From positions 186,001-250,000 of the forward strand of contig NZ_JAOYTH010000010.1 in assembly GCF_025847205.1 (NCBI RefSeq): a DNA stretch of 64,000 nt, read 5' to 3'. The notes beneath the pieces were generated by a model. That model ran no database searches. It was not told the DNA's origin and saw nothing but the letters and a program-made list of their open reading frames with translations. Positions 1 to 64,000 of the stretch are shown here, piece after piece. Source of the DNA: Pararhizobium sp. YC-54 (GTDB lineage: Bacteria > Pseudomonadota > Alphaproteobacteria > Rhizobiales > Rhizobiaceae). The position numbers were made by a program, and so were the translations under genes. Position 1 is the first letter of the stretch; every line of letters starts with the position of its first letter.

Positions 1-2649
1 CGCCGTGTTGCCGGTGTTGCGCTCCTGGAAGGCAAGGTCCGTCCACTCGAAGCCTGTGCCCGGCGGCAGAATCTGTGCGGCCAAGGCCTCCATCTTGTCG
101 AGGGCTGTGCCGGTCGAGACGCCGGGGGCAGGATTGCCCTGCAGGGGCACGGACACATACATGTTGTAGCGTTGGACAAGTGCCGGGCCAGTCGTATCAC
201 GGATATCGACGAGGGTGCCGAGCGGAACCAGTGCGCCGGTGGCGGAACGGACCTTCAGGTCGAGAATGTCCTCCCGCTCCAGCCGGTACTGCTGGTCTGC
301 CTGCGCCCGCACCTGGTAGACGCGGCCAAACGCGTTGAAGTCGTTGACGTAGGAGGTGCCGAGGTTGATCGACAGCGTTTCGAAGATGCTGGGGATCGGC
401 ACGCTCAGTGCCCGCGCCTTGTCGCGGTCGATCGCCAGGAAGTATTGCGGGCTGGAGGCCGAGAAGGTGGTGAAGACGCCAGTCAGGCCTTCCGTCTGGT
501 TGGCGGCACCCATCATCTGATAGGCGAGGCCCAAAGCCCGGCGCATGTCGGAGCTTTCGCGATCGACGATCTGCATCTTGAAGCCGCCGGAATTGCCGAT
601 GCCGCGGATCGATGGCGGCGGCACGGCGATGATGAAGGCTTCCTGGATGCTCTGCATCGTGCCGAAGAGCTGGCCGATGATCTGGTCGGCGCTCTGCCCG
701 TGCTTCAGGCGCTCCTCAAAGGACGCGAAGGGTGTGAAGATGACGCCGGAATTCGAAGCATTGGTGAAGGTCGCACCGTTGAAACCGGCAAAGGCGACGG
801 CATCCTTGACGCCGGGCACCTTGCGGATGATTTCGGTTGCCTTCTGGATGACCGCATCGGTACGGGCAAGAGAGGCGCCGTCGGGCAGTTGCACGACGAC
901 GATCGCATAGCCCTGGTCCATCGTCGGCACGAAACCGCGCGGCACGATCTGCGCCATGTACCAGGTGCCCGCCAGCAATCCGAAAAAGACGATCAGGCTG
1001 GCGCCAAGTGCTGCCTTCGTCGAGACGAGGTGATGGACGGCCCAGGAATATCCATGGGTCATGCGGTCGAAACCGGAGTTGAAGCCGTTGGCAAGGCCCC
1101 TGGCGGCACGCGTGAACGGGTTACGGCTTTCGTGGTGTTCCTGGTGCGGGCGCAGGATCAGGGCTGCCAGCGCCGGCGAAAGCGTGAGCGAGTTCAACGC
1201 GGAAATCGCCGTCGCCACCGAGATCGTCACGGCGAACTGCAGGTAGAACTGCCCCGATATGCCGGGAATAAAGGCGGTCGGTACAAACACGGCGATCAGC
1301 ACCAGCGAGATGGCGATGACGGCGGTGCCGACCTCATCCATCGTCATATGCGCCGCCTGTTTGGGCGTCATGCCCTTGGCCAGGTTTCGCTCGACATTCT
1401 CCACCACGACGATCGCATCATCCACCACGATGCCGATTGCCAGCACCAGCCCGAACAGCGTCAGCATGTTGAGCGAGAAACCGAAGGCGAGCAGCAGCGC
1501 GAAGGTGCCGATCAGCGATACCGGAATGGCGATGATCGGGATCAGCGCGGTGCGCCAGGATTGCAGGAAGACAAGCACGACGATGGCAACCAGAATGGCC
1601 GCCTCGAGGATGGTCTTGTAGACCTCGTTGATCGATTCGGCGATGAATTCCGTCGGATTATAGACGATGGTGTATTCGAGGCCGGGCGGGAAATCCTTCT
1701 TCAGGGTTTCCATGGTCGCCTTGATCTGCTCTGCAGCGTCAAGCGCATTGGTGCCCGGCCGCGAGAAGATGCCCATGGCGACCGCGGCTTTGCCGTTCAG
1801 ATAGCTGTTGGTCACGTAATCCTTGGCACCGAGTTCGATGCGGGCGACGTCCTGCAATTGCACCAGGCGGCCGCTTGCCGTCGCCTTGACGATGACATAA
1901 CGGAACTGCCGGGCATCGCTGAAGCGGCCTTCGGTGGTCACGGTATACTGGAAGGCGTTGGTGCCGGCGTTCGGCGGTCCGCCGATCGAGCCGCCGGAGA
2001 CCTGGACGTTCTGGTCGCGCAGCGATTGCACCACATCGCCCGACGTCATGCCGTAGGAGGCGAGCTTTTCCGGGTCGAGCCAGATTCGCAGCGCATATTC
2101 GCGCTCGCCGAACAGGATGACGTCACCGACGCCCTCAAGTCGAACCAGCTGATCGCGGGCGCGGCTGCGGGCATAGTTGGAGACATAAAGCTGGTCGTAG
2201 CGGTCGTTCGGCGAGAGAAGATGCACGACCATCATCAGATCGGGCGAGCTTTTCGCGGTCGTGATGCCGATGCGGCGGACTTCTTCCGGCAGGCGCGGCT
2301 CGGCGATCGAGACGCGGTTCTGGACAAGCACCTGCGCCTTGTCGAGATCGGTGCCGAGCTTGAAGGTGACGGTCAGCGCCATCGAACCGTCGGCGGTCGA
2401 ATAGGAGGACATATAGAGCATGTCCTCGACGCCATTGATTTCCTGTTCGAGCGGGGTCGAAACCGTGTCGGCGATCGTCTCGGCATCGGCGCCGGGATAG
2501 GCGGTGCGGATGACGATGGTCGGCGGGGCGATTTCGGGATACTGCGCAACCGGCAGCTGGAAATAGGCGATGCCGCCGACGATTAAAAGCACGATCGACA
2601 GGACCGACGCGAAGATCGGCCTGTCCACGAAGAAATGGGCAAATCTCAT
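1..2649 (-). CDS. RND-family multidrug efflux permease (AcrB/MexB type), 3' end outside the window
   Basis: This is the inner-membrane proton-driven pump of a tripartite RND efflux system. The reading frame is open from an ATG at 2649 to the window edge, giving about 880 residues of a protein usually near 1040, so the C-terminus is cut by the window. Visible family marks are the N-terminus MRFAHFFVDRPIFASVLS, the porter-domain segment GVEDMLYMSS, and the TM4 stretch GIVVDDAIVVVENVE, which holds the paired Asp residues of the proton relay. The ATG overlaps the stop of the upstream adaptor gene (ATGA), so the two are translationally coupled. The outer-membrane channel gene, if linked, would lie left of the window. 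The substrate cannot be read from the sequence. Confidence 0.95.
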   Translation of the reverse strand, partial: MRFAHFFVDRPIFASVLSIVLLIVGGIAYFQLPVAQYPEIAPPTIVIRTAYPGADAETIADTVSTPLEQEINGVEDMLYMSSYSTADGSMALTVTFKLGTDLDKAQVLVQNRVSIAEPRLPEEVRRIGITTAKSSPDLMMVVHLLSPNDRYDQLYVSNYARSRARDQLVRLEGVGDVILFGEREYALRIWLDPEKLASYGMTSGDVVQSLRDQNVQVSGGSIGGPPNAGTNAFQYTVTTEGRFSDARQFRYVIVKATASGRLVQLQDVARIELGAKDYVTNSYLNGKAAVAMGIFSRPGTNALDAAEQIKATMETLKKDFPPGLEYTIVYNPTEFIAESINEVYKTILEAAILVAIVVLVFLQSWRTALIPIIAIPVSLIGTFALLLAFGFSLNMLTLFGLVLAIGIVVDDAIVVVENVERNLAKGMTPKQAAHMTMDEVGTAVIAISLVLIAVFVPTAFIPGISGQFYLQFAVTISVATAISALNSLTLSPALAALILRPHQEHHESRNPFTRAARGLANGFNSGFDRMTHGYSWAVHHLVSTKAALGASLIVFFGLLAGTWYMAQIVPRGFVPTMDQGYAIVVVQLPDGASLARTDAVIQKATEIIRKVPGVKDAVAFAGFNGATFTNASNSGVIFTPFASFEERLKHGQSADQIIGQLFGTMQSIQEAFIIAVPPPSIRGIGNSGGFKMQIVDRESSDMRRALGLAYQMMGAANQTEGLTGVFTTFSASSPQYFLAIDRDKARALSVPIPSIFETLSINLGTSYVNDFNAFGRVYQVRAQADQQYRLEREDILDLKVRSATGALVPLGTLVDIRDTTGPALVQRYNMYVSVPLQGNPAPGVSTGTALDKMEALAAQILPPGTGFEWTDLAFQERNTGNTA

Positions 2650-3812
2650 TGGCCGTTCTCCGTCGTCGCGGCGGCCTCAGGCGGCAGGACAACAAGCTTC
2701 GGATCGACGATCACGCCGGGCCTCAGTCGCGTCAGGCCATTGACGACAAGCGTTTCATCACCCGTCAGGCCCTCGCGAATGACGCGGTAGCCATAGAGCC
2801 TCGGTCCAAGGCGGACCGGTTTGGTCGAGAAGCTGCCGTCTGCGGCAACGACATAGACGACGCGCTGGTCCTGATCGGAGCCGATGGCCTCGTCGGGGAC
2901 AAGAATGCCCTTGTAGACATTGGAAGCGCTGACCTCGACGCGGCCGAACAGGCCGGGCTGCAGGACGAAATTCGGATTATCAAAGCGGGCGCGCACGCGC
3001 ATCGTGCCGGTTTCCTGATCCACGCGGTTTTCAGCGAAATCAAGTTTGCCCTTGAAGGGTTTCTCGGTGCTGTCAGCGATGGTCACCAAGACCTCGAGCG
3101 ACCCGCCGCCTTCCTGCAGGTTGCTGCCGTGCTCGCGGGCGACGCGGGCGTAGTTCAGCAGGCGGCGCTCGTCGACGTCGAAATAGAAGTCGATCGGATC
3201 GAGCGATACGATCGTCGTCAGCGCCGTCTGATCGGCCTGCACAAGGTTGCCGGCCGAGATCAGCCGCCGGTCGATCCGGCCACTCAGCGGGGCAAAGATG
3301 GTGGTGTATTCCATATCGAGCCTGGCGCGGGCGAGGCTCGCTTCGGCGCCGCGGACATTGGCTTGCGCCGAAAGCAGTTCGCGGCGGCGATCGTCCAGGG
3401 TGGATATCGCAAGCGTTCCCTTTTGCACCAGAGATTCGGTCCGGGTGAATTCCGCCTGCGCAAAAGTCAGTGTGGATTTCGCGACTTCCAGCGAGGAGGT
3501 GGCAACGTCGAGTGCGGTCTTGAACGGGCGCTGGTCGATGACGAAGAGCGGATCGCCCTTGTTGACCATCGCGCCATCCTTGAAATTGACCTGGTCGAGA
3601 TAGCCGCCGACACGCGCGCGCAACGTCACTTCGTCGACGGCCTCGAAGCGGCCGATGAATTCGTCCTTATCAACGACATCCCGGACAACGGGTTTGGCCA
3701 CGGTGACTGCGGCCTTCGGCTGTTCCTGTGCCAATGAGGCGTTTGCGCTCAGGACTGTCGAGAAAAGCAAGATTGCCGGAACAAACCGGTGTCGTATCCA
3801 GTGCCGTACCAT
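2646..3812 (-). CDS. RND efflux periplasmic adaptor (membrane fusion protein, HlyD/AcrA family)
   Basis: This adaptor should link the inner-membrane RND pump to an outer-membrane channel. The protein (about 388 aa) has a Sec-type signal (VRHWIRHRF followed by a hydrophobic stretch ending near ANASLAQ). A lipoyl-like half follows (EAVDEVTLRARVGGYLDQV), then an alpha-helical hairpin around residues 100-170 and beta-barrel segments (GRVEVSASNVYKGILVPDEAI). I chose the ATG at 3812 because AGGGG sits seven bases upstream. An in-frame ATG at 3833 is possible but has a weaker site. The gene is first in the pair and overlaps the pump gene by four bases. No regulator is adjacent. Confidence 0.93.
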   Translation of the reverse strand: MVRHWIRHRFVPAILLFSTVLSANASLAQEQPKAAVTVAKPVVRDVVDKDEFIGRFEAVDEVTLRARVGGYLDQVNFKDGAMVNKGDPLFVIDQRPFKTALDVATSSLEVAKSTLTFAQAEFTRTESLVQKGTLAISTLDDRRRELLSAQANVRGAEASLARARLDMEYTTIFAPLSGRIDRRLISAGNLVQADQTALTTIVSLDPIDFYFDVDERRLLNYARVAREHGSNLQEGGGSLEVLVTIADSTEKPFKGKLDFAENRVDQETGTMRVRARFDNPNFVLQPGLFGRVEVSASNVYKGILVPDEAIGSDQDQRVVYVVAADGSFSTKPVRLGPRLYGYRVIREGLTGDETLVVNGLTRLRPGVIVDPKLVVLPPEAAATTENGQ

Positions 3813-4440
3813 GTGTAAGCCCCTAAAGTGCATGAAACACGTCTTCCCGCGCGCCAGCGGGGTTAATTGACGGAGTTTGAATGTGGTCGGACCTTGCCGG
3901 ACTTCACGTGATGACGGGCAGTCGAGACAGGGGTTTGACCAAGCTGCGGCAGTACGAAATCTGTAAATATTTCAAGTCTGTAGGCGCTTTGCCCGTCGAC
4001 GGTCCCAGCCTTGGAAGCCGTGACCATACCAAGCATGCGCTGCATTTTGTCAGGGGCAGATTACATTATTCGGATATGGTGTCACCACGGAAAAGGCGCG
4101 ACCCGGCATGCGCAGGACATTTAAGTTTTTGCTGCTGTTCGCCGAGTTGAATTAGCTCCGAGAGCGGGATCTCCGCGCCCATAAAGGCGTTTGCGAAATC
4201 GGCCCGTCGCTCTCGCCGTAGAGGAAGAGGCCGGTGACCGTCGGGACGATACATAAAAAGAAGCCGGATGAACCTTGCCTTTTGGCCGCCGCTTACCCAC
4301 ATGCGCGGCAACTTCAGAGGCCTCCCCTCGCACATCTTCCCGCACGGCGCGTCGGCTGACGCGCTGTTCCTTAAATCGATTCCGGATCGATCGGTTATGG
4401 GCTAGACGTGTGAATGTCCGCAGGAATCAGGGAAATCGAC
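3813..4440. other. Intergenic region between efflux operon and cyclase gene
   Basis: This stretch of about 630 bases separates divergent genes and must hold both promoters. Several short open frames occur on both strands (for example 4066-4335 on the minus strand), but none has a recognisable motif and an appropriate ribosome-binding site. No repeat or RNA gene was recognised. Confidence 0.5.
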
Positions 4441-5664
4441 ATGAACGCCAACGATATCAGCGAGATTTCCGCCTGGTTGACGAAGCAGGGCCTGAAGGGC
4501 ACGGACGAAATGGACATCGTCAACGGCTTCTGCCAGCGCGCCCGCGCAGCCGGCATGCGGCTTGATCGCGGCCTTGCGCTGATCGACACGCTGCATCCGG
4601 TGTACGAGGGCCGCGCCTTCCAATGGGACAGCAAGGAGCCGGTGAAATCGGCGATCGAATACGGGCCGACCAATGAGGGCGTTTCGGCTGAAAACTGGGA
4701 ACGCTCGGCATTTTTTCATCTGCGCGAGAACAATCAGAACGAGATCCGCCGGCGCCTCGGGTTCGGTGATCCCGCTGATTTTTACATGCTGGATGTGATG
4801 CTGGCCGCCGGGCACAACGACTACGTCGCGATGATCCATAGGTTCGCGCAGGACAGTCATATCGGCGATATGGACTGCTTTTATTCGCACTGGACGACCA
4901 TGCACGCGGAGGGTTTTCGCGAGGAAGACCTGGCGGCGCTTCGACAATTGGTTCCGGTGCTGGCATTGGCGATCAAGTCGGGGTCGCTCACCCGAATTTC
5001 GCGGACCATTGCCGAGGTCTATCTCGGAGAAGACGCTGCCAAACAGGTGCTCGAAGGCCGCATTTCGCGCGGCAAGGCCGAGCGGATTTCTGCAGTGCTG
5101 TGGTTCTCCGATCTGCAGAACTACACCCGCATCTCCGACAACCTGCCGCCGGACGAGATCATTCCGTTCCTCAACGACTATGCCGACGCGGTGATTTCCT
5201 CCATCCACGAAGCCGGCGGCAACGTGCTGAAGCTGATCGGCGACGGCACGCTGGCGATCTTCAAGGCCGAGGAACGCGAGGATGCCTGCGGCCGGGCGCT
5301 GCTCGCCGAACAGAATTTGCGCGCAAAGCTGAAAGGCCTGAACGAGCTGCGTCTGCTGGAGGGCCGGCCCGTCACCGAGGTCTATCTCGGGCTGCATATC
5401 GGCGATGTCTTCTACGGCAATATCGGCTCGAGCGACCGGCTGGATTTCACCGTCATCGGCCCGGCCGTCAACGAGGTCAGCCGCATCGCCTCGATGTGCC
5501 GCTTCGTCGACCGCAGCGTGATCATGTCATCGCAGTTCGTTGCCGCCGCACCACCGCCGCGCAATTCGGAAGTGGTCTCCATCGGCCGCTACGCGCTGCG
5601 CGGCGTCAAGCGCGCGCAGGAGCTGTTCACGCTGATGCCGCTGGAGACAGCGGCAGTCGAATAG
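4441..5664 (+). CDS. Class III adenylate/guanylate cyclase with an uncharacterised N-terminal domain
   Basis: The protein (407 aa) likely makes cyclic AMP, or less likely cGMP, from the nucleotide triphosphate. The catalytic domain covers roughly residues 200-380 and shows VLWFSDLQNYT (first metal Asp) and KLIGDGTLAIF (second metal Asp in GDG). The later part DFTVIGPAVNEVSRI is the conserved segment of class III cyclases that carries the transition-state Asn. The N-terminal 190 residues have no membrane helix and resemble the leader found in many rhizobial soluble cyclases, whose ligand is unknown. I chose the ATG at 4441 because AGGGA lies seven bases upstream. The ATG at 4414 lacks a comparable site. 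The gene stands alone and converges on a methyltransferase. Confidence 0.9.
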   Translation: MNANDISEISAWLTKQGLKGTDEMDIVNGFCQRARAAGMRLDRGLALIDTLHPVYEGRAFQWDSKEPVKSAIEYGPTNEGVSAENWERSAFFHLRENNQNEIRRRLGFGDPADFYMLDVMLAAGHNDYVAMIHRFAQDSHIGDMDCFYSHWTTMHAEGFREEDLAALRQLVPVLALAIKSGSLTRISRTIAEVYLGEDAAKQVLEGRISRGKAERISAVLWFSDLQNYTRISDNLPPDEIIPFLNDYADAVISSIHEAGGNVLKLIGDGTLAIFKAEEREDACGRALLAEQNLRAKLKGLNELRLLEGRPVTEVYLGLHIGDVFYGNIGSSDRLDFTVIGPAVNEVSRIASMCRFVDRSVIMSSQFVAAAPPPRNSEVVSIGRYALRGVKRAQELFTLMPLETAAVE

Positions 5665-5778
5665 GTCGGGGGACCGGCCGTTTGAGTCCGGCGGCGCCTG
5701 AGAAGACGGCGTCCGACGGATTGCTTGCGAGATCATCGGCAGCAAGCGCGGCGTCCGCTCGGTCACAGCGTGGCAAGA

Positions 5779-6369
5779 CTATTTCGTCGCCAGGACGTGG
5801 AGCCAATCGGTTGGTTTCCGGTCGTAACCGCTTCCCGGTTGGGCTTCGATCCGCACAGCGTCCCAGGCAAGTGGAGCGTAGATTTCTCTCAGCCAGCTTT
5901 CGGAGGGATAGTTGTAATATCTGTCGAATTGGTCGCGGCCTTCACCATCGCCAGCCTTGAAACTGGCATAGAAAACCCCGCCCGCCTTGAGCGCAGCGTG
6001 TATGCGAGCGAGGATTCCAGGCAGTTCGGCTCTCGGGACATGCAGCAGGCAGGCATTGGCCCAGATCCCGTCGCAAGTGCCACGTTCATCAAGATCGCCA
6101 AACAACAGAGTGGCGACAGGAATTCCGAGACGCGTTTCCGCCGCGTGCGCAATCTCCGGGGTGCCGTCCGTCGGGCGGACGTCAAACCCTCTTGCGATCA
6201 TGAATTCGCTATCCTGTCCGCCGCCGCATCCGAGTTCAAGAACGGTCGCGCCCGGCTGCAAATGCGAAAGAAAAATCTCGATCCGGTGCCGGCTCGGCTC
6301 CTGGCCTCTGGAGGTATATTTGGCCGCTTCCGCCCCGTAAAAGCGCAGGGTTTCAGGATCATGAGACAT
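5779..6369 (-). CDS. Class I SAM-dependent methyltransferase
   Basis: The 196-residue protein has the class I Rossmann methyltransferase pattern. Motif I is VLELGCGGGQDSEFMIARGF near residues 43-62. An acidic motif II region follows (DVRPTDGTPE), and motif IV is GIWANACLLHVPRAELPGIL. The opening residues FYGAEAAKYTSRG are common in small-molecule methyltransferases of the TehB/UbiE-like group, so a small substrate is likely, but it cannot be named. The gene is monocistronic and converges with the cyclase across about 115 bases. Confidence 0.85.
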   Translation of the reverse strand: MSHDPETLRFYGAEAAKYTSRGQEPSRHRIEIFLSHLQPGATVLELGCGGGQDSEFMIARGFDVRPTDGTPEIAHAAETRLGIPVATLLFGDLDERGTCDGIWANACLLHVPRAELPGILARIHAALKAGGVFYASFKAGDGEGRDQFDRYYNYPSESWLREIYAPLAWDAVRIEAQPGSGYDRKPTDWLHVLATK

Positions 6370-6475
6370 TGTTCTCTTTCAGAATTTATCATAAACCATT
6401 GTTTATATTGAAAATACTGAAAGTGATCGACAATGTCAAAACGTGCGTTGAAGGTCCTTCCTCGCGACAAGGAGG

Positions 6476-7546
6476 TCAGACCTTCTGTCCCGCCTCGTTG
6501 AAGAAATGCAGATTTGCCACCGGAAGCCTGACGTCGACCTCGCCATGCATGCCGAGGAAGCGGCGATCCAGTGTGAAGGCCTTGAAGGCGACCGGGCCGA
6601 GTTTCAGGTGAACGATGATACCGAAGCCGGTCGGCTCGACCAGATCGACCGTCGCCTTCATCACGTCAGGCCCTTCTGCACCGAGAACCACATGCTCCGG
6701 CCGGATGCCGAGCGTGGCGCGGCTGCCATCGGCAAGGTTGGCGGTGCCGCCGAGCGGCAGCACGATGCCGCCGGTCAATGCAAAGCTTGCGGTATCGCCG
6801 GTCGCCATGTAGCGGCCTTCGAAGAAGTTCATTCCCGGCGACCCGATGAAGCCGGCGACGAAGAGGTTGGCCGGATTGTCGTAGAGTTCGAGCGGGCTGC
6901 CGACCTGCTGGATGACGCCGCCATGCATGGCGACGATCCGGTCGGCCAAAGTCATCGCTTCGATCTGGTCATGGGTGACGTAGATCGAGGTGGCGCCGAG
7001 GTCCTGGTGCAGCTTCTTGATTTCGGCGCGCATCTGTTCGCGAAGCCGCGCATCGAGGTTGGACAGCGGTTCGTCGAACAGGAAGGCCTTCGGCTCGCGC
7101 ACGATGGCGCGGCCCATGGCGACGCGCTGGCGCTGACCGCCGGAAAGGGCCTTGGGGCGGCGTTCCATCAAGGGATCGAGGCCGAGCTTGCTTGCGGCGC
7201 CAGCGACCACCGAAGCGATCTTTTCCTTGGCGGTTTTTCTGAGACGCAGGCTGTAGCTCATGTTCTTCGCCACACTCATATGCGGGTAGAGCGCATAGGA
7301 CTGGAACACCATGGCGATGTCCCGGTCCTTCGGGGCAAGGTCGTTGACGCGCTTGCCGTCGATGCGGATTTCGCCCGATGTGACCGCCTCGAGACCGGCG
7401 ATCATCCGCAAGAGGGTGGACTTGCCGCAACCGGAGGGACCGACGAGGACGACGAATTCGCCATCCTTGATTTCGAGGTCAACACCATGCAGCACCGGGT
7501 GGATGCCGTAGGACTTGCGGATAGCGGCGATATCGATGGATGCCAT
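6476..7546 (-). CDS. ABC importer ATP-binding protein, UgpC/MalK/MsmK type
   Basis: This is the ATPase of a carbohydrate-type (CUT1) importer. The protein (356 aa) has Walker A GPSGCGKSTLLRMIAG (residues 37-52), the Q-loop region MVFQSYALYPHMSV, signature LSGGQRQRVAMGRAIV, Walker B AFLFDEPLSNLDA and the switch His in YVTHDQIEAM. A C-terminal OB-fold regulatory extension follows (residues 240-356), as in MalK and UgpC. It is the last gene of the unit and starts four bases after the permease stop. Proteins of this type sometimes serve several permease pairs. Confidence 0.94.
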   Translation of the reverse strand: MASIDIAAIRKSYGIHPVLHGVDLEIKDGEFVVLVGPSGCGKSTLLRMIAGLEAVTSGEIRIDGKRVNDLAPKDRDIAMVFQSYALYPHMSVAKNMSYSLRLRKTAKEKIASVVAGAASKLGLDPLMERRPKALSGGQRQRVAMGRAIVREPKAFLFDEPLSNLDARLREQMRAEIKKLHQDLGATSIYVTHDQIEAMTLADRIVAMHGGVIQQVGSPLELYDNPANLFVAGFIGSPGMNFFEGRYMATGDTASFALTGGIVLPLGGTANLADGSRATLGIRPEHVVLGAEGPDVMKATVDLVEPTGFGIIVHLKLGPVAFKAFTLDRRFLGMHGEVDVRLPVANLHFFNEAGQKV

Positions 7547-7550
7547 GGGA

Positions 7551-8384
7551 TCAGCCTTTCACGGCGCCGGCCGTCAGGCCCTGCACGAGGTAACGTTGGA
7601 TCAACAGGAAGAACAGGCAGGCGGGGATGAGCGCCATGACGCCCGCTGCCATCATCTGTCCGAAATCGACCGAGAATTTCGACACGAAGGACAGCAGCCC
7701 GACCGGGAAGGTCGCGGCGTCATTGCCGGAAATCAGCATCAGCGAGAACAGAAGCTCGCTCCACGCAGCGGTAAAGACAAAGCCGAGGGTGGCGGCGATG
7801 CCCGGCAGCGTCAGGGGCAGGATGATCTGGCGGAAGGCGATGAACTGGGTGGCGCCGTCGATCATCGCTGCCTCTTCGAGATCCTTCGGAATGCCGTCGA
7901 AGAAGGACTGCATCAGGAAGGTGGCGAACGGCACGTTGAAGGCGGTGTAGACGATGACGAGGCCGGTGAGGCTATTGGTGAGCCCCAGCGGCGACAGCAT
8001 CTTGAAGATCGGCGCAACCAGCATCACCAGCGGGAACATCTGGGTGAGCAGCATCAAGGTGACGATCCAGTACTTGCCGCGGAAATTGAAGCGCGACATC
8101 GCGTAGCCGGCAAGCGAGGCAAGGACCGTGACGATGACGGCGGTCGAGCCGGAGACGATCAGGCTGTTCTTGAAGAAGGTCGGGAATTCGCTGTGTTTCA
8201 GGACGAATTCGAAATGCTCGAAGCTCGTCCGTGACGGCCACATCCGGATGCCCTCGGAATAGAGCAGCTTGTTGGGCGTGACCGACACTTTCAAGAGCCA
8301 ATAGAGCGGGAACAGCGCGAAGGCGACATAGACAAGGATGGCCAGCCGGTGTGCGAGGACGGAGACGATGCGTTTGCTTGTCAT
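7551..8384 (-). CDS. Carbohydrate-type ABC permease, MalG/UgpE family
   Basis: This is the second membrane subunit of the importer. The 277-residue protein has about six membrane helices and the EAA loop EEAAMIDGATQFIAFRQIIL, which contacts the ATPase. The short N-terminus and a first helix beginning LAHRLAILVYVAFALFPLYW are typical of MalG-type subunits. It follows the other permease by four bases and precedes the ATPase by four bases, which shows a tightly packed operon. Confidence 0.93.
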   Translation of the reverse strand: MTSKRIVSVLAHRLAILVYVAFALFPLYWLLKVSVTPNKLLYSEGIRMWPSRTSFEHFEFVLKHSEFPTFFKNSLIVSGSTAVIVTVLASLAGYAMSRFNFRGKYWIVTLMLLTQMFPLVMLVAPIFKMLSPLGLTNSLTGLVIVYTAFNVPFATFLMQSFFDGIPKDLEEAAMIDGATQFIAFRQIILPLTLPGIAATLGFVFTAAWSELLFSLMLISGNDAATFPVGLLSFVSKFSVDFGQMMAAGVMALIPACLFFLLIQRYLVQGLTAGAVKG

Positions 8385-8388
8385 GATC

Positions 8389-9330
8389 TCAATCCTTGCT
8401 CAAAAGCCATTGGCGCAGGATCACGATCAGCATGGAATAGGTGATCAGCAACGCAAGCAGCACAAGCGCGATCGCCGAGGCATAGCCGAAATCCAGCCGC
8501 TTGAAGGCCTGGGTGAAGATATAGCTGGCGACGATCTGGCTGCGGTCGGCCGGCCCGCCATTGGTCATGACGATGATCAGGTCGGCGAAATTCGAGATCC
8601 AGACGGTGCGCAGCAGAACGGTAATCGCAATGGTCGGGGCGAGGAAGGGCAGGGTGATCGAGATGAAGCGCTGCACCGGACCGGCACCATCGATGCTGGC
8701 GGCCTCATAGAGATCGCGCGGGATCGCCTGCAGGGCTGCCAGAAGCGTGATGGCGAAGAACGGGATGCCCCACCAGACATTGGCGACGATCGGCCCCCAC
8801 ATGGAAAGCTGCGGGTCGGAGAGGATATTGGAAGGTTCGCTCATCAGGCCGAGCGAAAAGGCCCAGTGCGGCAGCGGGCCGACAACGGGATTGAAGAGCC
8901 AAGACCAGTTGAGACCGGCGAGAAAACTCGGCACGGCCCAGGGCAGGAAGACCAGCGCCTGGACGATGGCGCGGCCATGGAACGGCTTGTCGAGCAGCAG
9001 CGCGAGGATGAGGCCGAAGACGAACTGCAGCAGGACGGACCAGCCGGTCCACCACAGCGTGTTCTTCAAGGCCCGATAGAAATTCTGGTCCTGCGACAGT
9101 GTGCGGAAGTGATCGAGCCCGATGAAGCCGCCGGAAAACGGGTTGAGCAGCTGGATATCGCGGAAGGCATAGGAGATGCCGAGCACCAGCGGCACCAGCA
9201 TGACGGTGACAATCAGGATCAGCGCGGGCGCGCTATAGAGATAGGGAGCGGAGGCATCGGCAAGGCGCTTCTTCAGCGGCCGCTGGTCCCTGCGCGCGCC
9301 GCCATTGCGGGCTGCTGCATGTGAAGCCAT
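8389..9330 (-). CDS. Carbohydrate-type ABC permease, MalF/UgpA family
   Basis: This is the first membrane subunit of the importer, about 313 aa. It has the first helix YLYSAPALILIVTVMLVPLV, further helices typical of six-helix CUT1 permeases and an EAA loop (YEAASIDGAGPVQRFISITL). The frame stays open back to an ATG at 9414, but that extension has coding-poor sequence and overlaps a strong hairpin at 9395-9428. The ATG at 9330 is therefore preferred, although its ribosome-binding site (GGAAAA) is weak and distant. It belongs to the same unit as the binding protein gene upstream. Confidence 0.9.
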   Translation of the reverse strand: MASHAAARNGGARRDQRPLKKRLADASAPYLYSAPALILIVTVMLVPLVLGISYAFRDIQLLNPFSGGFIGLDHFRTLSQDQNFYRALKNTLWWTGWSVLLQFVFGLILALLLDKPFHGRAIVQALVFLPWAVPSFLAGLNWSWLFNPVVGPLPHWAFSLGLMSEPSNILSDPQLSMWGPIVANVWWGIPFFAITLLAALQAIPRDLYEAASIDGAGPVQRFISITLPFLAPTIAITVLLRTVWISNFADLIIVMTNGGPADRSQIVASYIFTQAFKRLDFGYASAIALVLLALLITYSMLIVILRQWLLSKD

Positions 9331-9394
9331 CGTCAAAGTTTTCCAGTTGGCGGCGCGCCTCTGCGGCAGCCGGCTCTTCCGTTCAGGGAATGGG

Positions 9395-9428
9395 CCGCAG
9401 GCAGCCGGCGTCATGCCGCTGCCTGCGG
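9395..9428 (-). promoter_or_regulatory. Intercistronic hairpin after the binding-protein gene
   Basis: Perfect 11-base arms CCGCAGGCAGC (9395-9405) and GCTGCCTGCGG (9418-9428) flank a 12-base loop. It lies 16 bases downstream of the stop of the solute-binding protein gene and before the permease gene. No U-tract follows. The likely role, by analogy with other ABC operons, is to stabilise the binding-protein mRNA or partly terminate before the permeases. That role is inferred. Confidence 0.6.
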
Positions 9429-9443
9429 GTAAGGGCTGACGAC

Positions 9444-10703
9444 TTATTTGCTCGCGAGGAACTTCTGTTGAGCCTTGGTCATGTATTCAGCCCATTGCTT
9501 GGCCATTTCCTCCGGTGTGATATCGCCGAGCATGGCTTCCTGGCTGGTCTTGATCGCCATGGAATCCTTGAAGAAGGCGAATTCTTCCAGATAGGTCGGC
9601 ATCACGGTCGGGATAGCGTCCTTGTCGGCCAGTTCCTCGAACCAGCCCTTGAACTGGTCCGTGGCGAAGAAGGGATCCTTCTCGGCGGACTTGAGCGCCG
9701 GCAGGGCGCCGATCTTCTTGTTCCACTCGATATTGCCTTCCGGCCCTTCGAGCGTGGCGATCAGCTTCCAGGACAGGTCCTTGTTGGCGCTGGCCGACAT
9801 CATCGACCAGCCGGCAAAGCCGATGGTCGGGAAGGTCTTGCCGGACGGACCCTTCGGCATGGTGGTGACGCCGTAATCGGCCGCATCCATGCGCTCGGCG
9901 ATGGCGATCAAGGCGTCGGGATCCTGGTCGAGCATCGCGCAGGTGCCGGTGTAGAAGCCGGCGACGATCTCGTTGAAGCCCCAGTTGACGCTGTCCTTCG
10001 GCGCATAGCCGTTCTTGTAGAGATCGGTCAGCCAGGTGAAGCCCTTGACCCAGCCTTCTTCGCTGAACTTCGATGTGCCGTCAGCATTGAAGTAGGTATT
10101 GTCTCCGGCCATGGTGGCACCAAACATCATCCAGCCGTTGAGGCCGCCCGGACCGCCGCGCATGCAATAGGCATATTTGCCCGGCAGCTTCTTGATTTTT
10201 TCGGCGGCGGCGACGAAGTCATCCATCGTCTTCGGCGGGCCGTCGACGCCGGCTTCGGCGAAGATTTTCTTGTTGTAGAACATGGCGCGCAGATAGAAGC
10301 CGTAAGGCAGCATATAGGCGGTGTCCTTGACGTCGCGGCCAAGCTCGAGCGCGCGATCCGTCAGTTCCGGCGTCTGGTCCCAGGTCTTGAGGTAAGGCTC
10401 GAGGCTTTCGAGCATGCCGTTATTGGCATAAAGCGACAGCCAGGTATCGGGCATTTCCATCACGTCGGGAATTTCACCGGCAGAAACCATGGTGGCGAAC
10501 TTCTGGAAGGCTTCGCCCCAGGGCAGCGAGATGATCTCGACCGTCGTGCCGGGGTTGGCGGCTTCGAACTTGGCGACGATCGACTTCAGGGTTTCGGTGC
10601 GCTCGGGGCTGGTGATGACTTCCACCAGCTTCAGCTTGGTATCGGCAAGGGCGGTGCCCGCCATCAGCGTGGCGACCACGGTCGCCGCAATCAGTTTCCT
10701 CAT
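9444..10703 (-). CDS. Extracellular solute-binding protein, family 1 (carbohydrate type)
   Basis: This is the periplasmic receptor of the importer. The 419-residue protein begins with a signal peptide (MRKLIAATVVATLMAGTALA, cleavage before DTKLK) and continues with the family 1 pattern LKSIVAKFEAANPGTTVEII and GEIPDVMEMPDTWLSLYANN. AAGGGA lies seven bases before the ATG. The gene follows the PLP enzyme gene by 44 bases and is followed by a hairpin and two permease genes. CUT1 receptors usually bind oligosaccharides, polyols or glycerol-3-phosphate. The co-transcribed PLP enzyme suggests an amino- or sulfur-bearing ligand here, but that is inference. Confidence 0.93.
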   Translation of the reverse strand: MRKLIAATVVATLMAGTALADTKLKLVEVITSPERTETLKSIVAKFEAANPGTTVEIISLPWGEAFQKFATMVSAGEIPDVMEMPDTWLSLYANNGMLESLEPYLKTWDQTPELTDRALELGRDVKDTAYMLPYGFYLRAMFYNKKIFAEAGVDGPPKTMDDFVAAAEKIKKLPGKYAYCMRGGPGGLNGWMMFGATMAGDNTYFNADGTSKFSEEGWVKGFTWLTDLYKNGYAPKDSVNWGFNEIVAGFYTGTCAMLDQDPDALIAIAERMDAADYGVTTMPKGPSGKTFPTIGFAGWSMMSASANKDLSWKLIATLEGPEGNIEWNKKIGALPALKSAEKDPFFATDQFKGWFEELADKDAIPTVMPTYLEEFAFFKDSMAIKTSQEAMLGDITPEEMAKQWAEYMTKAQQKFLASK

Positions 10704-10747
10704 TTTCGTTTCCCTTTTATTGTTGGTTTAAGTTGCTTGCTGTCGTG

Positions 10748-11920
10748 TCAGCCTGCCGAGGCGGCATTAATTGCCGCTTCGATATCGCTCCAGAGGGCCT
10801 CCGTTCCCTCCAGGCCGACATGGAGCCGTACCGACCGCGGACTGATGCCGAAGGCGACCGCGGAATTGGGTTGTGCTTTTTGCGAAAGGACGACTTCGCC
10901 CGGCACGATCAGGCTTTCATGCCCGCCCCAGCTGACACCGAGCTTGAACAGCTCAAGATGGTCGCAGAAGGTGCGGACATTGATGCCCTCCTTGAAGATG
11001 AAGGAAAACAGGCCGGACGTGCCCTTGAGGCCGGGTGCCAGCTGGTTGGCAAGGCCGGGATAACAAACGGTTTCGACCGCGTCATGCGCCTGCAACCGCT
11101 TGGCGACGGCGACTGCGGACTGCTCGTGCGCCTTCATGCGGATCGGCAATGTGCGCATGCCGCGGATCAACAGCCATGCATCGAAGGGCGACAGCTTGCC
11201 GCCGAGATAGGGGTAGGCTTCCGAGCGTATCCGGCCGATCAGTTCCTTCGAGCCTGCAACGACGCCGGCGACGACATCGCTGTGGCCGCCGAGATATTTC
11301 GATGCCGAATGGATGACCAGATCGACCCCGAGCGAGATCGGCTGCTGGAAAACCGGGCTTGCCCAGCTGTTGTCGATGGCGGAGATAATACCATGGCTCT
11401 TGGCAAGGGCTGCGAGGGCTGCGACGTCATGGGTCTGCATCACCCAACTGGTCGGGCTTTCCAGATAAAGCAGTTTTGCGCCGGGCAGGGCCTTGGCGAC
11501 CGCCTCCTCGTCGCGGCCATCGACATAGGTGACCTCGATGTTCATGCGCTTGAAGAACGTGCCAAAAAGGCGAAAAGCATCGGGATAGAGATGCTTGACG
11601 GCGACGATGCGGTCGCCGGGCTCGACGAAGGACAGCACCGTCGAGGAGATCGCCGACATGCCGCTGGCAAAGCCGATGGCATCTTCCGCGCCCTCGAGTT
11701 TCGCCAGCATGTCCTCGAATATCCGCACGGTGGGGTTCAGGCCGCGCGTATAGATCGGCCGGATCTTTTCGCCGCGATAGGAGGCGACCATGTCGTCATA
11801 GTCGGTGAAGGTGAACAGCGACGTCTGCACGATCGGCGGCACGACGGCGTCATAGGCATTGCTCACGTCGTGGGCGACGATGAGGGAGGCTTCTTCGAAC
11901 GGATCGAACCCGTTGCTCAT
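10748..11920 (-). CDS. Cys/Met metabolism PLP-dependent enzyme (cystathionine lyase/synthase-like)
   Basis: The 390-residue protein belongs to the trans-sulfuration fold type I family. The PLP lysine is K208 in SASKYLGGHSDV. Other conserved segments are YTRGLNPTVRIFEDMLAKLEG (phosphate-side loop), the glycine-rich GFASGMSAISS, and ESPTSWVMQTHDV with the cofactor Asp in AIDNSWASPVFQQP. Family members act as cystathionine beta- or gamma-lyases, methionine gamma-lyase or sulfhydrylases, and the sequence alone does not separate these. The start overlaps the GntR stop by four bases, and the ABC binding-protein gene follows at 44 bases. A catabolic carbon-sulfur or similar elimination on an imported substrate fits better than core biosynthesis. 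Confidence 0.88.
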   Translation of the reverse strand: MSNGFDPFEEASLIVAHDVSNAYDAVVPPIVQTSLFTFTDYDDMVASYRGEKIRPIYTRGLNPTVRIFEDMLAKLEGAEDAIGFASGMSAISSTVLSFVEPGDRIVAVKHLYPDAFRLFGTFFKRMNIEVTYVDGRDEEAVAKALPGAKLLYLESPTSWVMQTHDVAALAALAKSHGIISAIDNSWASPVFQQPISLGVDLVIHSASKYLGGHSDVVAGVVAGSKELIGRIRSEAYPYLGGKLSPFDAWLLIRGMRTLPIRMKAHEQSAVAVAKRLQAHDAVETVCYPGLANQLAPGLKGTSGLFSFIFKEGINVRTFCDHLELFKLGVSWGGHESLIVPGEVVLSQKAQPNSAVAFGISPRSVRLHVGLEGTEALWSDIEAAINAASAG

Positions 11921-12636
11921 TTGGACATTTCCTTGATGTCTTCCTCGACGATCGCGAGGATTTTTAGTGTTTCGGTACGGGCGGCTTCAGGGTCCTGCCC
12001 CGCGATGGCGTTGAACAGCGTGCGGTGGAACGGAAAGGAGCGGCGGGCGAAATCCGGCCGATCGAAAGGCTTTTCCCAGAAGCGTTCGAAAGCGCCGCGC
12101 ATCTGTTCAAGCAGCTGCTTGAACAGCGGATTGTGGGTGGCGTCATAGATGGCCAGATGGAAGGCGAGGTCTTCCGGGCCCGATGTGCCCTTGGAGAGAT
12201 GCACGCGCTCCATCTCGTTGAGCTTTTCCTCGATCACCGTCAGGTCTTCGGCCGTGCGCATGCGGGCCGCGACCATGCCGGCTTCCGCCTCGATGCCGCG
12301 GCGGACTTCCAGCGTTTTCAGCAGAACGTCACGCAGATGCGTCGTTTCCAGTGACAGCGGCATGTGGACGGTGGTGCCGGAGATCGGCTTGAGCAGATAG
12401 GTGCCGCTGCCCTTGCGGGCTTCGACGACACCGAGCGCCTGAAAATGGCGGATGACTTCGCGGATGGTCGAACGGCCGACGGCAAGTGCCGTCATCAGCT
12501 CGCGTTCGGCCGGAAGCCGGTCGCCGGGGGCGAGGTTGGAGCGCTGGATGTAATCGGCAAGCGCTGCCGTCACCTGTTGCGCCCGGTCGGCCGGGGGCAG
12601 GGGGGCAAGTGCTGCTCTTGCATCCTTGTGCTTCAT
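11917..12636 (-). CDS. GntR/FadR-family transcriptional regulator
   Basis: The protein (about 239 aa) has an N-terminal winged helix (QVTAALADYIQRSNLAPGDRLPAERELMTALAVGRSTIREVIRHF) and a C-terminal all-helical FCD ligand domain (DVLLKTLEVRRGIEAEAGMV and DLAFHLAIYDATHNPLFKQLL, with the metal-type His). I chose the ATG at 12636 because GGAAAG lies close upstream. In-frame ATGs at 12660 and 12690 lack good sites and would overlap the candidate operator. It is the first gene of its own operon, so autoregulation of the PLP enzyme and importer genes is likely. Confidence 0.9.
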   Translation of the reverse strand: MKHKDARAALAPLPPADRAQQVTAALADYIQRSNLAPGDRLPAERELMTALAVGRSTIREVIRHFQALGVVEARKGSGTYLLKPISGTTVHMPLSLETTHLRDVLLKTLEVRRGIEAEAGMVAARMRTAEDLTVIEEKLNEMERVHLSKGTSGPEDLAFHLAIYDATHNPLFKQLLEQMRGAFERFWEKPFDRPDFARRSFPFHRTLFNAIAGQDPEAARTETLKILAIVEEDIKEMSK

Positions 12637-12663
12637 CGTCCGCTTTCCAGCTGAAACCATAAT

Positions 12664-12674
12664 TGGTCTGACAT
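12664..12674 (-). promoter_or_regulatory. Candidate FadR/GntR-type operator
   Basis: TGGTCTGACAT matches the family consensus tnGTnnnACna at all fixed positions but the last. It lies 28 bases upstream of the chosen GntR start, where it could block transcription of the regulator-enzyme-importer unit. The assignment rests on a short match and position only. Confidence 0.45.
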
Positions 12675-12869
12675 CTGAGCAATAATGCAAATCGGAAGAG
12701 ACCCGTCAAGGGGCAGATAATGGTTTCGGCACTGCATTCAGATGAGCTGACACGACGACACCGAACGGGATCGTTGAAATGGCGTCCTGCCTGCTGATGC
12801 GGTAAACTGGCCGGGTGAAATTATTCCATCGCGCCGGAGTGTTCCTGCGCTTGAAACGGCAGGTGCGAG

Positions 12870-13523
12870 ATGTCATTCGCAAACCGCAAGGACGCAGGCG
12901 CCAGACTGGCCGCCGCATTGGCAGGCTATCGCGGGAAATGCCCGATCGTGATTGCGCTTCCGCGTGGCGGCGTGGTCGTCGCTGCCGAAATTGCCAAATC
13001 GCTTGATGCGCCGCTGGACCTGCTCCTCGTCCAGAAGATAGGCGTACCGTTTCAGCCGGAGCTTGCGATGGGGGCAATCGTCGATGGACCAGAGCCAACC
13101 ATCGTTCGCAACGAAAACGTCATCCGGCAGGTGGAAATCCACGACGCGGAGTTTTCTGCGATATGCATGGCGCAACAGGCGGAGATCGACCGGCGCAAAC
13201 GGCTCTATCTCGGCGATCGCAACAACGTCCCTCTCGCCGGGCGGGTGGTCATCGTCGTCGATGATGGCATCGCGACCGGCTCCACCGTCAAGGCGGCGCT
13301 CAAGGCCATTCGAAAACAAGGGCCGCAGGAACTGGTGCTGGCCGTTCCGGTTGCGCCGGCCGGATCCCTTGAAGAGTTGGAAAGAGACGTTGATGCACTC
13401 ATCTGTCTCGAAGCGCCGTTCTTCTTCCGCGCTGTCGGGCATTTTTACGCTGATTTTCGCCAGGTGAGCGATGCGGAGGTTATTTCCGCGCTGGAGGCTG
13501 CCAATCAGAGTGGGGCAGCGTAG
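12870..13523 (+). CDS. Phosphoribosyltransferase-like protein
   Basis: The 217-residue protein has a type I PRTase fold. The PRPP-binding loop is VVIVVDDGIATGSTVKAALK, with the two acidic residues followed by the Thr/Gly loop, and the opening IVIALPRGGVVVAAEIAKSL is the typical beta-strand/PPi-loop region. Proteins of this group are often found alone or near dienelactone hydrolase-like proteins, and their substrate is mostly unknown. The gene is divergent from the GntR operon and converges on a LysR gene. AGGTG precedes the ATG. It is not a standard purine or pyrimidine salvage enzyme by length and pattern. Confidence 0.8.
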   Translation: MSFANRKDAGARLAAALAGYRGKCPIVIALPRGGVVVAAEIAKSLDAPLDLLLVQKIGVPFQPELAMGAIVDGPEPTIVRNENVIRQVEIHDAEFSAICMAQQAEIDRRKRLYLGDRNNVPLAGRVVIVVDDGIATGSTVKAALKAIRKQGPQELVLAVPVAPAGSLEELERDVDALICLEAPFFFRAVGHFYADFRQVSDAEVISALEAANQSGAA

Positions 13524-13592
13524 CAACTGCGGTCCGGTGTTTGGCGGGGTTCGCAGTGAACAGGTGATACATTCACTGGAAGAATGCACCGG

Positions 13593-14579
13593 TTAGGCTC
13601 TCCCAAGCTCCGGGCCTGCAATCCCCGGCGGATAGGTCCGCTCGGTGAGCGGCACGGCCGCGATGGCGGCGAGCAGCCGGTCGATCAGCAAAGTCTCCGC
13701 CCGGCTGCCGCGTGCGGAACGCTTGGTGACCAGATAGACATCGGCAGCCGGCGGGTTTTCATAGGGTGGCAATTGCCACAATTGCCGCGCCTCGATGTCG
13801 GCTGTCACCACATGGATGGGCAGGGGGCCGAAGCCGAAACCGACCTTGATGAGGCGCTTGACCTCTTCGAGATTGGTGAAGAGCCCGAGCACCGGTCCGT
13901 TGAAATTCTCCCGTTGCCGCAGGCGGGCGACCGGTGCCAGGGCGCCGCCGAGCTGATCCGTCTTGAAGGAGACGTAGTCCAGGGCGGCGAGCTCGGTGAT
14001 ATCGGTCTCGCGTTTGCCGAACAGCGGGTGACCGGGCGCACAGAAGAAGCCGAAATGCTCGCGGTAAAGCACTGTATAGTCGAGCTCCGGGTGTTTTTCA
14101 TGGGCGAGGCAGATGCCAAGGCAGGATTCACCGGACAGAACGTTATCGATGACCGTCTGGCTGGCGGAAACCGTGGTCGAGAAACTGACGCGCGGAAAGG
14201 TTCTGTGGAAATCGGCGAGGAAACGGTCGAGGAAAGGGCATTCGATATGACTGGCAAACGCCATCTCGACATGACCGGTGATCAGATCCGGATCGTCCTT
14301 GACGAGATCGGGAAGGCCGGTGACGATCGAGAACATCGTCAGGCATTCGGCGTACAGCCGTTCGCCCGCCGGCGTCATCCGGAAGTGACTGGAGGAGCGG
14401 TCGATCAGCCGGCAGGCCATGTGCTCTTCGAGGCGGCGCAACGCGTTGCTGATGGTCGGCTGCTTCAGCGACAGCCGGTTGCCCGCCGCCGTCAGGCTCT
14501 TTTCCTCGACGATCACCGTGAAGGTGCGCAAAAGGTTCCAGTCGATCTCCCAGACAAAGCGGCGTCGCGGACTGGCCAT
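13593..14579 (-). CDS. LysR-family transcriptional regulator
   Basis: The 328-residue protein has the LysR winged helix at the N-terminus (DWNLLRTFTVIVEEKSLTAAGNRLSLKQPTISNALRRLEEH) and a periplasmic-binding-like effector domain after residue 100. It is divergent from the dimethylformamidase-like operon, with about 107 bases between the two chosen starts. A perfect inverted repeat lies right at the LysR end of that gap. It is the likely activator of the divergent operon and its own repressor, the usual LysR arrangement. Confidence 0.92.
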   Translation of the reverse strand: MASPRRRFVWEIDWNLLRTFTVIVEEKSLTAAGNRLSLKQPTISNALRRLEEHMACRLIDRSSSHFRMTPAGERLYAECLTMFSIVTGLPDLVKDDPDLITGHVEMAFASHIECPFLDRFLADFHRTFPRVSFSTTVSASQTVIDNVLSGESCLGICLAHEKHPELDYTVLYREHFGFFCAPGHPLFGKRETDITELAALDYVSFKTDQLGGALAPVARLRQRENFNGPVLGLFTNLEEVKRLIKVGFGFGPLPIHVVTADIEARQLWQLPPYENPPAADVYLVTKRSARGSRAETLLIDRLLAAIAAVPLTERTYPPGIAGPELGRA

Positions 14580-14588
14580 GGGTCACCT

Positions 14589-14605
14589 CATTCATTTGAT
14601 GAATG
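14589..14605. promoter_or_regulatory. Candidate LysR operator, 17-bp perfect palindrome
   Basis: CATTCAT-TTG-ATGAATG is a perfect inverted repeat with 7-base arms and contains the T-N11-A core expected for LysR proteins. It begins 10 bases upstream of the LysR start codon and lies 82 bases upstream of the first gene of the divergent operon. Confidence 0.6.
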
Positions 14606-14686
14606 CTGATCCTTCACCTAATGTATTTGTCGGGCCAAGTCCATTGTGGTTTGATCATCGTCACCGGAGATCCAGCGAGGCGTTAC

Positions 14687-16324
14687 GTGACGGACAGAAC
14701 CCAGATTTTCCCCGATTTCGGGTTGAGCCCTGAGCAACGGCACCAGGCCGTGCGCGGTCACTATTACGAATATCCGGGCATGGACGGCGCCCGCGGCGAG
14801 ATCTGGTGCTACACGCGATCCTATGCCTATGCACCCGGCGCGACGGTGGACCTGCATATCAGCTCGACAGCGCCTTCCTGCCGGCTGGAGATCGTTCGCG
14901 ACGGTGCGCAGCAAATCAGCGTTTTCGGCACCGACGATATCGCCACGGTCTGGCAGGAAACGCCCGATCAGGTCTCCGTCATCGGCTGCGGCTGGGAGCC
15001 GGCCTTCACCTTTACGGTCCATGACAGCTGGCCATCCGGCGCTTACCGCATCACGCTGACGGCTAAGGGACGCGACGGCAAGCCGATCCAGTGTCACCAT
15101 CTGATCATCGTTTTGCCGAAGGCCGGCCGAAAACCTGGCCGTATCCTGCAGGTCGCCGCCACCGGCACCTGGACCGCCTATAACACCTGGGGCGGATCGA
15201 ACCACTATCAGGGCATCACCGGCCCCAATCGCGACAAGTATGCGACCACGGTCAGCATCGAACGGCCGCTCTGCCGCGGTTTCGTCGTACTGCCGCCGGA
15301 TGCGCCGCGCGTGCCGCTGGAGATGAGCCTGCCGCCGGGCACGATACCGCGTTATCCGCATATGGAATGGGCCTTTGCCAACGGCTATTCGAAGAAATAT
15401 ACCTCGTCCGGCTGGGCAAGCTATGACAGCCAGTTCTTCCGCTGGGCCGAGCGTGAGGGGTACGGCGTCGATCTCGCCAGCCAGCATGAACTGCACTACA
15501 ACCCCGGCATTCTGAATGACTATGACTGCGTCGTCTTTGTCGGCCATGACGAATACTGGACCTGGGAAATGCGCGATGCCGTCGATGCCTATGTCGACCA
15601 GGGCGGGCGCGTCGCCCGTTTTGCCGGCAATTTCATGTGGCAGACGCGGCTGGAGGACGAGGGCCAGCGGCAGGTCTGCTACAAATATCTCGCGCGCAGG
15701 GAAGACCCGGCCTATCAGGGCGGCGACGTCACCCGCGCCACCAATTCCTGGGAAGCACCCGAAATCGGCCGCCCCGGCGCGCTGACCTTCGGGCTCAACG
15801 CCACCAATGGCGTCTATTCCGGTTGGGGCGGCTGTGCTCCGCGCGGCGTGCGCGGTTTCCCGATCTACCGGCCACGTCACTGGGCCTTTGCCGGAACCGG
15901 CCTGTTCTACGGCGATCTGCTCGGTGCCGACAGTCATATCTATGGCTACGAGGTCGATGGCCTGGCTTATGAAATCCGTTACGGCCTGCCTTATCCGACC
16001 GCCGATAGCGGCGCGCCTGAGGGGCTGGAAATCCTGGCTTTGGGCATGGCGAGCCAGGTCGAGGAAAGCGATATCCTGACGCGCGAAGACCTCTTCTTCG
16101 GTGACGAGGACGGACGCTTCATCGCCGAGACGCTCTATGGCGAGGCCAGCGACGAGAACATGGAAAAGGTTCGCTACAGCAATGGCATGATCGTCAACTT
16201 CAAGCGCGGCAAGGGCGAGGTTTTCCACGCCGGGACCTGCGAATGGGTGGCGGGCCTGTTGCGCAACGATAAGATGGTCGAGCGCGTCACCGCCAATGTG
16301 CTTAACCGCTATCTCAACCGATAA
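14687..16324 (+). CDS. N,N-dimethylformamidase large (beta) subunit-like protein
   Basis: The protein (about 545 aa) matches the large-subunit domain of N,N-dimethylformamidase. The marks are WTAYNTWGGSNHYQG, DLASQHELHYNPGIL, VVFVGHDEYWTWEMRDAVD, GGRVARFAGNFMWQTR and the end region FHAGTCEWVAGLL. Characterised family members hydrolyse formamide C-N bonds and need a small subunit. No small-subunit gene is visible here, so the substrate may differ. I chose the GTG at 14687 because AGCGAGG lies six bases upstream. The frame is open further upstream but would run through the LysR operator. It is the first gene of a five-gene operon. Confidence 0.85.
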   Translation: MTDRTQIFPDFGLSPEQRHQAVRGHYYEYPGMDGARGEIWCYTRSYAYAPGATVDLHISSTAPSCRLEIVRDGAQQISVFGTDDIATVWQETPDQVSVIGCGWEPAFTFTVHDSWPSGAYRITLTAKGRDGKPIQCHHLIIVLPKAGRKPGRILQVAATGTWTAYNTWGGSNHYQGITGPNRDKYATTVSIERPLCRGFVVLPPDAPRVPLEMSLPPGTIPRYPHMEWAFANGYSKKYTSSGWASYDSQFFRWAEREGYGVDLASQHELHYNPGILNDYDCVVFVGHDEYWTWEMRDAVDAYVDQGGRVARFAGNFMWQTRLEDEGQRQVCYKYLARREDPAYQGGDVTRATNSWEAPEIGRPGALTFGLNATNGVYSGWGGCAPRGVRGFPIYRPRHWAFAGTGLFYGDLLGADSHIYGYEVDGLAYEIRYGLPYPTADSGAPEGLEILALGMASQVEESDILTREDLFFGDEDGRFIAETLYGEASDENMEKVRYSNGMIVNFKRGKGEVFHAGTCEWVAGLLRNDKMVERVTANVLNRYLNR

Positions 16325-16345
16325 TTTCACCAAGAGCAGAGCATC

Positions 16346-17722
16346 ATGAACATCCAAGCCAATGAGCGGCCCGCATCCCATCTCTTCTACGTGACACGAC
16401 TGCGCCGGCCGCTGGTCGATCGCGCCGAGGGCATCTATGTCTGGACCAAGGACGGGCGGCGCTTCATCGACGGATCGAGCGGACCGATGGTCAGCAATAT
16501 CGGCCACGGCAATCGCCATGTCATCGAGGCGATGAAGCGGCAGATGGAGAAGACGAGCTTCGCCTATCGCCTGCATTTCGAGAACGAACCGGCCGAGGAG
16601 CTGGCCCGGCGGCTGGCTGGAAAAATGCCTGGCGACCTCGACCGGATCTTCTTCGTTTCCGGCGGCTCGGAAGCGGTGGAATCGGCGATCAAGCTGGCGC
16701 GGCAATGGGCGGTGGCGACCAACCAGCCGCAACGCTGGAAGGTGATCTGCCGGTTTCCGTCCTATCACGGCGGCACGATCGGCGCGCTTGGCGTGACCGG
16801 CGACCTGGCGCTGACTGAAACCTTTGCGCCGCAGATCCAGCCAATGCCGGTCATTCCGGCTCCAACAGCCTACCGCGACCGCGACAACCTGACGATGGAA
16901 CAACGCGGCCTGCGTTACGCCGACATGCTGGAGGAGAAAATCCTTTCCGAAGGTCCCGAAAGCGTTGTCGCCTTTATCATGGAGCCAATCGGCGGAGCGG
17001 CGACGGCAGCGCTGGTGGCGCCGGACAGCTATTTCGCGCGTATCCGCGAAATCTGCGACAAATACGGCATCCTCTTAATCCATGACGAGGTGATGAGCGG
17101 TGCTGCGCGCACCGGCAAATATCTCGGTGGCGATCACTGGAACTGCAAGCCGGATATCGTCACGCTGTCGAAGGGGATCGGCTCGGGCTATGCCGCACTC
17201 GGCGCCATGGCGGCTTCAGCAAAACTGGTGAAGCCGGTGCTCGACATGGGCGGCTTCCAGCATGGCTATACCTATGCCGGCAATCCGCTCGCCTGCGCCG
17301 CAGGCCTTGCGGTGCTCGAGGAGATGGAACGGCTCGGCGTCGAAGCCAATGCTGCCGCGATGGGCGAGCTGCTGAAATCCGAATTGGAAGGACTGGCCAA
17401 ACGCTTTCCGTTTATCGCAGGCGTGCGCGGCAAGGGTCTGCTGATCGGCGCCGATCTGGTGGCCGATCCTGTGACCTTCAAGCCCTTCGCGAAGGTGCAG
17501 GCGACCAACCAGCGGCTGCTCGACATCGCCTATGACAAGGGGCTGATCCTCTATTCCCGCCGTATCCGCGGCGATGGCTACGAAGCCGACAATCTGATTC
17601 TGGCGCCGCCGCTGATCATTACACCTGCGGAAATCGGTGAAATGGTTTCGGTTCTCGGCGACAGCTTCGAACAGTTGGCGCGCGAACTCGATCTCCCAAT
17701 CAGCAGCAACGGAAACGGCTGA
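16346..17722 (+). CDS. Class III aminotransferase (omega-amino acid/diamine type)
   Basis: The 458-residue protein is a fold type I PLP enzyme of subgroup II. The PLP lysine is K276 in VTLSKGIGSGYAALGAM. The phosphate-site segment is FVSGGSEAVESAIKLARQ, and the cofactor Asp lies in LLIHDEVMSG. Family members transfer terminal amino groups of putrescine, beta-alanine, taurine or similar amines to pyruvate or 2-oxoglutarate. It lies 21 bases after the amidase-like gene and abuts the BKACE gene, so the product is plausibly an aldehyde or beta-keto acid handled by that enzyme. Confidence 0.93.
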   Translation: MNIQANERPASHLFYVTRLRRPLVDRAEGIYVWTKDGRRFIDGSSGPMVSNIGHGNRHVIEAMKRQMEKTSFAYRLHFENEPAEELARRLAGKMPGDLDRIFFVSGGSEAVESAIKLARQWAVATNQPQRWKVICRFPSYHGGTIGALGVTGDLALTETFAPQIQPMPVIPAPTAYRDRDNLTMEQRGLRYADMLEEKILSEGPESVVAFIMEPIGGAATAALVAPDSYFARIREICDKYGILLIHDEVMSGAARTGKYLGGDHWNCKPDIVTLSKGIGSGYAALGAMAASAKLVKPVLDMGGFQHGYTYAGNPLACAAGLAVLEEMERLGVEANAAAMGELLKSELEGLAKRFPFIAGVRGKGLLIGADLVADPVTFKPFAKVQATNQRLLDIAYDKGLILYSRRIRGDGYEADNLILAPPLIITPAEIGEMVSVLGDSFEQLARELDLPISSNGNG

Positions 17723-18661
17723 ATGAAGATCATGAAAAACAAAGTCATCATCACCTGCGCCGTCACCGGTTCTGTCCATACGCCGTCGATGAGCCCCTAT
17801 CTGCCGGTAACGCCGGATCAGATCGCCGAACAGGCGATCGCCGCAGCCGAGGCCGGCGCGTCGATCCTGCATCTGCATGCCCGCAATCCTGCCGACGGGC
17901 GGCCGACCGCAGACCCGGCAGTTTTCATGCAGTTTCTGCCGCGCATCAAGCAGGCAACCGATGCCGTCATCAACATCTCCACCGGCGGCAGTTCGCTGAT
18001 GACGCTGGACGATCGGCTGGCAGCATCGCTTCAGGCGCAGCCGGAAATGTGCTCGCTCAACATGGGCTCGATGAATTTCGGCATTTTCCCGCTGGCAAAG
18101 CCTGGCATGGAATGGCAGCACGAATGGGAGCCGCAGCTTCTGGAGGCGACGCGCGGCACGATCTTCAAGAACACGTTTGCGGATATTGAGGGTATCCTGA
18201 AACGGCTGGGCGAGGGGTGCGGCACCCGCTTCGAGTTCGAATGCTACGACGTCGGCCATCTCTATTCGCTGAAGCATTTTTATGATCGCGGCCTGGTGAA
18301 AGGGCCGCTGTTCATCCAGTTCGTGCTCGGCATTCTCGGCGGCATCGGCGCCGATCCGGATAATCTCAGCCACATGAAACGCATTGCCGACAAGCTGTTT
18401 GGAGACGACTATCGCTTCTCGGTTCTCGCTGCCGGCCGTCAGCAAATGCAGCTGATCACCATGGGGGCTGCAATGGGCGGCAATGTGCGGGTCGGACTGG
18501 AAGACAGCCTTTATCTTGGGCGCGGGGAACTTGCCAAATCCAATGCCGACCAGGTGAGCCGCATTCGCACCATTCTCGAAGCCCTGTCGCTGGAGGTTGC
18601 GACGCCCGACGAGGCACGCACGATGCTGGCGCTCAAGGGTGGCGACCGGGTGAGTTTCTGA
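17723..18661 (+). CDS. Beta-keto acid cleavage enzyme (BKACE, formerly DUF849)
   Basis: The 312-residue TIM-barrel protein carries the zinc-binding pair HLHAR (H50 and H52), the N-terminal VIITCAVTGSVHTPSMSPYL and the C-terminal barrel segment VRVGLEDSLYLGRGELAKSN with the zinc Glu. Known members condense a beta-keto acid with acetyl-CoA to give acetoacetate and a new acyl-CoA. 3-keto-5-aminohexanoate cleavage in lysine fermentation is the prototype. The start directly follows the aminotransferase stop, and a second ATG nine bases on is equally plausible. The next gene overlaps by one base (TGATG). The specific keto acid is not readable from sequence. Confidence 0.93.
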   Translation: MKIMKNKVIITCAVTGSVHTPSMSPYLPVTPDQIAEQAIAAAEAGASILHLHARNPADGRPTADPAVFMQFLPRIKQATDAVINISTGGSSLMTLDDRLAASLQAQPEMCSLNMGSMNFGIFPLAKPGMEWQHEWEPQLLEATRGTIFKNTFADIEGILKRLGEGCGTRFEFECYDVGHLYSLKHFYDRGLVKGPLFIQFVLGILGGIGADPDNLSHMKRIADKLFGDDYRFSVLAAGRQQMQLITMGAAMGGNVRVGLEDSLYLGRGELAKSNADQVSRIRTILEALSLEVATPDEARTMLALKGGDRVSF

Positions 18662-19173
18662 TGGTGGACATCTCGAACCAGCCCGTAGAAATTCGTGTCG
18701 CGACATCGCAGGATGTGCATCTCATCCACGCGGGCCTCATGACCATCGCGCGGCATCTCGATGCCGTGGGAAAAGTCACTGCGACGCCGGAAGACCTTCG
18801 CAAACACGGTTTCGGTCCGCAGCCGGCCTTTACCGTTCTCATCGCCGAAATTGGTGGAGAATTTGCCGGCATGTGCCTGTTCTTCCAGAGCTTCTCGACC
18901 TGGCGCGGGCAGAAGGGCGCTTACATCCAGGATATTGCCGTCGAGGAACGCTTTCGCGGCAGCGGGATCGGCGTGGCACTTCTGCGCAACACGGCGGCGC
19001 ATGTCCGGGCCGGGGGAGGCACCTATCTGCGCCTGTCGGTCGAGGCGAAAAACACCTCGGCCCAGCACTTCTATCAGCGGATGGGTCTTTTATGGTCTGA
19101 GGAAGAGCGGATTCATGCAGCCTATGGCGAGGCGTTCGACGCGCTCGCCGGACAGCACGAGAGCGGGGTTTGA
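18661..19173 (+). CDS. GNAT-family N-acetyltransferase
   Basis: The 170-residue protein shows the GNAT core. The acetyl-CoA loop lies in IAVEERFRGSGIGVALLRNTAAHV (Q/RxxGxG/A pattern), and motif B includes LSVEAKNTSAQHFYQRMG. The N-terminal region VEIRVATSQDVHLIHAGLMT is typical of small-amine or polyamine acetyltransferases. It shares one base with the BKACE gene. Its position between an acyl-CoA-forming enzyme and a deacetylase suggests it modifies an amine intermediate of the same pathway. Confidence 0.87.
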   Translation: MVDISNQPVEIRVATSQDVHLIHAGLMTIARHLDAVGKVTATPEDLRKHGFGPQPAFTVLIAEIGGEFAGMCLFFQSFSTWRGQKGAYIQDIAVEERFRGSGIGVALLRNTAAHVRAGGGTYLRLSVEAKNTSAQHFYQRMGLLWSEEERIHAAYGEAFDALAGQHESGV

Positions 19174-19182
19174 GGGACGAAC

Positions 19183-20202
19183 ATGAAGACGTTCTATGCT
19201 GACGAGCAGAAAAAACACGATCCGAAAATGTTCCTGTCGAGCGGAGCGCCACAGCCCAATCCGGAAAAGCCGGAGCGGATCGAGCGGCTGCTCGCCGGCG
19301 CAAGGGCCGCCGGATCCGAGATCGTACGGCCGCGTGATCATGGCCTGAAGCCGATCGCCGCCATCCATACGCCGGAATATCTCGAGTTCCTGCAGAACAT
19401 CTTTCTGCGCTGGCAGCGGATCGAGGGCGCCTCGGAGGAGGTGATCCCGAACATCCATCCGCTGGCGAGAACCGGGCGTTATCCGGCCTCCGCCGTCGGC
19501 CAGGCCGGATATCACATGGCTGACACGGCTTGCCCGATTTCCGCCGATACCTGGGGCAGCGCCTGCTGGAGCGCCTGGAGTGCCGTCGAGGCCGCCGAAG
19601 CGGTTCTGGCCGGTGCCCGCCATACTTATGCGCTCTGCCGTCCACCGGGCCACCACGCCTTTGCCGATGTCGCCGGCGGGTTCTGTTTCCTCAACAATTC
19701 GGCCATTGCCGCGCAGCATCTGCTGCAGTCGTCAAAACGCGTCGCCATCCTTGATGTCGATCTGCATCACGGCAACGGCACGCAGGGCATTTTCTACGGC
19801 CGCAGCGACGTTTTGACGGTATCGCTGCATGCCGATCCCGTGCGCTTCTATCCGTTCTTCTGGGGCAATGCCGACGAACGCGGCGAAGGCCCGGGGCTCG
19901 GCTACAACTACAATCTGCCGCTGCCGCGCAAGACGGCCGATGCCGGGTTTCTCGAGGCGCTGGAGGTTGCCAACCGCCGCATCGAAGCCTATGCGCCGGA
20001 GGCGCTGGTGGTTGCGCTTGGCCTCGACGCCTTCGAAGGCGATCCGTTCGGCGGACTATCCGTCTCGACGCCGGGCTTTGCCCGGATCGCCGAAGCGATC
20101 AGCAGCCTGGGCCTGCCAACTGTTATCGTCCAGGAAGGCGGCTATCTCTGCGACCAACTCGGCGACAATCTGACGTCGTTCCTGACCGGGTTTGGCCATT
20201 GA
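19183..20202 (+). CDS. Acetylpolyamine amidohydrolase / class II histone-deacetylase-like hydrolase
   Basis: The 339-residue protein has the arginase/deacetylase fold. The tandem His pair is in RPPGHHAFADVAGGFCFLNN, the zinc site in LDVDLHHGNGTQGIFY, and the second zinc Asp in LGLDAFEGDPFGG. Bacterial members of this length deacetylate acetylputrescine, acetylcadaverine or acetylspermidine. It is the last gene of the operon, ten bases after the GNAT gene, which offers the opposite reaction. A short spacer leads to the IS30 element. Confidence 0.92.
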   Translation: MKTFYADEQKKHDPKMFLSSGAPQPNPEKPERIERLLAGARAAGSEIVRPRDHGLKPIAAIHTPEYLEFLQNIFLRWQRIEGASEEVIPNIHPLARTGRYPASAVGQAGYHMADTACPISADTWGSACWSAWSAVEAAEAVLAGARHTYALCRPPGHHAFADVAGGFCFLNNSAIAAQHLLQSSKRVAILDVDLHHGNGTQGIFYGRSDVLTVSLHADPVRFYPFFWGNADERGEGPGLGYNYNLPLPRKTADAGFLEALEVANRRIEAYAPEALVVALGLDAFEGDPFGGLSVSTPGFARIAEAISSLGLPTVIVQEGGYLCDQLGDNLTSFLTGFGH

Positions 20203-20270
20203 CGGCTGGGCCGCCAACGGGCTGGCATGAAAGTTCCATAATATGTCCTATGTGATTTGAACTCGCAGCC

Positions 20271-20386
20271 GGGTGGGTTCAAGGATGAAGTGCGACTTGC
20301 AATAGATAACAACGGTTTATCCTTGCAAGGAACGAGACATGAAACGCACCTACTCGCAGATCGATCTGGATGAACGCCGCAAGATT
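20271..20386 (+). repeat. Direct repeat, copy 1 (IS30 left end)
   Basis: This 116-base segment, from GGGTGGGTTC to the transposase codons ending AAGATT, is repeated at 21148-21263. I see a single mismatch, A at 20289 against C at 21166. Confidence 0.85.
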
Positions 20387-21250
20387 GCCCGCTGGCGCAC
20401 GGCTGGGATCAGCGTTGACGTGATCGCCGAGAAACTGCACCGACATCGCTCAACCATTTTCCGTGAGCTGCGCCGCAATGTGTTCGAGGATCGTGAGATG
20501 CCGGACCTCAACGGTTACTACTGCGTGATGGCCAATGACATGGCGCGAGAACGGCGTGCCAAGCTGCGCAAACTTGCCCGGTTCTCTGTTCTGCGCCAAT
20601 CGGTGATCGAGCGCATCCTGCATGGCTGGTCGCCACAACAGATCGCTGGCCGATTGCAGCTTGAGCGCCATCCGATCTCTGTCAGCCATGAGACGATCTA
20701 CAAGTTCGCCTATTCCTCGGACGGCCAAGCGATCAAGCTATGGCGACATCTGCCGGAGCACCGCGCCAGGCGCCGGCCACGGCACGCCAGACGCCGCCAT
20801 GGTCGGCGGTTCACCCCGGACGTCAACATTCTCTACCGGCCCGACGCCGTTGCCGAGCGCAAGCAGTTCGGGCACTGGGAATGCGACCTCATCCAGTTTC
20901 GCAAGAAGTTCGGAAAAGCCAACGTGACGTCGCTGGTCGAACGGGTCAGCCGGTTTGCCGTCTTCCTGCGCAACAATGACCGGCAATCGAGACCGGTGAT
21001 GGACGGGCTGATCCAGGTCCTTCAGTCTCTACCCCACCTCGCCCGCCGCTCGATCACCTTCGACCGTGGCACCGAATTCACCGACTGGCCCTACCTGCAG
21101 GCGAGCATCGGAGCGCAAACATGGTTCTGCGATCCACAATCCCCGTGGGGTGGGTTCAAGGATGACGTGCGACTTGCAATAGATAACAACGGTTTATCCT
21201 TGCAAGGAACGAGACATGAAACGCACCTACTCGCAGATCGATCTGGATGA
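20339..21250 (+). pseudogene. IS30-family transposase, truncated before the catalytic Glu
   Basis: The N-terminal helix-turn-helix (TYSQIDLDERRKIARWRTAG...VIAEKLHRHRSTIFRELRRN) and the DDE core with GHWECDLIQF (first Asp) and ITFDRGTEFTDWP (second Asp) are intact. After WFCDPQSPW the usual QKGTVEN segment with the catalytic Glu is replaced by translation of the repeated left end (from about 21148). The frame then runs on to a stop at 21250, giving 303 residues where full-length members are longer. The protein should be catalytically dead. Confidence 0.85.
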
Positions 21251-21263
21251 ACGCCGCAAGATT
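21148..21263 (+). repeat. Direct repeat, copy 2 (IS30 left end)
   Basis: This is the second copy of the IS30 left end. It starts in the middle of the transposase gene and ends at the junction with AT-rich DNA. It includes a second transposase start codon at 21216 that leads nowhere. Confidence 0.85.
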
Positions 21264-21264
21264 A

Positions 21265-21413
21265 ATCATATTACAGTCTGAGTTCTTATGCATAATTTAC
21301 ATACCATAGACTGATATAATGACTCAAATAATCATATTGCAGTCTGAATAATATCCATTGATAATCAGCCTGCATACTGATACTTATCGTCATAAGATCA
21401 GCTTGCAACCTGA
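21265..21413 (+). promoter_or_regulatory. Five-box array with exact 33-bp spacing upstream of the XRE/Fic pair
   Basis: Four clear 17-base boxes follow the pattern ATCAnnnTRCAnnCTGA: 21265 (ATCATATTACAGTCTGA), 21331 (ATCATATTGCAGTCTGA), 21364 (ATCAGCCTGCATACTGA) and 21397 (ATCAGCTTGCAACCTGA). A degenerate fifth lies at 21298 (TACATACCATAGACTGA). Starts are 33 bases apart throughout, about three helical turns, so all boxes face one side of the DNA. The core TCAG-TGCA-CTGA is near-palindromic. The last box ends nine bases before the start codon at 21423 and would cover the ribosome-binding site. The likely reader is the adjacent XRE protein. The region is much more AT-rich than its surroundings. 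Confidence 0.7.
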
Positions 21414-21422
21414 GACAAATGG

Positions 21423-21884
21423 ATGAAAAGCGACAGTCGAAAAAGGGGGCGCCTGCGCCTCGATGAAAGACTTCGGGCGCTCCAACCGATTGACCGGTTC
21501 AAAGCGCCGCCGAAAGGATGGGTGCGCGCACTACGCGACGCGCTCGGGATGACGGGCGCTCAGCTCGGCACACGCATTGGCGTACGACCTCAAACTGTCG
21601 AAGCCATCGAGAAGTCGGAAGCGGCAGGCACGATCCAACTTAAAACCTTACGTCGCGCAGCTGAGGCGTTGGATTGCACGCTCGTCTACGCCCTTGTTCC
21701 AAACAGTTCACTTGAGACTGTCATCGAAACGCGTGCGAGGAAAATCGCAACGCGCGAGCTTCAGGGCGTCGCGCATACAATGCGGCTCGAAGCTCAAGGC
21801 ACAGATGATGCGGATTTTGAATCTCGCGTCCAGGCATACATTCGCGACAAACTCTCTGAGCGTGACCTCTGGAACGAGACATGA
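21423..21884 (+). CDS. Mobile mystery protein A (XRE-type helix-turn-helix protein)
   Basis: The 153-residue protein has a helix-turn-helix at about residues 35-80 (WVRALRDALGMTGAQLGTRIGVRPQTVEAIEKSE). A helical C-terminal half follows (RARKIATRELQGVAHTMRLEAQ). Together with the Fic protein that overlaps it by four bases, it matches the mobile mystery A/B pair, an accessory gene pair often seen on mobile DNA. By analogy with Fic toxin-antitoxin pairs it may act as repressor and perhaps as a neutralising partner. The phased boxes directly upstream are its likely binding sites. The function of the pair has not been established as far as I know. Confidence 0.85.
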   Translation: MKSDSRKRGRLRLDERLRALQPIDRFKAPPKGWVRALRDALGMTGAQLGTRIGVRPQTVEAIEKSEAAGTIQLKTLRRAAEALDCTLVYALVPNSSLETVIETRARKIATRELQGVAHTMRLEAQGTDDADFESRVQAYIRDKLSERDLWNET

Positions 21885-22477
21885 CGGACCTGCTTCAGGA
21901 GCCTGAGGACGCAACACCCCTTGAACCGCATGAGCGAGAGGGACTGCTGCAGACATGGATCACGCACCGCCGCGATCTCAACGAGGCGGAGCAGGAAAAC
22001 ATCGTCGAAGGTGCGGCCTGGTCGCGTGGTCGTCGGCGTGTCTCGCTTGAGCGAATGCTCAGCGAGGACTTCATGCGAACGCTGCACAAGCGGATGTTTG
22101 GCGACGTCTGGGAATGGGCCGGCACCTTCCGAACGACGGAGCGCAACATCGGCGTCCAAGCCTACCGCATCGGAGTGGAACTCGCGAGCCTGTTAAGCGA
22201 CGTCCGCTATTGGGTCGAACATGAGACATTTCCGCAGGATGAAATTGCGGTCAGGTTCCACCATCGCCTGGTCGCGATCCACCCATTTCCAAACGGAAAT
22301 GGCCGTCACGCTCGCTTGGCGGCCGATCTCCTGATCGAACGCCTTGGCGGCGAGCGTTTCAGTTGGGGCGGCGGAACTCTGGCCGATGTCGATGAACTGC
22401 GCACTCGTTATGTCGCGGCCCTTCGTGCAGCAGACAATCATGATATTGCGCCGCTGCTGGAATTCGCGCGCACCTGA
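21881..22477 (+). CDS. Mobile mystery protein B (Fic/Doc-fold protein)
   Basis: The 198-residue protein has a Fic core with motif HPFPNGNGRHAR at residues 134-145. The acidic residue of the standard HxFx(D/E)GNGR motif is Asn here, which is usual for this subfamily but could change metal binding or the transferred group. Near the N-terminus, residues 39-44 (ENIVEG) resemble the inhibitory (S/T)xxxE(G/N) motif of Fic enzymes, with Glu instead of Ser/Thr. The ATG overlaps the XRE stop. Fic proteins usually attach AMP or another phosphate-linked group to a target. The target here is unknown. Confidence 0.87.
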   Translation: MTDLLQEPEDATPLEPHEREGLLQTWITHRRDLNEAEQENIVEGAAWSRGRRRVSLERMLSEDFMRTLHKRMFGDVWEWAGTFRTTERNIGVQAYRIGVELASLLSDVRYWVEHETFPQDEIAVRFHHRLVAIHPFPNGNGRHARLAADLLIERLGGERFSWGGGTLADVDELRTRYVAALRAADNHDIAPLLEFART

Positions 22478-22635
22478 GAGACGCGGCCCCTGTGCGCATC
22501 GTTCGCCTTGATGGGAATCGAACCGTCGGCCCAAGACCGAAGAAGGGTTTATTACTCCCGAGCAATGACCGAACGCTTACCTTGCGGCATGGTGACAGGT
22601 GGGGCGGTCATCATGTTGCAATCATAGATGGATGG

Positions 22636-22665
22636 CCCGGGCAGAAAATTTTGAATCCGCCCGGG
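22636..22665. terminator. Candidate hairpin between convergent genes
   Basis: Arms CCCGGGC (22636-22642) and GCCCGGG (22659-22665) enclose a 16-base loop rich in A and T. It lies between the ends of the Fic gene and the sugar-binding protein gene and could act in both directions. No clear U-tract follows. The remaining sequence of this 243-base gap holds no supportable gene. Confidence 0.35.
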
Positions 22666-22720
22666 GATGCTGACGCTAAGGTCATTCAATTGAAGCCGCA
22701 TACGCTTGTATTGGAGGGGC

Positions 22721-23845
22721 CTATTTTCCTCCCCACGCCGCAGGATAGGCTGGGAGAGTTTCGCAGCCACACATGGCATGGTGCAGAGGTGGCATCTTAT
22801 CGTTGACATACGTATCGAGTGATTCCGCTGTGATCGCGGGCTGCGGCAGCACCCATTCCGGCCCCGGAATAGACTCACCCTTTAATATCTTAACTGCAGC
22901 GATGATCGGGGTGCGCCATTGGTACGTCGGATAGGTTGGGGCAGTCGCTTTCAGACCGTCCGTTTTCCACTTCTGCAAGAAGTCCTGTTGATCCTCTCCC
23001 GTAATAACTGGCACCGGTATTCCGGCATCTTCGAACGCCTCGATCGCCGCCACGGCCGTCGCTCCCGCATCCATCCAGATTGCGTCTATGTTGCCGCGCT
23101 GCAGATAGTCCTCGACGATCGACTTCGTTTTGGCATTGTCGCCCTCGGTGAATTCTTGCCCGAGAATTTTCAGCCCCTTTTCATCGAAGATGCGTTTGGC
23201 CGCAGATGCCCGGGTTTCGAGGACGTCAACGCCGGGAACAATGCGAAGCATCAGGACGTTCGCGCCCGCCGGGACATTGTTGGCGACAAATTCTCCGGCC
23301 TGAATGCCAAAGCCATAGCCGCCGACCGGATGGATAAAGCTGATCGGGCATTTCGTCTGGACACCGCGGTCAAAGACGACGACGGGCAGAGCGGCGCACG
23401 CTTTCTCGACAGCCGGCGTCAGAGCCGCCGTGGTGTTCGGCGAGACGATCAGGATCGAGCATTTTCCGCCGGCGATCAGGTCGTCGATGTCGGCGATCTG
23501 CTTGTCGTCCGATCCTTCCGCATCGACGTGGATCAGTTCTTTAATCTCCGGGTGGAGTTTCACCTCCGCCTGCATGTTGGTCCAGCCCGTCACGCGCCAG
23601 GCGTTATTGACACCGGCATTCGAGAAGCAGATCGTGTACGGTCCGTCCTTCTTGTATTTCGCGGTGTCGACCATTGAATCGCCGTAGTACTGAACCCAGG
23701 GCTCGCCTTCGGGGCCGTTCGCTTTGGCTGTGAGTTGGTCGCGCTGCTTGGCGAACTCGGCAGGATCGTCAAAGTTCAGTTGTTGGGCTTGTGCTGTGTG
23801 CGCAAGCAGAGCAATTGCCATCGTGGTCGTCAGAAATCTTCTCAT
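22721..23845 (-). CDS. Sugar ABC substrate-binding protein, ribose/LacI-like fold
   Basis: This is the periplasmic receptor for the ribose-type (CUT2) importer. The protein (about 374 aa) has a signal peptide RRFLTTTMAIALLAHTAQAQ. Two-lobed type I binding segments follow, such as YTICFSNAGVNNAWRVTGW, IDDLIAGGKCSILIVSPNTT and the hinge-side VPVVIFD-like VVVFDRGVQTKCP. I chose the ATG at 23845 because GGGAGAG lies upstream. The frame is open to 23893 without a good site. It is the last gene of the operon, 66 bases after the second permease. The ligand is probably a monosaccharide or polyol that the two upstream epimerases convert. Confidence 0.9.
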   Translation of the reverse strand: MRRFLTTTMAIALLAHTAQAQQLNFDDPAEFAKQRDQLTAKANGPEGEPWVQYYGDSMVDTAKYKKDGPYTICFSNAGVNNAWRVTGWTNMQAEVKLHPEIKELIHVDAEGSDDKQIADIDDLIAGGKCSILIVSPNTTAALTPAVEKACAALPVVVFDRGVQTKCPISFIHPVGGYGFGIQAGEFVANNVPAGANVLMLRIVPGVDVLETRASAAKRIFDEKGLKILGQEFTEGDNAKTKSIVEDYLQRGNIDAIWMDAGATAVAAIEAFEDAGIPVPVITGEDQQDFLQKWKTDGLKATAPTYPTYQWRTPIIAAVKILKGESIPGPEWVLPQPAITAESLDTYVNDKMPPLHHAMCGCETLPAYPAAWGGK

Positions 23846-23911
23846 TTCTTTCTCTCTCCCAAAAGTTAGATACTCGTCCTTCCCGCCGGCCATCGAAGGC
23901 CGGCGAAACCG

Positions 23912-24913
23912 TCAGCGTCCTCCGGCGCGGTTGCGGCGGTAGGTCGCCAGCACAACCGCGACAATCAAGATCAGCCCCTGCACCACGTCGCGGGTGGGCT
24001 TCGGCAGGCCAATGAAATTGAGCAGGGTAAAAATCGCGGCCAGCGTCAACGCGCCGGCAATCGACGCTGGTACAGATCCGCGCCCGCCGAGCAGCTGCGC
24101 GCCGCCGATGACCGTCGCGGTGATTGCCTGCAATTCGTAGCCGGTGCCCACATCGGTGGAGACCCCGGCAAAACCGCCCAACAAAATACCCGCGGTCACC
24201 CCGCTCAGCGATGATATGACGAAGGCGAAAATCCGGATGCGCTCGACCGGAACGCCCGACATTTGCGCAGCGCGTGGATTGTCACCGATGGCATGCAAAA
24301 GCCGTCCGAGATTGGTGCGGTGCATGAGCCAGAAAAGCGCGATGCCCACCACGACGAGCACGATCAGTGCCACCGGGAGGAACTGGATCAGCGGCATACC
24401 CTTGATGTTGTAGCGGCCGAAGAAGCGGAACGTGTCAGGCAGGTAGCCGCGCGGCGAACCGCTCGACCACATAAAGGCTGCGCCATTCAGCGTGATCATC
24501 ATGCCGAGAGTAGCAATCAGCGATGGAACCCGGAGGTAGCTGACCACGAGGCCGTTGATCAGGCCAACCGCCGCGCCGATAGCAAACATGACAAGGATCA
24601 CCCACCACGTTGCGTCGTCATTGTTGTCGAGCAGCATCGAAGAGCCGACGACGGTCAGCGTTATCACCGACCCTACGGACAGATCGAACCCACCTGAAAC
24701 GATGACGTAAATTTGGCCGGCCGCCAGGATTGCCAGAGGGGCCGCCCGCTTCAAAAAATTCAAGTAGCCCGGTGGCTCCAGGAAATTCGGATTTGACAGC
24801 GCTATTGCGCAGAGCAAGGCTGCGAGCACGAAATAGACCGGATTGACCTGCGGCAGCCGGCGCTTGCCCGGAAAAAGACTTGCCTCGGTCATCTCTACGG
24901 TTTTCTCGGTCAT
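23912..24913 (-). CDS. Ribose-type ABC permease (RbsC family)
   Basis: The protein (333 aa) has eight to ten membrane helices. The family segments include GQIYVIVSGGFDLSVGSVIT, VPSLIATLGMMITLNGAAFM and the ATPase-contact loop NLGRLLHAIGDNPRAAQMSG. The ATG at 24913 overlaps the stop of the preceding permease gene (ATGA). A longer open frame exists upstream but lies inside that gene. Two different RbsC-type permeases in one operon imply a heterodimeric channel. Confidence 0.92.
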   Translation of the reverse strand: MTEKTVEMTEASLFPGKRRLPQVNPVYFVLAALLCAIALSNPNFLEPPGYLNFLKRAAPLAILAAGQIYVIVSGGFDLSVGSVITLTVVGSSMLLDNNDDATWWVILVMFAIGAAVGLINGLVVSYLRVPSLIATLGMMITLNGAAFMWSSGSPRGYLPDTFRFFGRYNIKGMPLIQFLPVALIVLVVVGIALFWLMHRTNLGRLLHAIGDNPRAAQMSGVPVERIRIFAFVISSLSGVTAGILLGGFAGVSTDVGTGYELQAITATVIGGAQLLGGRGSVPASIAGALTLAAIFTLLNFIGLPKPTRDVVQGLILIVAVVLATYRRNRAGGR

Positions 24914-25896
24914 GCGACCATCCTTTTCGAGCGCACTGCGTAGAAGGCAACGGCTGCAACGATGATGATGCCGCGCATGACCTGCTTGGCAAAGGCGTCG
25001 ATGCCGGCGAGATTGAAGATGGAATCGATCAGCGAGAAAATGACGACACCGGCCGTCGTTCCCCAAATGCCGCCTCTGCCGCCCGACAGCACCGTGCCGC
25101 CAATGACGACCACTGCAATCGACTCGAGATCGTAGGCACCTTCAGAGCCGATCCACGGAGACCCCGACTTCAGCCGGCTGGCGAGATAGAGCCCGGCAAG
25201 GGCAGCGCAAAGACTGCAGATGATATGTGCCGCGACAACCACGCGTGCAGTCTTAATACCTGCAGCGCGGGCCGTATCCCGATTGCCGCCGACAGAATAG
25301 ATGTTCGAGCCGAAGCGGGTGAACCGCAGGAGCAGCCAGGCAAGCAAAACCAGCGCGATCAGCACCAGCAGGCTGAAAGGCAGCCCGGACACCTCTCCGT
25401 AGGCGAAGAACTGAAACTCGCTCGGCACTCTGCCGGAGAAACTCGTGTAGAAGGAGGCTAAGCATCCTTGGATAACCAGCGACATGCCCAGCGTGGCGAT
25501 TAGCGGATTGACTTCAAGCTTGGTAATCAAAAGACCATTCAACGTTCCGACCACAACACCGAGCGTCATCGAGGCAAGAATGGCAGGAATAATCATCGAC
25601 GGCTCCCCATTCATAATCACCGAGGCGAGTACTGCTGAGGCGGAAATGAGGTGAGCGACGGACAGGTCGATGGAGGCGACAAGAATTGCGAAGGTCTGTC
25701 CGGCTGCGGTCATGCCCAGTGCGATCGACCGGTTCAGGATCGATATCGCCGCCTCAGGCGTCAGAAAGCGCGTTAATCCAAGCGAAAGTGCAGTGACGGC
25801 GTAGATCATAATGGCGGCCGCGAGAAGAAAAGCCGGCGCTTGTCGCTCCATTCTTTCTCTGGCAAACGGTCGAGCTAAATTGGCCAAACTGATCAT
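24910..25896 (-). CDS. Ribose-type ABC permease (RbsC family)
   Basis: This is the partner permease (328 aa). It has the segments GQTFAILVASIDLSVAHLIS, NPLIATLGMSLVIQG and FGSNIYSVGGNRDTARAAGIKTARV. It overlaps both neighbours by four bases (the ATPase stop upstream and the second permease start downstream), so translation of the three is coupled. Confidence 0.92.
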   Translation of the reverse strand: MISLANLARPFARERMERQAPAFLLAAAIMIYAVTALSLGLTRFLTPEAAISILNRSIALGMTAAGQTFAILVASIDLSVAHLISASAVLASVIMNGEPSMIIPAILASMTLGVVVGTLNGLLITKLEVNPLIATLGMSLVIQGCLASFYTSFSGRVPSEFQFFAYGEVSGLPFSLLVLIALVLLAWLLLRFTRFGSNIYSVGGNRDTARAAGIKTARVVVAAHIICSLCAALAGLYLASRLKSGSPWIGSEGAYDLESIAVVVIGGTVLSGGRGGIWGTTAGVVIFSLIDSIFNLAGIDAFAKQVMRGIIIVAAVAFYAVRSKRMVA

Positions 25897-27416
25897 GCCG
25901 CCTCCGGCTTTGTTGTGATTTCGCCGGTTGCAGCCAGCATGACCTGCGCCTCGGAAACGCCCCGCGGGAATTCGCCGGCAAGTTCACCAGAACGCATGAC
26001 AAAAATGCGGTCGGCGGTACCGAGCACTTCCGGAAGATCCGAGGACACCATCATGATCGCTGTCCCCTTGCGCGCGAGGTCTCGCATCAGATGGTAGATG
26101 CCGGCTTTTGCGTTGACGTCGATACCGCGTGTTGGTTCGATGAAGATTAGTAGTTTGGGGTTCAGAGCCAGCCAGCGAGCGACAATTGCCTTCTGCTGGT
26201 TGCCGCCCGACAGGTTTTTGATTTCATGAGCATAGTCTGCAGCCCGCACGTCCACCTGTTCGAGCAGCCTGTTCATCTCCTGGTCTGAAACGAAGGGCGT
26301 CTTCCGGTCGCTGCCGGTAACGGGGGAGAGGCTACGTGCCGTCAACATGCCGTTGTCGGAAACAGACTGCATCAACACCAGCGCCTCGGCCTTGCGGTCG
26401 CCGGGCAGGAGGCCGATGCCAGCCCGAATGGCCTCACGCGGGTTCCGGAACAAAGCCGGTCGGCCTGCAAGGCTGACTTCGCCACGGGTGAACGGCGACG
26501 CGCCGAACAGAGCCATAGCAAGCGCGACGCGGCCGGCGCCCTGAAGACCAGCGAAGCCAGCGATTTCGCCAGCGCGCAAATCGAAGGAAATATCGTTCAG
26601 CCGGTCATTGCCCGCGCCCCGCACCGCCAGCATCGTCAGGCCGATTTCTTCTTGCAACGCAGCGGGCGCATAATAATCACCGATGTCGCGGCCAACCATC
26701 GCATGCACGATCACGTCCGGCGCCGGAACAGCATCAAAACTGACCGCAACCGCACCGTCCTTCAGTACGGTGACGCGGTCGGCGAGCCGCGTTATCTCGC
26801 GCATTCGATGTGTAATATAGATGACGGCGACACCGCTTTTCTTCAGGGTTTCGACCAGATCGAACAGAACTTCGCATTCTGCGTCGTTGAGCGCCGCCGT
26901 TGGCTCGTCCATGACGATGACTTTGGCGTTCAGCGAAACCGCTTTGGCGATTTCGACGAGCTGCTGGCTGGCAACATCGAGGTCAGAGACCACCGTATCG
27001 GGCTTGATGTGGTGGGACGGCCCGAACAGCGCGATGACACGGCGCGCTTCGATATCCATGACTTTCTGGTCAACGATGCCGTAGCGGGTCGGTTCGCGAC
27101 CCAGAAAGATATTCTGTGCCACGGTGCGTTCCGGCAGCAGTGAGAATTCCTGATAGATGATCGATATTCCTGCCTGCAACGCATCCATTGGATGCTTGAA
27201 ATGATGCTCGATGCCGTTGATCGCGATGGTCCCGGCGTCTGGGCGATAGACACCCGACAAAACTTTCATCAATGTCGATTTGCCGGCGCCATTCTCGCCC
27301 GCGAGTGCATGCACTTCTCCCGGCGCGCAGTCGAACCCGACATCGCGCAGGGCTTTGACCCCTGTAAAACTTTTGGAGATTCCGCGCATCTCAATGGCTG
27401 GTGCTGGCCCGCTCAT
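25893..27416 (-). CDS. Ribose-type ABC ATP-binding protein with two ATPase domains (RbsA/MglA family)
   Basis: The protein (about 507 aa) carries two fused nucleotide-binding domains. The first has Walker A GENGAGKSTLMKVLSG and Walker B VIVMDEPTAALND. The second has a degenerate Walker A (GLQGAGRVALAMALFG) and the signature LSGGNQQKAIVARWLAL with IFIEPTRGIDV. The second site is expected to be inactive, as in the family. I chose the ATG at 27416 because it overlaps the epimerase stop by four bases, like the other junctions here. An ATG at 27428 is also in frame. Confidence 0.93.
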   Translation of the reverse strand: MSGPAPAIEMRGISKSFTGVKALRDVGFDCAPGEVHALAGENGAGKSTLMKVLSGVYRPDAGTIAINGIEHHFKHPMDALQAGISIIYQEFSLLPERTVAQNIFLGREPTRYGIVDQKVMDIEARRVIALFGPSHHIKPDTVVSDLDVASQQLVEIAKAVSLNAKVIVMDEPTAALNDAECEVLFDLVETLKKSGVAVIYITHRMREITRLADRVTVLKDGAVAVSFDAVPAPDVIVHAMVGRDIGDYYAPAALQEEIGLTMLAVRGAGNDRLNDISFDLRAGEIAGFAGLQGAGRVALAMALFGASPFTRGEVSLAGRPALFRNPREAIRAGIGLLPGDRKAEALVLMQSVSDNGMLTARSLSPVTGSDRKTPFVSDQEMNRLLEQVDVRAADYAHEIKNLSGGNQQKAIVARWLALNPKLLIFIEPTRGIDVNAKAGIYHLMRDLARKGTAIMMVSSDLPEVLGTADRIFVMRSGELAGEFPRGVSEAQVMLAATGEITTKPEAA

Positions 27417-28261
27417 GCTGCCCCCCATGTTTGGCGAATGAAATTCGCGCTTTCTGAAAACAATGTTTCAAAATCCGGAAAAAGTGGCCGCCACACGCGC
27501 GTGGCAGCCGCGATCGCTGGTAATCCCGCTCCGAAAGCCTCAACGGTCAACCATCCATCGTAACCCGTCGCCTTGAGCGCGGAGAACATCGCCCCGAAAT
27601 CAATGTGGCCGCGCCCTGGAATGCCCCGGTCGTTCTCCGACACGTGGAAAACGCCGATATCGCCACCAATGACCCCGATGGAGGATAGCGGGTCCTTCTC
27701 CTCAATATTGGCGTGGAATGTGTCATACATGATCTTGAAGGCCGGATGATCGACCCTCTCCACATAGGAACGCGCCTGCTCCATCGTATTCAGGAAGTAT
27801 GTTTCGAAGCGATTGAGGTGTTCCAGACTGAGCGTTATGCCATTCGTGGCAGCGCGCTCGGCCAGGGCCCGATGCGCGTCTGCTCCGCGATTCAACTCGT
27901 CTTCGGTCGGACCGGCGCCAGTGAAATGGCCGATCGGCGCATGGAAGGGCCCGCCCATGCTTTCCGCTGAGAGCGCGATGGCGCAATCCAACGCCCAATT
28001 CAGATGTCTGATGCCATTTTCCCGGACTTCGACATCCCCACTGACTGGATTCGCCTGCGGTGACGGGATGATCGACGTCGTCGACCGCGCGATGCCGATC
28101 GCATCCAGTGACTTGCCAAGGCGCTCATAGTGGCGAACGTTCCCCTTAAGTACCGGGATCTCGACCCCGTCATAGCCAAGCTGGCGCAGTCGGCTCACAT
28201 GAGAAAGATGCGCGTCTTCGACAAAATCTGTCAGACAGAGAAGATTGATACCAAGTTTCAT
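27413..28261 (-). CDS. Sugar phosphate isomerase/epimerase, D-psicose/tagatose 3-epimerase-like
   Basis: The 282-residue TIM-barrel protein fits the AP endonuclease 2/xylose isomerase-like superfamily. Metal residues expected for ketose 3-epimerases can be placed as Glu in TLSLEHLNRFE, Asp in IMYDTFHANIEE, His in VFHVSENDRG and Glu in WLTVEAFG. The arrangement HVSENDRGIPGRGHIDF is characteristic of the epimerase group. It starts 35 bases after the previous epimerase gene and overlaps the ATPase gene, so it most likely acts on the sugar brought in by this importer. Confidence 0.87.
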   Translation of the reverse strand: MKLGINLLCLTDFVEDAHLSHVSRLRQLGYDGVEIPVLKGNVRHYERLGKSLDAIGIARSTTSIIPSPQANPVSGDVEVRENGIRHLNWALDCAIALSAESMGGPFHAPIGHFTGAGPTEDELNRGADAHRALAERAATNGITLSLEHLNRFETYFLNTMEQARSYVERVDHPAFKIMYDTFHANIEEKDPLSSIGVIGGDIGVFHVSENDRGIPGRGHIDFGAMFSALKATGYDGWLTVEAFGAGLPAIAAATRVWRPLFPDFETLFSESANFIRQTWGAA

Positions 28262-28296
28262 TGGATCACTCGATTGAGGCCGTTAGACGAGAATTG

Positions 28297-29163
28297 TTAG
28301 TGAACGGCAACACCGAGGTCCGCGCACACTGATCGAATCCAGGCCAGTGATTTCTCGATCATCGGGCCGGAAGCGCCTTCGCATTCAAGGCTGAGGACTC
28401 CCGAATAGCCGTGATCGCGCAGGACACTGAGGCAGGCCTTGATGTTATCGGCATTCACACCGTCACCGAGCGCGCAATGACTGACCGCGATGCCCGTCTG
28501 GCCACCCCGCGCCGCCTCAGCCAGGCAAGCCGATACGTCCTTCACGTGGACGTGGCTGACTTTGCCAATAAACTGCTTGAGGAAGGCCACCGGGTCCTGT
28601 CCGGCGATGTAGGTGTTGCCGGTATCCATGTTCATACGCAACCAGGGACTGGCGACGAAATCGAGCATTTGTTCCATGAATTTCGGTTTGGTGGTGAAGT
28701 GACCATGCGGCTCGATATTGACGATGATCTGGTGAGCTTCCGCCACCTCGACGATCGTTTCGTAGCTGCGCTTCATGATGGAAAGCGATTGCGTTTCGCT
28801 CAGTCCCTCAGGCATGTGCAACCCGTCGGTGGTATCGACGCAAGGGCTACCTGCTTGCGCGGCCCAGGCGATCGATTTCAACACATAGGGAACACCGCGC
28901 ATCGGGCCATCTTCGCCCGAAAGAGGATAGGCCGCGTCCACCTGACTGAATTGCACCCCATAGCGATCCATCTTGCGGCGCAGCAGTACCGGATCCTCGT
29001 AGAGCGCCACATGCGGCTGATAACCAAGCCCATGGATCCAGCTGACCCCATCGATCAGGCCGCATTCTATGAAGTGAACATTATTGTCGCTCGCCCACTG
29101 CAAGCATTTTTCGAACGACCAGTACGCCGAATTAAAAGCGTCTGTGTGGAACCCCATCCGCAC
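28297..29163 (-). CDS. Sugar phosphate isomerase/epimerase (xylose isomerase-like TIM barrel)
   Basis: The protein (about 288 aa) is a second TIM-barrel epimerase or isomerase. It has metal-site candidates in IIVNIEPHGHFTTKP, LRMNMDTGNTYIAGQDP, VSHVHVKDVSA and VLSLECEG. I chose the GTG at 29163 because GGGAGGA lies eight bases upstream. The ATG six bases later is too far from it. It is the first gene of the operon and divergent from an AraC regulator. It differs clearly from the next epimerase, so two successive rearrangements of one sugar are plausible. Confidence 0.85.
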   Translation of the reverse strand: MRMGFHTDAFNSAYWSFEKCLQWASDNNVHFIECGLIDGVSWIHGLGYQPHVALYEDPVLLRRKMDRYGVQFSQVDAAYPLSGEDGPMRGVPYVLKSIAWAAQAGSPCVDTTDGLHMPEGLSETQSLSIMKRSYETIVEVAEAHQIIVNIEPHGHFTTKPKFMEQMLDFVASPWLRMNMDTGNTYIAGQDPVAFLKQFIGKVSHVHVKDVSACLAEAARGGQTGIAVSHCALGDGVNADNIKACLSVLRDHGYSGVLSLECEGASGPMIEKSLAWIRSVCADLGVAVH

Positions 29164-29326
29164 CGGCAAATCCTCCCGATTTCTCCCCCATACCATTGAC
29201 TTGCAATGGCAATCGTTCAACACGTTATTTCGTGCTTGATGATGATGACAGCATTGCGCAATATCGGGTGATCCGCGTTCGATATGGCGCACTGGTAAAT
29301 TTTGAACAGTCTGTGGAGGGGAACCA

Positions 29327-30370
29327 GTGGGGAAACGGAACCCGAATGCGGCCGAGAGGCCGGCTGTTTTCCGCGAGCCTGGCGCGCTTCTCTACGCCGG
29401 CAATTGCCAGGACCTGTTGGAGGCATCCCGGGCCGGCATGGTCACATTGAATGCCTGGACACGGCGCGGCTATCCCGGGCTGGATCTCGGTTCTGCCCTG
29501 CCGCAGGTATGTTCGGTCGGCGGCTGGGATGCGACGCAGCCGCAGGATTGGGGGCTGCGCGAACATTGCAACGAGGGCGTCAAGATCGCCTACATTGCTC
29601 GCGGTGCGCTTACTGTCACCATGGACGGACAGCGGCGCATCTTGAATGAAGGCCAGATGTTCGTTGTGCGCCCGTGGCAGCTGCATGCCCTTGGCGATCC
29701 CAATGTCGGCGCAAGCCAGATCGTCTGGGTGCTGCTCGATATGGGCGTTCGGCGGCCGCACGAGACATGGCAGTGGCCGGACTGGATCAGCTGGCCGGAG
29801 CGTGACCGCAAGCGGCTGACAGAACTTCTGTCCAAGAACGAGCAGATATCCTATGTCGCGGCACGCGACGTGGCTCGCTGTTTCATGGACATCGCAGACA
29901 TCGTCGCCACAGGAGACATCGAAGGCGGTGAGGCGCGGCTGGGGCTGCTCATATCGATGATGCTGCTGCAATTCATGCAGATGCTGGAAAAGCAGGCGCC
30001 CGTCCTCGACCTTGCATTGGCTAGCTCGAAGCGAACGGTTAAGATCTTCCTTAAGCGCCTTCAGCATGCGTTGGACGAGGAGTGGACGCTCGAAAACATG
30101 GCGGCCGAGTGCAATCTTTCGCGCACCCAGTTTACGCAGCACTGTCTGGTGCTGACGAACATGACACCGGTGCGCTATTTGCAGATGATCCGCCTTGAGG
30201 CGGCGAGCGAAATGCTCGGGGCCGGTCACTCCACAGTGACGCAAATCGCCTATGATTGCGGCTTTTCGTCCAGTCAGTACTTCGCCACCTGCTATAAAAA
30301 GCGTTTCGGATTTTCGCCGCTGGAAACACCGCACAAACGCCGAGTGTTGGCTGACTATGCGAGTTCGTAG
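29327..30370 (+). CDS. AraC-family transcriptional regulator
   Basis: The 347-residue protein has an N-terminal cupin-like effector domain (KIAYIARGALTVTMDGQRRILNEGQMFVVRPWQLH). The C-terminal AraC DNA-binding domain has two helix-turn-helix units (WTLENMAAECNLSRTQFTQH and VTQIAYDCGFSSSQYFATCYKKRFGFSP). The GTG start has GGAGGGG five bases upstream. It is divergent from the epimerase-importer operon and is its most likely regulator, responding to the sugar. Confidence 0.92.
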   Translation: MGKRNPNAAERPAVFREPGALLYAGNCQDLLEASRAGMVTLNAWTRRGYPGLDLGSALPQVCSVGGWDATQPQDWGLREHCNEGVKIAYIARGALTVTMDGQRRILNEGQMFVVRPWQLHALGDPNVGASQIVWVLLDMGVRRPHETWQWPDWISWPERDRKRLTELLSKNEQISYVAARDVARCFMDIADIVATGDIEGGEARLGLLISMMLLQFMQMLEKQAPVLDLALASSKRTVKIFLKRLQHALDEEWTLENMAAECNLSRTQFTQHCLVLTNMTPVRYLQMIRLEAASEMLGAGHSTVTQIAYDCGFSSSQYFATCYKKRFGFSPLETPHKRRVLADYASS

Positions 30371-30547
30371 AGGGAGCGCCCCGTCTCGTTCCTAACGTCC
30401 GACGCGCTGTATGATCCGTCATTGACATCCGCACCCTGACCCTGCACCAACGCCTCGGGCGGCCGACCCTTGCTGCATGGGAGTAATTCTCTGCTATGTT
30501 GTTTTCGACATCTCTACACGACGTGAAACCGCCGTGACTGAGGCTGC

Positions 30548-30574
30548 AACCGGCAGCGCTAAGCGCTGCCGGTT
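30548..30574 (-). terminator. Perfect 12-bp hairpin after the OPA transporter gene
   Basis: AACCGGCAGCGC (30548-30559) and GCGCTGCCGGTT (30563-30574) pair perfectly around a three-base loop. The hairpin starts eight bases after the transporter stop on the minus strand and lies between two convergent genes. It lacks a clear U-tract, so termination may be weak or factor-assisted. Confidence 0.6.
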
Positions 30575-30581
30575 CGTCTCG

Positions 30582-31889
30582 TCAGCGCCGGATGAACAGT
30601 GCCACCACCGCGCTCAGGGCGCTTGCCACAGCGACAATAAGGAAGACCAGGGACGTATCACCATGGGTGTCCATGACGCCGCCAATCAATGGTTCGCCTA
30701 ATCCTGCGAACAGATAGGCAAAAAAGTTCATCACGCCGATCGCCGTTCCCGCCCGCTTGTGACCGACAAGGTCCGGGCAAAGCGCCCAAAATGACGACTG
30801 TGGCCCATAGACAAAGAAGCCGCACAGGAACAGCACAACGAGGCCCAAATACACCTCGGTCGTTGGGATCGTGTACATGTAAAGCGACGTGATTGCCGCA
30901 AGCGCCATGTAAAGGACGATTGCGATGTAGCGCTTGGAATTGAACAGGCGGTCGGAAACCCAGCCGTTTGTCGCCGCCCCGATAGCCATGCCGACCGGAA
31001 GGGCCACACTGATCCACTTCGGATCGATCATCGCCGTATCGGCACTAGCCTTGGCCCAGTTCGCTCCGAGAAAATGCACCGGCACCCAAACCAGGAGACC
31101 ATATCTGGCTGCATTCTGGAAACCGATGGCTACGCCACCGACGAGCAGCCGCCAGTTCTTGAGAACGCCCTTGTAGCGCTCATAGGAGCTTTCATCATCG
31201 GCGACCTGAGCTGTGGCGGCATCATCGATCGCGTCGTCGTGGGGTGAACGGAAACCAAGATCTTCCGGCCGCTCACGAGCGACGAGATAAAAGGTTATGC
31301 CGCCGACCAGGAGCAGCAGAACGGGAATGCGGAAGATCCACCGCCAATCCATCTGCAGATAATGGACGACGATCAACGACGTGACGAAAGAGAGTACCGA
31401 AGCCAGGCCCGCGGCAAAAACATAGCAGCCGAAGACCTTGCCACGCTCATGGCGGCCCCACCAGTTCGATAGCAAACGGCTCCCCGGCGCCCAGCCAAGA
31501 GCCTGGAGATAACCATTCGCGCCCCAAAGGATACCCAAGCTGACGACTCCGCCGGCAAAGCTCGTGGCCCAGTTCATCGCACAGGACAGGATCGCGCCCG
31601 CACTCATGACACGCCGGCCACCGAATTTATCGCCGAGATTGCCGTTGATCGCCTGGCCTATCGCGTAGCACCAAAGCATGGTTGCGCTGACCCAGCCGAG
31701 TGCTTCCTTCGAAACGCCAAACTCCGCCTGAATCCCGGGTATTGCAAACCCGAACGTCTGACGGCCGGTGTAGAAGAAGAGATAGCAAAACATGGCCGCA
31801 AACAACATGCGCCATTGCGCGCGCCGAAATGCGGACGTGCCTGCCTCTGCCGTTGAAAAGCTTGTATTGACTTGCGTTACCTTGCTCAT
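30582..31889 (-). CDS. MFS transporter of the organophosphate:phosphate antiporter (OPA/GlpT-like) family
   Basis: The 435-residue protein has twelve predicted membrane helices. The OPA-type N-terminus is MLFAAMFCYLFFYTGRQTFG followed by FAIPGIQAEFGVSK, and the loop between helices carries WWGRHERGKVFGCY. OPA members exchange organic phosphates such as glycerol-3-phosphate for phosphate. Here the gene sits at the end of a phosphonate operon, 131 bases after the PhnY-like gene, so an organophosphonate is the likely cargo. GGGAGGT lies eight bases before the ATG. Confidence 0.85.
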   Translation of the reverse strand: MSKVTQVNTSFSTAEAGTSAFRRAQWRMLFAAMFCYLFFYTGRQTFGFAIPGIQAEFGVSKEALGWVSATMLWCYAIGQAINGNLGDKFGGRRVMSAGAILSCAMNWATSFAGGVVSLGILWGANGYLQALGWAPGSRLLSNWWGRHERGKVFGCYVFAAGLASVLSFVTSLIVVHYLQMDWRWIFRIPVLLLLVGGITFYLVARERPEDLGFRSPHDDAIDDAATAQVADDESSYERYKGVLKNWRLLVGGVAIGFQNAARYGLLVWVPVHFLGANWAKASADTAMIDPKWISVALPVGMAIGAATNGWVSDRLFNSKRYIAIVLYMALAAITSLYMYTIPTTEVYLGLVVLFLCGFFVYGPQSSFWALCPDLVGHKRAGTAIGVMNFFAYLFAGLGEPLIGGVMDTHGDTSLVFLIVAVASALSAVVALFIRR

Positions 31890-32020
31890 GATTCATGACC
31901 TCCCAAGGTTTGTTTTCCTCCAGCGAAGGGCACCTACCTCCCAGCAGCAGCCCTTCGCGCTTCGTAGTGCATTGCAGTCGTGTCTCTGTTTTCCTTTGGC
32001 CTAGCGGATGGTGCAGGATT

Positions 32021-33472
32021 TCAGCTGTGCCAGGGCGTGGACCAGGTGCGAACGTTGGTGAAGCTCTTCATCGCTTCGACGACGCCTTCCTTGTAGCCAA
32101 GTCCTGAATCCTTGATCCCGCCGAACGGCGACATCTCGATGCGATAGCCCGGGACTTCCCAGACGTTGACGGTTCCAACCTCCAGCTCGGCGATGAACCG
32201 CGAGACATAATCGAGCCGATTCGTGCAGACCCCTGATGACAGGCCATAGGCGGTGGAATTCGAGACACGGATGACTTCGGCAATATCGTCGGGGCAGCGG
32301 ACAATCGGGATGACCGGCCCAAAGGTTTCTTCATGGACGAGCTCGCAGTCGAAAGGCACATGATCAACGACCGTGGGAGAGAACAAAGCGCCGCGGCGCG
32401 GGGCGCCGTGGAGGACAACGGCGCCCCGGCTCTCCGCGTCCCGCACACGGTCCTCAAAGAGAACGGCGGAACGCTCGTTTATGACGGTGCCAACGTCGGT
32501 CTGCGGATCCATCGGATCGCCGCATTTGAGCAGCTTTGCCTTCTGCGCAACGCGTTCGGCAAACGCATCTGCGATGCTTTCGACGACAAGGATGCGCTTT
32601 ACCGCTGTACAGCGCTGGCCGGAATTTTTGGTGGCGCCGCTTACAGCGAGGTCTGCAGCCTTTTCCAGATCGGCATCCTCCATGACGATCAGCGGATCAT
32701 TTCCGCCCAGTTCGAGTACGATACGCTTGTAACCGGCGGTCGCCGCGATGTGTTTGCCGACGCGAACCGATCCGGTGAACGTTACGAGATCCGCGTCGGG
32801 GTCCGTGATCATCGAGTCGCCCATCGTCGATGGATTGCCCGTGACGACAGAAAGCATCTCCGGCGGAAGACCGGCCTCATACAGGACATCCGCCAGTGCG
32901 AGCGCGGTAAGTGGCGTCAATTCCGTTGGTTTGAGAACCAGCCGGTTGTTGGTTGCGATTGCCGGCGCAAGCTTGTGGCTCACCATATTGAGCGGATGGT
33001 TGAACGGCGTGATGGCCGAGATAACGCCAAGCAAAGGCAGCCGTGTAGTGAAGATCTTGCGCATCTTGCCGTTTGGCGAGATGTCGCAGGAATAGATCTC
33101 GCCGTCGTCCTTGATCGTCAACTGGGCGGCAAACGACCAAACATCATAGGCGCGGCTCGCTTCATAGAGCGAATCTTTCCAGCAGAGCCCCGACTCGGCG
33201 GTGATCAGCCGTGCGAAGTCTTCCCGCCGATCGCGCAATAGTTCCGCGGTTCGCTGCAGAATATTTTGACGCTCGAAACGAGTCAGCGCAGGTTTGAATG
33301 CTCGCGCCCTGGCAAAGGCATCGCGAACGTGCTCGGCGCGGGCAGCCGGCACCGTGCCGACCACCGTATTGTCATAGGGGTTGAAAACCTCGATCTGCTC
33401 ATCGGTCTGAACCCGTTTCCCGGCGATACGCATGGCTTCGTGGCGCAAAGGTGGATTGACGTTGGTGTTCAT
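32021..33472 (-). CDS. phnY: Phosphonoacetaldehyde dehydrogenase (PhnY-like aldehyde dehydrogenase)
   Basis: The protein (483 aa) is an NAD(P)-dependent aldehyde dehydrogenase. The catalytic Cys lies in [12 protein letters not shown], the general-base Glu in [10 protein letters not shown], and the cofactor-binding stretch is [20 protein letters not shown]. The gene beside it encodes phosphonoacetate hydrolase, which strongly supports the phosphonoacetaldehyde-to-phosphonoacetate reaction known for PhnY. I chose the ATG at 33472, four bases after the PhnA stop. An upstream in-frame start would lie inside PhnA. Confidence 0.88.
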
Positions 33473-33476
33473 CGGA

Positions 33477-34727
33477 TCACCGCACCAGGTTGAGCGCGAC
33501 ATCGAAGACGTCGAAATTGCGCAGGGTTCGGCCCGCTGGCACGTCGATCTTCCGATTGGCGATCATCGGCACCGTCTGCTCGGTCAAGCCGCCATGGGAT
33601 CGCAGCGGCTCTGTCAGTCCCGACAGGTCATGGCGGTTCCTCGCGGTTCCCAACACCTTGTGGCGGGACGACAGAGCCACCACGTCACCAATTCGGTCGG
33701 CCGGCAACTCGAAACGCTCACAGGCTTCCTTCGCGGAAATCGCGACGTCTATCCCTTCGATCGTCTTCAGGATCTCGATGATCTCGGCGCACTTTTCCGT
33801 GTCGGCGTAAATGGTGGCAAAGGAACCGAGCGCGCCGTGATGCGCCACATAGGGATCGGTGATCGGCAGGATGACGCGGGTTGTCCCAGGCCCCAGACGT
33901 TCATCGAGAATTTCCTGAAGATACAAGACGTCCGGTTCGCCGTTCGGCAGGTGTTTGTCGTTCATCCCGTGATCAGCGGTCATGACGAGCGTGCAGCCAG
34001 CGGCATCGAGTTGACCGACATATCGGTCGAACATCTCGTAGAAGTCGTTGGCGCTCTCAGAACCAGGCGCCGCCTTGTGCTGCACATAGTCAGTCGTCGA
34101 CAGATACATGACGTCCGGCCGAAAGGTCTTCAGCAGCTTGACCCCTGCCGCAAAGACGAACTCGGAAAGATCCGCCGAATAGACCTCAGGAAGCGGCTGA
34201 CCAACGAAGTCGAGAACATTTTCCATCCCGTTCTCGGCCATGTTAGCCCGGTTTGCCTTCTCCGAGGAGAAAGCGATCGCGGTGCCGGTCGAAAAATCGA
34301 GGCCCTTGCCCAGGAGCGTCCGCAACTTGTCTTTTGCGGTCACCATCGCGACCTTGAGACCGGCCCTCTGGAATTCAGCAAGAATGGTCGGCGCACGCAG
34401 GAAGCGTGCATCGTTCATCATCACCTCTTCCCCCTTCTCCCGGTCGTAAAAATAGTTTCCGGCGATCCCGTGGACTGCCGGCGGCTGCCCGGTAATGATG
34501 GAGAGGTTGTTCGGGTTGGTGAAGCTCGGAATGACCGAGAGCGCCGTCGTGTTTGCTCCCGTCTTCATCAGGCGATCGAGATTGGGTGCAAGCCCCTTCG
34601 AGATGGCCGCTTCGATGTAGCCGGGCTCGGAGCCGTCGATACAGATCACGACCACCGGCTTATCGGGGCGTTTGTAACTGCGGCCGTTGGCAACGATCTC
34701 CGAGCCGATGTGCACAAAAGTATTCAT
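33477..34727 (-). CDS. phnA: Phosphonoacetate hydrolase (PhnA)
   Basis: The 416-residue protein belongs to the alkaline phosphatase superfamily and should split phosphonoacetate into acetate and phosphate. Seen motifs are [14 protein letters not shown] (first metal Asp), the nucleophile Thr in [35 protein letters not shown] (metal Asp and His) and [11 protein letters not shown] (metal His). AAGGAG lies eight bases before the ATG. It lies between the alcohol dehydrogenase gene (12 bases upstream) and the PhnY-like gene (four bases downstream). Confidence 0.93.
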
Positions 34728-34739
34728 GAACTCTTCTCC

Positions 34740-35849
34740 TTAAGCGGCGGTGGCGAGGATTGCTTCGCGGCTGCCAATGAAGTTGCGTCCGCGTTCGCCC
34801 AACAGCGCATCGTTGATCGCACCGACCCAGTTTTCGTGTGTGACCCCATAATCGGTTGCCCGCGTCGAGACCCCGAGATCGGCGAGGAATGCTTCAAGGT
34901 CGATCGCCCCTTGCTCGAGATCGTCTCCGAATATCTGCCTCAAAGCCGCGTCGCAGGCGGTGTTCTTGCTGATCACGCTGCGCAAGATCGCCGGCAGGCT
35001 GAAGGAACAAGCGATCCCGTGAACCGTTCCGTGATGAAGGGTGAGATAGTAGGACAGCGAATGGGCGAGCGCGGTTTTGGTATTGGAGAATGCCAGCCCG
35101 GCGAACAGGCTCGCCCGTCCCATACGCTCGCGCAGACCAATGTCGCCGAGATTGCGCAGCAGCGCCGGCAGGGTCGCAATGATCTCCTTGGCTGCAAAGA
35201 CAGCATGGTTTGTCGAAACCGGATTGGCGTTGACGTTCCAGATGCTTTCGAGAGCATGCGACAGTGCATCCAGGCCGGTGCTGAGCGTCAGCGAATGCGG
35301 CACCTGAAGGGTCAGTTGCGGATCGACGATCGAATGCTCGGGGTAGAGATTGGGCCGGGCGAGCGAGTATTTCTTCTTGTTTTCCGTATCCCAGACGGTT
35401 GCCCAGCAGGTAACCTCGCTGCCTGTCCCGGCTGTCGTCGGAACCGCGATAATGGGCACATTGAAAAGCGTATCCGCGTCCGCACGCCCTTCGAGGTAGG
35501 CCTGAACCCGTGTGAAATCATTGCCGGAGGCGGCAAGGACTTTCGCGGTATCGATGACCGAACCACCACCGAGCGCGACGATGACTTCCGGTGTGTTCTC
35601 GGCGGCGCCAAATGAATCGCACGCGATCCGCAACCCTGCAAAACTTGGATTGGGCTCCACGTCGCGTACAACCACAGACGGTTTTCCGGCGTTGACCGAG
35701 ACTTGGTCGACCAGGTGATCGAAGAATGGGTGATCATTGTAGGTCAGCAGGCAGTATTTCCGCCCCCTTATCTTCTCTTTGAGAGATGCGATCTCCCCCA
35801 CACCGAACCAAACATTGACCGGATTGATGTATTTCCAGGACTGCGACAC
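34740..35849 (-). CDS. Iron-containing alcohol dehydrogenase, likely 2-hydroxyethylphosphonate/phosphonoacetaldehyde oxidoreductase
   Basis: The 369-residue group III alcohol dehydrogenase has the cofactor loop VIVALGGGSVIDTAKVLA and the segment VPTTAGTGSEVTCWATVW. The metal region includes GLDALSHALESIW and LTLHHGTVHGIACSFSLP. Related enzymes in phosphonate biosynthesis (PhpC-type) interconvert phosphonoacetaldehyde and 2-hydroxyethylphosphonate. As the first gene of an operon with PhnA and PhnY, it probably feeds phosphonoacetaldehyde into them. No aminotransferase (PhnW) is present. The GTG start has GGGAG nine bases upstream. The substrate is inferred from context. Confidence 0.82.
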   Translation of the reverse strand: MSQSWKYINPVNVWFGVGEIASLKEKIRGRKYCLLTYNDHPFFDHLVDQVSVNAGKPSVVVRDVEPNPSFAGLRIACDSFGAAENTPEVIVALGGGSVIDTAKVLAASGNDFTRVQAYLEGRADADTLFNVPIIAVPTTAGTGSEVTCWATVWDTENKKKYSLARPNLYPEHSIVDPQLTLQVPHSLTLSTGLDALSHALESIWNVNANPVSTNHAVFAAKEIIATLPALLRNLGDIGLRERMGRASLFAGLAFSNTKTALAHSLSYYLTLHHGTVHGIACSFSLPAILRSVISKNTACDAALRQIFGDDLEQGAIDLEAFLADLGVSTRATDYGVTHENWVGAINDALLGERGRNFIGSREAILATAA

Positions 35850-35908
35850 GGCGAAAATCTCCCAACAAGCTTTTGTCCTGCCTATTGAAACTTTGGAGTG
35901 CCTATTTG

Positions 35909-35929
35909 TCCAATTGATAGTTTATTGGA
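35909..35929. promoter_or_regulatory. Candidate LysR operator between regulator and phosphonate operon
   Basis: TCCAAT and ATTGGA form a perfect inverted repeat with a nine-base spacer and 21 bases in total. The site is 60 bases upstream of the alcohol dehydrogenase start and about 90 bases upstream of the LysR start, the usual place for a shared LysR site. Confidence 0.5.
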
Positions 35930-36017
35930 TTTCCATATAGAAAACCTATGGACAGAAGATCGAGTGCCGTTCATAGTGAGGACGCTGACTTGTCGGCGCT
36001 CCCTCCTCGAACACGTA

Positions 36018-36890
36018 ATGTCGTTGCACATGGCCATCGTTTTCACGCACCTTCGATCCTTTCATGCGGTCGCCGAAAATCGTGGGTTCACGGCTGCCGC
36101 CAAGGCATTGCACGTCAGCCAACCGACGGTGACGACGCAGGTGAAAGAGCTGGAAGAGCGCTATGGTGTTGAGCTGTTCTTGCGGCAAGGCCGCCGTGTC
36201 GAGCTCTCCGAAACGGGACGATCGCTCTTCGAAATCAGCGCCAGGATCATGAAACTCCACGAGGAGGCCGACGAACTGCTTTCGAGCAGCGGACACCTGA
36301 TGACCGGTCAGTTGAAGATCGCAGCGGTCGGGCCGTTTCATGCCACGGAAATGGTGGCACGTTTCCTTGCCGAGTATCCCCTTTTTAATATCAGGATGCT
36401 GCTCGGCAACTCGGATCTTACGCTTTCGCGCATCATCGACCTTGAGGCGGACGTCGCCATCCTGGCGCATATCGTCGAAGACCCCCGCGTCCACTCCATC
36501 CCCTTCAGCACGCATGAAGTCGTGGTCTTCGTATGCTGCGATCACCCCTGGTACGAGCGCGATGAAGTCAACATTAGCGAACTTGTCGGACAACCACTCA
36601 TCCTGCGGGAAACAGGCTCCACCACTCGCCGAGCTCTTGAGGCAGCGGCCGAAAGCGCAAACATCGAGATCAATCCTTTTCTTGAGATCGGCAGCCGCGA
36701 AGGTGTTTGGAAAGCCGTGGAGCGCGGTCTTGGCATCGGCGTTGTCGCGGATTTCGAATTCGTCTCGCATCCGAGATTGAAGACCATTCGCATTGCGGAT
36801 ATCGACGTGAAGACCGAGTATCGTCTCGCCTGCCTGCGCGAACGGCAGTGGTCGCGCAAGATCAAGGCTTTTTTTGCCGCGGTTCTTTAA
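36018..36890 (+). CDS. LysR-family transcriptional regulator of the phosphonate operon
   Basis: The protein (about 290 aa) has the LysR helix-turn-helix (FTHLRSFHAVAENRGFTAAAKALHVSQPTVTTQVKELEERYGVELF) and an effector-binding domain (LKIAAVGPFHATEMVARFL). It is divergent from the phosphonate operon. The frame is open upstream to 35898, but that extension would cross the candidate operator. ATGs at 36018 and 36030 fit the family length, although neither has a strong ribosome-binding site. The exact start is therefore uncertain. Confidence 0.88.
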   Translation: MSLHMAIVFTHLRSFHAVAENRGFTAAAKALHVSQPTVTTQVKELEERYGVELFLRQGRRVELSETGRSLFEISARIMKLHEEADELLSSSGHLMTGQLKIAAVGPFHATEMVARFLAEYPLFNIRMLLGNSDLTLSRIIDLEADVAILAHIVEDPRVHSIPFSTHEVVVFVCCDHPWYERDEVNISELVGQPLILRETGSTTRRALEAAAESANIEINPFLEIGSREGVWKAVERGLGIGVVADFEFVSHPRLKTIRIADIDVKTEYRLACLRERQWSRKIKAFFAAVL

Positions 36891-37100
36891 CGCTGCGCCA
36901 TTGCGATCCACCTCGTGCCGGCGGCCGAAGGTTTCACGAGAGCCTGGGCGCGGCTCGGTTATCCAGCGCTACCGCCGGCAGTTTACTTCGCGCACTTGAC
37001 CTCTCGCCCAAGAGCAACGCCCGCTTCGACACCAGGCCAGCCAATCCTGTTTGACGTGCGCCGCTGGCCGGCTCGAAGGCCAAGCGGCGCACTTTCGGTC

Positions 37101-37589
37101 TTACAAATAAATGGGATTGGACCACGCGAGTTTTCCATCGGCAGCCATGATCATGACACGGCACCAATCACCGATGAATTTTTTCAACGGGAATTGCGCC
37201 GAAGTCATATCCGTGCCGGAGATGGCTTCGTTTTTCGATCCACGCCCCACGACTATGATCTGGATTACCGCTGAACACTCGATTTTGACCGTCTCGCCGT
37301 GGAGGGCGATGTTGCCGATCGTCGGCCCTGCAGAGGCGATCAACAGGCCGCTCGGTAGACTTTTCAAACGAGGGCGGTTTGCGCCGAGACGCACGGCCCC
37401 GCTGGGTGCGGGGCCGCACTTTGCCAAATCTTCAGGCTGCAAATTGATCTCCCCCAAGATTCGGATTTCAAGCTTAGATTGCGGCTGCTGGCGGGCAAGC
37501 TTTAAATTCCAATGCTCAACCCGCTCTGACAAACGGCAAGGGATACCGATAGGAACCTCGACATCCTTCGCTAGACGATATGCGTTGGC
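37101..37589 (-). pseudogene. C-terminal fragment of a PHP-type (CehA/McbA-like) metallohydrolase
   Basis: About 162 codons are open from a stop at 37590-37592 to a stop at 37101. The translation includes VEVPIGIPCRLSERVEHWNL, LPSGLLIASAGPTIGNIALH and the end GDWCRVMIMAADGKLAWSNP followed by IYL. This resembles the tail of CehA/McbA-type metallohydrolases. The catalytic PHP domain that should precede it is missing, and the sequence upstream is not alignable by eye. The family call is from memory of the tail pattern and needs a search. Confidence 0.45.
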
Positions 37590-37736
37590 TTACAACCGTT
37601 TGGCTTTTTCGATGTTCTTGGAATATACCGCGCGCGGCAAGCGCATACTTGAGTTCGTCTGACCTGCCACTGAACTTTCATCCAGTGGCGATTAGAGCCC
37701 TCGGCGGTTTTGGATGCGCCAAGCGGCGCGGTGTGA

Positions 37737-37895
37737 GCGACCGGCGGAAACGCGAAGCTTTCCGAAAAGCAGGTGATCGAAACGGCGCGCGAGACGGTTG
37801 AACGTGTTCGGGCGGTATGGGAGCCGGAAGAGAAGAAGAACCTGCCGACGGCCGCCAAGGTCGCCGATAAAGCCAACACGCGCGCCGACGGTTGA
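37737..37895 (+). other. Unassigned coding-like fragment
   Basis: Fifty-two codons are open between stops and read as a charged helical segment (VIETARETVERVRAVWEPEE followed by KKNLPTAAKVADKANTRADG). The codon pattern looks coding, but there is no convincing start or ribosome-binding site and no recognised family. It may be the end of a lost gene. Confidence 0.25.
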
Positions 37896-38151
37896 GTTGT
37901 ATCGTGAGTTCGCGAAGTAGTGCCTCGCAGCTCGGCATTCAACTTATCGAGCTTTGCTGTATTTCAAGGCGTTAGCCCCATTCAAACAGTGTGACCGTTG
38001 GTTCGAATCCTCTCAAGAGCAAGCCATCTTTCTGAAAACTCGGACACGCAAGACGCATTGAATCGGAATTCGCTCCGAAACCGATCAGGTCGGCCCAGTC
38101 GATCCGAGAGCCACAACATAACCGAAGGCAATTGCTGGCGGTCTCGTTTTT

Positions 38152-39024
38152 CTAAGTACTCAGACCATTCAGCTCGGTCCAGAGAGGATAGTGGTCCGAC
38201 CCCCTGGCCTCTCCGTCGGCCCAGCATCGTCTGACGTTTCCTGCCAGCGATGCGGAAACGAAACAATGATCGATGCGGCCCGCTTGCGGATGCGTGCTGC
38301 CCTCGCTTTCCGGATTCCCTCCCGCGACCCAGACATCGGCAAGCCCGTCGCGATTGACAAGGCGGCCGTACTGGCCCGCCCGTGGCCCGATCATCCGGGC
38401 ATACTCAGCGCTGTCGGCGGTGAAATTCATATCTCCCATCACCACCATGTCACGCGGCATCGGCGGCATGTCGCCCTCCGTCCAGCCGGAGGCGGGATCG
38501 GGATGGCCGCCGCACCAGGCTCCCCCCTCGGCAGGCGCCCGCGCGAAAATATCGAGCATGGCCTCCACCTGCGGCAGGCGGGTCTCGGCGCAAAGATGGC
38601 TGAGATGGACGCTGTAGACCCGCAGCGCCCGTCCGTCGGCCTCGATCACCGTCTCCAGCATGCCCTGCTGGATCGAGTGCTGCGTCAGCGTGGCGAATTT
38701 CGGCAGGGGGAAATTACGGCTGGAGAGGATCGGAAAGCGCGACAGGACCATGGTGCCGAACTGGCGGCGGCGGGAGACGAGACGCCCCTCGCTGCCCCGA
38801 AAACTCGCATCCATGTCGAAATTGGCGCCATAGACCCAATAGCGGTCGCCGAGTGCATCGGCGATGACCTGCGGCGTGTCCACCATGCCGGAGCGAGCCC
38901 AATAACGGTCCACTTCCTGCAACGCGATGATATCGGCATCGCGGATTTCATCGGCAATGCGGGTGAGATCGTAGCGCCCGTCGGCACCCAGTCCGTACTG
39001 GATATTGTAGGAAACGAGCTTCAT
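38152..39024 (-). CDS. Endonuclease/exonuclease/phosphatase (EEP) family hydrolase
   Basis: The 290-residue protein shows the EEP signature: MKLVSYNIQYG (metal Asn), IIALQEVDRYW (metal Glu), VVMGDMNFTADSAEY (Asp-x-Asn pair) and GSDHYPLWTEL (terminal His). Family members cut phosphodiester or phosphomonoester bonds in nucleic acids, inositol phosphates or lipids. There is no signal peptide, so it acts in the cytoplasm. It is the last gene of an operon with a glycerophosphodiesterase and an Ugp-like importer, and it overlaps the former by four bases. This favours a small imported phosphodiester as substrate. Confidence 0.88.
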   Translation of the reverse strand: MKLVSYNIQYGLGADGRYDLTRIADEIRDADIIALQEVDRYWARSGMVDTPQVIADALGDRYWVYGANFDMDASFRGSEGRLVSRRRQFGTMVLSRFPILSSRNFPLPKFATLTQHSIQQGMLETVIEADGRALRVYSVHLSHLCAETRLPQVEAMLDIFARAPAEGGAWCGGHPDPASGWTEGDMPPMPRDMVVMGDMNFTADSAEYARMIGPRAGQYGRLVNRDGLADVWVAGGNPESEGSTHPQAGRIDHCFVSASLAGNVRRCWADGEARGSDHYPLWTELNGLST

Positions 39025-39734
39025 GCGGCAGTCCTCCTGCGCGCTTCGGCGAAGAGGTCGGGACGGTCGAGATTGATGTAATCGACGCCGGCGCCAGCGA
39101 TCTCGATATGCGTGGCCGGATCGTCGCCGCCGTAATAGACCATGACTTCAAGACCAGCGGTCCGGCAGGTGTCCACAAGACCTGGACGGATCATCTGCGC
39201 GGGCGTGATCTCCAGGATCGACGCATGATGCAGCGGCCCTGCCAAAGACGGCGATTTTGCCATGTCGAGCGTGATCATCTTGCGGAATTCGGGAGCGACA
39301 GCATGAAGACCATCGCGCATCTGCGCGCTGAAAGAGAAGTAAAACGTCTCGTCCACCATGCCGAGATCGCGCACGAGCGCTGCCAGCCTGACCGGATTGC
39401 AAAGCTTCAGCTCGATGTAAACACCGCAGCGGCCGCGCAGATGCTCCAGATAGGCATCTAGGCGCGGCACGGGCTGGCCCGAAAATTCCGCGCCGAACCA
39501 CGTCCCTGCATCGAGCCTGTCGATCTCCTTCGAGTGGGCGTGCCCAATAGGACCGGTGCCGTTCGTCGTCCGCTCGAAGGTCTCGTCATGCAGTACGTAA
39601 AGCACGCCGTCGGCGCTTTCGCGGACATCGAGTTCAACGTAGTCGGCACCCTGCTTCAGGGCCAGGTCTGCCGCGGCAAAGGTGTTCTCCGGTGCAAACG
39701 CGTTTGCGCCGCGATGGGAAACGATCCTGGTCAT
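39021..39734 (-). CDS. Glycerophosphodiester phosphodiesterase (UgpQ-like)
   Basis: The 237-residue protein has the GDPD motifs SHRGANAFAPENT (catalytic His with Arg), YVELDVRESADGVLYVLHDE (metal Glu/Asp and second catalytic His) and VYIELKLC (metal Glu). It should release glycerol-3-phosphate and an alcohol from deacylated phospholipids. It lacks a signal peptide, as expected for a cytoplasmic UgpQ-type enzyme that acts on imported diesters. It overlaps both neighbours by four bases. Confidence 0.93.
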   Translation of the reverse strand: MTRIVSHRGANAFAPENTFAAADLALKQGADYVELDVRESADGVLYVLHDETFERTTNGTGPIGHAHSKEIDRLDAGTWFGAEFSGQPVPRLDAYLEHLRGRCGVYIELKLCNPVRLAALVRDLGMVDETFYFSFSAQMRDGLHAVAPEFRKMITLDMAKSPSLAGPLHHASILEITPAQMIRPGLVDTCRTAGLEVMVYYGGDDPATHIEIAGAGVDYINLDRPDLFAEARRRTAA

Positions 39735-40861
39735 TGGGCGACCTCCGCATGGGACGGGTGGCGCACGGATGGCACAGGCTCATGGATGGTCGTGGTGATA
39801 TCTGCATTGAGGCCTGGAAGCCGGTTACCTTCGGCATCGAAGAACAGCGTGCGCTGCGCATTGAACGTGAGGCCGACGGTTTCGCCGATCACAAAACGCG
39901 CCGTCTCGCCGGTTTCGAGCGCATGCAGACGGCCGAACGGAGTTTGGAGTGTGTAGAAGATTTCGCGGCCCATCGGCTCGATCAACGAGACCTTGCCGGT
40001 CATCGCCGTGTCCGCGGATGCGATCAGTGCGATGTCCTCGGGCCGCAGGCCGAAGGTGACGGCGCCGCGATAGATGGCGGAAAGGCTCAGCACCCGTTCG
40101 CCGACCAGGGCCGTGTCGCCGCGCGCTTCGCCCTTGATCAGGTTGATCGGCGGCGAACCGATGAAGCCGGCAACGAAGATGTCGTGCGGGCTGCGGTAGA
40201 GTTCGTCCGGCGTGCCGATCTGCGCGATGTTGCCGTTGTTCATGCAGATGATGCGGTCGGCCATGGTCGTCGCCTCGATCTGATCGTGGGTAACGATCAG
40301 CGTGGTGATGCCGAGGCGCGACTGAAGAGCCTTGATCTCGGCCCGCATGGCGATGCGCAGTGTTGCATCGAGATTGGAGAGCGGCTCGTCGAGCAAAAGG
40401 ATGTTCGGCTCCTTCACCAGTGCGCGGGCGAGCGCCACGCGCTGCTGCTGGCCGCCGGAAAGCTGCCCGGGACGGCGTTCGAGCAACTTGTCCACCTGCA
40501 CGAGGGCGGCCGCCTCGCGCACCCGCCTGTCGGCTTCGTCCTTTGGAACGTCCTTGAAGCGCAGCGGAAAGGCGATGTTCTGCTGCACCGTCAGATGCGG
40601 ATAAAGCGCATAGGACTGAAAGACGATGCCGACATTGCGGTCGCGGGCATCGACGCGGTTGACGGTGTGATCGTCGAAAAGGATCTGTCCCGAGGTCGGG
40701 GCATAGAGGCCCGCGAGCAGGAACAGCGTCGTCGATTTTCCGCACCCCGAAGGGCCGAGAATGGCGACGAATTCGCCGTCGTCGATGGTCAGGTCCATCG
40801 GCCGCAGAACCTCGGTCTGGCCCCAGCTTTTTGTGACTTTGTCGAGTGTGATCTTTGCCAT
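39731..40861 (-). CDS. ABC importer ATP-binding protein, UgpC/MalK type
   Basis: The 376-residue protein has Walker A GPSGCGKSTTLFLLAG, Q-loop VFQSYALYPHLTV, signature LSGGQQQRVALARALV, Walker B ILLLDEPLSNLDA and the switch His in IVTHDQIEATTMAD. A C-terminal regulatory domain follows. It begins four bases after the permease stop and overlaps the glycerophosphodiesterase gene, which ties transport to the hydrolase. In E. coli, UgpC and UgpQ are likewise adjacent. Confidence 0.94.
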   Translation of the reverse strand: MAKITLDKVTKSWGQTEVLRPMDLTIDDGEFVAILGPSGCGKSTTLFLLAGLYAPTSGQILFDDHTVNRVDARDRNVGIVFQSYALYPHLTVQQNIAFPLRFKDVPKDEADRRVREAAALVQVDKLLERRPGQLSGGQQQRVALARALVKEPNILLLDEPLSNLDATLRIAMRAEIKALQSRLGITTLIVTHDQIEATTMADRIICMNNGNIAQIGTPDELYRSPHDIFVAGFIGSPPINLIKGEARGDTALVGERVLSLSAIYRGAVTFGLRPEDIALIASADTAMTGKVSLIEPMGREIFYTLQTPFGRLHALETGETARFVIGETVGLTFNAQRTLFFDAEGNRLPGLNADITTTIHEPVPSVRHPSHAEVAQ

Positions 40862-40865
40862 TCTC

Positions 40866-41936
40866 TTATCCCTTGATCCCGCCGAAGCTCATCTGGGTCA
40901 GGTATTTTTGCGTGAAGATGTAGAGGACGAGCGCCGGCAGCACGTAGACGACGCCGACGGCGGCGACGAGGCTGTAATCGACGCCCATGCTGTCCTCCGA
41001 AACGAAGAAGAGGTAGAGGCTCATCGTCAGGCTGGTCTTTTCGATCAGCAGCGTCTGCACGAAGACATATTCCTCCCACCCCCGCAGGAAGGTGAAGGTC
41101 CCGACCGCGATCAGCCCGCCGACGACCTGCGGTAGCACCACCATGCGGAAGGCCTGGAAACGCGAAGCGCCATCGGTGATCGCGCTCATCTCGATGTCCC
41201 AGGGAACGGCATCGAAGAACCCTTTGAGCACGAAGATCGCAAACGGCAGTTCGAGTGCGCACAGGACCAGGATGACGCCCGAGAGCGAGTTGAGAAGACC
41301 CATCCAGTACATCTGGATGAAGATGGCCACCGTCAGCGCCAGTGCCGGAAAGGCATGCAGCAACAACAGCCCGCGCAGAAAACTTTCCCGCCCGGCAAAG
41401 GAAAAGCGCGACAGCGCATAGGCGGCGGGTGCGGCGACGACCGTGACGATCAGCGTCTGTGCGCCGGCAAAAGCGAAGGAATTGCCCATCGCCGACCAGA
41501 CCGATGGCATCAAACCGATGCGGCTCTGGCTGCCGCGCTCGGCCGCAACGCTGGCGGGATCCCAAAGGAAGGCAAAATTGTCGATCGTCAGGTAAGGCCC
41601 GACACCGGCGACGAGTGCAGCGACCGTTACAAGCGTCACGCCCCATTGCAGCCGCTTGGCCGTTTGCCCTTCGGGAGCAAAGAGGGCAATGGTGATAAGC
41701 GCGAGATAACCGGCCGCCGCGACGGCGAACAGCCGCCAGAGGATGGTCGTTCCATCGCCGCCCTTGCCCGTCAGCGAAATTGCCAGCAACCACAAATAAG
41801 GCAGGACGATCGGTAGCGAAACGACGGTCAGGAAGCCGATCACGATGGCGAGAAAGCCGGTACGGTTCCAGAGCGTCCGGCGAGCCATTCGGCTCCAGTC
41901 CGGGGTCGCTGAGGAGGAGGATGTGGTCACGCTCAT
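40866..41936 (-). CDS. Carbohydrate-type ABC permease, MalG/UgpE family, with extended N-terminal half
   Basis: At 356 residues this subunit is longer than the usual 280. Extra helices (FLAIVIGFLTVVSLPIVLPYL, then segments around residues 65-110) precede the standard core. The EAA loop is MSAITDGASRFQAFRMVVLP. The start shares one base with the stop of the partner permease (TAATG). Confidence 0.9.
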   Translation of the reverse strand: MSVTTSSSSATPDWSRMARRTLWNRTGFLAIVIGFLTVVSLPIVLPYLWLLAISLTGKGGDGTTILWRLFAVAAAGYLALITIALFAPEGQTAKRLQWGVTLVTVAALVAGVGPYLTIDNFAFLWDPASVAAERGSQSRIGLMPSVWSAMGNSFAFAGAQTLIVTVVAAPAAYALSRFSFAGRESFLRGLLLLHAFPALALTVAIFIQMYWMGLLNSLSGVILVLCALELPFAIFVLKGFFDAVPWDIEMSAITDGASRFQAFRMVVLPQVVGGLIAVGTFTFLRGWEEYVFVQTLLIEKTSLTMSLYLFFVSEDSMGVDYSLVAAVGVVYVLPALVLYIFTQKYLTQMSFGGIKG

Positions 41937-42847
41937 TACAATACCTCGATCTTAGGGGCCGCGAAGCTCTGCTTCATGCCGGCCATGCGCCATTGCAGCA
42001 GCGTGACCGCAACGCCGATCACCATCAGGCCGAGCGCCAACGCTGCGCCATAGGCATAGGCGCCGCTCTCGAAGGCGCGGCGATAGACGTAGAGCGCGTA
42101 GGTGGTGGAATCGTAGACCGGCCCGCCGCGGGTAATCAGCAGGATGTATTCATAAGTCGTCATCAACGAGAGCGCCTGGTAGATGGTGATGAAGCGTAGC
42201 GGCGGCAGAAGCGCCGGCAGCACAACATGGCGCAGCACCGACCATTCGCCGGCGCCGTCGATGCGGGCGGCGCTGAACAGGTGCGCCGGAATGGAGCGGA
42301 TCGTCGAGGTCATGATGACCATGGCGAAGGAGGCGCCGACCATGCCATTGGCGATGACGATCAGAAGCAGCGGCTGGTCGTTGCGCAGATTGAGCAGCGG
42401 AAGGCCGAGAGCGCCGCCGATCTGGTTGATGAGACCGTAGGGCGTCGGATCGGCGACCCAGATCCACAAGACGCCGTAAAGCACCGCCGGGCTCATGCGC
42501 GGCAAAAGCCAGAGACCGCGGAAGAACGCGCCGAGCCGCTCCGGGACCGCCGTCGTCGTGACGGCGAGAATGGCGCCGAGACCGATATTGAACAGGAACA
42601 GCGTTGCCGTCACGTAGATGAACGTCGTCATCAGCACCATCGGCAGGCGGCTGTCGCGGCCGAGCATTCGCAGGACATTGTCGAAGGTGAACTTCTCCAC
42701 CTTGAGATTGACGCCCATGTTGGTGAAGGCGATGACGATGTCGATCAGGATCGGCGCGATGAAGAACACCGACAAGACGATGATAGCGGGCATCAGATAA
42801 AGAAGCGGGCGGGCGGGCCGGTGGCGTCTTGGCGGTTGGGAAATCAT
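41936..42847 (-). CDS. Carbohydrate-type ABC permease, MalF/UgpA family
   Basis: The 303-residue protein starts its first helix with PARPLLYLMPAIIVLSVFFI and carries the EAA loop FSAARIDGAGEWSVLRHVVL. AGGA lies eight bases before the ATG. It follows the binding-protein gene after a strong hairpin and overlaps the second permease by one base. Confidence 0.92.
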   Translation of the reverse strand: MISQPPRRHRPARPLLYLMPAIIVLSVFFIAPILIDIVIAFTNMGVNLKVEKFTFDNVLRMLGRDSRLPMVLMTTFIYVTATLFLFNIGLGAILAVTTTAVPERLGAFFRGLWLLPRMSPAVLYGVLWIWVADPTPYGLINQIGGALGLPLLNLRNDQPLLLIVIANGMVGASFAMVIMTSTIRSIPAHLFSAARIDGAGEWSVLRHVVLPALLPPLRFITIYQALSLMTTYEYILLITRGGPVYDSTTYALYVYRRAFESGAYAYGAALALGLMVIGVAVTLLQWRMAGMKQSFAAPKIEVL

Positions 42848-42866
42848 GAGCAGGATCCTAAATGCA

Positions 42867-42899
42867 GAAGACAGGCCGGTGCTCGACCGGCCTGTCTTC
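42867..42899 (-). promoter_or_regulatory. Intercistronic hairpin between binding-protein and permease genes
   Basis: Perfect 14-base arms GAAGACAGGCCGGT (42867-42880) and ACCGGCCTGTCTTC (42886-42899) flank a five-base loop. It begins eight bases after the stop of the binding-protein gene. There is no U-tract, so a role in mRNA stability or partial termination is likely. Confidence 0.65.
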
Positions 42900-42907
42900 G
42901 TCCGTCG

Positions 42908-44275
42908 TTAGTTGGCGAGCGCATCACGGATTTCGACTTCGTCGCCGAACTGGACTTCCAGCTCATCGGCAATGAATTCGACGGCCTCGGCAGCGCTCAT
43001 GCGGCTGGTCTCGACGGCCTGGAGACCGCTGAACAGCACCTTGTTGTAGCTGCCGAACTTGGTGTGGTTGGGCACGAAATTGGCGTGCACCATCATCGGC
43101 GACGCGGCTTCGAGCGCCCAGTTCGCCTTGTATTCCGGCATGGCCGTCTGAGCGTTGCTGATCGCCGTGTGGTAGGAGGAAACGGCGTGCTTGGTGTTGA
43201 AATAGGGAAGCGAGGCAAGCGCCACTAGATCGGCGGCGATCCCGGCATTCGTCCCCTTCGGGTTGATCGCATAGGCGATCGGGTGCGACAGGTTGGCCGG
43301 CTTGCCGCCCTTTTCGGCGGCGGGCGCCGGGATCCAGCCGATCTTGTTGAAATAGCCCTTGCCATCGGTCGGCCAGGTCGCACCGAGCTTGTCGCCGACC
43401 TGCCAGGCAACAGCCCATACACCCTGATGGAAGACGAAGGCTTTTTCCTGCTTGAAGGCGGTCTGGATCGCCTCCCAGCTCATGGCCGTGTTGTCGGCGG
43501 GAGTGACGCCTTCCTTGGCGTTGCGCTCGTACCAGGACAGGGCCGCTTCCATTTCCTTCTTCGGGAAGAGCAGCTTGCCGGTCTTTTCGTCGGTAAACTT
43601 CACGCCGTTCGAGGCGAAGACCATCAGATAGTCGATACCGACATTCGGGCGGTGCAGCATGCCGTACTGGGCGGCACCCTTCTCGACCACTTCCTTGCTG
43701 AGGGCGGTGAAGTCGTCGAGGGTGAAGTTGCCGGTCTCGACCTTGGCGGGAATGGCATCGATGAAGGCTTCGTCCTTGCCGATCTTGCGCAGCATGTCCT
43801 TGTTGTAGAAGAACATGCGGATCTCGGCGTCCTGCGGGATCGCATAGACCTTGCCGTCGATACCCTTGACGGAATTCCACAGCACGGGCAGCACGTCGCC
43901 GTAAACCCAAGGCTTGGAGGCGATTTCCTCGTCGAGCGCCTTGGCATAGCCGTCGGCCGCGAACTGCCCGATCCATTCGTGCGGCAGCAGGTAGACATCC
44001 GGGCCCTGATTGACCGCAAAAGCCTTCAGCGTATCGAGGGCATAGTCGTCCCAGCCCTTCTGGCCGCTGTTGTTTACCTCGATCACGATCGTCTTGTCGA
44101 TCCCGGCGGCCTTGTACTGGCTGTTCAGGATGGCGGCGGCGTCCTCGATGTTGGTAACGCGGGCAGGCCCGTTGCGATCGGCAAGGGTCCACAACTTCAG
44201 CTTGATCTCTTCGGCACTTGCTGTAGTTGCGAGGAGAGCGATGGTGGTCGCGGCAAGAGTTAGGGTACGAAACAT
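42908..44275 (-). CDS. Extracellular solute-binding protein, family 1
   Basis: This is the periplasmic receptor of the Ugp-like importer. The 455-residue protein has a signal peptide (FRTLTLAATTIALLATTASA) and family segments DVYLLPHEWIGQFAADGYAK, AIPQDAEIRMFFYNKDML and NLSHPIAYAINPKGTNAGIA. It is the first gene of the six-gene unit and is divergent from a ROK regulator. The glycerophosphodiesterase and EEP genes downstream point to a phosphodiester ligand, but the sequence itself does not prove it. Confidence 0.92.
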   Translation of the reverse strand: MFRTLTLAATTIALLATTASAEEIKLKLWTLADRNGPARVTNIEDAAAILNSQYKAAGIDKTIVIEVNNSGQKGWDDYALDTLKAFAVNQGPDVYLLPHEWIGQFAADGYAKALDEEIASKPWVYGDVLPVLWNSVKGIDGKVYAIPQDAEIRMFFYNKDMLRKIGKDEAFIDAIPAKVETGNFTLDDFTALSKEVVEKGAAQYGMLHRPNVGIDYLMVFASNGVKFTDEKTGKLLFPKKEMEAALSWYERNAKEGVTPADNTAMSWEAIQTAFKQEKAFVFHQGVWAVAWQVGDKLGATWPTDGKGYFNKIGWIPAPAAEKGGKPANLSHPIAYAINPKGTNAGIAADLVALASLPYFNTKHAVSSYHTAISNAQTAMPEYKANWALEAASPMMVHANFVPNHTKFGSYNKVLFSGLQAVETSRMSAAEAVEFIADELEVQFGDEVEIRDALAN

Positions 44276-44321
44276 GATGCCTCACTTGGATTTGGTGGAA
44301 CGATGATGGCTGGACAATTAA

Positions 44322-44338
44322 TTAAGTTGCTTACTTAA
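44322..44338. promoter_or_regulatory. Candidate ROK operator, perfect inverted repeat
   Basis: TTAAGT-TGCTT-ACTTAA lies between the divergent importer operon and the ROK gene, 47 bases upstream of the former and 52 bases upstream of the latter. The surrounding 30 bases are AT-rich. A single regulator could control both directions from here. Confidence 0.5.
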
Positions 44339-44389
44339 CAATTGAATGACAATTCTGTTGTGCCAAGTTATTTTTTAGAGAAATCAAAA

Positions 44390-45511
44390 ATGCTGATTGA
44401 AAAAGCGGATCTAGGGGGGCTGAGCGGCAGCCATCAGCGGCTCATCCGCCTTCTGCGGCGCTCGGCGCCCGCCTCACGGGCAGAACTGGCAGCCCTTTGC
44501 GGCCTTACCCCGGCGGCGGTCAGCATGCTGATCCACGAGTTGATGACGCGCGGCATCGTCGTCGAGAGCGGGCGCCGGCAAGGTCACCGTGGACCGCCGC
44601 AGATCGATTTGCGGCTTTCGCCGAAGGCCGGCTATGCGCTCGGCATTCATGCCGACTACTATTCCGTCTATCTGACGGTCCTCGACTTTTGCGGCAAGCT
44701 GCGCGGCGAGCACCGGATCCACAACAGCTTTGCGAATTTCGGTAGGGTTGCCGCGACCATTGCCGAATGCGCGGACGCTCTCCTGGCGCGAAGCGGCATA
44801 GCCGCCGCCAACCTGATCGGTGCCGGTTTCGCATTGCCCATCCGTTTCCGCAACAGGGAGCCGGCCCTCGAGCTGGCCGAGGATGTGGGCCGATGGGGTG
44901 CCGTCGATATCGCTGCCACTTTGCACGATGCCCTCGGCTGCCCCGTGATCGTGGAAAACGACGCCAATGCCGCCGCCATCGGCGAGTTGACGGTCGGCAA
45001 CCCGGAACACCACAAGAGCTTTTTCCACCTCTATCTCGGCAGCGGCATCGGCGGCGCGATCGTTCTCAACGGCAATCTCTATCGCGGCTATATCGGCAAT
45101 GCCGGCGAGATCGGCGCATTGCGCCCGCGCTCCGTATGCCGGCCCTCTTTCGACGATCTTGCCGCCTGGCTCAAGGCGGACGGCGTGACCTTGCCGGTGG
45201 GGCGCGATCCCGACGAATGGGAGGCCGTTCTGGCCGCCGCACCGGAAAGCGTCGAACGGTGGACACAGCGGGCCGGACCGGAAGCCGCCCGCCTCGCATT
45301 CGCAGCAGGCGCCATTCTCGATCCGCCAGCGATCTATATCGGCGGCACGCTTCCGAAAAGCGTCCGGCGCGCGCTTACCCGATGGATGGATTTCTCGCGC
45401 CAGGAGCTTTTCGACGGTGGCACGCTGGCCCAGCCCCGGATTCTTCTGTCGGAAATACCGGCCGCGAACAGCGCCGCCCTCGGCGCGGCGGCGCTCGTCC
45501 TGCACCAATGA
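44390..45511 (+). CDS. ROK-family transcriptional regulator
   Basis: The protein (about 373 aa) has an N-terminal winged helix (HQRLIRLLRRSAPASRAELAALCGLTPAAVSMLIHELMTRGIV) and a C-terminal ROK sugar-kinase-like domain. The domain contains VIVENDANAAAIGEL and the phosphate-binding stretch LYLGSGIGGAIVLNG. The usual ROK zinc motif around GNAGEIGALR...C is only partly present. ATG 44390 has AGAGAA upstream. An earlier in-frame TTG is less likely. It probably regulates the divergent importer operon in response to a sugar or sugar phosphate. Confidence 0.88.
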   Translation: MLIEKADLGGLSGSHQRLIRLLRRSAPASRAELAALCGLTPAAVSMLIHELMTRGIVVESGRRQGHRGPPQIDLRLSPKAGYALGIHADYYSVYLTVLDFCGKLRGEHRIHNSFANFGRVAATIAECADALLARSGIAAANLIGAGFALPIRFRNREPALELAEDVGRWGAVDIAATLHDALGCPVIVENDANAAAIGELTVGNPEHHKSFFHLYLGSGIGGAIVLNGNLYRGYIGNAGEIGALRPRSVCRPSFDDLAAWLKADGVTLPVGRDPDEWEAVLAAAPESVERWTQRAGPEAARLAFAAGAILDPPAIYIGGTLPKSVRRALTRWMDFSRQELFDGGTLAQPRILLSEIPAANSAALGAAALVLHQ

Positions 45512-45517
45512 TGGCGT

Positions 45518-45785
45518 TGTCACGTTGCTCCGATGAAGGTTGAACGAGGTGTGTCAGCGGAAATCACGCACTTGCGCTGGACTCCAGCGGTTGTGCTGCC
45601 CTCGACCTCGCAGCCGCGCTCGTGGAACATTTCTTCCAGATCCCGATAGCTGAGCGGATATCGCAAGTAACAGCAACGCCTGCGCAGTTCGACGGGTCGG
45701 GAATCTAACGGACCGTTCCGACGTGGTGGAAAGGCCCGATAGCCGTCCGGGGGGCATAATCCCTTGAGGTCCTTTTTGACGCCAG
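45518..45785 (-). pseudogene. Remnant of an IS6-family (IS240-like) transposase
   Basis: One minus-strand frame is open here and contains PLDSRPVELRRRCCYLRYPL followed by SYRDLEEMFHERGCEVEG. This is the N-terminal pattern of IS6-type transposases (usually WYLRYxLSYRDLxE). The catalytic domain is absent, and no terminal repeats were seen. The gap from 45786 to 46055 shows nothing recognisable. Confidence 0.6.
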
Positions 45786-46055
45786 CAGCTCTGTTTGGCC
45801 CGACGCCAGAAGAGCGACAGCACCTGCCTGATGCAGAAAAATCAAGAAGCCACTCATTTCAGATCGACCTTTCTCATGAGTCGTGCTTTCGGTGAATGGA
45901 GCTCGCCGTCAGAACCACTCGCGCTTACAAACGCACTGAAGCCGACGAGGAGACCAGCCTCTTTTTGGTGCCCCCTCGCCCGCCGCACGACGACAGAGTT
46001 TCGACCGGTGACAGCCCACAAGGCCTTTTCAAGGCTCGCCAGCGCGCCGCGAGCG

Positions 46056-46844
46056 TCATGCCATATGGAGCGCCTGCAATGCGGCCAGATGGATTTCGCT
46101 GTTCGCCGCCATCAGCACCGTGTCGTAACGCGGCGCATCCATGAGCGGCCTGCCGTCCCAATCGGTCACGATTCCTCCGGCCGCCTGGATGATCGGCATC
46201 TGCGGGAGGATATCGTAATCGAACACGTCGCTTTCGATCAGAAGATCGATGCCGCCGAGCGCGAGAAGGCCGGCGGCATAACAATCGTGCGAGAAACGGG
46301 TGAAACGGACCTTTGCGGCCAATGCGGCGAAGCGTTCGTGACGCTCCCGGTCGAATTGTTCGAGCGCGGAGGTATAGACGATCGCCTGATTGAGGGCTGT
46401 CCTGCCGCTGGTGCGGATCGGTTCGCCGTTGAGCGTTGCCGCAGCGCGTGTGCCGAGCCAGCGTTCGCCCGTGATCGGCTGGTTGATCAGGCCCAGCACC
46501 GGTTCGCCTTGGTGCAGGAGCGCGATCTGGGTGCCGAAGGCGAGCGAGCCGGAGACAAAGGATTTGGTACCGTCGATCGGATCGAGCACCCATATCCAAC
46601 CCGCATCCGTCCGGCAGGCGCCAAATTCCTCTCCCCGGATGCCGTGGTCGGGAAAATGCGCCTCGATCATTTGCCGCATCGTCGCTTCCGCATTGCGGTC
46701 GGCGACGGTGACCGGGCTGGCGTCCGCCTTGGCGTCGATTTCCAGCCGCTTACGGAAATGCGGACGGATCACGTCGGCCGCGGCATCCGCCATCGCGTGG
46801 GCCAGCGCCAAGAAGGCCGGTGGGCAGATTTGCTCCTGGGTCAT
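46056..46844 (-). CDS. Inositol monophosphatase family phosphatase (HisN-like)
   Basis: The 262-residue protein carries the lithium-sensitive phosphatase motifs: GEEFGACRTD (metal Glu), WIWVLDPIDGTKSFVSG (metal Asp-x-Asp-Gly-Thr) and the late Asp in ESDVFDYDILPQMPIIQAAGG. Family members remove phosphate from inositol, histidinol, fructose-1,6-bisphosphate or PAP. The PIDGTKSF form is common in histidinol-phosphatase-like HisN proteins. Here it is the last gene of an importer-epimerase operon, so a sugar or polyol phosphate is the more likely substrate. It overlaps the epimerase by four bases. Confidence 0.9.
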   Translation of the reverse strand: MTQEQICPPAFLALAHAMADAAADVIRPHFRKRLEIDAKADASPVTVADRNAEATMRQMIEAHFPDHGIRGEEFGACRTDAGWIWVLDPIDGTKSFVSGSLAFGTQIALLHQGEPVLGLINQPITGERWLGTRAAATLNGEPIRTSGRTALNQAIVYTSALEQFDRERHERFAALAAKVRFTRFSHDCYAAGLLALGGIDLLIESDVFDYDILPQMPIIQAAGGIVTDWDGRPLMDAPRYDTVLMAANSEIHLAALQALHMA

Positions 46845-47905
46845 CCTTCGATCCTTTCGGCTTCGGTCGCGATTGTGCGCAACAGGGTTCTGACGGTATC
46901 GACCTGCCGGCTGGCGGCGACGACCTCCCGCCGGAGCCGCGTTTCCAGATCGCCGGTGCCGACCTGCGTGAAACTGGCGGTGCGGGCGGGAATGAAGGGG
47001 TCCGGCACCTCCGAGGGGAAGCGCAAGGCCGGCGCGAAATAGCCCTCTTCCTCCTCCAGCCCGAAGGCCAGAACCTGCGGCCGGTCGTCGCCGAGCAGCA
47101 GCAGCTCCAGGAACATCGCTTCAAGCGGCAGATGCCCTTCACTGGTCCGGCAGGCGAGATGCGCCCAGCCGCCGCGATCCGGCTGGATAAGGCAATCCTT
47201 CACATGCACCTCGGTAATATGCGGCGCTTGCGCCGCCAGCGCCGGCAGCGGCAGTTCGTAGGCATTGATCATATTGCCGAAATCGAACAGCAGGCTGAGG
47301 CGCGGATTGGCGACGGCACTGAGGATGCCGATCAGTTCCTCCGATTTCAGGTCTTCGTGCTGTTCGAGCGTGTAGCGCAATCTGCCCTGCGGATCGAATT
47401 CCTCAAGCCGGCGCAGATCCGCGATCGTCCAGTCGATGATTTCGGAAATCCGGCCCTCATAGCGCGGATAGCAGCGCAGCGACGTCGCGCCAGTAGCGAG
47501 CGCGATGCGCACGGCATCCGAAAGCCCGGCGGCTTCCGTCGTGCTGGTCTCGACATGCAGTTCCAGCCCGCGCTCTCCCACCGCCTCGCCGAAAGCGCGC
47601 AAGGCATCATTGGGCATCCGGGCGAGGCTTGCCTGCTCACCGTCCTCGACATGGATCTTGACGCCGCAGAACTGCTGCGCTTCGGCGAATTCGGCAAGCT
47701 GCAGCGGCGTCATGCCGCCGAAGCGCATGTTGAGATGGAAAGCGTAGGCATGGGCAAACAACGGCGCGTTTTTCGCCCGCGCTGCAAGCCGGGCGCGGCT
47801 TGTCGGGGAAAGGGTTGCGATTCGCGTCCGCCAGTCGGGGGACAGGGCGTTCCAGGGCATTTCGGTCAAGGTGCCGACTCCTCCACAAGCGACCGGTTGA
47901 TTCAT
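46841..47905 (-). CDS. Sugar phosphate isomerase/epimerase-like TIM barrel
   Basis: The 354-residue protein fits the xylose isomerase-like superfamily. Candidate metal residues are in LRYTLEQHEDLKSEEL (Glu), LSLLFDFGNMINAYE (Asp), ITEVHVKDCL (His) and a late Glu. The N-terminal 50 residues and the C-terminal 40 residues extend beyond the usual barrel. It lies eight bases after the ATPase gene and overlaps the phosphatase gene. The reaction is not known. Confidence 0.75.
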   Translation of the reverse strand: MNQPVACGGVGTLTEMPWNALSPDWRTRIATLSPTSRARLAARAKNAPLFAHAYAFHLNMRFGGMTPLQLAEFAEAQQFCGVKIHVEDGEQASLARMPNDALRAFGEAVGERGLELHVETSTTEAAGLSDAVRIALATGATSLRCYPRYEGRISEIIDWTIADLRRLEEFDPQGRLRYTLEQHEDLKSEELIGILSAVANPRLSLLFDFGNMINAYELPLPALAAQAPHITEVHVKDCLIQPDRGGWAHLACRTSEGHLPLEAMFLELLLLGDDRPQVLAFGLEEEEGYFAPALRFPSEVPDPFIPARTASFTQVGTGDLETRLRREVVAASRQVDTVRTLLRTIATEAERIEG

Positions 47906-47913
47906 TGTTGCCG

Positions 47914-48975
47914 TCAGGCGGCGAGCACCAGCAGGTCGCGATGCGACACGCTGATCTCGACCGGCGTGCCGATAGAGGGCGGCGGCCTGTCGGGCTGGTT
48001 GAACGTATCGAGCGAGACGAGGCCGCCTTCGACCGCGACGCGGATGCGGATCACCGCACCGAGGAAATGCACCTCGGTGATCGTGCCGGCGAGGACGACA
48101 GCATTGCCTTCGTCCTTGCGCCCCAGCGCCACCGTTTCCGGCCGCAGCGCCAGGCTGATGCGCTTGCCGGTCTGGCCGGGCAGCGACCGGTTCAGTGCCA
48201 CGGGCACACCGCCCAGCCGGATGCGACCGGCGGCGGCATCCACGAGGTCGGCATCGATAAGGTTCAGCGTGCCGACGAACTGCGCGACGAAGCGTGTCGC
48301 CGGCCGGTTGTAGATTTCGAAGGGCGTGCCGACCTGGTCGGCCACCCCCTGATGCATGACCACGACGCGATCCGACATGGACAGCGCCTCCTCCTGATCA
48401 TGCGTCACGAAAATGGTGGTGATGCCGAGATCGCGCTGGATGCGGCGGATCTCCTCGCGCAGGCTGACGCGGATTTTTGCGTCGAGCGCCGAAAGCGGCT
48501 CGTCGAGCAGAAGCACCTGCGGGCGCGGCGCCAGCGCACGGGCGAGCGCGACGCGCTGCTGCTGGCCACCGGAGAGCTGGAAGGGGTAGCGCCCGCCCAG
48601 TTGCGACAGGCCGATCAGTTCCAGCATTTCGCCGACGCGCTTGCGGATCGCGGCCTTGTCTTCGCCCGCCACCTTGAGGCCGAAGCCGATATTCTCCTCC
48701 ACCGTCAGGTTGGGAAAGAGTGCATAGGCCTGGAACACCATGCCGATCTTGCGCCGGTTGGCCGGAAGGCCGGTCACGTCGCGCCCGTCGATGCGGATCG
48801 CGCCCGATGTCGGCGTCTCGAAGCCAGCGACCATGCGCAGCACCGTCGTCTTGCCGCAGCCGGAGGGGCCAAGGAAGGAGACGAACTCGCCCTTGTCGAT
48901 GCCGAGGGTAAAGTCTTTCACGACGCGCAGCGCGCCGAAGGATTTTTGCAGCTGGTGGATGTCGAGAAAGGCCAT
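47914..48975 (-). CDS. ABC importer ATP-binding protein, PotA/FbpC type
   Basis: The 353-residue protein has Walker A GPSGCGKTTVLRMVAG, Q-loop VFQAYALFPNLTV, signature LSGGQQQRVALARALA, Walker B VLLLDEPLSALDA and switch His in VTHDQEEALSMSD. The C-terminal TOBE domain begins near residue 270. The pattern is closest to spermidine, iron and 2-aminoethylphosphonate importers. It starts two bases after the permease stop. Confidence 0.93.
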   Translation of the reverse strand: MAFLDIHQLQKSFGALRVVKDFTLGIDKGEFVSFLGPSGCGKTTVLRMVAGFETPTSGAIRIDGRDVTGLPANRRKIGMVFQAYALFPNLTVEENIGFGLKVAGEDKAAIRKRVGEMLELIGLSQLGGRYPFQLSGGQQQRVALARALAPRPQVLLLDEPLSALDAKIRVSLREEIRRIQRDLGITTIFVTHDQEEALSMSDRVVVMHQGVADQVGTPFEIYNRPATRFVAQFVGTLNLIDADLVDAAAGRIRLGGVPVALNRSLPGQTGKRISLALRPETVALGRKDEGNAVVLAGTITEVHFLGAVIRIRVAVEGGLVSLDTFNQPDRPPPSIGTPVEISVSHRDLLVLAA

Positions 48976-48977
48976 GG

Positions 48978-49766
48978 TCAGCGCCTCGCGGTGGAGAATT
49001 TGGAAAAGCGGGTGAACAGCTGGATCAGTCCCATGCAGGCCCAGGTGATGGCGAAGGCGACGACGGCGAGCGCCGAGGGCTCGTAGGCCCGGTTGCCGCC
49101 CATCCAGACCATGTAGGGGCCGAAGGAATTGACGTTGAGGAGTGCGGCGAAGACATATTCGCCGATGACGATTGCGAAGGTCAGGAAGGCGCCTGACAGC
49201 ACCGAGACGAAGACGTTCGGCAGGATCACGACGGTAAGGATGCGCGCCCAGCCGGCCCCGAGCGACTGCGCCGCCTCGGTGAGGCTGGCGATGTCGATGG
49301 TGCGCAGGCCGGTGTCCACCGAGCGGTACATGTAGGGCAGCGACAGCGTGGCGTAGCCGAACAGGAGGAGGATATTGGTGCCCAGCCAGCTTCCTGTCAG
49401 CGGCAGGATGGAGGAGGTGTTGTAGATGCGGATATAGCCGAAGACGATGACGATAGGCGGGATGACCAGCGGCAACAGCGTGATGAATTCCACGATGGGG
49501 CGCAGGCCCGGAAAGCGCAGCCGCACGAAATAGGCCGTCGGCACGACGATCAGGATGCCGAGCACGATGGTGAGCAGCGCCAGCCCCACCGAATAGCCGA
49601 AGGTCTGCTGGAACTGCGGATCGGCGAGCACGAGCCGGTAGGCTTCGAAACTGTATTCGCCGCGCTTCATGCGCATCGAGAAATCGACCATGCCGGCGAG
49701 CGGCAGCAGGAAATAGAGCCCACCGAGCACAACGGCGAGCCAGGACCAGAGGCGTTTTCCCGTCAT
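48978..49766 (-). CDS. ABC permease, PotC/PhnV-like
   Basis: The protein (262 aa) has six membrane helices and the loop LTEAAQSLGAGWARILTVVI that contacts the ATPase. The ATG at 49766 overlaps the stop of the partner permease (ATGA). A longer open frame upstream lies within that gene and is not used. Confidence 0.9.
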   Translation of the reverse strand: MTGKRLWSWLAVVLGGLYFLLPLAGMVDFSMRMKRGEYSFEAYRLVLADPQFQQTFGYSVGLALLTIVLGILIVVPTAYFVRLRFPGLRPIVEFITLLPLVIPPIVIVFGYIRIYNTSSILPLTGSWLGTNILLLFGYATLSLPYMYRSVDTGLRTIDIASLTEAAQSLGAGWARILTVVILPNVFVSVLSGAFLTFAIVIGEYVFAALLNVNSFGPYMVWMGGNRAYEPSALAVVAFAITWACMGLIQLFTRFSKFSTARR

Positions 49767-50647
49767 TTGACCCACCGTTCGGCGCGCATGCGCAGGAGAA
49801 TGTAGATGCCGTTGGCGACGGCGGTGAGCACGATCATCGCAAAGGCGATGGCGTAGCCGAGATGCGGATCGTTGAGCACGTCGCCGCGAATCTGCGCAAA
49901 CAGCACGATGGGCGCGATGGAGAGCGACGAACCGGTGAGCGCAATAGCGGTGGCGACCGCACCGAAAGCATTGGCGAAGAGCAACGCCAGCGTGCCCAGC
50001 AGCGAGGGCCACAAAACCGGCAGCGCCACCATCCGCCAATACTGGAAACCGCTGGCACCGAGGCTTTCCGCCGCCTCGCGCCATTCGCGCCGCAGCCCCT
50101 CCAGCGCGGGCGTGATGATCAGCACCATCAGCGGGATCTGGAAATAGAGATAGGTGAGTGCCAGCCCCAGGAACGAGACGATATTGAAGCCGCTGCCGTA
50201 GAGATTGATGCCGAACCAGTGGCGCAGCAGCATGGTCACGAAACCGAGGCGGCCGAGCGTGGCGATGAAAGCAAAAGCGAGCGGCACGCCGGCGAAATTG
50301 GAGGCGACGCCCGAAAAGGTGAGGATGGCGTTGCGCAACGGGCGCGGCAGGCCACCGAGCGTGATGGCGGCAGCGATGAGGAAGCCGAACAGGCAGCCGA
50401 GCACGGCCGTCATCAGGCTGAGTTCGATGGAGATCCAGAAGGCCGACCGGATGGAGGGCGAGAGCAGCTTGCCAAGGTTTTCGAGTGTCGCCTCACCCTG
50501 CGCATTGCGAAAGGCCCCGACGACGATGTTAAGCGTCGGCAGGATGAGGAACAGCGTGGCGAAAATGAAGAAGGGGGCGACCCCGAACCAGTTGAGAATC
50601 TGCCGCGGCCTGAGGGCGGCCGGCAGAGACACGGCACTTGTCGTCAT
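49763..50647 (-). CDS. ABC permease, PotB/PhnU-like
   Basis: The 294-residue membrane protein starts with an N-terminal helix (WFGVAPFFIFATLFLILPTL) and carries the EAA-type loop WREAAESLGASGFQYWRMVA. AGGGA lies eight bases before the ATG. It follows the binding-protein gene after an imperfect hairpin and overlaps the second permease by four bases. Confidence 0.92.
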   Translation of the reverse strand: MTTSAVSLPAALRPRQILNWFGVAPFFIFATLFLILPTLNIVVGAFRNAQGEATLENLGKLLSPSIRSAFWISIELSLMTAVLGCLFGFLIAAAITLGGLPRPLRNAILTFSGVASNFAGVPLAFAFIATLGRLGFVTMLLRHWFGINLYGSGFNIVSFLGLALTYLYFQIPLMVLIITPALEGLRREWREAAESLGASGFQYWRMVALPVLWPSLLGTLALLFANAFGAVATAIALTGSSLSIAPIVLFAQIRGDVLNDPHLGYAIAFAMIVLTAVANGIYILLRMRAERWVK

Positions 50648-50673
50648 CGGATTGTTCCCTGAAGGCGCTCCAG

Positions 50674-50703
50674 CCGGAGACTCCGCGACGGCGGAGCCTC
50701 CGG
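50674..50703 (-). promoter_or_regulatory. Intercistronic hairpin after the binding-protein gene
   Basis: Thirteen-base arms CCGGAGACTCCGC (50674-50686) and GCGGAGCCTCCGG (50691-50703) pair with one mismatch around a four-base loop. It lies 26 bases after the stop of the binding-protein gene and before the permease start. No U-tract follows. Confidence 0.55.
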
Positions 50704-50728
50704 ACCGGACGCGAGGCTTACTTCACAG

Positions 50729-51850
50729 TCACTTCACATTGGCGCCGACGACCTTGTCCCAGCCTTCGACGACCGCAGTCTTGTTGGCGGACAGCTCGTC
50801 CACGGTCGGGAATATCGCCTTTTCATAGGCTTCAGCCGGTGGCAGCTTGTCGAGGAGCTCCTGCGGGAATTTTCCGGCCTTCAGCATGGCGTTGAAGCGC
50901 GCAGGATGGCAGTAGCCCTTCAGCCAGCCGGTCTGGCCCTCGTCGGAATAGAGATATTCCATCCAGAGCTTGGCGGCGTTCGGATGCGGCGCATAGGCCG
51001 AGATCGCCTGCACGTAAACGCCGGCCACCACGCCGCTCTGCGGCACGACCACGTCCATCGGCGGATTGCCTTTCAGGCCGTCGCGCCAGGCGAGCAGGTT
51101 ATAGTCCCAGGCGGCGACGATCGGCGTCTGGCCCTGCGCGATAGTACCGGCCTTGCCGAGCACCGGCACGAAATTGCCGGCCTTGTTCAGCTCTGCGAAG
51201 AGTTCCAGCCCCTTACCACCGGACTCCGCGCCCGGCTTCGCGCCGCGCGAAATGCCCGCCGACATCAGCGCCAGGATCGCCTGCGCCGAGGAGCGCGGAT
51301 CGCCGGTGAGCGCGACGGCGCCGGAATATTCCGGCTTCACCAGGTCGGCCCAGTCGGCCGGTGCGGTTTCCAGCAGGTCCTTGTTCACGCCGAAGGCCAT
51401 AACGCCGTAGTAATCGCCGTACCAATAGCCCTTCTCGTCCTTGATATTGGCCGGGATTTCGTCCCAGGCCGCGACCTTGTGGGGCTGGAGCAATCCCTCT
51501 TCGGCGGCCGCCGGTGCGAAGGCAAGGCCGAGGTCGACGACGTCGGGGGCCTGCGAGCCCGTATTGCCCTTGTTGGCGCGGATTGCTTCCAGTTCGTCGG
51601 CGGTGCCCGCGTCGGGGTTCAGCTCGTTGACCTCGATGCCCGGATACTTCGCCTTGAAGCCGGCGATGACCTCGCCGTAATTGCACCAGTCATGCGGTAG
51701 CGCGATGACCGTCAGCATGCCTTCCTTCGTGGCGGCGTCCAAGAGATTCTGCGGCGCCTCCGCACGCGCGAGGCCGGGCAAGGCGGTGACGAGGGCAAGC
51801 GTCGAAACGAATGCGCGGCTGGCCGCGCGGCGGGATACGAAGCGGTTCAT
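50729..51850 (-). CDS. ABC substrate-binding protein, iron/spermidine/phosphonate-type fold
   Basis: The protein (about 373 aa) has an N-terminal signal (NRFVSRRAASRAFVSTLALV, cleaved near ARAEAPQ) and a type II binding fold. The segments include VIALPHDWCNYGEVIAGFKA, VVDLGLAFAPAAAEEGLLQP and YYGVMAFGVNKDLLE. I chose the ATG at 51850 because AGGAGG lies five bases upstream. The frame is open to 51952 without a site. The class includes iron, polyamine and 2-aminoethylphosphonate receptors. The epimerase and phosphatase genes downstream suggest a phosphorylated sugar or polyol instead, which remains inference. Confidence 0.9.
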   Translation of the reverse strand: MNRFVSRRAASRAFVSTLALVTALPGLARAEAPQNLLDAATKEGMLTVIALPHDWCNYGEVIAGFKAKYPGIEVNELNPDAGTADELEAIRANKGNTGSQAPDVVDLGLAFAPAAAEEGLLQPHKVAAWDEIPANIKDEKGYWYGDYYGVMAFGVNKDLLETAPADWADLVKPEYSGAVALTGDPRSSAQAILALMSAGISRGAKPGAESGGKGLELFAELNKAGNFVPVLGKAGTIAQGQTPIVAAWDYNLLAWRDGLKGNPPMDVVVPQSGVVAGVYVQAISAYAPHPNAAKLWMEYLYSDEGQTGWLKGYCHPARFNAMLKAGKFPQELLDKLPPAEAYEKAIFPTVDELSANKTAVVEGWDKVVGANVK

Positions 51851-52012
51851 AGAATCCTCCTGTTGGCCGTTCTCGACGGCGCGTGGGCAATGGCTGCTTT
51901 GGTCCTTGCATCCGGTCGTCGGCCTTGCCGCCCGGCCCGGTTCCCCTTGCACCTGTCTGCGTCCTTTGGGGCTGCATCGGTGCGTTTTCGTGTAAGGAGA
52001 GGATGTAACATT

Positions 52013-52033
52013 TGGACAACAATCAAACGTCCA
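52013..52033. promoter_or_regulatory. Candidate MocR operator
   Basis: TGGAC and GTCCA form an inverted repeat with an 11-base spacer, interleaved with a second imperfect one (ACAACAAT and ATTATTGT). It is 40 bases upstream of the MocR start in the divergent gap. MocR proteins bind such paired sites near their own promoters. Confidence 0.4.
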
Positions 52034-52072
52034 TTATTGTGCATTCGACTATACCAATTTTAAAGGCACGCC

Positions 52073-53539
52073 ATGGCCAAACAGTTCGAAGGCCCGATCC
52101 TGCCCTTCCTTCGCCTCGACGCGGCAGCGGCTCTGCCGAAATTCCGTCAGGTACAGGACCAGTTGCGCATGGCGATCCTGCGTGGCCACCTGCGGGCGGG
52201 CACGCGGCTGCCGGCAAGCCGCATCCTCGCGGAAGAGCTGGGCCTGTCGCGCCAGACGCTGGTGCGGGTGTTGGAGAACCTGAAGGCGGAAGGCTATCTG
52301 GAAGCGCGGCAGGGCGCGGGTACTTTCGTTTCCGCAGCCCTGCCCCGCCAGTTGCCGAAGCCGCGCTTCACGCCGGCCGAGGGCGATATCCCGCCGCGCC
52401 TGTCGCGGATCGGCGCCCTGTCGCGCGCCCTGTCGGCCAATATCGGCCGGATGGAGCAAAAACCCTTCCTGCCCAACCAGCCGGCGCTCGACTGCTTTCC
52501 CTTTGCCGTCTGGCGCAAGTGCTGGAATGCGGCAACGCGCGGCGGCAGGGCTGCCATGGGCTATGGCGATGTCGCGGGCGAACTCATGCTGCGCCAGAGG
52601 ATCGCCGAATATCTCGCCCTGCACCGGCGCGATCCTTGCGATCCCGAGCAGATCGTTATCACGCCCGGCGGGCACGCCGCCTTCACGCTCGCCGCGCTGG
52701 CGCTCGCCGATCCCGGCGACGGCATCTGGTTCGAGGACCCCGGCCCCGTCACGACCAGCAACCTGTTTCGCACGCTTGGCCTGACCCTCTGCCCGGTGGA
52801 TGTCGATGCCGAGGGCATGAATGTCGCTGGCGCCATGGCGCGCCATCCCGATGCGCGGCTCGCCTTCGTCATGCCCTCGCGCCACCATCCGCTTGGGGTG
52901 ACGCTGTCGCTGCCGCGCCGGCTCGCCCTCCTTGAATGGGCGCGGGCAAACGACACCTGGATCATCGAGGACGATTACGACAGCGAATTTCGCTACGATG
53001 GTGCGCCGCTGCCCTCCATGCGCTCCATCGACAGTAACGGGCGGGTGATCTATGCGGGCAGTTTCAGCAAGGCGCTCTATCCGGGTATCCGCATCGGTTA
53101 CCTCGTGCTGCCGCCGCCGCTCGTCGGCACCTTCCGCAACCTTTCGGGCTTGATCCATCGCAGCGTGCCGGTCGAAACCCAGCTCGCGCTGGCCGAATTC
53201 ATCGGTGGCGGCCACTTCGCCAGCCACCTGCGCCGCATGCGCGGCCTCTATGCCGAACGCCGCGCGGCCTTCCAAGAGGCAGGCCGGGTGGCGCTGGCCG
53301 GGCTTGCCCGCATCGATTGCTCCGAAAGCGGGCTCAACGCGCTCGCCTGGCTGGAAAAGTCCGGGGACCGGACAGCGCATCGCGTCGTGCTCGATGCCGG
53401 GCTGCAATGTTATCCGCTGTCTGACTATACGATCGCGACGCCCCGGCCAAGCGCGCTCATCCTCGGCTATGCCGGCGTGCCGGCCGAGCGGATGAAGCCC
53501 TATCTCGGCCGTTTCGCCGAGGCGCTCTCCCGGTCGTGA
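52073..53539 (+). CDS. MocR/PdxR-family regulator (GntR helix-turn-helix fused to aminotransferase-like domain)
   Basis: The 488-residue protein has an N-terminal GntR winged helix (QVQDQLRMAILRGHLRAGTRLPASRILAEELGLSRQTLVRVLENL). A fold type I aminotransferase-like domain follows, with the PLP lysine at K333 in YAGSFSKALYPGIRIGY and the Asp in IIEDDYDSEFRYDG. Members use PLP or an amino compound bound to it as effector. AAGG lies seven bases before the ATG. It is divergent from the importer with epimerase and phosphatase. The gene converges on the GMC operon. Confidence 0.92.
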   Translation: MAKQFEGPILPFLRLDAAAALPKFRQVQDQLRMAILRGHLRAGTRLPASRILAEELGLSRQTLVRVLENLKAEGYLEARQGAGTFVSAALPRQLPKPRFTPAEGDIPPRLSRIGALSRALSANIGRMEQKPFLPNQPALDCFPFAVWRKCWNAATRGGRAAMGYGDVAGELMLRQRIAEYLALHRRDPCDPEQIVITPGGHAAFTLAALALADPGDGIWFEDPGPVTTSNLFRTLGLTLCPVDVDAEGMNVAGAMARHPDARLAFVMPSRHHPLGVTLSLPRRLALLEWARANDTWIIEDDYDSEFRYDGAPLPSMRSIDSNGRVIYAGSFSKALYPGIRIGYLVLPPPLVGTFRNLSGLIHRSVPVETQLALAEFIGGGHFASHLRRMRGLYAERRAAFQEAGRVALAGLARIDCSESGLNALAWLEKSGDRTAHRVVLDAGLQCYPLSDYTIATPRPSALILGYAGVPAERMKPYLGRFAEALSRS

Positions 53540-53709
53540 GGCCGCTGCTGCAGCCTCTCCGGAGGCCCCCGGCGACGCAGGCCGGACCGGTTGGCAATGC
53601 CATCCATCAGCCCGCGAAAGAAGGCCTCGATGCAGAGGGCCCAATCGTGCCGCTCCTCCGGATCGTCGGGACCCCGGCGCGCGACGACATAACCTATACC
53701 CCGCAACAT
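53500..53709 (-). CDS. Small hypothetical protein at the end of the GMC operon
   Basis: This 69-codon frame starts with ATG at 53709. AGGGGG overlaps the GMC stop codon and lies five bases before the start, so translational coupling is plausible. The first 45 residues (ending WALCIEAFFRGLMDGIANRS) look coding by codon choice and may recall the C-terminal helices of TetR-type regulators. The last 14 codons overlap the end of the MocR gene on the other strand. It could be a real small protein or the tail of a lost gene. Confidence 0.35.
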   Translation of the reverse strand: MLRGIGYVVARRGPDDPEERHDWALCIEAFFRGLMDGIANRSGLRRRGPPERLQQRPHDRESASAKRPR

Positions 53710-53718
53710 CGCAGCCCC

Positions 53719-55404
53719 CTAGGGCCGCACCGCGCGCAGCGGCGTGCCACTTCGCTGGCTGACACCGACGCCGGGCGCTACGCCCACCTCGGCATTGGAG
53801 GCGGCGAGCAGCGGCGTGCCGCGCACGATATCCGAGGCGCGTTCGGCGAGCATGATGGTCGGCGCGTTGAGGTTGGCATTCGGCTCCGAGGGGAAGACGG
53901 AACTGTCGATAACCCGCAATCCCGCGATGCCGCGCACCTTGAGATCGCTGTCGACCACCGCCATGGCATCCTCTCCCATGCGGCAGGAGCCGCAGGGATG
54001 GTAGGTGCTTTCCATGGTCTCGCGCACCCAAGCGTCGATCTCGTCATCGCTGCGGACGTTCGCCCCCGGCGCGATCTCCTCGCCGCGGAAACGGTCGAAG
54101 GCCGGCTGGGCGACAATCTCGCGCGTCAGCCGCAGGCAGCGGCGGAAGCCCTCGCGGTCCTCCTCGCGGTCGAGATAGTTGAAGAGGATGTCCGGCTGCT
54201 CGTGCGCCTCCGGCGAGCGCAGGCGCACATAGCCCCGGCTCTTCGGTTTGTTCGGCCCGGTCAGCACCATGAAGCCGTGTCCGTCGAGCGGTTTCTTGCC
54301 GTCGTAGCGCATGGCGGCGGGCAGGAAATGGAACTGGATGTCCGGCCATTCGAGCGAAACATCGGAACGGATGAAGCCACCGCTCTCGAAATGGTTGGAG
54401 ACCGAAAGCCCCTTCTTGAACAGCAGCCATTCGGCGCCAATCAGGGCGCGGCTCAAAAGTCCCATCTTGCCGTTGAGCGTGATCGGCTCCTTGCAGGCAT
54501 ACTGGATATAGACCTCGGAATGGTCCTGCAGGTTCTCGCCGACACCCGGCAGGTCATGCAGCACCGTAACGCCCGCCTGCCGCAGCACCGCCGCCGGGCC
54601 AATGCCGGAGCGTTGCAAGAGATGCGGCGAGCCGATGGGACCGGAGGAGATCAGCACCTCGCGTGTGGCCTTCGCCACGACGCGCTCGCCGCCCAGTTCA
54701 TATTCGACGCCGACGGCGCGCTTTCCTTCCAAAAGCACACGCCGCGTCATGGCATGGGTGACGACGGTGAGGTTCGGCCGGTTCATCGCCGGCTTCAGGT
54801 AGGCGTTCGCGGTCGACCAGCGCACGCCGTCCTTCACGGTCATGTGCATGGGGCCGAAACCCTCCTGCATATGGCCGTTCGGGTCGTCGGTGGCGATGTA
54901 GCCCGCCTCGCGGCCGGCATCGACGAAGGCGCGGTAGAGCGGGTTCTTCATCTTGTTGCCGGCATTGGTGGCAAGCGGGCCGGCGGCGCCGCGATAGGTG
55001 TCACCCCCGCCCTGCCAGCTTTCGGCCCGCTGGAAATAGGGCAGGCAATTGGCATAGCGCCAGCCGCGCGCGCCCCGCTCCTCCCACTCGTCGAAATCGC
55101 GGGCATGGCCGCGCATGTAGACGAGCCCGTTGATCGAGGAGGAGCCGCCGATGACCTTGCCGCGCGGGCAATGCACCCGCCGGCCGTCGAGGCCGGGTTC
55201 CGGCAGGGTCATGTATTTCCAGTTGTATTTGGTGCCGTTCATCGGGATGGAGAGCGCCGTCGGCATCTGGATGAAGATCGACTTGTCGCTGCCGCCGTAT
55301 TCCAGCACGAGGACCTTCGTGGCCGGGTCTTCAGACAGCCGGTTGGCGAGCACGCAGCCGGCCGATCCGGCGCCGATGATGATGTAGTCGTATGTGTCGG
55401 TCAT
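53719..55404 (-). CDS. GMC-family FAD oxidoreductase (choline dehydrogenase-like)
   Basis: The 561-residue protein has the FAD-binding start [20 protein letters not shown]. The GMC signature region is [20 protein letters not shown], and the second signature is [19 protein letters not shown]. The catalytic His lies in [15 protein letters not shown]. The overall pattern is close to BetA. It should oxidise an alcohol to an aldehyde, which the aldehyde dehydrogenase encoded upstream in the same unit could take on to the acid. It starts 18 bases after the NCS1 transporter stop. The true substrate (choline or another amino alcohol) is open. Confidence 0.92.
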
Positions 55405-55422
55405 GGCGATGTGTCCCGAAGG

Positions 55423-56886
55423 TTACGGATAGAGGCCCCAGCCGCGCCCGCGGGCGAAGAGCCGGGTCAGGACGTAGTGCACCGCGCCGGCCGCAAGGCA
55501 GGAGGGAACGGAAGCGGTGAGGTACTTGAAGGCCGGCAGGCTCGCGAGCGTCTGCGGATTGAAGACGATCACATAGACGGCGCAACCGACCGCGAGCGCC
55601 AGGAGGCCGATCGGGTTGAAGCCGGCCCAGAAGCGGTAATGGCCGTTTTCCTGAGGCCCGTGCAGGCTGCGCATGTCGAGCTTCTGCCCGCGCAGGAAGA
55701 AATAATCGACGATACCGATGCCAGCCAGTGCCGAATTCAGCGCCGAGGTCCAGACCAGGAAGATGAAGAACCCGTCATACATCTGCGGATAGAAGACGAC
55801 GAGACCGAGCGGGATCAGGCAGAACAGGAAGAGGATCATGCCCCACGAAATGGAACGCACCGAGGCTGTGCCGACCTGCCGTAGCCCGACGATCGAGGTG
55901 TAGAGAATATTGGCCATCGAGGTCATGTTGGCAAAGGCGACGAAGAGCAGCGCAACAATGCCGATGAGCGGACCGGCGATCCTGGTCATCCAGATGGTCG
56001 GATCGCTTTCGCCGAGCGCCACAGCCGCAAGCAGGCCGACGATCTCGCCAAGCGCCGCCGCACCGAAGATGCCGACTATGTTCGGCCAGAAGGCGGTACG
56101 CTCGTTCTTCGTCAGACGGGCAAGATTGCCGATATAAGGCCACCAGGAGAAACCCGCCGCGAGATTGACTTCCACGGCAACGATGAAATTCAGCGTGTCG
56201 TCCTCGAAGGGCGGCGAGAGAGCCGGCAATGCCAGCAGTTCGCTGAGGGAATGATGGCTGAGGATGATATAAAGCATCACCACCATCAGCAGCACCAGCG
56301 CCGGCGACACCACCATGTTGAAGAACTTGATCGAGGTCGGGCCCTTGGCGACGACGACGCAGACGAGCAGAATGGCGCCCACGGCAGCGACAATCATCTT
56401 GGTGCCGGTCGGATTGGCCGCTTCGCCGGCACTCAGCGCCATCATGCCATCGATCGAGCGGCCGAACATCATGGCAAGCACCGCCAGCCAACCCATGGTC
56501 AGCAGAACCACCGCCAGGACATAGACGACACGGCTGCCGTTGTACCCGAACTGGCTGCGTAGCGCGACGAACTGCTCTACACCGTAGCGCCCGGACATCG
56601 GAGTGGTGGAGAGCGCCGTTAGTACCACGCCAATGATGTTGCCGATGACGATGGCTGCAATGCCTTCCTTCGGCCCGACAAACAGGCCGATCGCGCCACC
56701 GATAAGGAAAGCCCATGTCGCGATCGCAAGCGCCGAATTTGCATAGGTAAATTCCCAGAATCCCCAGAGCCTTTCCGAGGGCAGCAACGGTGCATCGCCG
56801 CGTTCGGCGGCAGCGGTATACCGGGATGCTTCGACATTTTCGGTTTCGACAGCGGCAAGGCCGCCCTGTGCAACATGATCGGTCAT
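55423..56886 (-). CDS. NCS1-family transporter (nucleobase/allantoin/thiamine-precursor permease family)
   Basis: The protein (487 aa) has about twelve membrane helices. NCS1-like segments include GFWEFTYANSALAIATWAFL, GRYGVEQFVALRSQFGYNG and VNLAAGFSWWPYIGNLARLT. Known members carry nucleobases, hydantoins, allantoin, cytosine or pyridoxine-type compounds. I chose the ATG at 56886 because GGGGGG lies six bases upstream and it starts one base after the stop of the preceding small membrane-protein gene. Its cargo is probably the substrate of the GMC, aldehyde dehydrogenase and ureohydrolase enzymes encoded around it. Confidence 0.88.
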   Translation of the reverse strand: MTDHVAQGGLAAVETENVEASRYTAAAERGDAPLLPSERLWGFWEFTYANSALAIATWAFLIGGAIGLFVGPKEGIAAIVIGNIIGVVLTALSTTPMSGRYGVEQFVALRSQFGYNGSRVVYVLAVVLLTMGWLAVLAMMFGRSIDGMMALSAGEAANPTGTKMIVAAVGAILLVCVVVAKGPTSIKFFNMVVSPALVLLMVVMLYIILSHHSLSELLALPALSPPFEDDTLNFIVAVEVNLAAGFSWWPYIGNLARLTKNERTAFWPNIVGIFGAAALGEIVGLLAAVALGESDPTIWMTRIAGPLIGIVALLFVAFANMTSMANILYTSIVGLRQVGTASVRSISWGMILFLFCLIPLGLVVFYPQMYDGFFIFLVWTSALNSALAGIGIVDYFFLRGQKLDMRSLHGPQENGHYRFWAGFNPIGLLALAVGCAVYVIVFNPQTLASLPAFKYLTASVPSCLAAGAVHYVLTRLFARGRGWGLYP

Positions 56887-56887
56887 C

Positions 56888-57058
56888 TCAAGCCCCCCAG
56901 ATCCAGAAGGCGGCGACGAGCACAAGCGTCAACGCGGCAATAGCCACGTAGTCGAGGGAGGTCATCGCCCCTTCGAAGCGGTCTCCTGCTGCGATGTCAT
57001 CATAGATGCGGGCACGCCGCTCCAGTTCGTTCTGCCAGTCAATATCGCTGTTTTCCAT
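56888..57058 (-). CDS. Small one-helix membrane protein coupled to the NCS1 transporter
   Basis: This 56-residue protein starts with a charged segment (MENSDIDWQNELERRARIYD) and ends with one hydrophobic helix at residues 35-55 (SLDYVAIAALTLVLVAAFWI). AGGGGAA precedes the ATG at 57058. The stop lies one base before the NCS1 start, so the two are almost certainly co-translated. The arrangement resembles small subunits of secondary transporters (for example YhdT beside PanF). I do not recognise the family. Confidence 0.75.
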   Translation of the reverse strand: MENSDIDWQNELERRARIYDDIAAGDRFEGAMTSLDYVAIAALTLVLVAAFWIWGA

Positions 57059-57162
57059 CGTCGTTCCCCTTTTCGCGTCGCGCCTTGTGGCGTCTCTTTC
57101 CGCGAAGACAATTGCGGCTCCATCAGCCGCGGATCTTCGAAAGCGGGCGTGCCGCCTTCGGC

Positions 57163-57282
57163 CTATCGAACCCGAATGGGCTCGGTATAGAAGGACAGCC
57201 GGTCGATCCTCGGCGGCCAGCTGCCGTTTTCGGTGCCGCGCCGCACATGCGCGGCAATCTCTTCCAGCGCTGCGAACCACAC
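57163..57282 (-). CDS. Possible very small protein (39 aa)
   Basis: A GTG-started frame between the aldehyde dehydrogenase and the small membrane protein reads WFAALEEIAAHVRRGTENGS followed by WPPRIDRLSFYTEPIRVR. The amphipathic helix followed by a proline-rich tail and the codon choice look coding. The frame is open back to a stop at 57325-57327. No clear ribosome-binding site was seen, so it may instead be the tail of a lost gene. Confidence 0.35.
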   Translation of the reverse strand: MWFAALEEIAAHVRRGTENGSWPPRIDRLSFYTEPIRVR

Positions 57283-57332
57283 ATCGCCACACGAGATATC
57301 AGGTGCGCCATTCGCATATCCGGTTCAGAGCC

Positions 57333-58841
57333 TCACGGCAGCGTGATCCAAACGGCCTTCGTCTCAGTCAGGTGGTCCAGCTGTTCCGGTCCCAAGTCCT
57401 TGCCGAAACCCGAATTTTTGAAACCGCCGAACGGCATGGAGGGATCGATCGTGCTATGGGCATTGACGTAGATCGAGCCGGCATGCAGGCGCGGTATAAG
57501 TGCATGCACGCGGGACAGGTCGTTCGAGTAGATGGCGGCGGCCAAGCCGAAGGCGGAGTCGTTTGCCAACGCCACCGCGTCATCCAGCGCGTCGAAGACA
57601 TCGGTCACCAGCACGGGGCCGAAGATTTCCTCGCGCACGATGCGCATTTCGGGCTTGCAGCGGGCGAAGATAGCAGGCTCGATGAAATGGCCTGGCCGTT
57701 CTGGGCTGCCGCCCCCATGGATCAACTCGGCGCCTTCGCAGCGGCCGGCCTCGATATAAGCGGAGACGACCTTCTTCTGCTGCGCCGACACCAACGGGCC
57801 GATAAAGCAATCGCGGTCCAATCCGGGCGCAATCTTGAGCGTGCGGGTGACGGCAACCAACTCGTCGAGAAAGGCGTCATGGACCGAGCGCTGAACATAG
57901 ACCCGCGTACCGGCATCGCAAACTTGTCCTGAGTTGAAGAACACGCCGTTGGCCACCGCCCGTGCTGCGCTTTGCAGGTCAGCGTCTTCCAGCACCAGGA
58001 CGGGTGATTTGCCGCCCAGTTCCAGCGTGACATGCTTGAGATGCCCCACGGCAGTCCGGCCGACCTCCTGTCCGACGGGCGTCGAGCCTGTGAACGTGAC
58101 CTTATTGATGCCGGGATGGGCCGACATGGCCGCGCCTATCACACTGCCCCGGCCGGTCACGATGTTTACCACGCCGTCCGGAATGCCGGCCTCCTGCACC
58201 AGTTCCCCGAAGCGCAGGGTCGAAAGCGAGGTCAGCTCGGCTGGCTTTACGACCGTGGTGCAGCCAACCGCAAGGGCGGCTGCGAGCTTCCAGGCCATGG
58301 TCTGGAGCGGGAAATTCCAGGGCACGATGGCCGCGACCACACCCAAAGGCTCCTTACGAGTATAGGCCAGGTAGTTGCCCGGCAGGGACGGCTCGACCGT
58401 GCGTCCATGCAGTTTCGAGGCCCAGCCGGCGAAATAGCGGAAGGTATCGACCGTGCCCTGGATGTCGATCTCCCTGGCGAATGTCACGGACTTGCCCATA
58501 TCGATGGCTTCGATCTCGGCGAGTTCGTCGGCATGCGTCTCGATCAGGTCGGCAAGGCGATGAATCAGGCGCTCGCGCTCGAGCGGCTTCAGGCGGCGCC
58601 AGGCGCCTCCATCGAACTGGCGGCGTGCGGCCTTGACGGCGCGGTCGAGATCATCGATCGTGCCCGAGGGCGCGCGGGTTATCAGGCCACCCGTGGAAGG
58701 CTCGAAGACGTCGAACGTCGCGCCATTGCCGCTGTCGACCCAGGCCCCGTCGATGAACATCTTCTGCGGCTTGGCCAGAAACCGTCGGGTCGCGTCGCTG
58801 ACGCCATACTGCTCCAGATAATTGCGAACGTTTTCATCCAT
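57333..58841 (-). CDS. NAD-dependent aldehyde dehydrogenase (betaine-/amino-aldehyde dehydrogenase-like)
   Basis: The 502-residue protein has the cofactor-site stretch AAIVPWNFPLQTMAWKLAAA. The general-base Glu lies in HVTLELGGKSPVLVLED and the catalytic Cys in FFNSGQVCDAGTRVY. The end pattern PFGGFKNSGFGKDLGPEQLD is typical of betaine-aldehyde, gamma-aminobutyraldehyde and phenylacetaldehyde dehydrogenases. AGGAGG lies seven bases before the ATG. It lies downstream of the ureohydrolase gene and upstream of the transporter and GMC oxidase genes, which fits an alcohol-to-acid route for an amine-derived compound. Confidence 0.93.
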   Translation of the reverse strand: MDENVRNYLEQYGVSDATRRFLAKPQKMFIDGAWVDSGNGATFDVFEPSTGGLITRAPSGTIDDLDRAVKAARRQFDGGAWRRLKPLERERLIHRLADLIETHADELAEIEAIDMGKSVTFAREIDIQGTVDTFRYFAGWASKLHGRTVEPSLPGNYLAYTRKEPLGVVAAIVPWNFPLQTMAWKLAAALAVGCTTVVKPAELTSLSTLRFGELVQEAGIPDGVVNIVTGRGSVIGAAMSAHPGINKVTFTGSTPVGQEVGRTAVGHLKHVTLELGGKSPVLVLEDADLQSAARAVANGVFFNSGQVCDAGTRVYVQRSVHDAFLDELVAVTRTLKIAPGLDRDCFIGPLVSAQQKKVVSAYIEAGRCEGAELIHGGGSPERPGHFIEPAIFARCKPEMRIVREEIFGPVLVTDVFDALDDAVALANDSAFGLAAAIYSNDLSRVHALIPRLHAGSIYVNAHSTIDPSMPFGGFKNSGFGKDLGPEQLDHLTETKAVWITLP

Positions 58842-59008
58842 GCCTGTTCCTCCTCATGAGCCGGCCGCTCGCAGAGCTCCGGTTTTCGCGATGTCAACTC
58901 GTGCCGCACCGCGCCCGTTCTGGTTCTTCAATCAGGACTGCGCCGCCTTGGCGTCCGGGCCGTGCGTCGTGCGCAGCTCATGCCCGATGCCCGACGACGC
59001 GTCCGGTT

Positions 59009-59980
59009 TCAGTCTTTCCTCGCGTGCATGACACGGCCGATGAGGTTCATCAGCACCTGTGCCGCAAGCGTTGTGGTGGAGCCGGAATGGTCGTAGTCCG
59101 GCGCAACTTCGACCAGGTCGATGCCGACGACCGTACCGCGCTTGACGAGCGCCGCGAGGATTTCCAGCACCTCGTAATAGATGAACCCGCCATGCGACGG
59201 CGTGCCGGTGCCCGGCGCGATCGACGGGTCGAAACCGTCGATGTCGATGGTGATGTAGTAGCGGGCGCCGGCCGGCACGCGCGCGGTCACAGCCGCCGCG
59301 CCGAGCGCGCGGATTTGCCGGACCGAGAGGATGTCGGAACCCATGGCGCGGGCATCCTCGTAGCCTTCCTTCGCGGTGGAAGAGACGTTGCGGATGCCGA
59401 ACTGCGACAGGCCGCTGACATAGGGTTTTTCGGCGGCGCGGCGCATCGGATTGCCGTGGCCGTAGCGCACGCCGTGGCGCTCATCGACGAAATCGAGATG
59501 CGCGTCGATCTGGACGATGTGGATCGGCCCGTTTGCGGCGCAGTCGTCAGCGAAGGCGTTGATGCAGGGAATGTTGATCGAATGATCGCCGCCAAGCACC
59601 ACCGGCAGCGCGCCGGCGGCAAGGATCTTGCGCACGCCGAATTCGATATTGGCATGGCTCTTCATCGTATCGGTGTGGACGATATCCGCGTCGCCGATAT
59701 CGACGATCGAGACCTTGTCGCTGGGCAGGTAGGTGACATCGTCCTCGTGGTCGTAGGCGCCGCCGTGGCCGAAGGAAAACAGCGTCGAGGCCTCGCGGAT
59801 GCCGCGCGGCCCGAACCGGGTCCCGGCGCGCCATTGCGTGCCACAGTCGAAGGGGGCGCCAAGCACCGCCACATCGGCGTCGATCGCGTCCCAGTCCGGC
59901 TGATAGGGATATTTGCCAAAGGTGCAGATGCCGACAAACGGCAGGTTCAGACGTCCGGAATCGTAGGAATTGCTCACCAT
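59009..59980 (-). CDS. Agmatinase-family ureohydrolase (SpeB-like)
   Basis: The 323-residue protein belongs to the arginase/agmatinase family. All manganese motifs are present: GGDHS (residues 130-134), QIDAHLDFVDE (159-163 core) and ITIDIDGFDPSIAPG. Members hydrolyse agmatine, 4-guanidinobutyrate, 3-guanidinopropionate or guanidine to urea and an amine. The sequence does not settle which. A near-perfect site (GGAGGAGGTGA) lies directly before the ATG. It is the first gene on the minus strand here and divergent from a LysR gene. The gap to the aldehyde dehydrogenase start is about 170 bases. Confidence 0.92.
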   Translation of the reverse strand: MVSNSYDSGRLNLPFVGICTFGKYPYQPDWDAIDADVAVLGAPFDCGTQWRAGTRFGPRGIREASTLFSFGHGGAYDHEDDVTYLPSDKVSIVDIGDADIVHTDTMKSHANIEFGVRKILAAGALPVVLGGDHSINIPCINAFADDCAANGPIHIVQIDAHLDFVDERHGVRYGHGNPMRRAAEKPYVSGLSQFGIRNVSSTAKEGYEDARAMGSDILSVRQIRALGAAAVTARVPAGARYYITIDIDGFDPSIAPGTGTPSHGGFIYYEVLEILAALVKRGTVVGIDLVEVAPDYDHSGSTTTLAAQVLMNLIGRVMHARKD

Positions 59981-60020
59981 TCACCTCCTCCAAAGGTCAG
60001 GTGAGTGTGGCGAAAACGCA

Positions 60021-60060
60021 TACACTTAAAAGCATCTATGATTGGATGTTTAGTTGTGTA
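60021..60060. promoter_or_regulatory. Candidate LysR operator, long imperfect inverted repeat
   Basis: TACACTTAAAAGCATC (60021-60036) and GATGTTTAGTTGTGTA (60045-60060) form an imperfect inverted repeat with an eight-base spacer. It fills most of the 91-base gap between the ureohydrolase and the LysR start codons and would cover both promoters. Confidence 0.45.
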
Positions 60061-60071
60061 TTAATTAATGT

Positions 60072-61004
60072 ATGATCAACAGGGTTCGCCACCGCATCCT
60101 CAATCTGTCGCTCGGCGACGCCGAATTGCGATTGCTGCGCGTCTTCGCGTCCGTCGTACAGCATGGTGGCTTTTCCGCCGCGCAGTCTGCGCTCGGCATG
60201 ACGCAGGCGACGATTTCCACCCATATGCGCCATCTGGAGGAACGCCTGGGATTGCGCCTGTGCAGTCGTGGGCGGAGCGGCTTCCTGCTGTCGGACGAAG
60301 GGCGGCTCGTCTATGAGGCCATGCTGGAACTGTTCGGCTCTGTGGAAAAATTTCAGAGCCGCATCGGCGAGGCGCAGGGCGAACTCACAGGCAGCCTCAG
60401 TTTCGGCACCGTGGACGCCATGATCACCAATCGGGATCTGGACCTTCAGGGCGCGCTCGCAGCGTTCCACGGCCAGGCGCCGCGCGTGCATCTCGAAATC
60501 GACGTTGCCGCTCCGCAGGTGCTGCACCAGGGCCTGCTGAACGGCTCCTACCAGATCGTGCTCATACCCTCGGTCGGCGGCGTCACCCCGCATTTCCGTA
60601 CCCAACCGGTTTTTTCCGAGGTGCAGAAACTCTACTGCGCCGAAAGCCATCCGCTCTTCGACACGCCCGACGCCGCAATCACCGATACGCTTCTGGAGGC
60701 GCAATCCTTCGCGGGCCGCACCTATATGCTGAACGAGACGATCTGCGGCGTGGACTTCAGGTGGGCGGCGGCGACGCCGCATATGGAGGGCACGCTGCTG
60801 CTTCTCCTTTCCGGCGCCTATATCGGCTTCCTGCCCGATCACTATGCCGAGGAGTGGGTGCGCAACGGCCGCTTGCGGCTTCTGGCACCCGAACGCATGA
60901 CCTTCGAGGATATGTTCCACATCGTCTATCCGCGCAACAAGCCTTCTCGTGCCGCGGAAACATTGGCGCAGGCCATTGTCGAAAGCGCGCGTAAACGGCA
61001 CTGA
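60072..61004 (+). CDS. LysR-family transcriptional regulator
   Basis: The 310-residue protein has the LysR helix-turn-helix (ELRLLRVFASVVQHGGFSAAQSALGMTQATISTHMRHLEERLGLRL) and an effector domain beginning near residue 100 (GSLSFGTVDAMITN). It is divergent from the agmatinase-family gene and probably activates it. The downstream amino acid importer lies about 170 bases further, on the same strand, with its own candidate operator. Confidence 0.92.
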   Translation: MINRVRHRILNLSLGDAELRLLRVFASVVQHGGFSAAQSALGMTQATISTHMRHLEERLGLRLCSRGRSGFLLSDEGRLVYEAMLELFGSVEKFQSRIGEAQGELTGSLSFGTVDAMITNRDLDLQGALAAFHGQAPRVHLEIDVAAPQVLHQGLLNGSYQIVLIPSVGGVTPHFRTQPVFSEVQKLYCAESHPLFDTPDAAITDTLLEAQSFAGRTYMLNETICGVDFRWAAATPHMEGTLLLLLSGAYIGFLPDHYAEEWVRNGRLRLLAPERMTFEDMFHIVYPRNKPSRAAETLAQAIVESARKRH

Positions 61005-61148
61005 AACTTTTTCGGATGGCAGTAGAAAATTGCGACCGGGCGGCGGCCACGCCGTGCCCGCAGGATGGGTGTCGCCATGGCGATCCGTATCGATGGATAT
61101 CGAATGATCGACGCCGGCTTGACTCCACTCCGAAACGTGCCTAGTAAG

Positions 61149-61168
61149 TTGTAGGCCTAACCCTACAA
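61149..61168. promoter_or_regulatory. Candidate operator in front of the amino acid importer
   Basis: TTGTAGG and CCTACAA form a perfect inverted repeat with a six-base spacer. It lies nine bases upstream of the permease start codon at 61178. The GntR protein that begins at 63782 in the same direction is the most likely reader. Confidence 0.45.
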
Positions 61169-61177
61169 TTGGATGCC

Positions 61178-62104
61178 ATGACCCAATCGCCCACCAAATC
61201 AACGTCCGCGCTGTCCCTGGCAGATCTGCCGGGGCCGGACACACCCATTCGCCGGCTGCACCACCCTGGGCGCTGGCTCAGCGGCATCGCCGTCATTCTG
61301 CTGCTTGCGGTGATCGGTCGCGCCTTTGCAGTCGGGCAAATCCAGTGGCCCGTGGTCGGAGAGTTTCTGACAGCCCGCGTCATTATCACCGGTTTCGGCT
61401 GGACCCTTTTGATCTCGGCCTGCGCGCTGGTACTCGGCGTCGTGCTCGGCTTCGCCTTCGGCATCATGCGCCATTCGGAAAACCCGGTCCTGCGTTTCGC
61501 CGCCTGGCTATACGTCTGGATATTCCGCGGCACCCCGGTGCTGCTGCAGCTTCTCATCTGGTTCAACATCGCACTTGTCTTTCCGCGGCTCTACATTCCG
61601 GGCCTTGTCGATGAGCGCATGGTCGATGTGGTGACGCCCTTCGTCGCGGCCGTTCTCGGCCTCGGCGTCAACGAGGGTTCCTATCTGACGGAAGTGGTGC
61701 GCGGTGGCATCGGCTCCGTCGATCATGGTCAAAAGGAAGCGGCTCACACGCTCGGAATGACGCCCGGCCAGACGATGCGCCGCATCATCCTGCCGCAGAC
61801 CCTGCAGCTAATCTTGCCGGTTCTCGGCAACAGCGCCATCGGGATGCTGAAATTTTCCTCGCTCGCAGCAACCATCGCCATGGGCGAAATGCTGAACGCG
61901 GCGCAGCGCATCTACTTCATCAATGGCGCCGTCATCGAGCTGCTGTTCGTCTGCGCCATCTGGTATCTGGCCGGAACGACGGTGCTCTCCATCGGCCAGT
62001 ACTATCTGGAGCGTTATTTCGGCCGCGACACCGCAGCAACCACGAGCAACCGGCACTGGTTCAAGGGTTGGGCGCGGCGCCCGGCCGTCGAGGGGGAAGC
62101 ATGA
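61178..62104 (+). CDS. Polar amino acid ABC permease (HisM/GlnP family)
   Basis: The protein (about 308 aa) has an N-terminal extension and then the amino acid permease core, with [20 protein letters not shown], the loop [20 protein letters not shown] and the ATPase-contact region [21 protein letters not shown] chose the ATG at 61178. An in-frame TTG nine bases upstream is also possible. It is the only permease in the unit, so it should act as a homodimer. The stop overlaps the ATPase start (ATGA). Confidence 0.92.
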
Positions 62105-62865
62105 GTCTCGCAGTCAAGGCGGTCGGGATCCGCAAGAGTTTTGGTAGCTACGAGGTGCTGAAAGGCCTCGATCTGGAAGTTGCCTACGGCGAGGTGCTGT
62201 GCATCCTCGGCCCGTCGGGCAGCGGCAAGAGCACGTTCCTGCGCTGCATCAACCATCTGGAAACACCGAACAGCGGTTATGTCTGGGTCGACGGCGCCAT
62301 CATGGGATATGAGCTGAACCGCGACGCGCTGCAGGAATTGCCGATCAAGCGGCTGCGCGCCCAGCAGAGCCAACTCGGCATGGTGTTCCAGCATTTCAAT
62401 CTGTTCGCGCATCGCACCGTACTCGGCAATGTGATCGAGGGGCCGATGGTGGTGCGTGGTCTGCGCCGCGCTGAAGCCGAAGCCCGCGCCATGGACCTGC
62501 TGGAGCAGGTCGGCATGGCCGGAAAGGCGCTAAGCTATCCGTCGCAGCTTTCAGGAGGCCAGAAGCAGCGCGTGGCGATCGCCCGGTCGCTAGCGATGGA
62601 ACCGCGCGTGATGCTGTTCGACGAACCGACCAGCGCGCTCGACCCGGAACTGGTCGGCGAGGTGCTGGAGGTCATGCGCAACTTGGCGCGGGGCGGAACC
62701 ACCATGATCGTGGTCACTCATGAGATTGGCTTTGCCCGTGAGGTCGCTGACCGTGTCGTGGTGATGATCGACGGAGAAATTCGCGAAACCGGTGCGCCGG
62801 GTCAAGTCCTCAGCAACCCCGGCGATCCGCGTGTGCGCACATTCCTCAGCCGCGTGCTGGCCTGA
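62101..62865 (+). CDS. Polar amino acid ABC ATP-binding protein (GlnQ/HisP family)
   Basis: The protein (254 aa) has Walker [20 protein letters not shown]-loop [13 protein letters not shown], signature [16 protein letters not shown], Walker [14 protein letters not shown] and switch His in [14 protein letters not shown]. The ATG overlaps the permease stop by four bases. An earlier in-frame start lies inside the permease gene. Length and motifs are standard for the family. Confidence 0.95.
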
Positions 62866-62898
62866 CATTCACAACTTCAAAATGGGAGAACGAAGAGA

Positions 62899-63759
62899 AT
62901 GAAACGACTGCTGCCAATGTTACTGGGACTGGCCTCCACAACGTTCATCAGCCTCGCCCTATGCGGTGCGGCCCATGCCACCGATGAAAAGCTGGCCGCC
63001 GCCCTGCCTGAGGCCGTGCGGACCGCCGGCAAGCTGAATGTCACGATCAGCCTTGCCTATCCGCCGATGGAATATAACGATGCCGGCTCGACGGAGCTGA
63101 AAGGCTTCGACATCGATCTCGCCAAGGCCATCGCCGAACGCCTCGGCCTTGCTGCGGAGTTCCAGAATGTCGAATTTCCGCAGCTGATCCCGCAGGTCAT
63201 CACCGGTCGATCCGATCTGATCCTGACCGCCTTCTCCGACAAGGTCGAGCGCCAGACGCAGCTCGATTTCATCGACTACTTCCAGACCGGTAACGTCTTG
63301 TACTCGACCGTCGACCGTCAGAGCGAGATCAAGACCGAGACTGACCTCTGCGGCAAGACCGTGGCTGTGGCCACCGGCACAAGCTGGGTCACGTGGACGG
63401 AGGAACTCGGCAAGGCCAAATGCGCGGAAGACAAGCTGATCACCGTCATCCAGATCCCGACCCAGGCCGAGCATATCATGCAGATCCGGCAGGGCCGTGC
63501 GCAGGCCTCGGTGATTGGACTGGAAGGGCTTCTCGACCTGATGAAGCAGGAGCCAGGCAAGTTCTACCAGATCGGCGACGTCGGCGACGTCAACCACTAT
63601 GGCATCGCCTTCGCCAAGGCGAACGGCCAGCTGCGCGATGCCGTGCTGGCGGCGCTCGACACCATGAAGGCCGATGGTACTTATACACAGATCCTCGACC
63701 GCTACGGCTTGAAACAAGCCGGTGTGAAGGAGTTCAAGGTAAACGGAACCACAAAATAA
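62899..63759 (+). CDS. Amino acid ABC substrate-binding protein, family 3
   Basis: The 286-residue periplasmic receptor begins with a signal peptide (LLGLASTTFISLALCGAAHA). Family 3 segments follow, such as LAYPPMEYNDAGSTELKGFD and IDLAKAIAERLGLAAEFQNV, then FIDYFQTGNVLYS. It sits 33 bases after the ATPase gene. The nearby ureohydrolase gene suggests that a cationic or guanidino-type amino compound may be the ligand, which is inference. Confidence 0.93.
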   Translation: MKRLLPMLLGLASTTFISLALCGAAHATDEKLAAALPEAVRTAGKLNVTISLAYPPMEYNDAGSTELKGFDIDLAKAIAERLGLAAEFQNVEFPQLIPQVITGRSDLILTAFSDKVERQTQLDFIDYFQTGNVLYSTVDRQSEIKTETDLCGKTVAVATGTSWVTWTEELGKAKCAEDKLITVIQIPTQAEHIMQIRQGRAQASVIGLEGLLDLMKQEPGKFYQIGDVGDVNHYGIAFAKANGQLRDAVLAALDTMKADGTYTQILDRYGLKQAGVKEFKVNGTTK

Positions 63760-63781
63760 TCGACCCATCCGGGAGCCAACC

Positions 63782-64000
63782 TTGACCCATCCTTCCATAC
63801 CAGACGCCTCCATCGCAATGGGCGAACGCCCCGATGACAGACTGTCCCGGCTGCGCCTCGATCTCTATTCGAGCGAACAGCTTTACCGGCAGCTTTACCG
63901 GGCGTTGCGCGCCGCCATTCTCAGCGGCGATTTTTCCGAAGGGGAAGCTATCCCTTCGGAAAACCAGTTGCGCGATCAGTTCGGCATCGCCCGAACGACA
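63782..64000 (+). CDS. GntR-family transcriptional regulator, 5' part only
   Basis: The frame starts at TTG 63782 with GGGAG six bases upstream and runs to the window edge (73 codons). An ATG at 63818 is an alternative without a site. Residues 30-73 form a GntR winged helix (YRQLYRALRAAILSGDFSEG followed by EAIPSENQLRDQFGIARTT). It follows the amino acid receptor gene by 22 bases and is probably in the same operon. The ligand domain lies outside the window, so the subfamily is unknown. Confidence 0.85.
   Translation, partial: MTHPSIPDASIAMGERPDDRLSRLRLDLYSSEQLYRQLYRALRAAILSGDFSEGEAIPSENQLRDQFGIARTT

Follow-up and report, generated by a model that had tools for sequence, protein, structure and literature searches.

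Aerobic catabolism of L-beta-lysine in Pseudomonas B4 (Barker group, about 1979–81) reportedly proceeds through N6-acetylation and transamination to 3-keto-6-acetamidohexanoate, and the later steps are said to be cleavage to 4-acetamidobutyryl-CoA and deacetylation to 4-aminobutyrate. To our knowledge, no genes have been assigned to this route, and we know N6-acetyl-beta-lysine transaminase and 4-acetamidobutyryl-CoA deacetylase only as orphan enzymes. Three relatives of the proteins considered below have been described. Kce of lysine fermentation is a member of the beta-keto acid cleavage enzyme (BKACE) family that acts on the free amine 3-keto-5-aminohexanoate (PMC3149608). BKACE15 of Paracoccus denitrificans (8rio/8rip) uses uncharged C5–C6 beta-keto acids and relies on E171 and R254, with E171 favoured as the base, its natural role being given as unknown (PMC11961710). 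The large subunit of N,N-dimethylformamidase (6lvb) holds its iron through Y399, Y440 and E521, two tyrosines and one glutamate, next to the catalytic H519, and needs a small subunit for activity (PMC7686228).

We analysed a window of 64,000 nucleotides from Pararhizobium sp. YC-54, the whole stretch from whose first letter all positions are counted. A recheck of the open reading frames gave five genes on the + strand, and the recomputed gaps of 21, 0, -1 and 9 bases agree with the tight packing described in the sequence-only reading, as do the Pfam matches with the families it had named for all five genes and the adjoining LysR gene. The operon starts with a DMFA2_C-family protein (14687–16324, 545 aa; 228.9 bits, cut-off 27), hereafter the DMF-like protein, whose GTG start agrees with database relatives, since 10 of the 12 nearest are also 545 aa long. 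It continues with a class III aminotransferase assigned by Pfam and NCBIfam (AT3; 16346–17722, 458 aa; Aminotran_3, 305.6 bits), a BKACE (17723–18661, 312 aa), a GNAT acetyltransferase (18661–19173, 170 aa; Acetyltransf_1, 60.5 bits) and an HDAC-type deacetylase of the acetylpolyamine amidohydrolase kind (APAH; 19183–20202, 339 aa; Hist_deacetyl, 252.3 bits).

We lean towards reading this set as an operon under LysR control that breaks down a beta-amino acid bearing a second, distal amine, with beta-lysine or its amide as the most likely substrate. From the gene content, families, order, conservation and replacements that we observed, we infer each reaction, the order of the steps and the substrate. 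The DMF-like protein would hydrolyse an N-acyl or related amide form to the free beta-amino acid, and the GNAT would acetylate the distal amine, which would keep the keto acid formed later from closing into a cyclic imine. AT3, as a putative transaminase of the acetyl-beta-lysine type, would turn the beta-amine into a ketone, giving 6-acetamido-3-oxohexanoate in the case of beta-lysine. BKACE and acetyl-CoA would then cleave this beta-keto acid to acetoacetate and an acetamido-acyl-CoA (4-acetamidobutyryl-CoA), after which the HDAC-type enzyme would take off the acetyl group to leave an ordinary omega-amino acid (GABA), and CoA may be removed by a thioesterase, whose gene adjoins in some relatives.

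These are the same steps as in the Pseudomonas B4 route, with the acetyltransferase, transaminase, cleavage and deacetylase genes lying together here; the locus differs in that cleavage would be by BKACE, with acetoacetate released, and in the extra putative acylase that heads the operon. Because of this equality of steps, the earlier statement that no described pathway fits the set is doubtful. Literature searches listed no paper that describes this gene set, nor any that gives genes for 6-acetamido-3-oxohexanoate cleavage or for the Pseudomonas route. Our proposal has in common with Kce (PMC3149608) that a BKACE-family enzyme splits a beta-keto acid arising from an isomer of lysine. It differs in the proposed acetyl mask and in the lack of a KamA gene nearby, and the window protein stays below the cut-off of the Kce model NF052387 (243.9 bits against 382).

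For the first protein, the family profile placed the N-acetyl-(R)-beta-phenylalanine acylase (8i5a/8huy, 1.3e-17) before dimethylformamidase (7.5e-16), and a fold search with a predicted model, of pLDDT only 67, ranked them in the same order (6.7e-16 and 4.0e-14). A single-sequence search, in contrast, recovered dimethylformamidase alone (8.3e-8) and not the acylase. The family therefore appears narrowly nearer to N-acyl-beta-amino-acid acylases by profile and modelled fold, with the single sequence contradicting this. The acylase is the nearest solved relative by both measures, yet it has 772–776 residues against 545 and only 14–15% identity in the fold alignment. Like the dimethylformamidase large subunit, the DMF-like protein belongs to the DMFA2_C family. 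The ligands Y399 and E521 and the catalytic H519 of that subunit (PMC7686228) align to Y165, E289 and H287, residues that are invariant among 12 aligned sequences, while the region around Y440 could not be aligned. The DMF-like protein lacks the middle (pentraxin) domain of the three-domain enzyme (545 against 775 aa), the alignment skipping from residue 40 to 338 of 6lvb, and the ORF list holds no small-subunit gene within the operon, as had been noticed before. Dimethylformamidase activity proper is thus unlikely, given the lost domain, the lack of a partner gene in the operon and the slightly nearer acylase, against which stands the single-sequence search. The earlier label of a dimethylformamidase-like protein agrees with the DMFA2_C family and the single-sequence match, and the profile and fold are narrowly nearer to the acylase.

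The BKACE assignment rests on PF05853 (367.1 bits, cut-off 24.8), NCBIfam NF053538 (537.7 bits, cut-off 430) and the catalytic residues; the cut-off of the NCBIfam model named for 3,5-dioxohexanoate is exceeded. Among the PDB matches listed, the closest characterised enzyme is BKACE15 (8rio, 2e-120), which aligns over the full length with its catalytic E171 and R254 at E173 and R256 of the window protein. The best PDB matches of APAH were 3men, 9gkz, 6phr and 3q9b. HDAC-type enzymes carry the catalytic motifs HH, DxH and Y, and the alignments to 3men (2–338) and 9gkz (1–337) have the stretches GHH, DxDxHHG and EGGY in common. APAH thus belongs to the same HDAC-type family as the acetylpolyamine amidohydrolases 3men and 3q9b, with near full-length alignment, but in a different genetic setting, beside a transaminase and a BKACE. 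The beta-lysine acetyltransferase AblB was not among the 14 NCBIfam families matched by the GNAT (E ≤ 0.001). AT3 had 3i4j and 6io1 as nearest PDB matches, and the beta-transaminases 2yku and 4ao9 were absent from its best 60.

Many bacteria, soil-dwelling and plant-associated, have these five genes side by side. Among 322 confirmed DMF-like relatives in the genome collection we kept the best 80, of which 77 had at least 4.6 kb downstream, and searched within 6 kb for partners at identities of at least 55% (AT3), 70% (BKACE), 40% (GNAT) and 70% (APAH). AT3 was near the DMF-like gene in 72 of the 77 loci, BKACE in 50, GNAT in 73 and APAH in 75, with the gene order kept in all 77; these loci are mostly from Mesorhizobium and Rhizobium and are therefore not independent events. 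In searches of the genus, at the thresholds used there, 16 of 26 genomes had all five genes (the GNAT match being partial or fragmented in two, G005 and G012), five had none and five had part. The sequence-only reading had named a lack of conservation outside the source genome as a result that would refute it; the set does recur there, and this check did not refute the reading.

Against the proposed pathway, BKACE was absent from the site in 27 of the 77 loci and was the sole missing gene in 25 of these. Paralogues of 58–66% identity lay elsewhere in all 26 genomes searched out of the 27, but two BKACE-bearing genomes searched for comparison likewise had paralogues (60–61%), so compensation for the lost BKACE is not supported. 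Two loci lack both BKACE and APAH (L049, L055), and both genomes have a BKACE beside an APAH elsewhere. AT3 and GNAT were both missing in four loci (L046, L047, L048, L056) and AT3 in L075; the best AT3 relative in these five genomes reached 36–38%.

Searching with AT3 alone, where the AT3 counts per genome are lower bounds (at least the number found), gave 20 clusters without a DMF-like gene, and in 18 of them AT3 adjoins BKACE or a CoA-transferase, in line with the earlier view that the aminotransferase supplies a beta-keto acid to BKACE. Thirteen have BKACE, five CoA-transferase A and B, none both and two neither. APAH occurs in 11 of the 13 BKACE clusters and in none of the five CoA-transferase clusters, all of which have an M20 deacylase instead (Fisher p 0.0025, kinship of clusters ignored); one BKACE cluster, L192, has M20 replacing APAH. 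Because the exchange of BKACE for CoA-transferase goes with that of APAH for M20, we regard the acetyl group as a temporary mask that would be removed after cleavage. The pathway sketched earlier is partly supported, as one pathway of these steps with amide hydrolysis first and an acyl group added and removed by the GNAT and the deacetylase, while the family of the first enzyme and the role of acetylation, now a mask on the second amine, have changed. Against it, the search gave no GNAT at the site for 11 of the 20 clusters. Three of the five genomes with CoA-transferase clusters were searched, and BKACE was found elsewhere in G046 (61%) and G050 (68%) and not in G074 at the threshold. In Sinorhizobium medicae (L122), CoA-transferase, M20, thiolase and GNAT (38%) are grouped with another aminotransferase, 25% identical to the window AT3 over part of its length, whose best PDB matches are the beta-transaminases 2yku (1.6e-129) and 6iz9 and the beta-phenylalanine aminotransferase 4ao9 (4.6e-122). 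Unlike this replacement enzyme, the window AT3 falls outside the sequence family of the characterised beta-amino acid transaminases (2yku, 4ao9). Clusters also carry ABC transporters of the amino-acid type (SBP_bac_3) or PotB-like ones (204.6 bits, under the PotB cut-off of 348), which would suit a cationic amino acid as substrate of the proposed pathway.

An improbable alternative is a polyamine or beta-alanine route, in which GNAT and APAH would act on polyamine fragments, AT3 would convert beta-alanine to malonate semialdehyde, and BKACE would yield formyl-CoA and acetoacetate. The named best PDB matches of APAH are indeed acetylpolyamine amidohydrolases, PotB/PotD-like transporter genes occur in 10 of the 20 DMF-less clusters, and the close relative BKACE15 accepts malonate semialdehyde, although that reaction is termed new-to-nature (PMC11961710). 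The CoA-transferase that replaces BKACE, which in three of the five cases has a thiolase beside it, would better suit a beta-keto acid of C5 or longer, and the S. medicae aminotransferase is of the beta-transaminase or beta-phenylalanine type.

General scavenging of simple aliphatic or aromatic N-acyl-beta-amino acids, with GNAT and APAH as a side pair for detoxification or free-amine control, also seems unlikely. Among the acylase and beta-transaminase relatives are enzymes of aromatic beta-amino acids, an AT–BKACE pair (L171) was found with neither GNAT nor APAH, and no APAH was found in L202. Against this, APAH is present in nearly all DMF clusters (75 of 77), APAH or M20 in 18 of the 20 DMF-less ones, and APAH disappears when BKACE does; this retention and joint loss suggest that the APAH step belongs to the same pathway. 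Very unlikely is a role of the DMF-like protein in ring opening or in the cleavage of ectoine-like or formamide compounds, within an operon for ectoine-like solutes: on some Rhizobium plasmids the gene does sit instead with ectoine-hydrolase-like genes (M24, mostly Lrp and M20, with eutB in L127 or eutC in L129; the L127 M24 scores 407 bits against the DoeA model, under the cut-off of 613), and in L049, L055, L082 and L096 the set is followed by genes that fall into a single cluster, the L096 copy being M24 by Pfam, but the window operon has no M24, Lrp, M20, eutB or eutC gene, M24 markers among the AT3-selected regions match L189 alone (the same place as L096), and ectoine breakdown is not known to require beta-keto acid cleavage.

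The LysR-type regulator (13593–14579, - strand; Pfam HTH_1 and LysR_substrate) is divergent from the five genes, as reported earlier, and is probably their regulator. Many related clusters have a homologue (40–94%) close by; in several, it stands downstream of the cluster or separates it from a set of ABC transporter genes. The inverted repeat CATTCAT-TTG-ATGAATG (14589–14605, without strand), with perfect 7-nt arms, is a candidate LysR operator. Its 6-nt arms CATTCA/TGAATG recur in 10 of 10 aligned sequences, the window included, and in 8 of the 80 related loci (the best 80 of 322 relatives), and the pattern occurs once in the 6.24-Mb genome. A promoter and terminator scan gave no signal exceeding shuffles.

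As for beta-lysine made by the cell itself, no KamA-like (lysine aminomutase) gene was found in the 171 loci scanned, which counts against beta-lysine as the substrate. The KamA family (TIGR00238) is above cut-off in all 26 genus genomes, whether or not they carry the operon, presumably as the EF-P enzyme, and this genus-wide presence is therefore uninformative on self-made beta-lysine. Going beyond the beta-amino acid operon favoured above, we tentatively suggest, without calling it probable, that these genes may be the missing set of aerobic beta-lysine catabolism. AT3 would then be the N6-acetyl-beta-lysine transaminase, and the HDAC-type protein the 4-acetamidobutyryl-CoA deacetylase. BKACE would carry out the cleavage, and the DMFA2_C protein would be a novel acylase, perhaps iron-dependent, that frees beta-lysine from natural beta-lysyl amides (antibiotics, poly-beta-lysine) in rhizobial soils. 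With such a reading, a widespread, unnamed rhizobial operon becomes an ordered, testable pathway that offers candidate genes for enzyme steps to which, for about 40 years, no genes are known to have been assigned. One BKACE subtype would gain a probable natural role, and a family now annotated as dimethylformamidase may include a branch of N-acyl-beta-amino-acid acylases.

The sequence-only reading had described a five-gene operon, and its genes, positions, gaps (recomputed as 21, 0, -1 and 9 nt) and families were borne out by the ORF coordinates and family matches. From 5' to 3', it encodes a dimethylformamidase-like DMFA2_C-family protein (DMF-like, 14687-16324), a class III aminotransferase (AT3, 16346-17722), a beta-keto acid cleavage enzyme (BKACE, 17723-18661), a GNAT (18661-19173) and an HDAC-type acetylpolyamine amidohydrolase (APAH, 19183-20202). 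The first gene has a longer alternative ORF starting at ATG 14603, but this codon falls inside an inverted repeat, and among the 12 nearest relatives in the database 10 have a 545-aa product, which favours GTG 14687 as the start. The repeat (CATTCAT-TTG-ATGAATG, 14589-14605) is a candidate LysR site, because its 6-nt arms are kept in 10/10 aligned sequences (window counted), and its pattern recurs in 8/80 loci (best 80 of 322 relatives) and occupies a single place in the whole genome. Just past the operon lies an IS30-type transposase ORF (20339-21250) in an element (20271-21263) with a 116-nt direct repeat at its ends (20271-20386 and 21148-21263, 99%), which looks rearranged because the ORF end runs into the second repeat copy; a putative mobile pair, mobile mystery proteins A and B (HTH and Fic-type), occupies 21423-22477. 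A cluster of GntR, a Cys-Met PLP enzyme (PRK05968) and a sugar-type ABC substrate-binding protein (9444-12690, - strand) adjoins the operon in 8/80 loci too.

The gene set proved to be conserved in other genomes. Scanning genome contigs for the first protein gave 322 confirmed relatives; the best 80 were retained, 77 of them with enough flank for counting. Near the DMF-like gene we found AT3 in 72, BKACE in 50, GNAT in 73 and APAH in 75 loci, with the same gene order in 77/77 and all four partners in 45/77. BKACE alone was absent from 25 loci, AT3 and GNAT from 4, BKACE and APAH from 2, and AT3 from 1. Within the genus (26 genomes), 16 had all five genes, 5 none and 5 a part; in G005 and G012 the GNAT match was only partial or in pieces. 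The partial genomes include operon remnants: G003 has AT3 to APAH plus a DMF remnant, G014 a broken DMF reading frame, and G001 GNAT with pieces of DMF; G016 has only a 70% BKACE, and G021 only APAH and GNAT. A gene of the 2-thiouracil desulfurase family (PF04463, Pfam assignment from L053:11021-11530) sits just 5' of GNAT in 9/80 loci.

For the first enzyme, dimethylformamidase and acylase identities were weighed. The single sequence matched only dimethylformamidase in the PDB (8.3e-8), whereas with a 12-sequence profile the top hit was N-acetyl-(R)-beta-phenylalanine acylase (66.8 bits, 1.3e-17), ahead of dimethylformamidase (60.9 bits, 7.5e-16). A fold search with the AlphaFold model (pLDDT 67, pTM 0.76) likewise put six acylase chains on top (TM-score about 0.55 on the query), followed by three dimethylformamidase chains (about 0.47); past E 4e-5 the matches were mostly short, about 120-150 columns. 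The dimethylformamidase study gives iron ligands Y399, Y440 and E521 and catalytic H519 (PMC7686228). Y399, E521 and H519 align with Y165, E289 and H287 of our protein, but Y440 has no aligned partner and the middle domain is missing. By profile and predicted fold the protein thus appears nearer to the acylase, and because the margin is narrow this identity is a lead only.

Searching with AT3 alone covered 101 relatives and 398 genomes drawn from the phylum. At least 21 of the 398, with up to 4 candidates scored per genome, had matches, namely this genome plus genomes that share its family, order or class. We fetched 17 of 19 phylum places (own genome and G100 not counted) and 12 from the relatives (G056 and the genus' main copies left out), among which 20 AT3 clusters lacked a DMF-like gene. 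These sister clusters carried BKACE (13), CoA-transferase A and B (5) or neither (2, including L186, whose contig ends shortly past AT3), and never both. APAH was present in 11/13 BKACE clusters and 0/5 CoA-transferase clusters (Fisher p 0.0025, relatedness not removed), while all five of the latter had an M20 (ArgE/DapE-type) deacylase and three a thiolase within the fetched stretch. In L192, M20 stands in for APAH beside BKACE; L198 and L199 have both deacylases and L202 neither. Two CoA-transferase genomes (G046, G050) have a BKACE at another place. Polyamine-type (PotB/PotD-like) transporter genes, with a match to the NCBIfam PotB model that stays below its cut-off, occurred in 10/20 clusters and amino-acid-type ones in 5/20. 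Five Pot-type clusters (L175, L178, L195, L198, L199) also hold an FAD-dependent oxidase, four of them with RidA; the oxidase is perhaps another entry reaction. At L171:6341-10269, an M20-like gene (25%), class III aminotransferase (36%), BKACE (56-57%) and what looks by eye like a thioesterase gene lie together, and GNAT and APAH were looked for there and not found; this may be a version for plain beta-amino acids.

A plasmid of Sinorhizobium medicae carries the DMF-like gene (69%) behind an amino-acid transporter, and the neighbourhood includes LysR, M20, thiolase, CoA-transferase A and B, a GNAT (38%) and a different aminotransferase. The latter matches AT3 at 25% over part of its length only, and its best solved relatives are the beta-transaminases 2yku and 6iz9 and beta-phenylalanine aminotransferase 4ao9, which places the substitute in a family with established activity on beta-amino acids. 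The operon's AT3 lies outside that family (nearest solved relatives 3i4j and 6io1). Rhizobium plasmids (L115, L127-L129, with L172 and L173) combine the DMF-like gene with an amino-acid ABC transporter, DoeA-like M24 and Lrp, mostly with M20 and in some with EutB or EutC; farther along L129/L172 and L115/L173 lie an aminotransferase, aldehyde dehydrogenase and CoA-transferase. This unnamed pathway looks ectoine-like. On Dinoroseobacter and Shinella plasmids (L116, L118), DMF-like homologues (50%) stand immediately 3' of an annotated CoA transferase gene.

The replacements preserve a pathway logic, because amine-to-ketone conversion, beta-keto cleavage and N-deacylation are each kept by a substitute. 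AT3 or a beta-transaminase would turn the amine into a ketone, BKACE or CoA-transferase plus thiolase would cleave the beta-keto acid, and an HDAC-type or M20 enzyme would remove the N-acyl group. GNAT, sharing the operon with these steps, would place an acetyl mask on a second amine. 3-Oxo-6-aminohexanoate would close into a ring, which N6-acetylation prevents in the Pseudomonas beta-lysine route; the steps of that route correspond one by one to the operon's genes. The scheme of amide hydrolysis, acyl transfer, transamination and BKACE cleavage proposed from sequence was right in outline and is here improved in detail, while its view that no described pathway has this set is weakened by the biochemical precedent in Pseudomonas. 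The operon BKACE scores above threshold for a model named for 3,5-dioxohexanoate. Its relative BKACE15 takes uncharged C5-C6 beta-keto acids (PMC11961710), the preference to be expected of an enzyme acting on an acetylated tail. A 4HBT thioesterase adjoining LysR or APAH in several relatives would be a possible CoA-releasing step.

Several observations stand against this reading. BKACE is absent at the site in 27/77 loci; paralogues elsewhere (26 of the 27 genomes searched) are not diagnostic of replacement, and the L049 and L055 genomes have a second place with BKACE adjoining APAH. Four loci, two titled Ciceribacter, keep DMF, BKACE and APAH and lack AT3 and GNAT, the best AT3 relative in their genomes being 36-38%. 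GNAT was not found at the site in 11/20 sister clusters, the operon GNAT showed no AblB match among the NCBIfam families matched, no lysine aminomutase (KamA) gene lay near the clusters in 171 loci scanned, and the DMF-like gene sits among different genes on some Rhizobium plasmids. Because of these points, beta-lysine is offered as a tentative best guess for the substrate, somewhat doubtful in itself, whereas acetyl-masked beta-amino acid breakdown as the pathway class is fairly probable. At the level of genes, the operon would be a new form of a pathway type that is already known.
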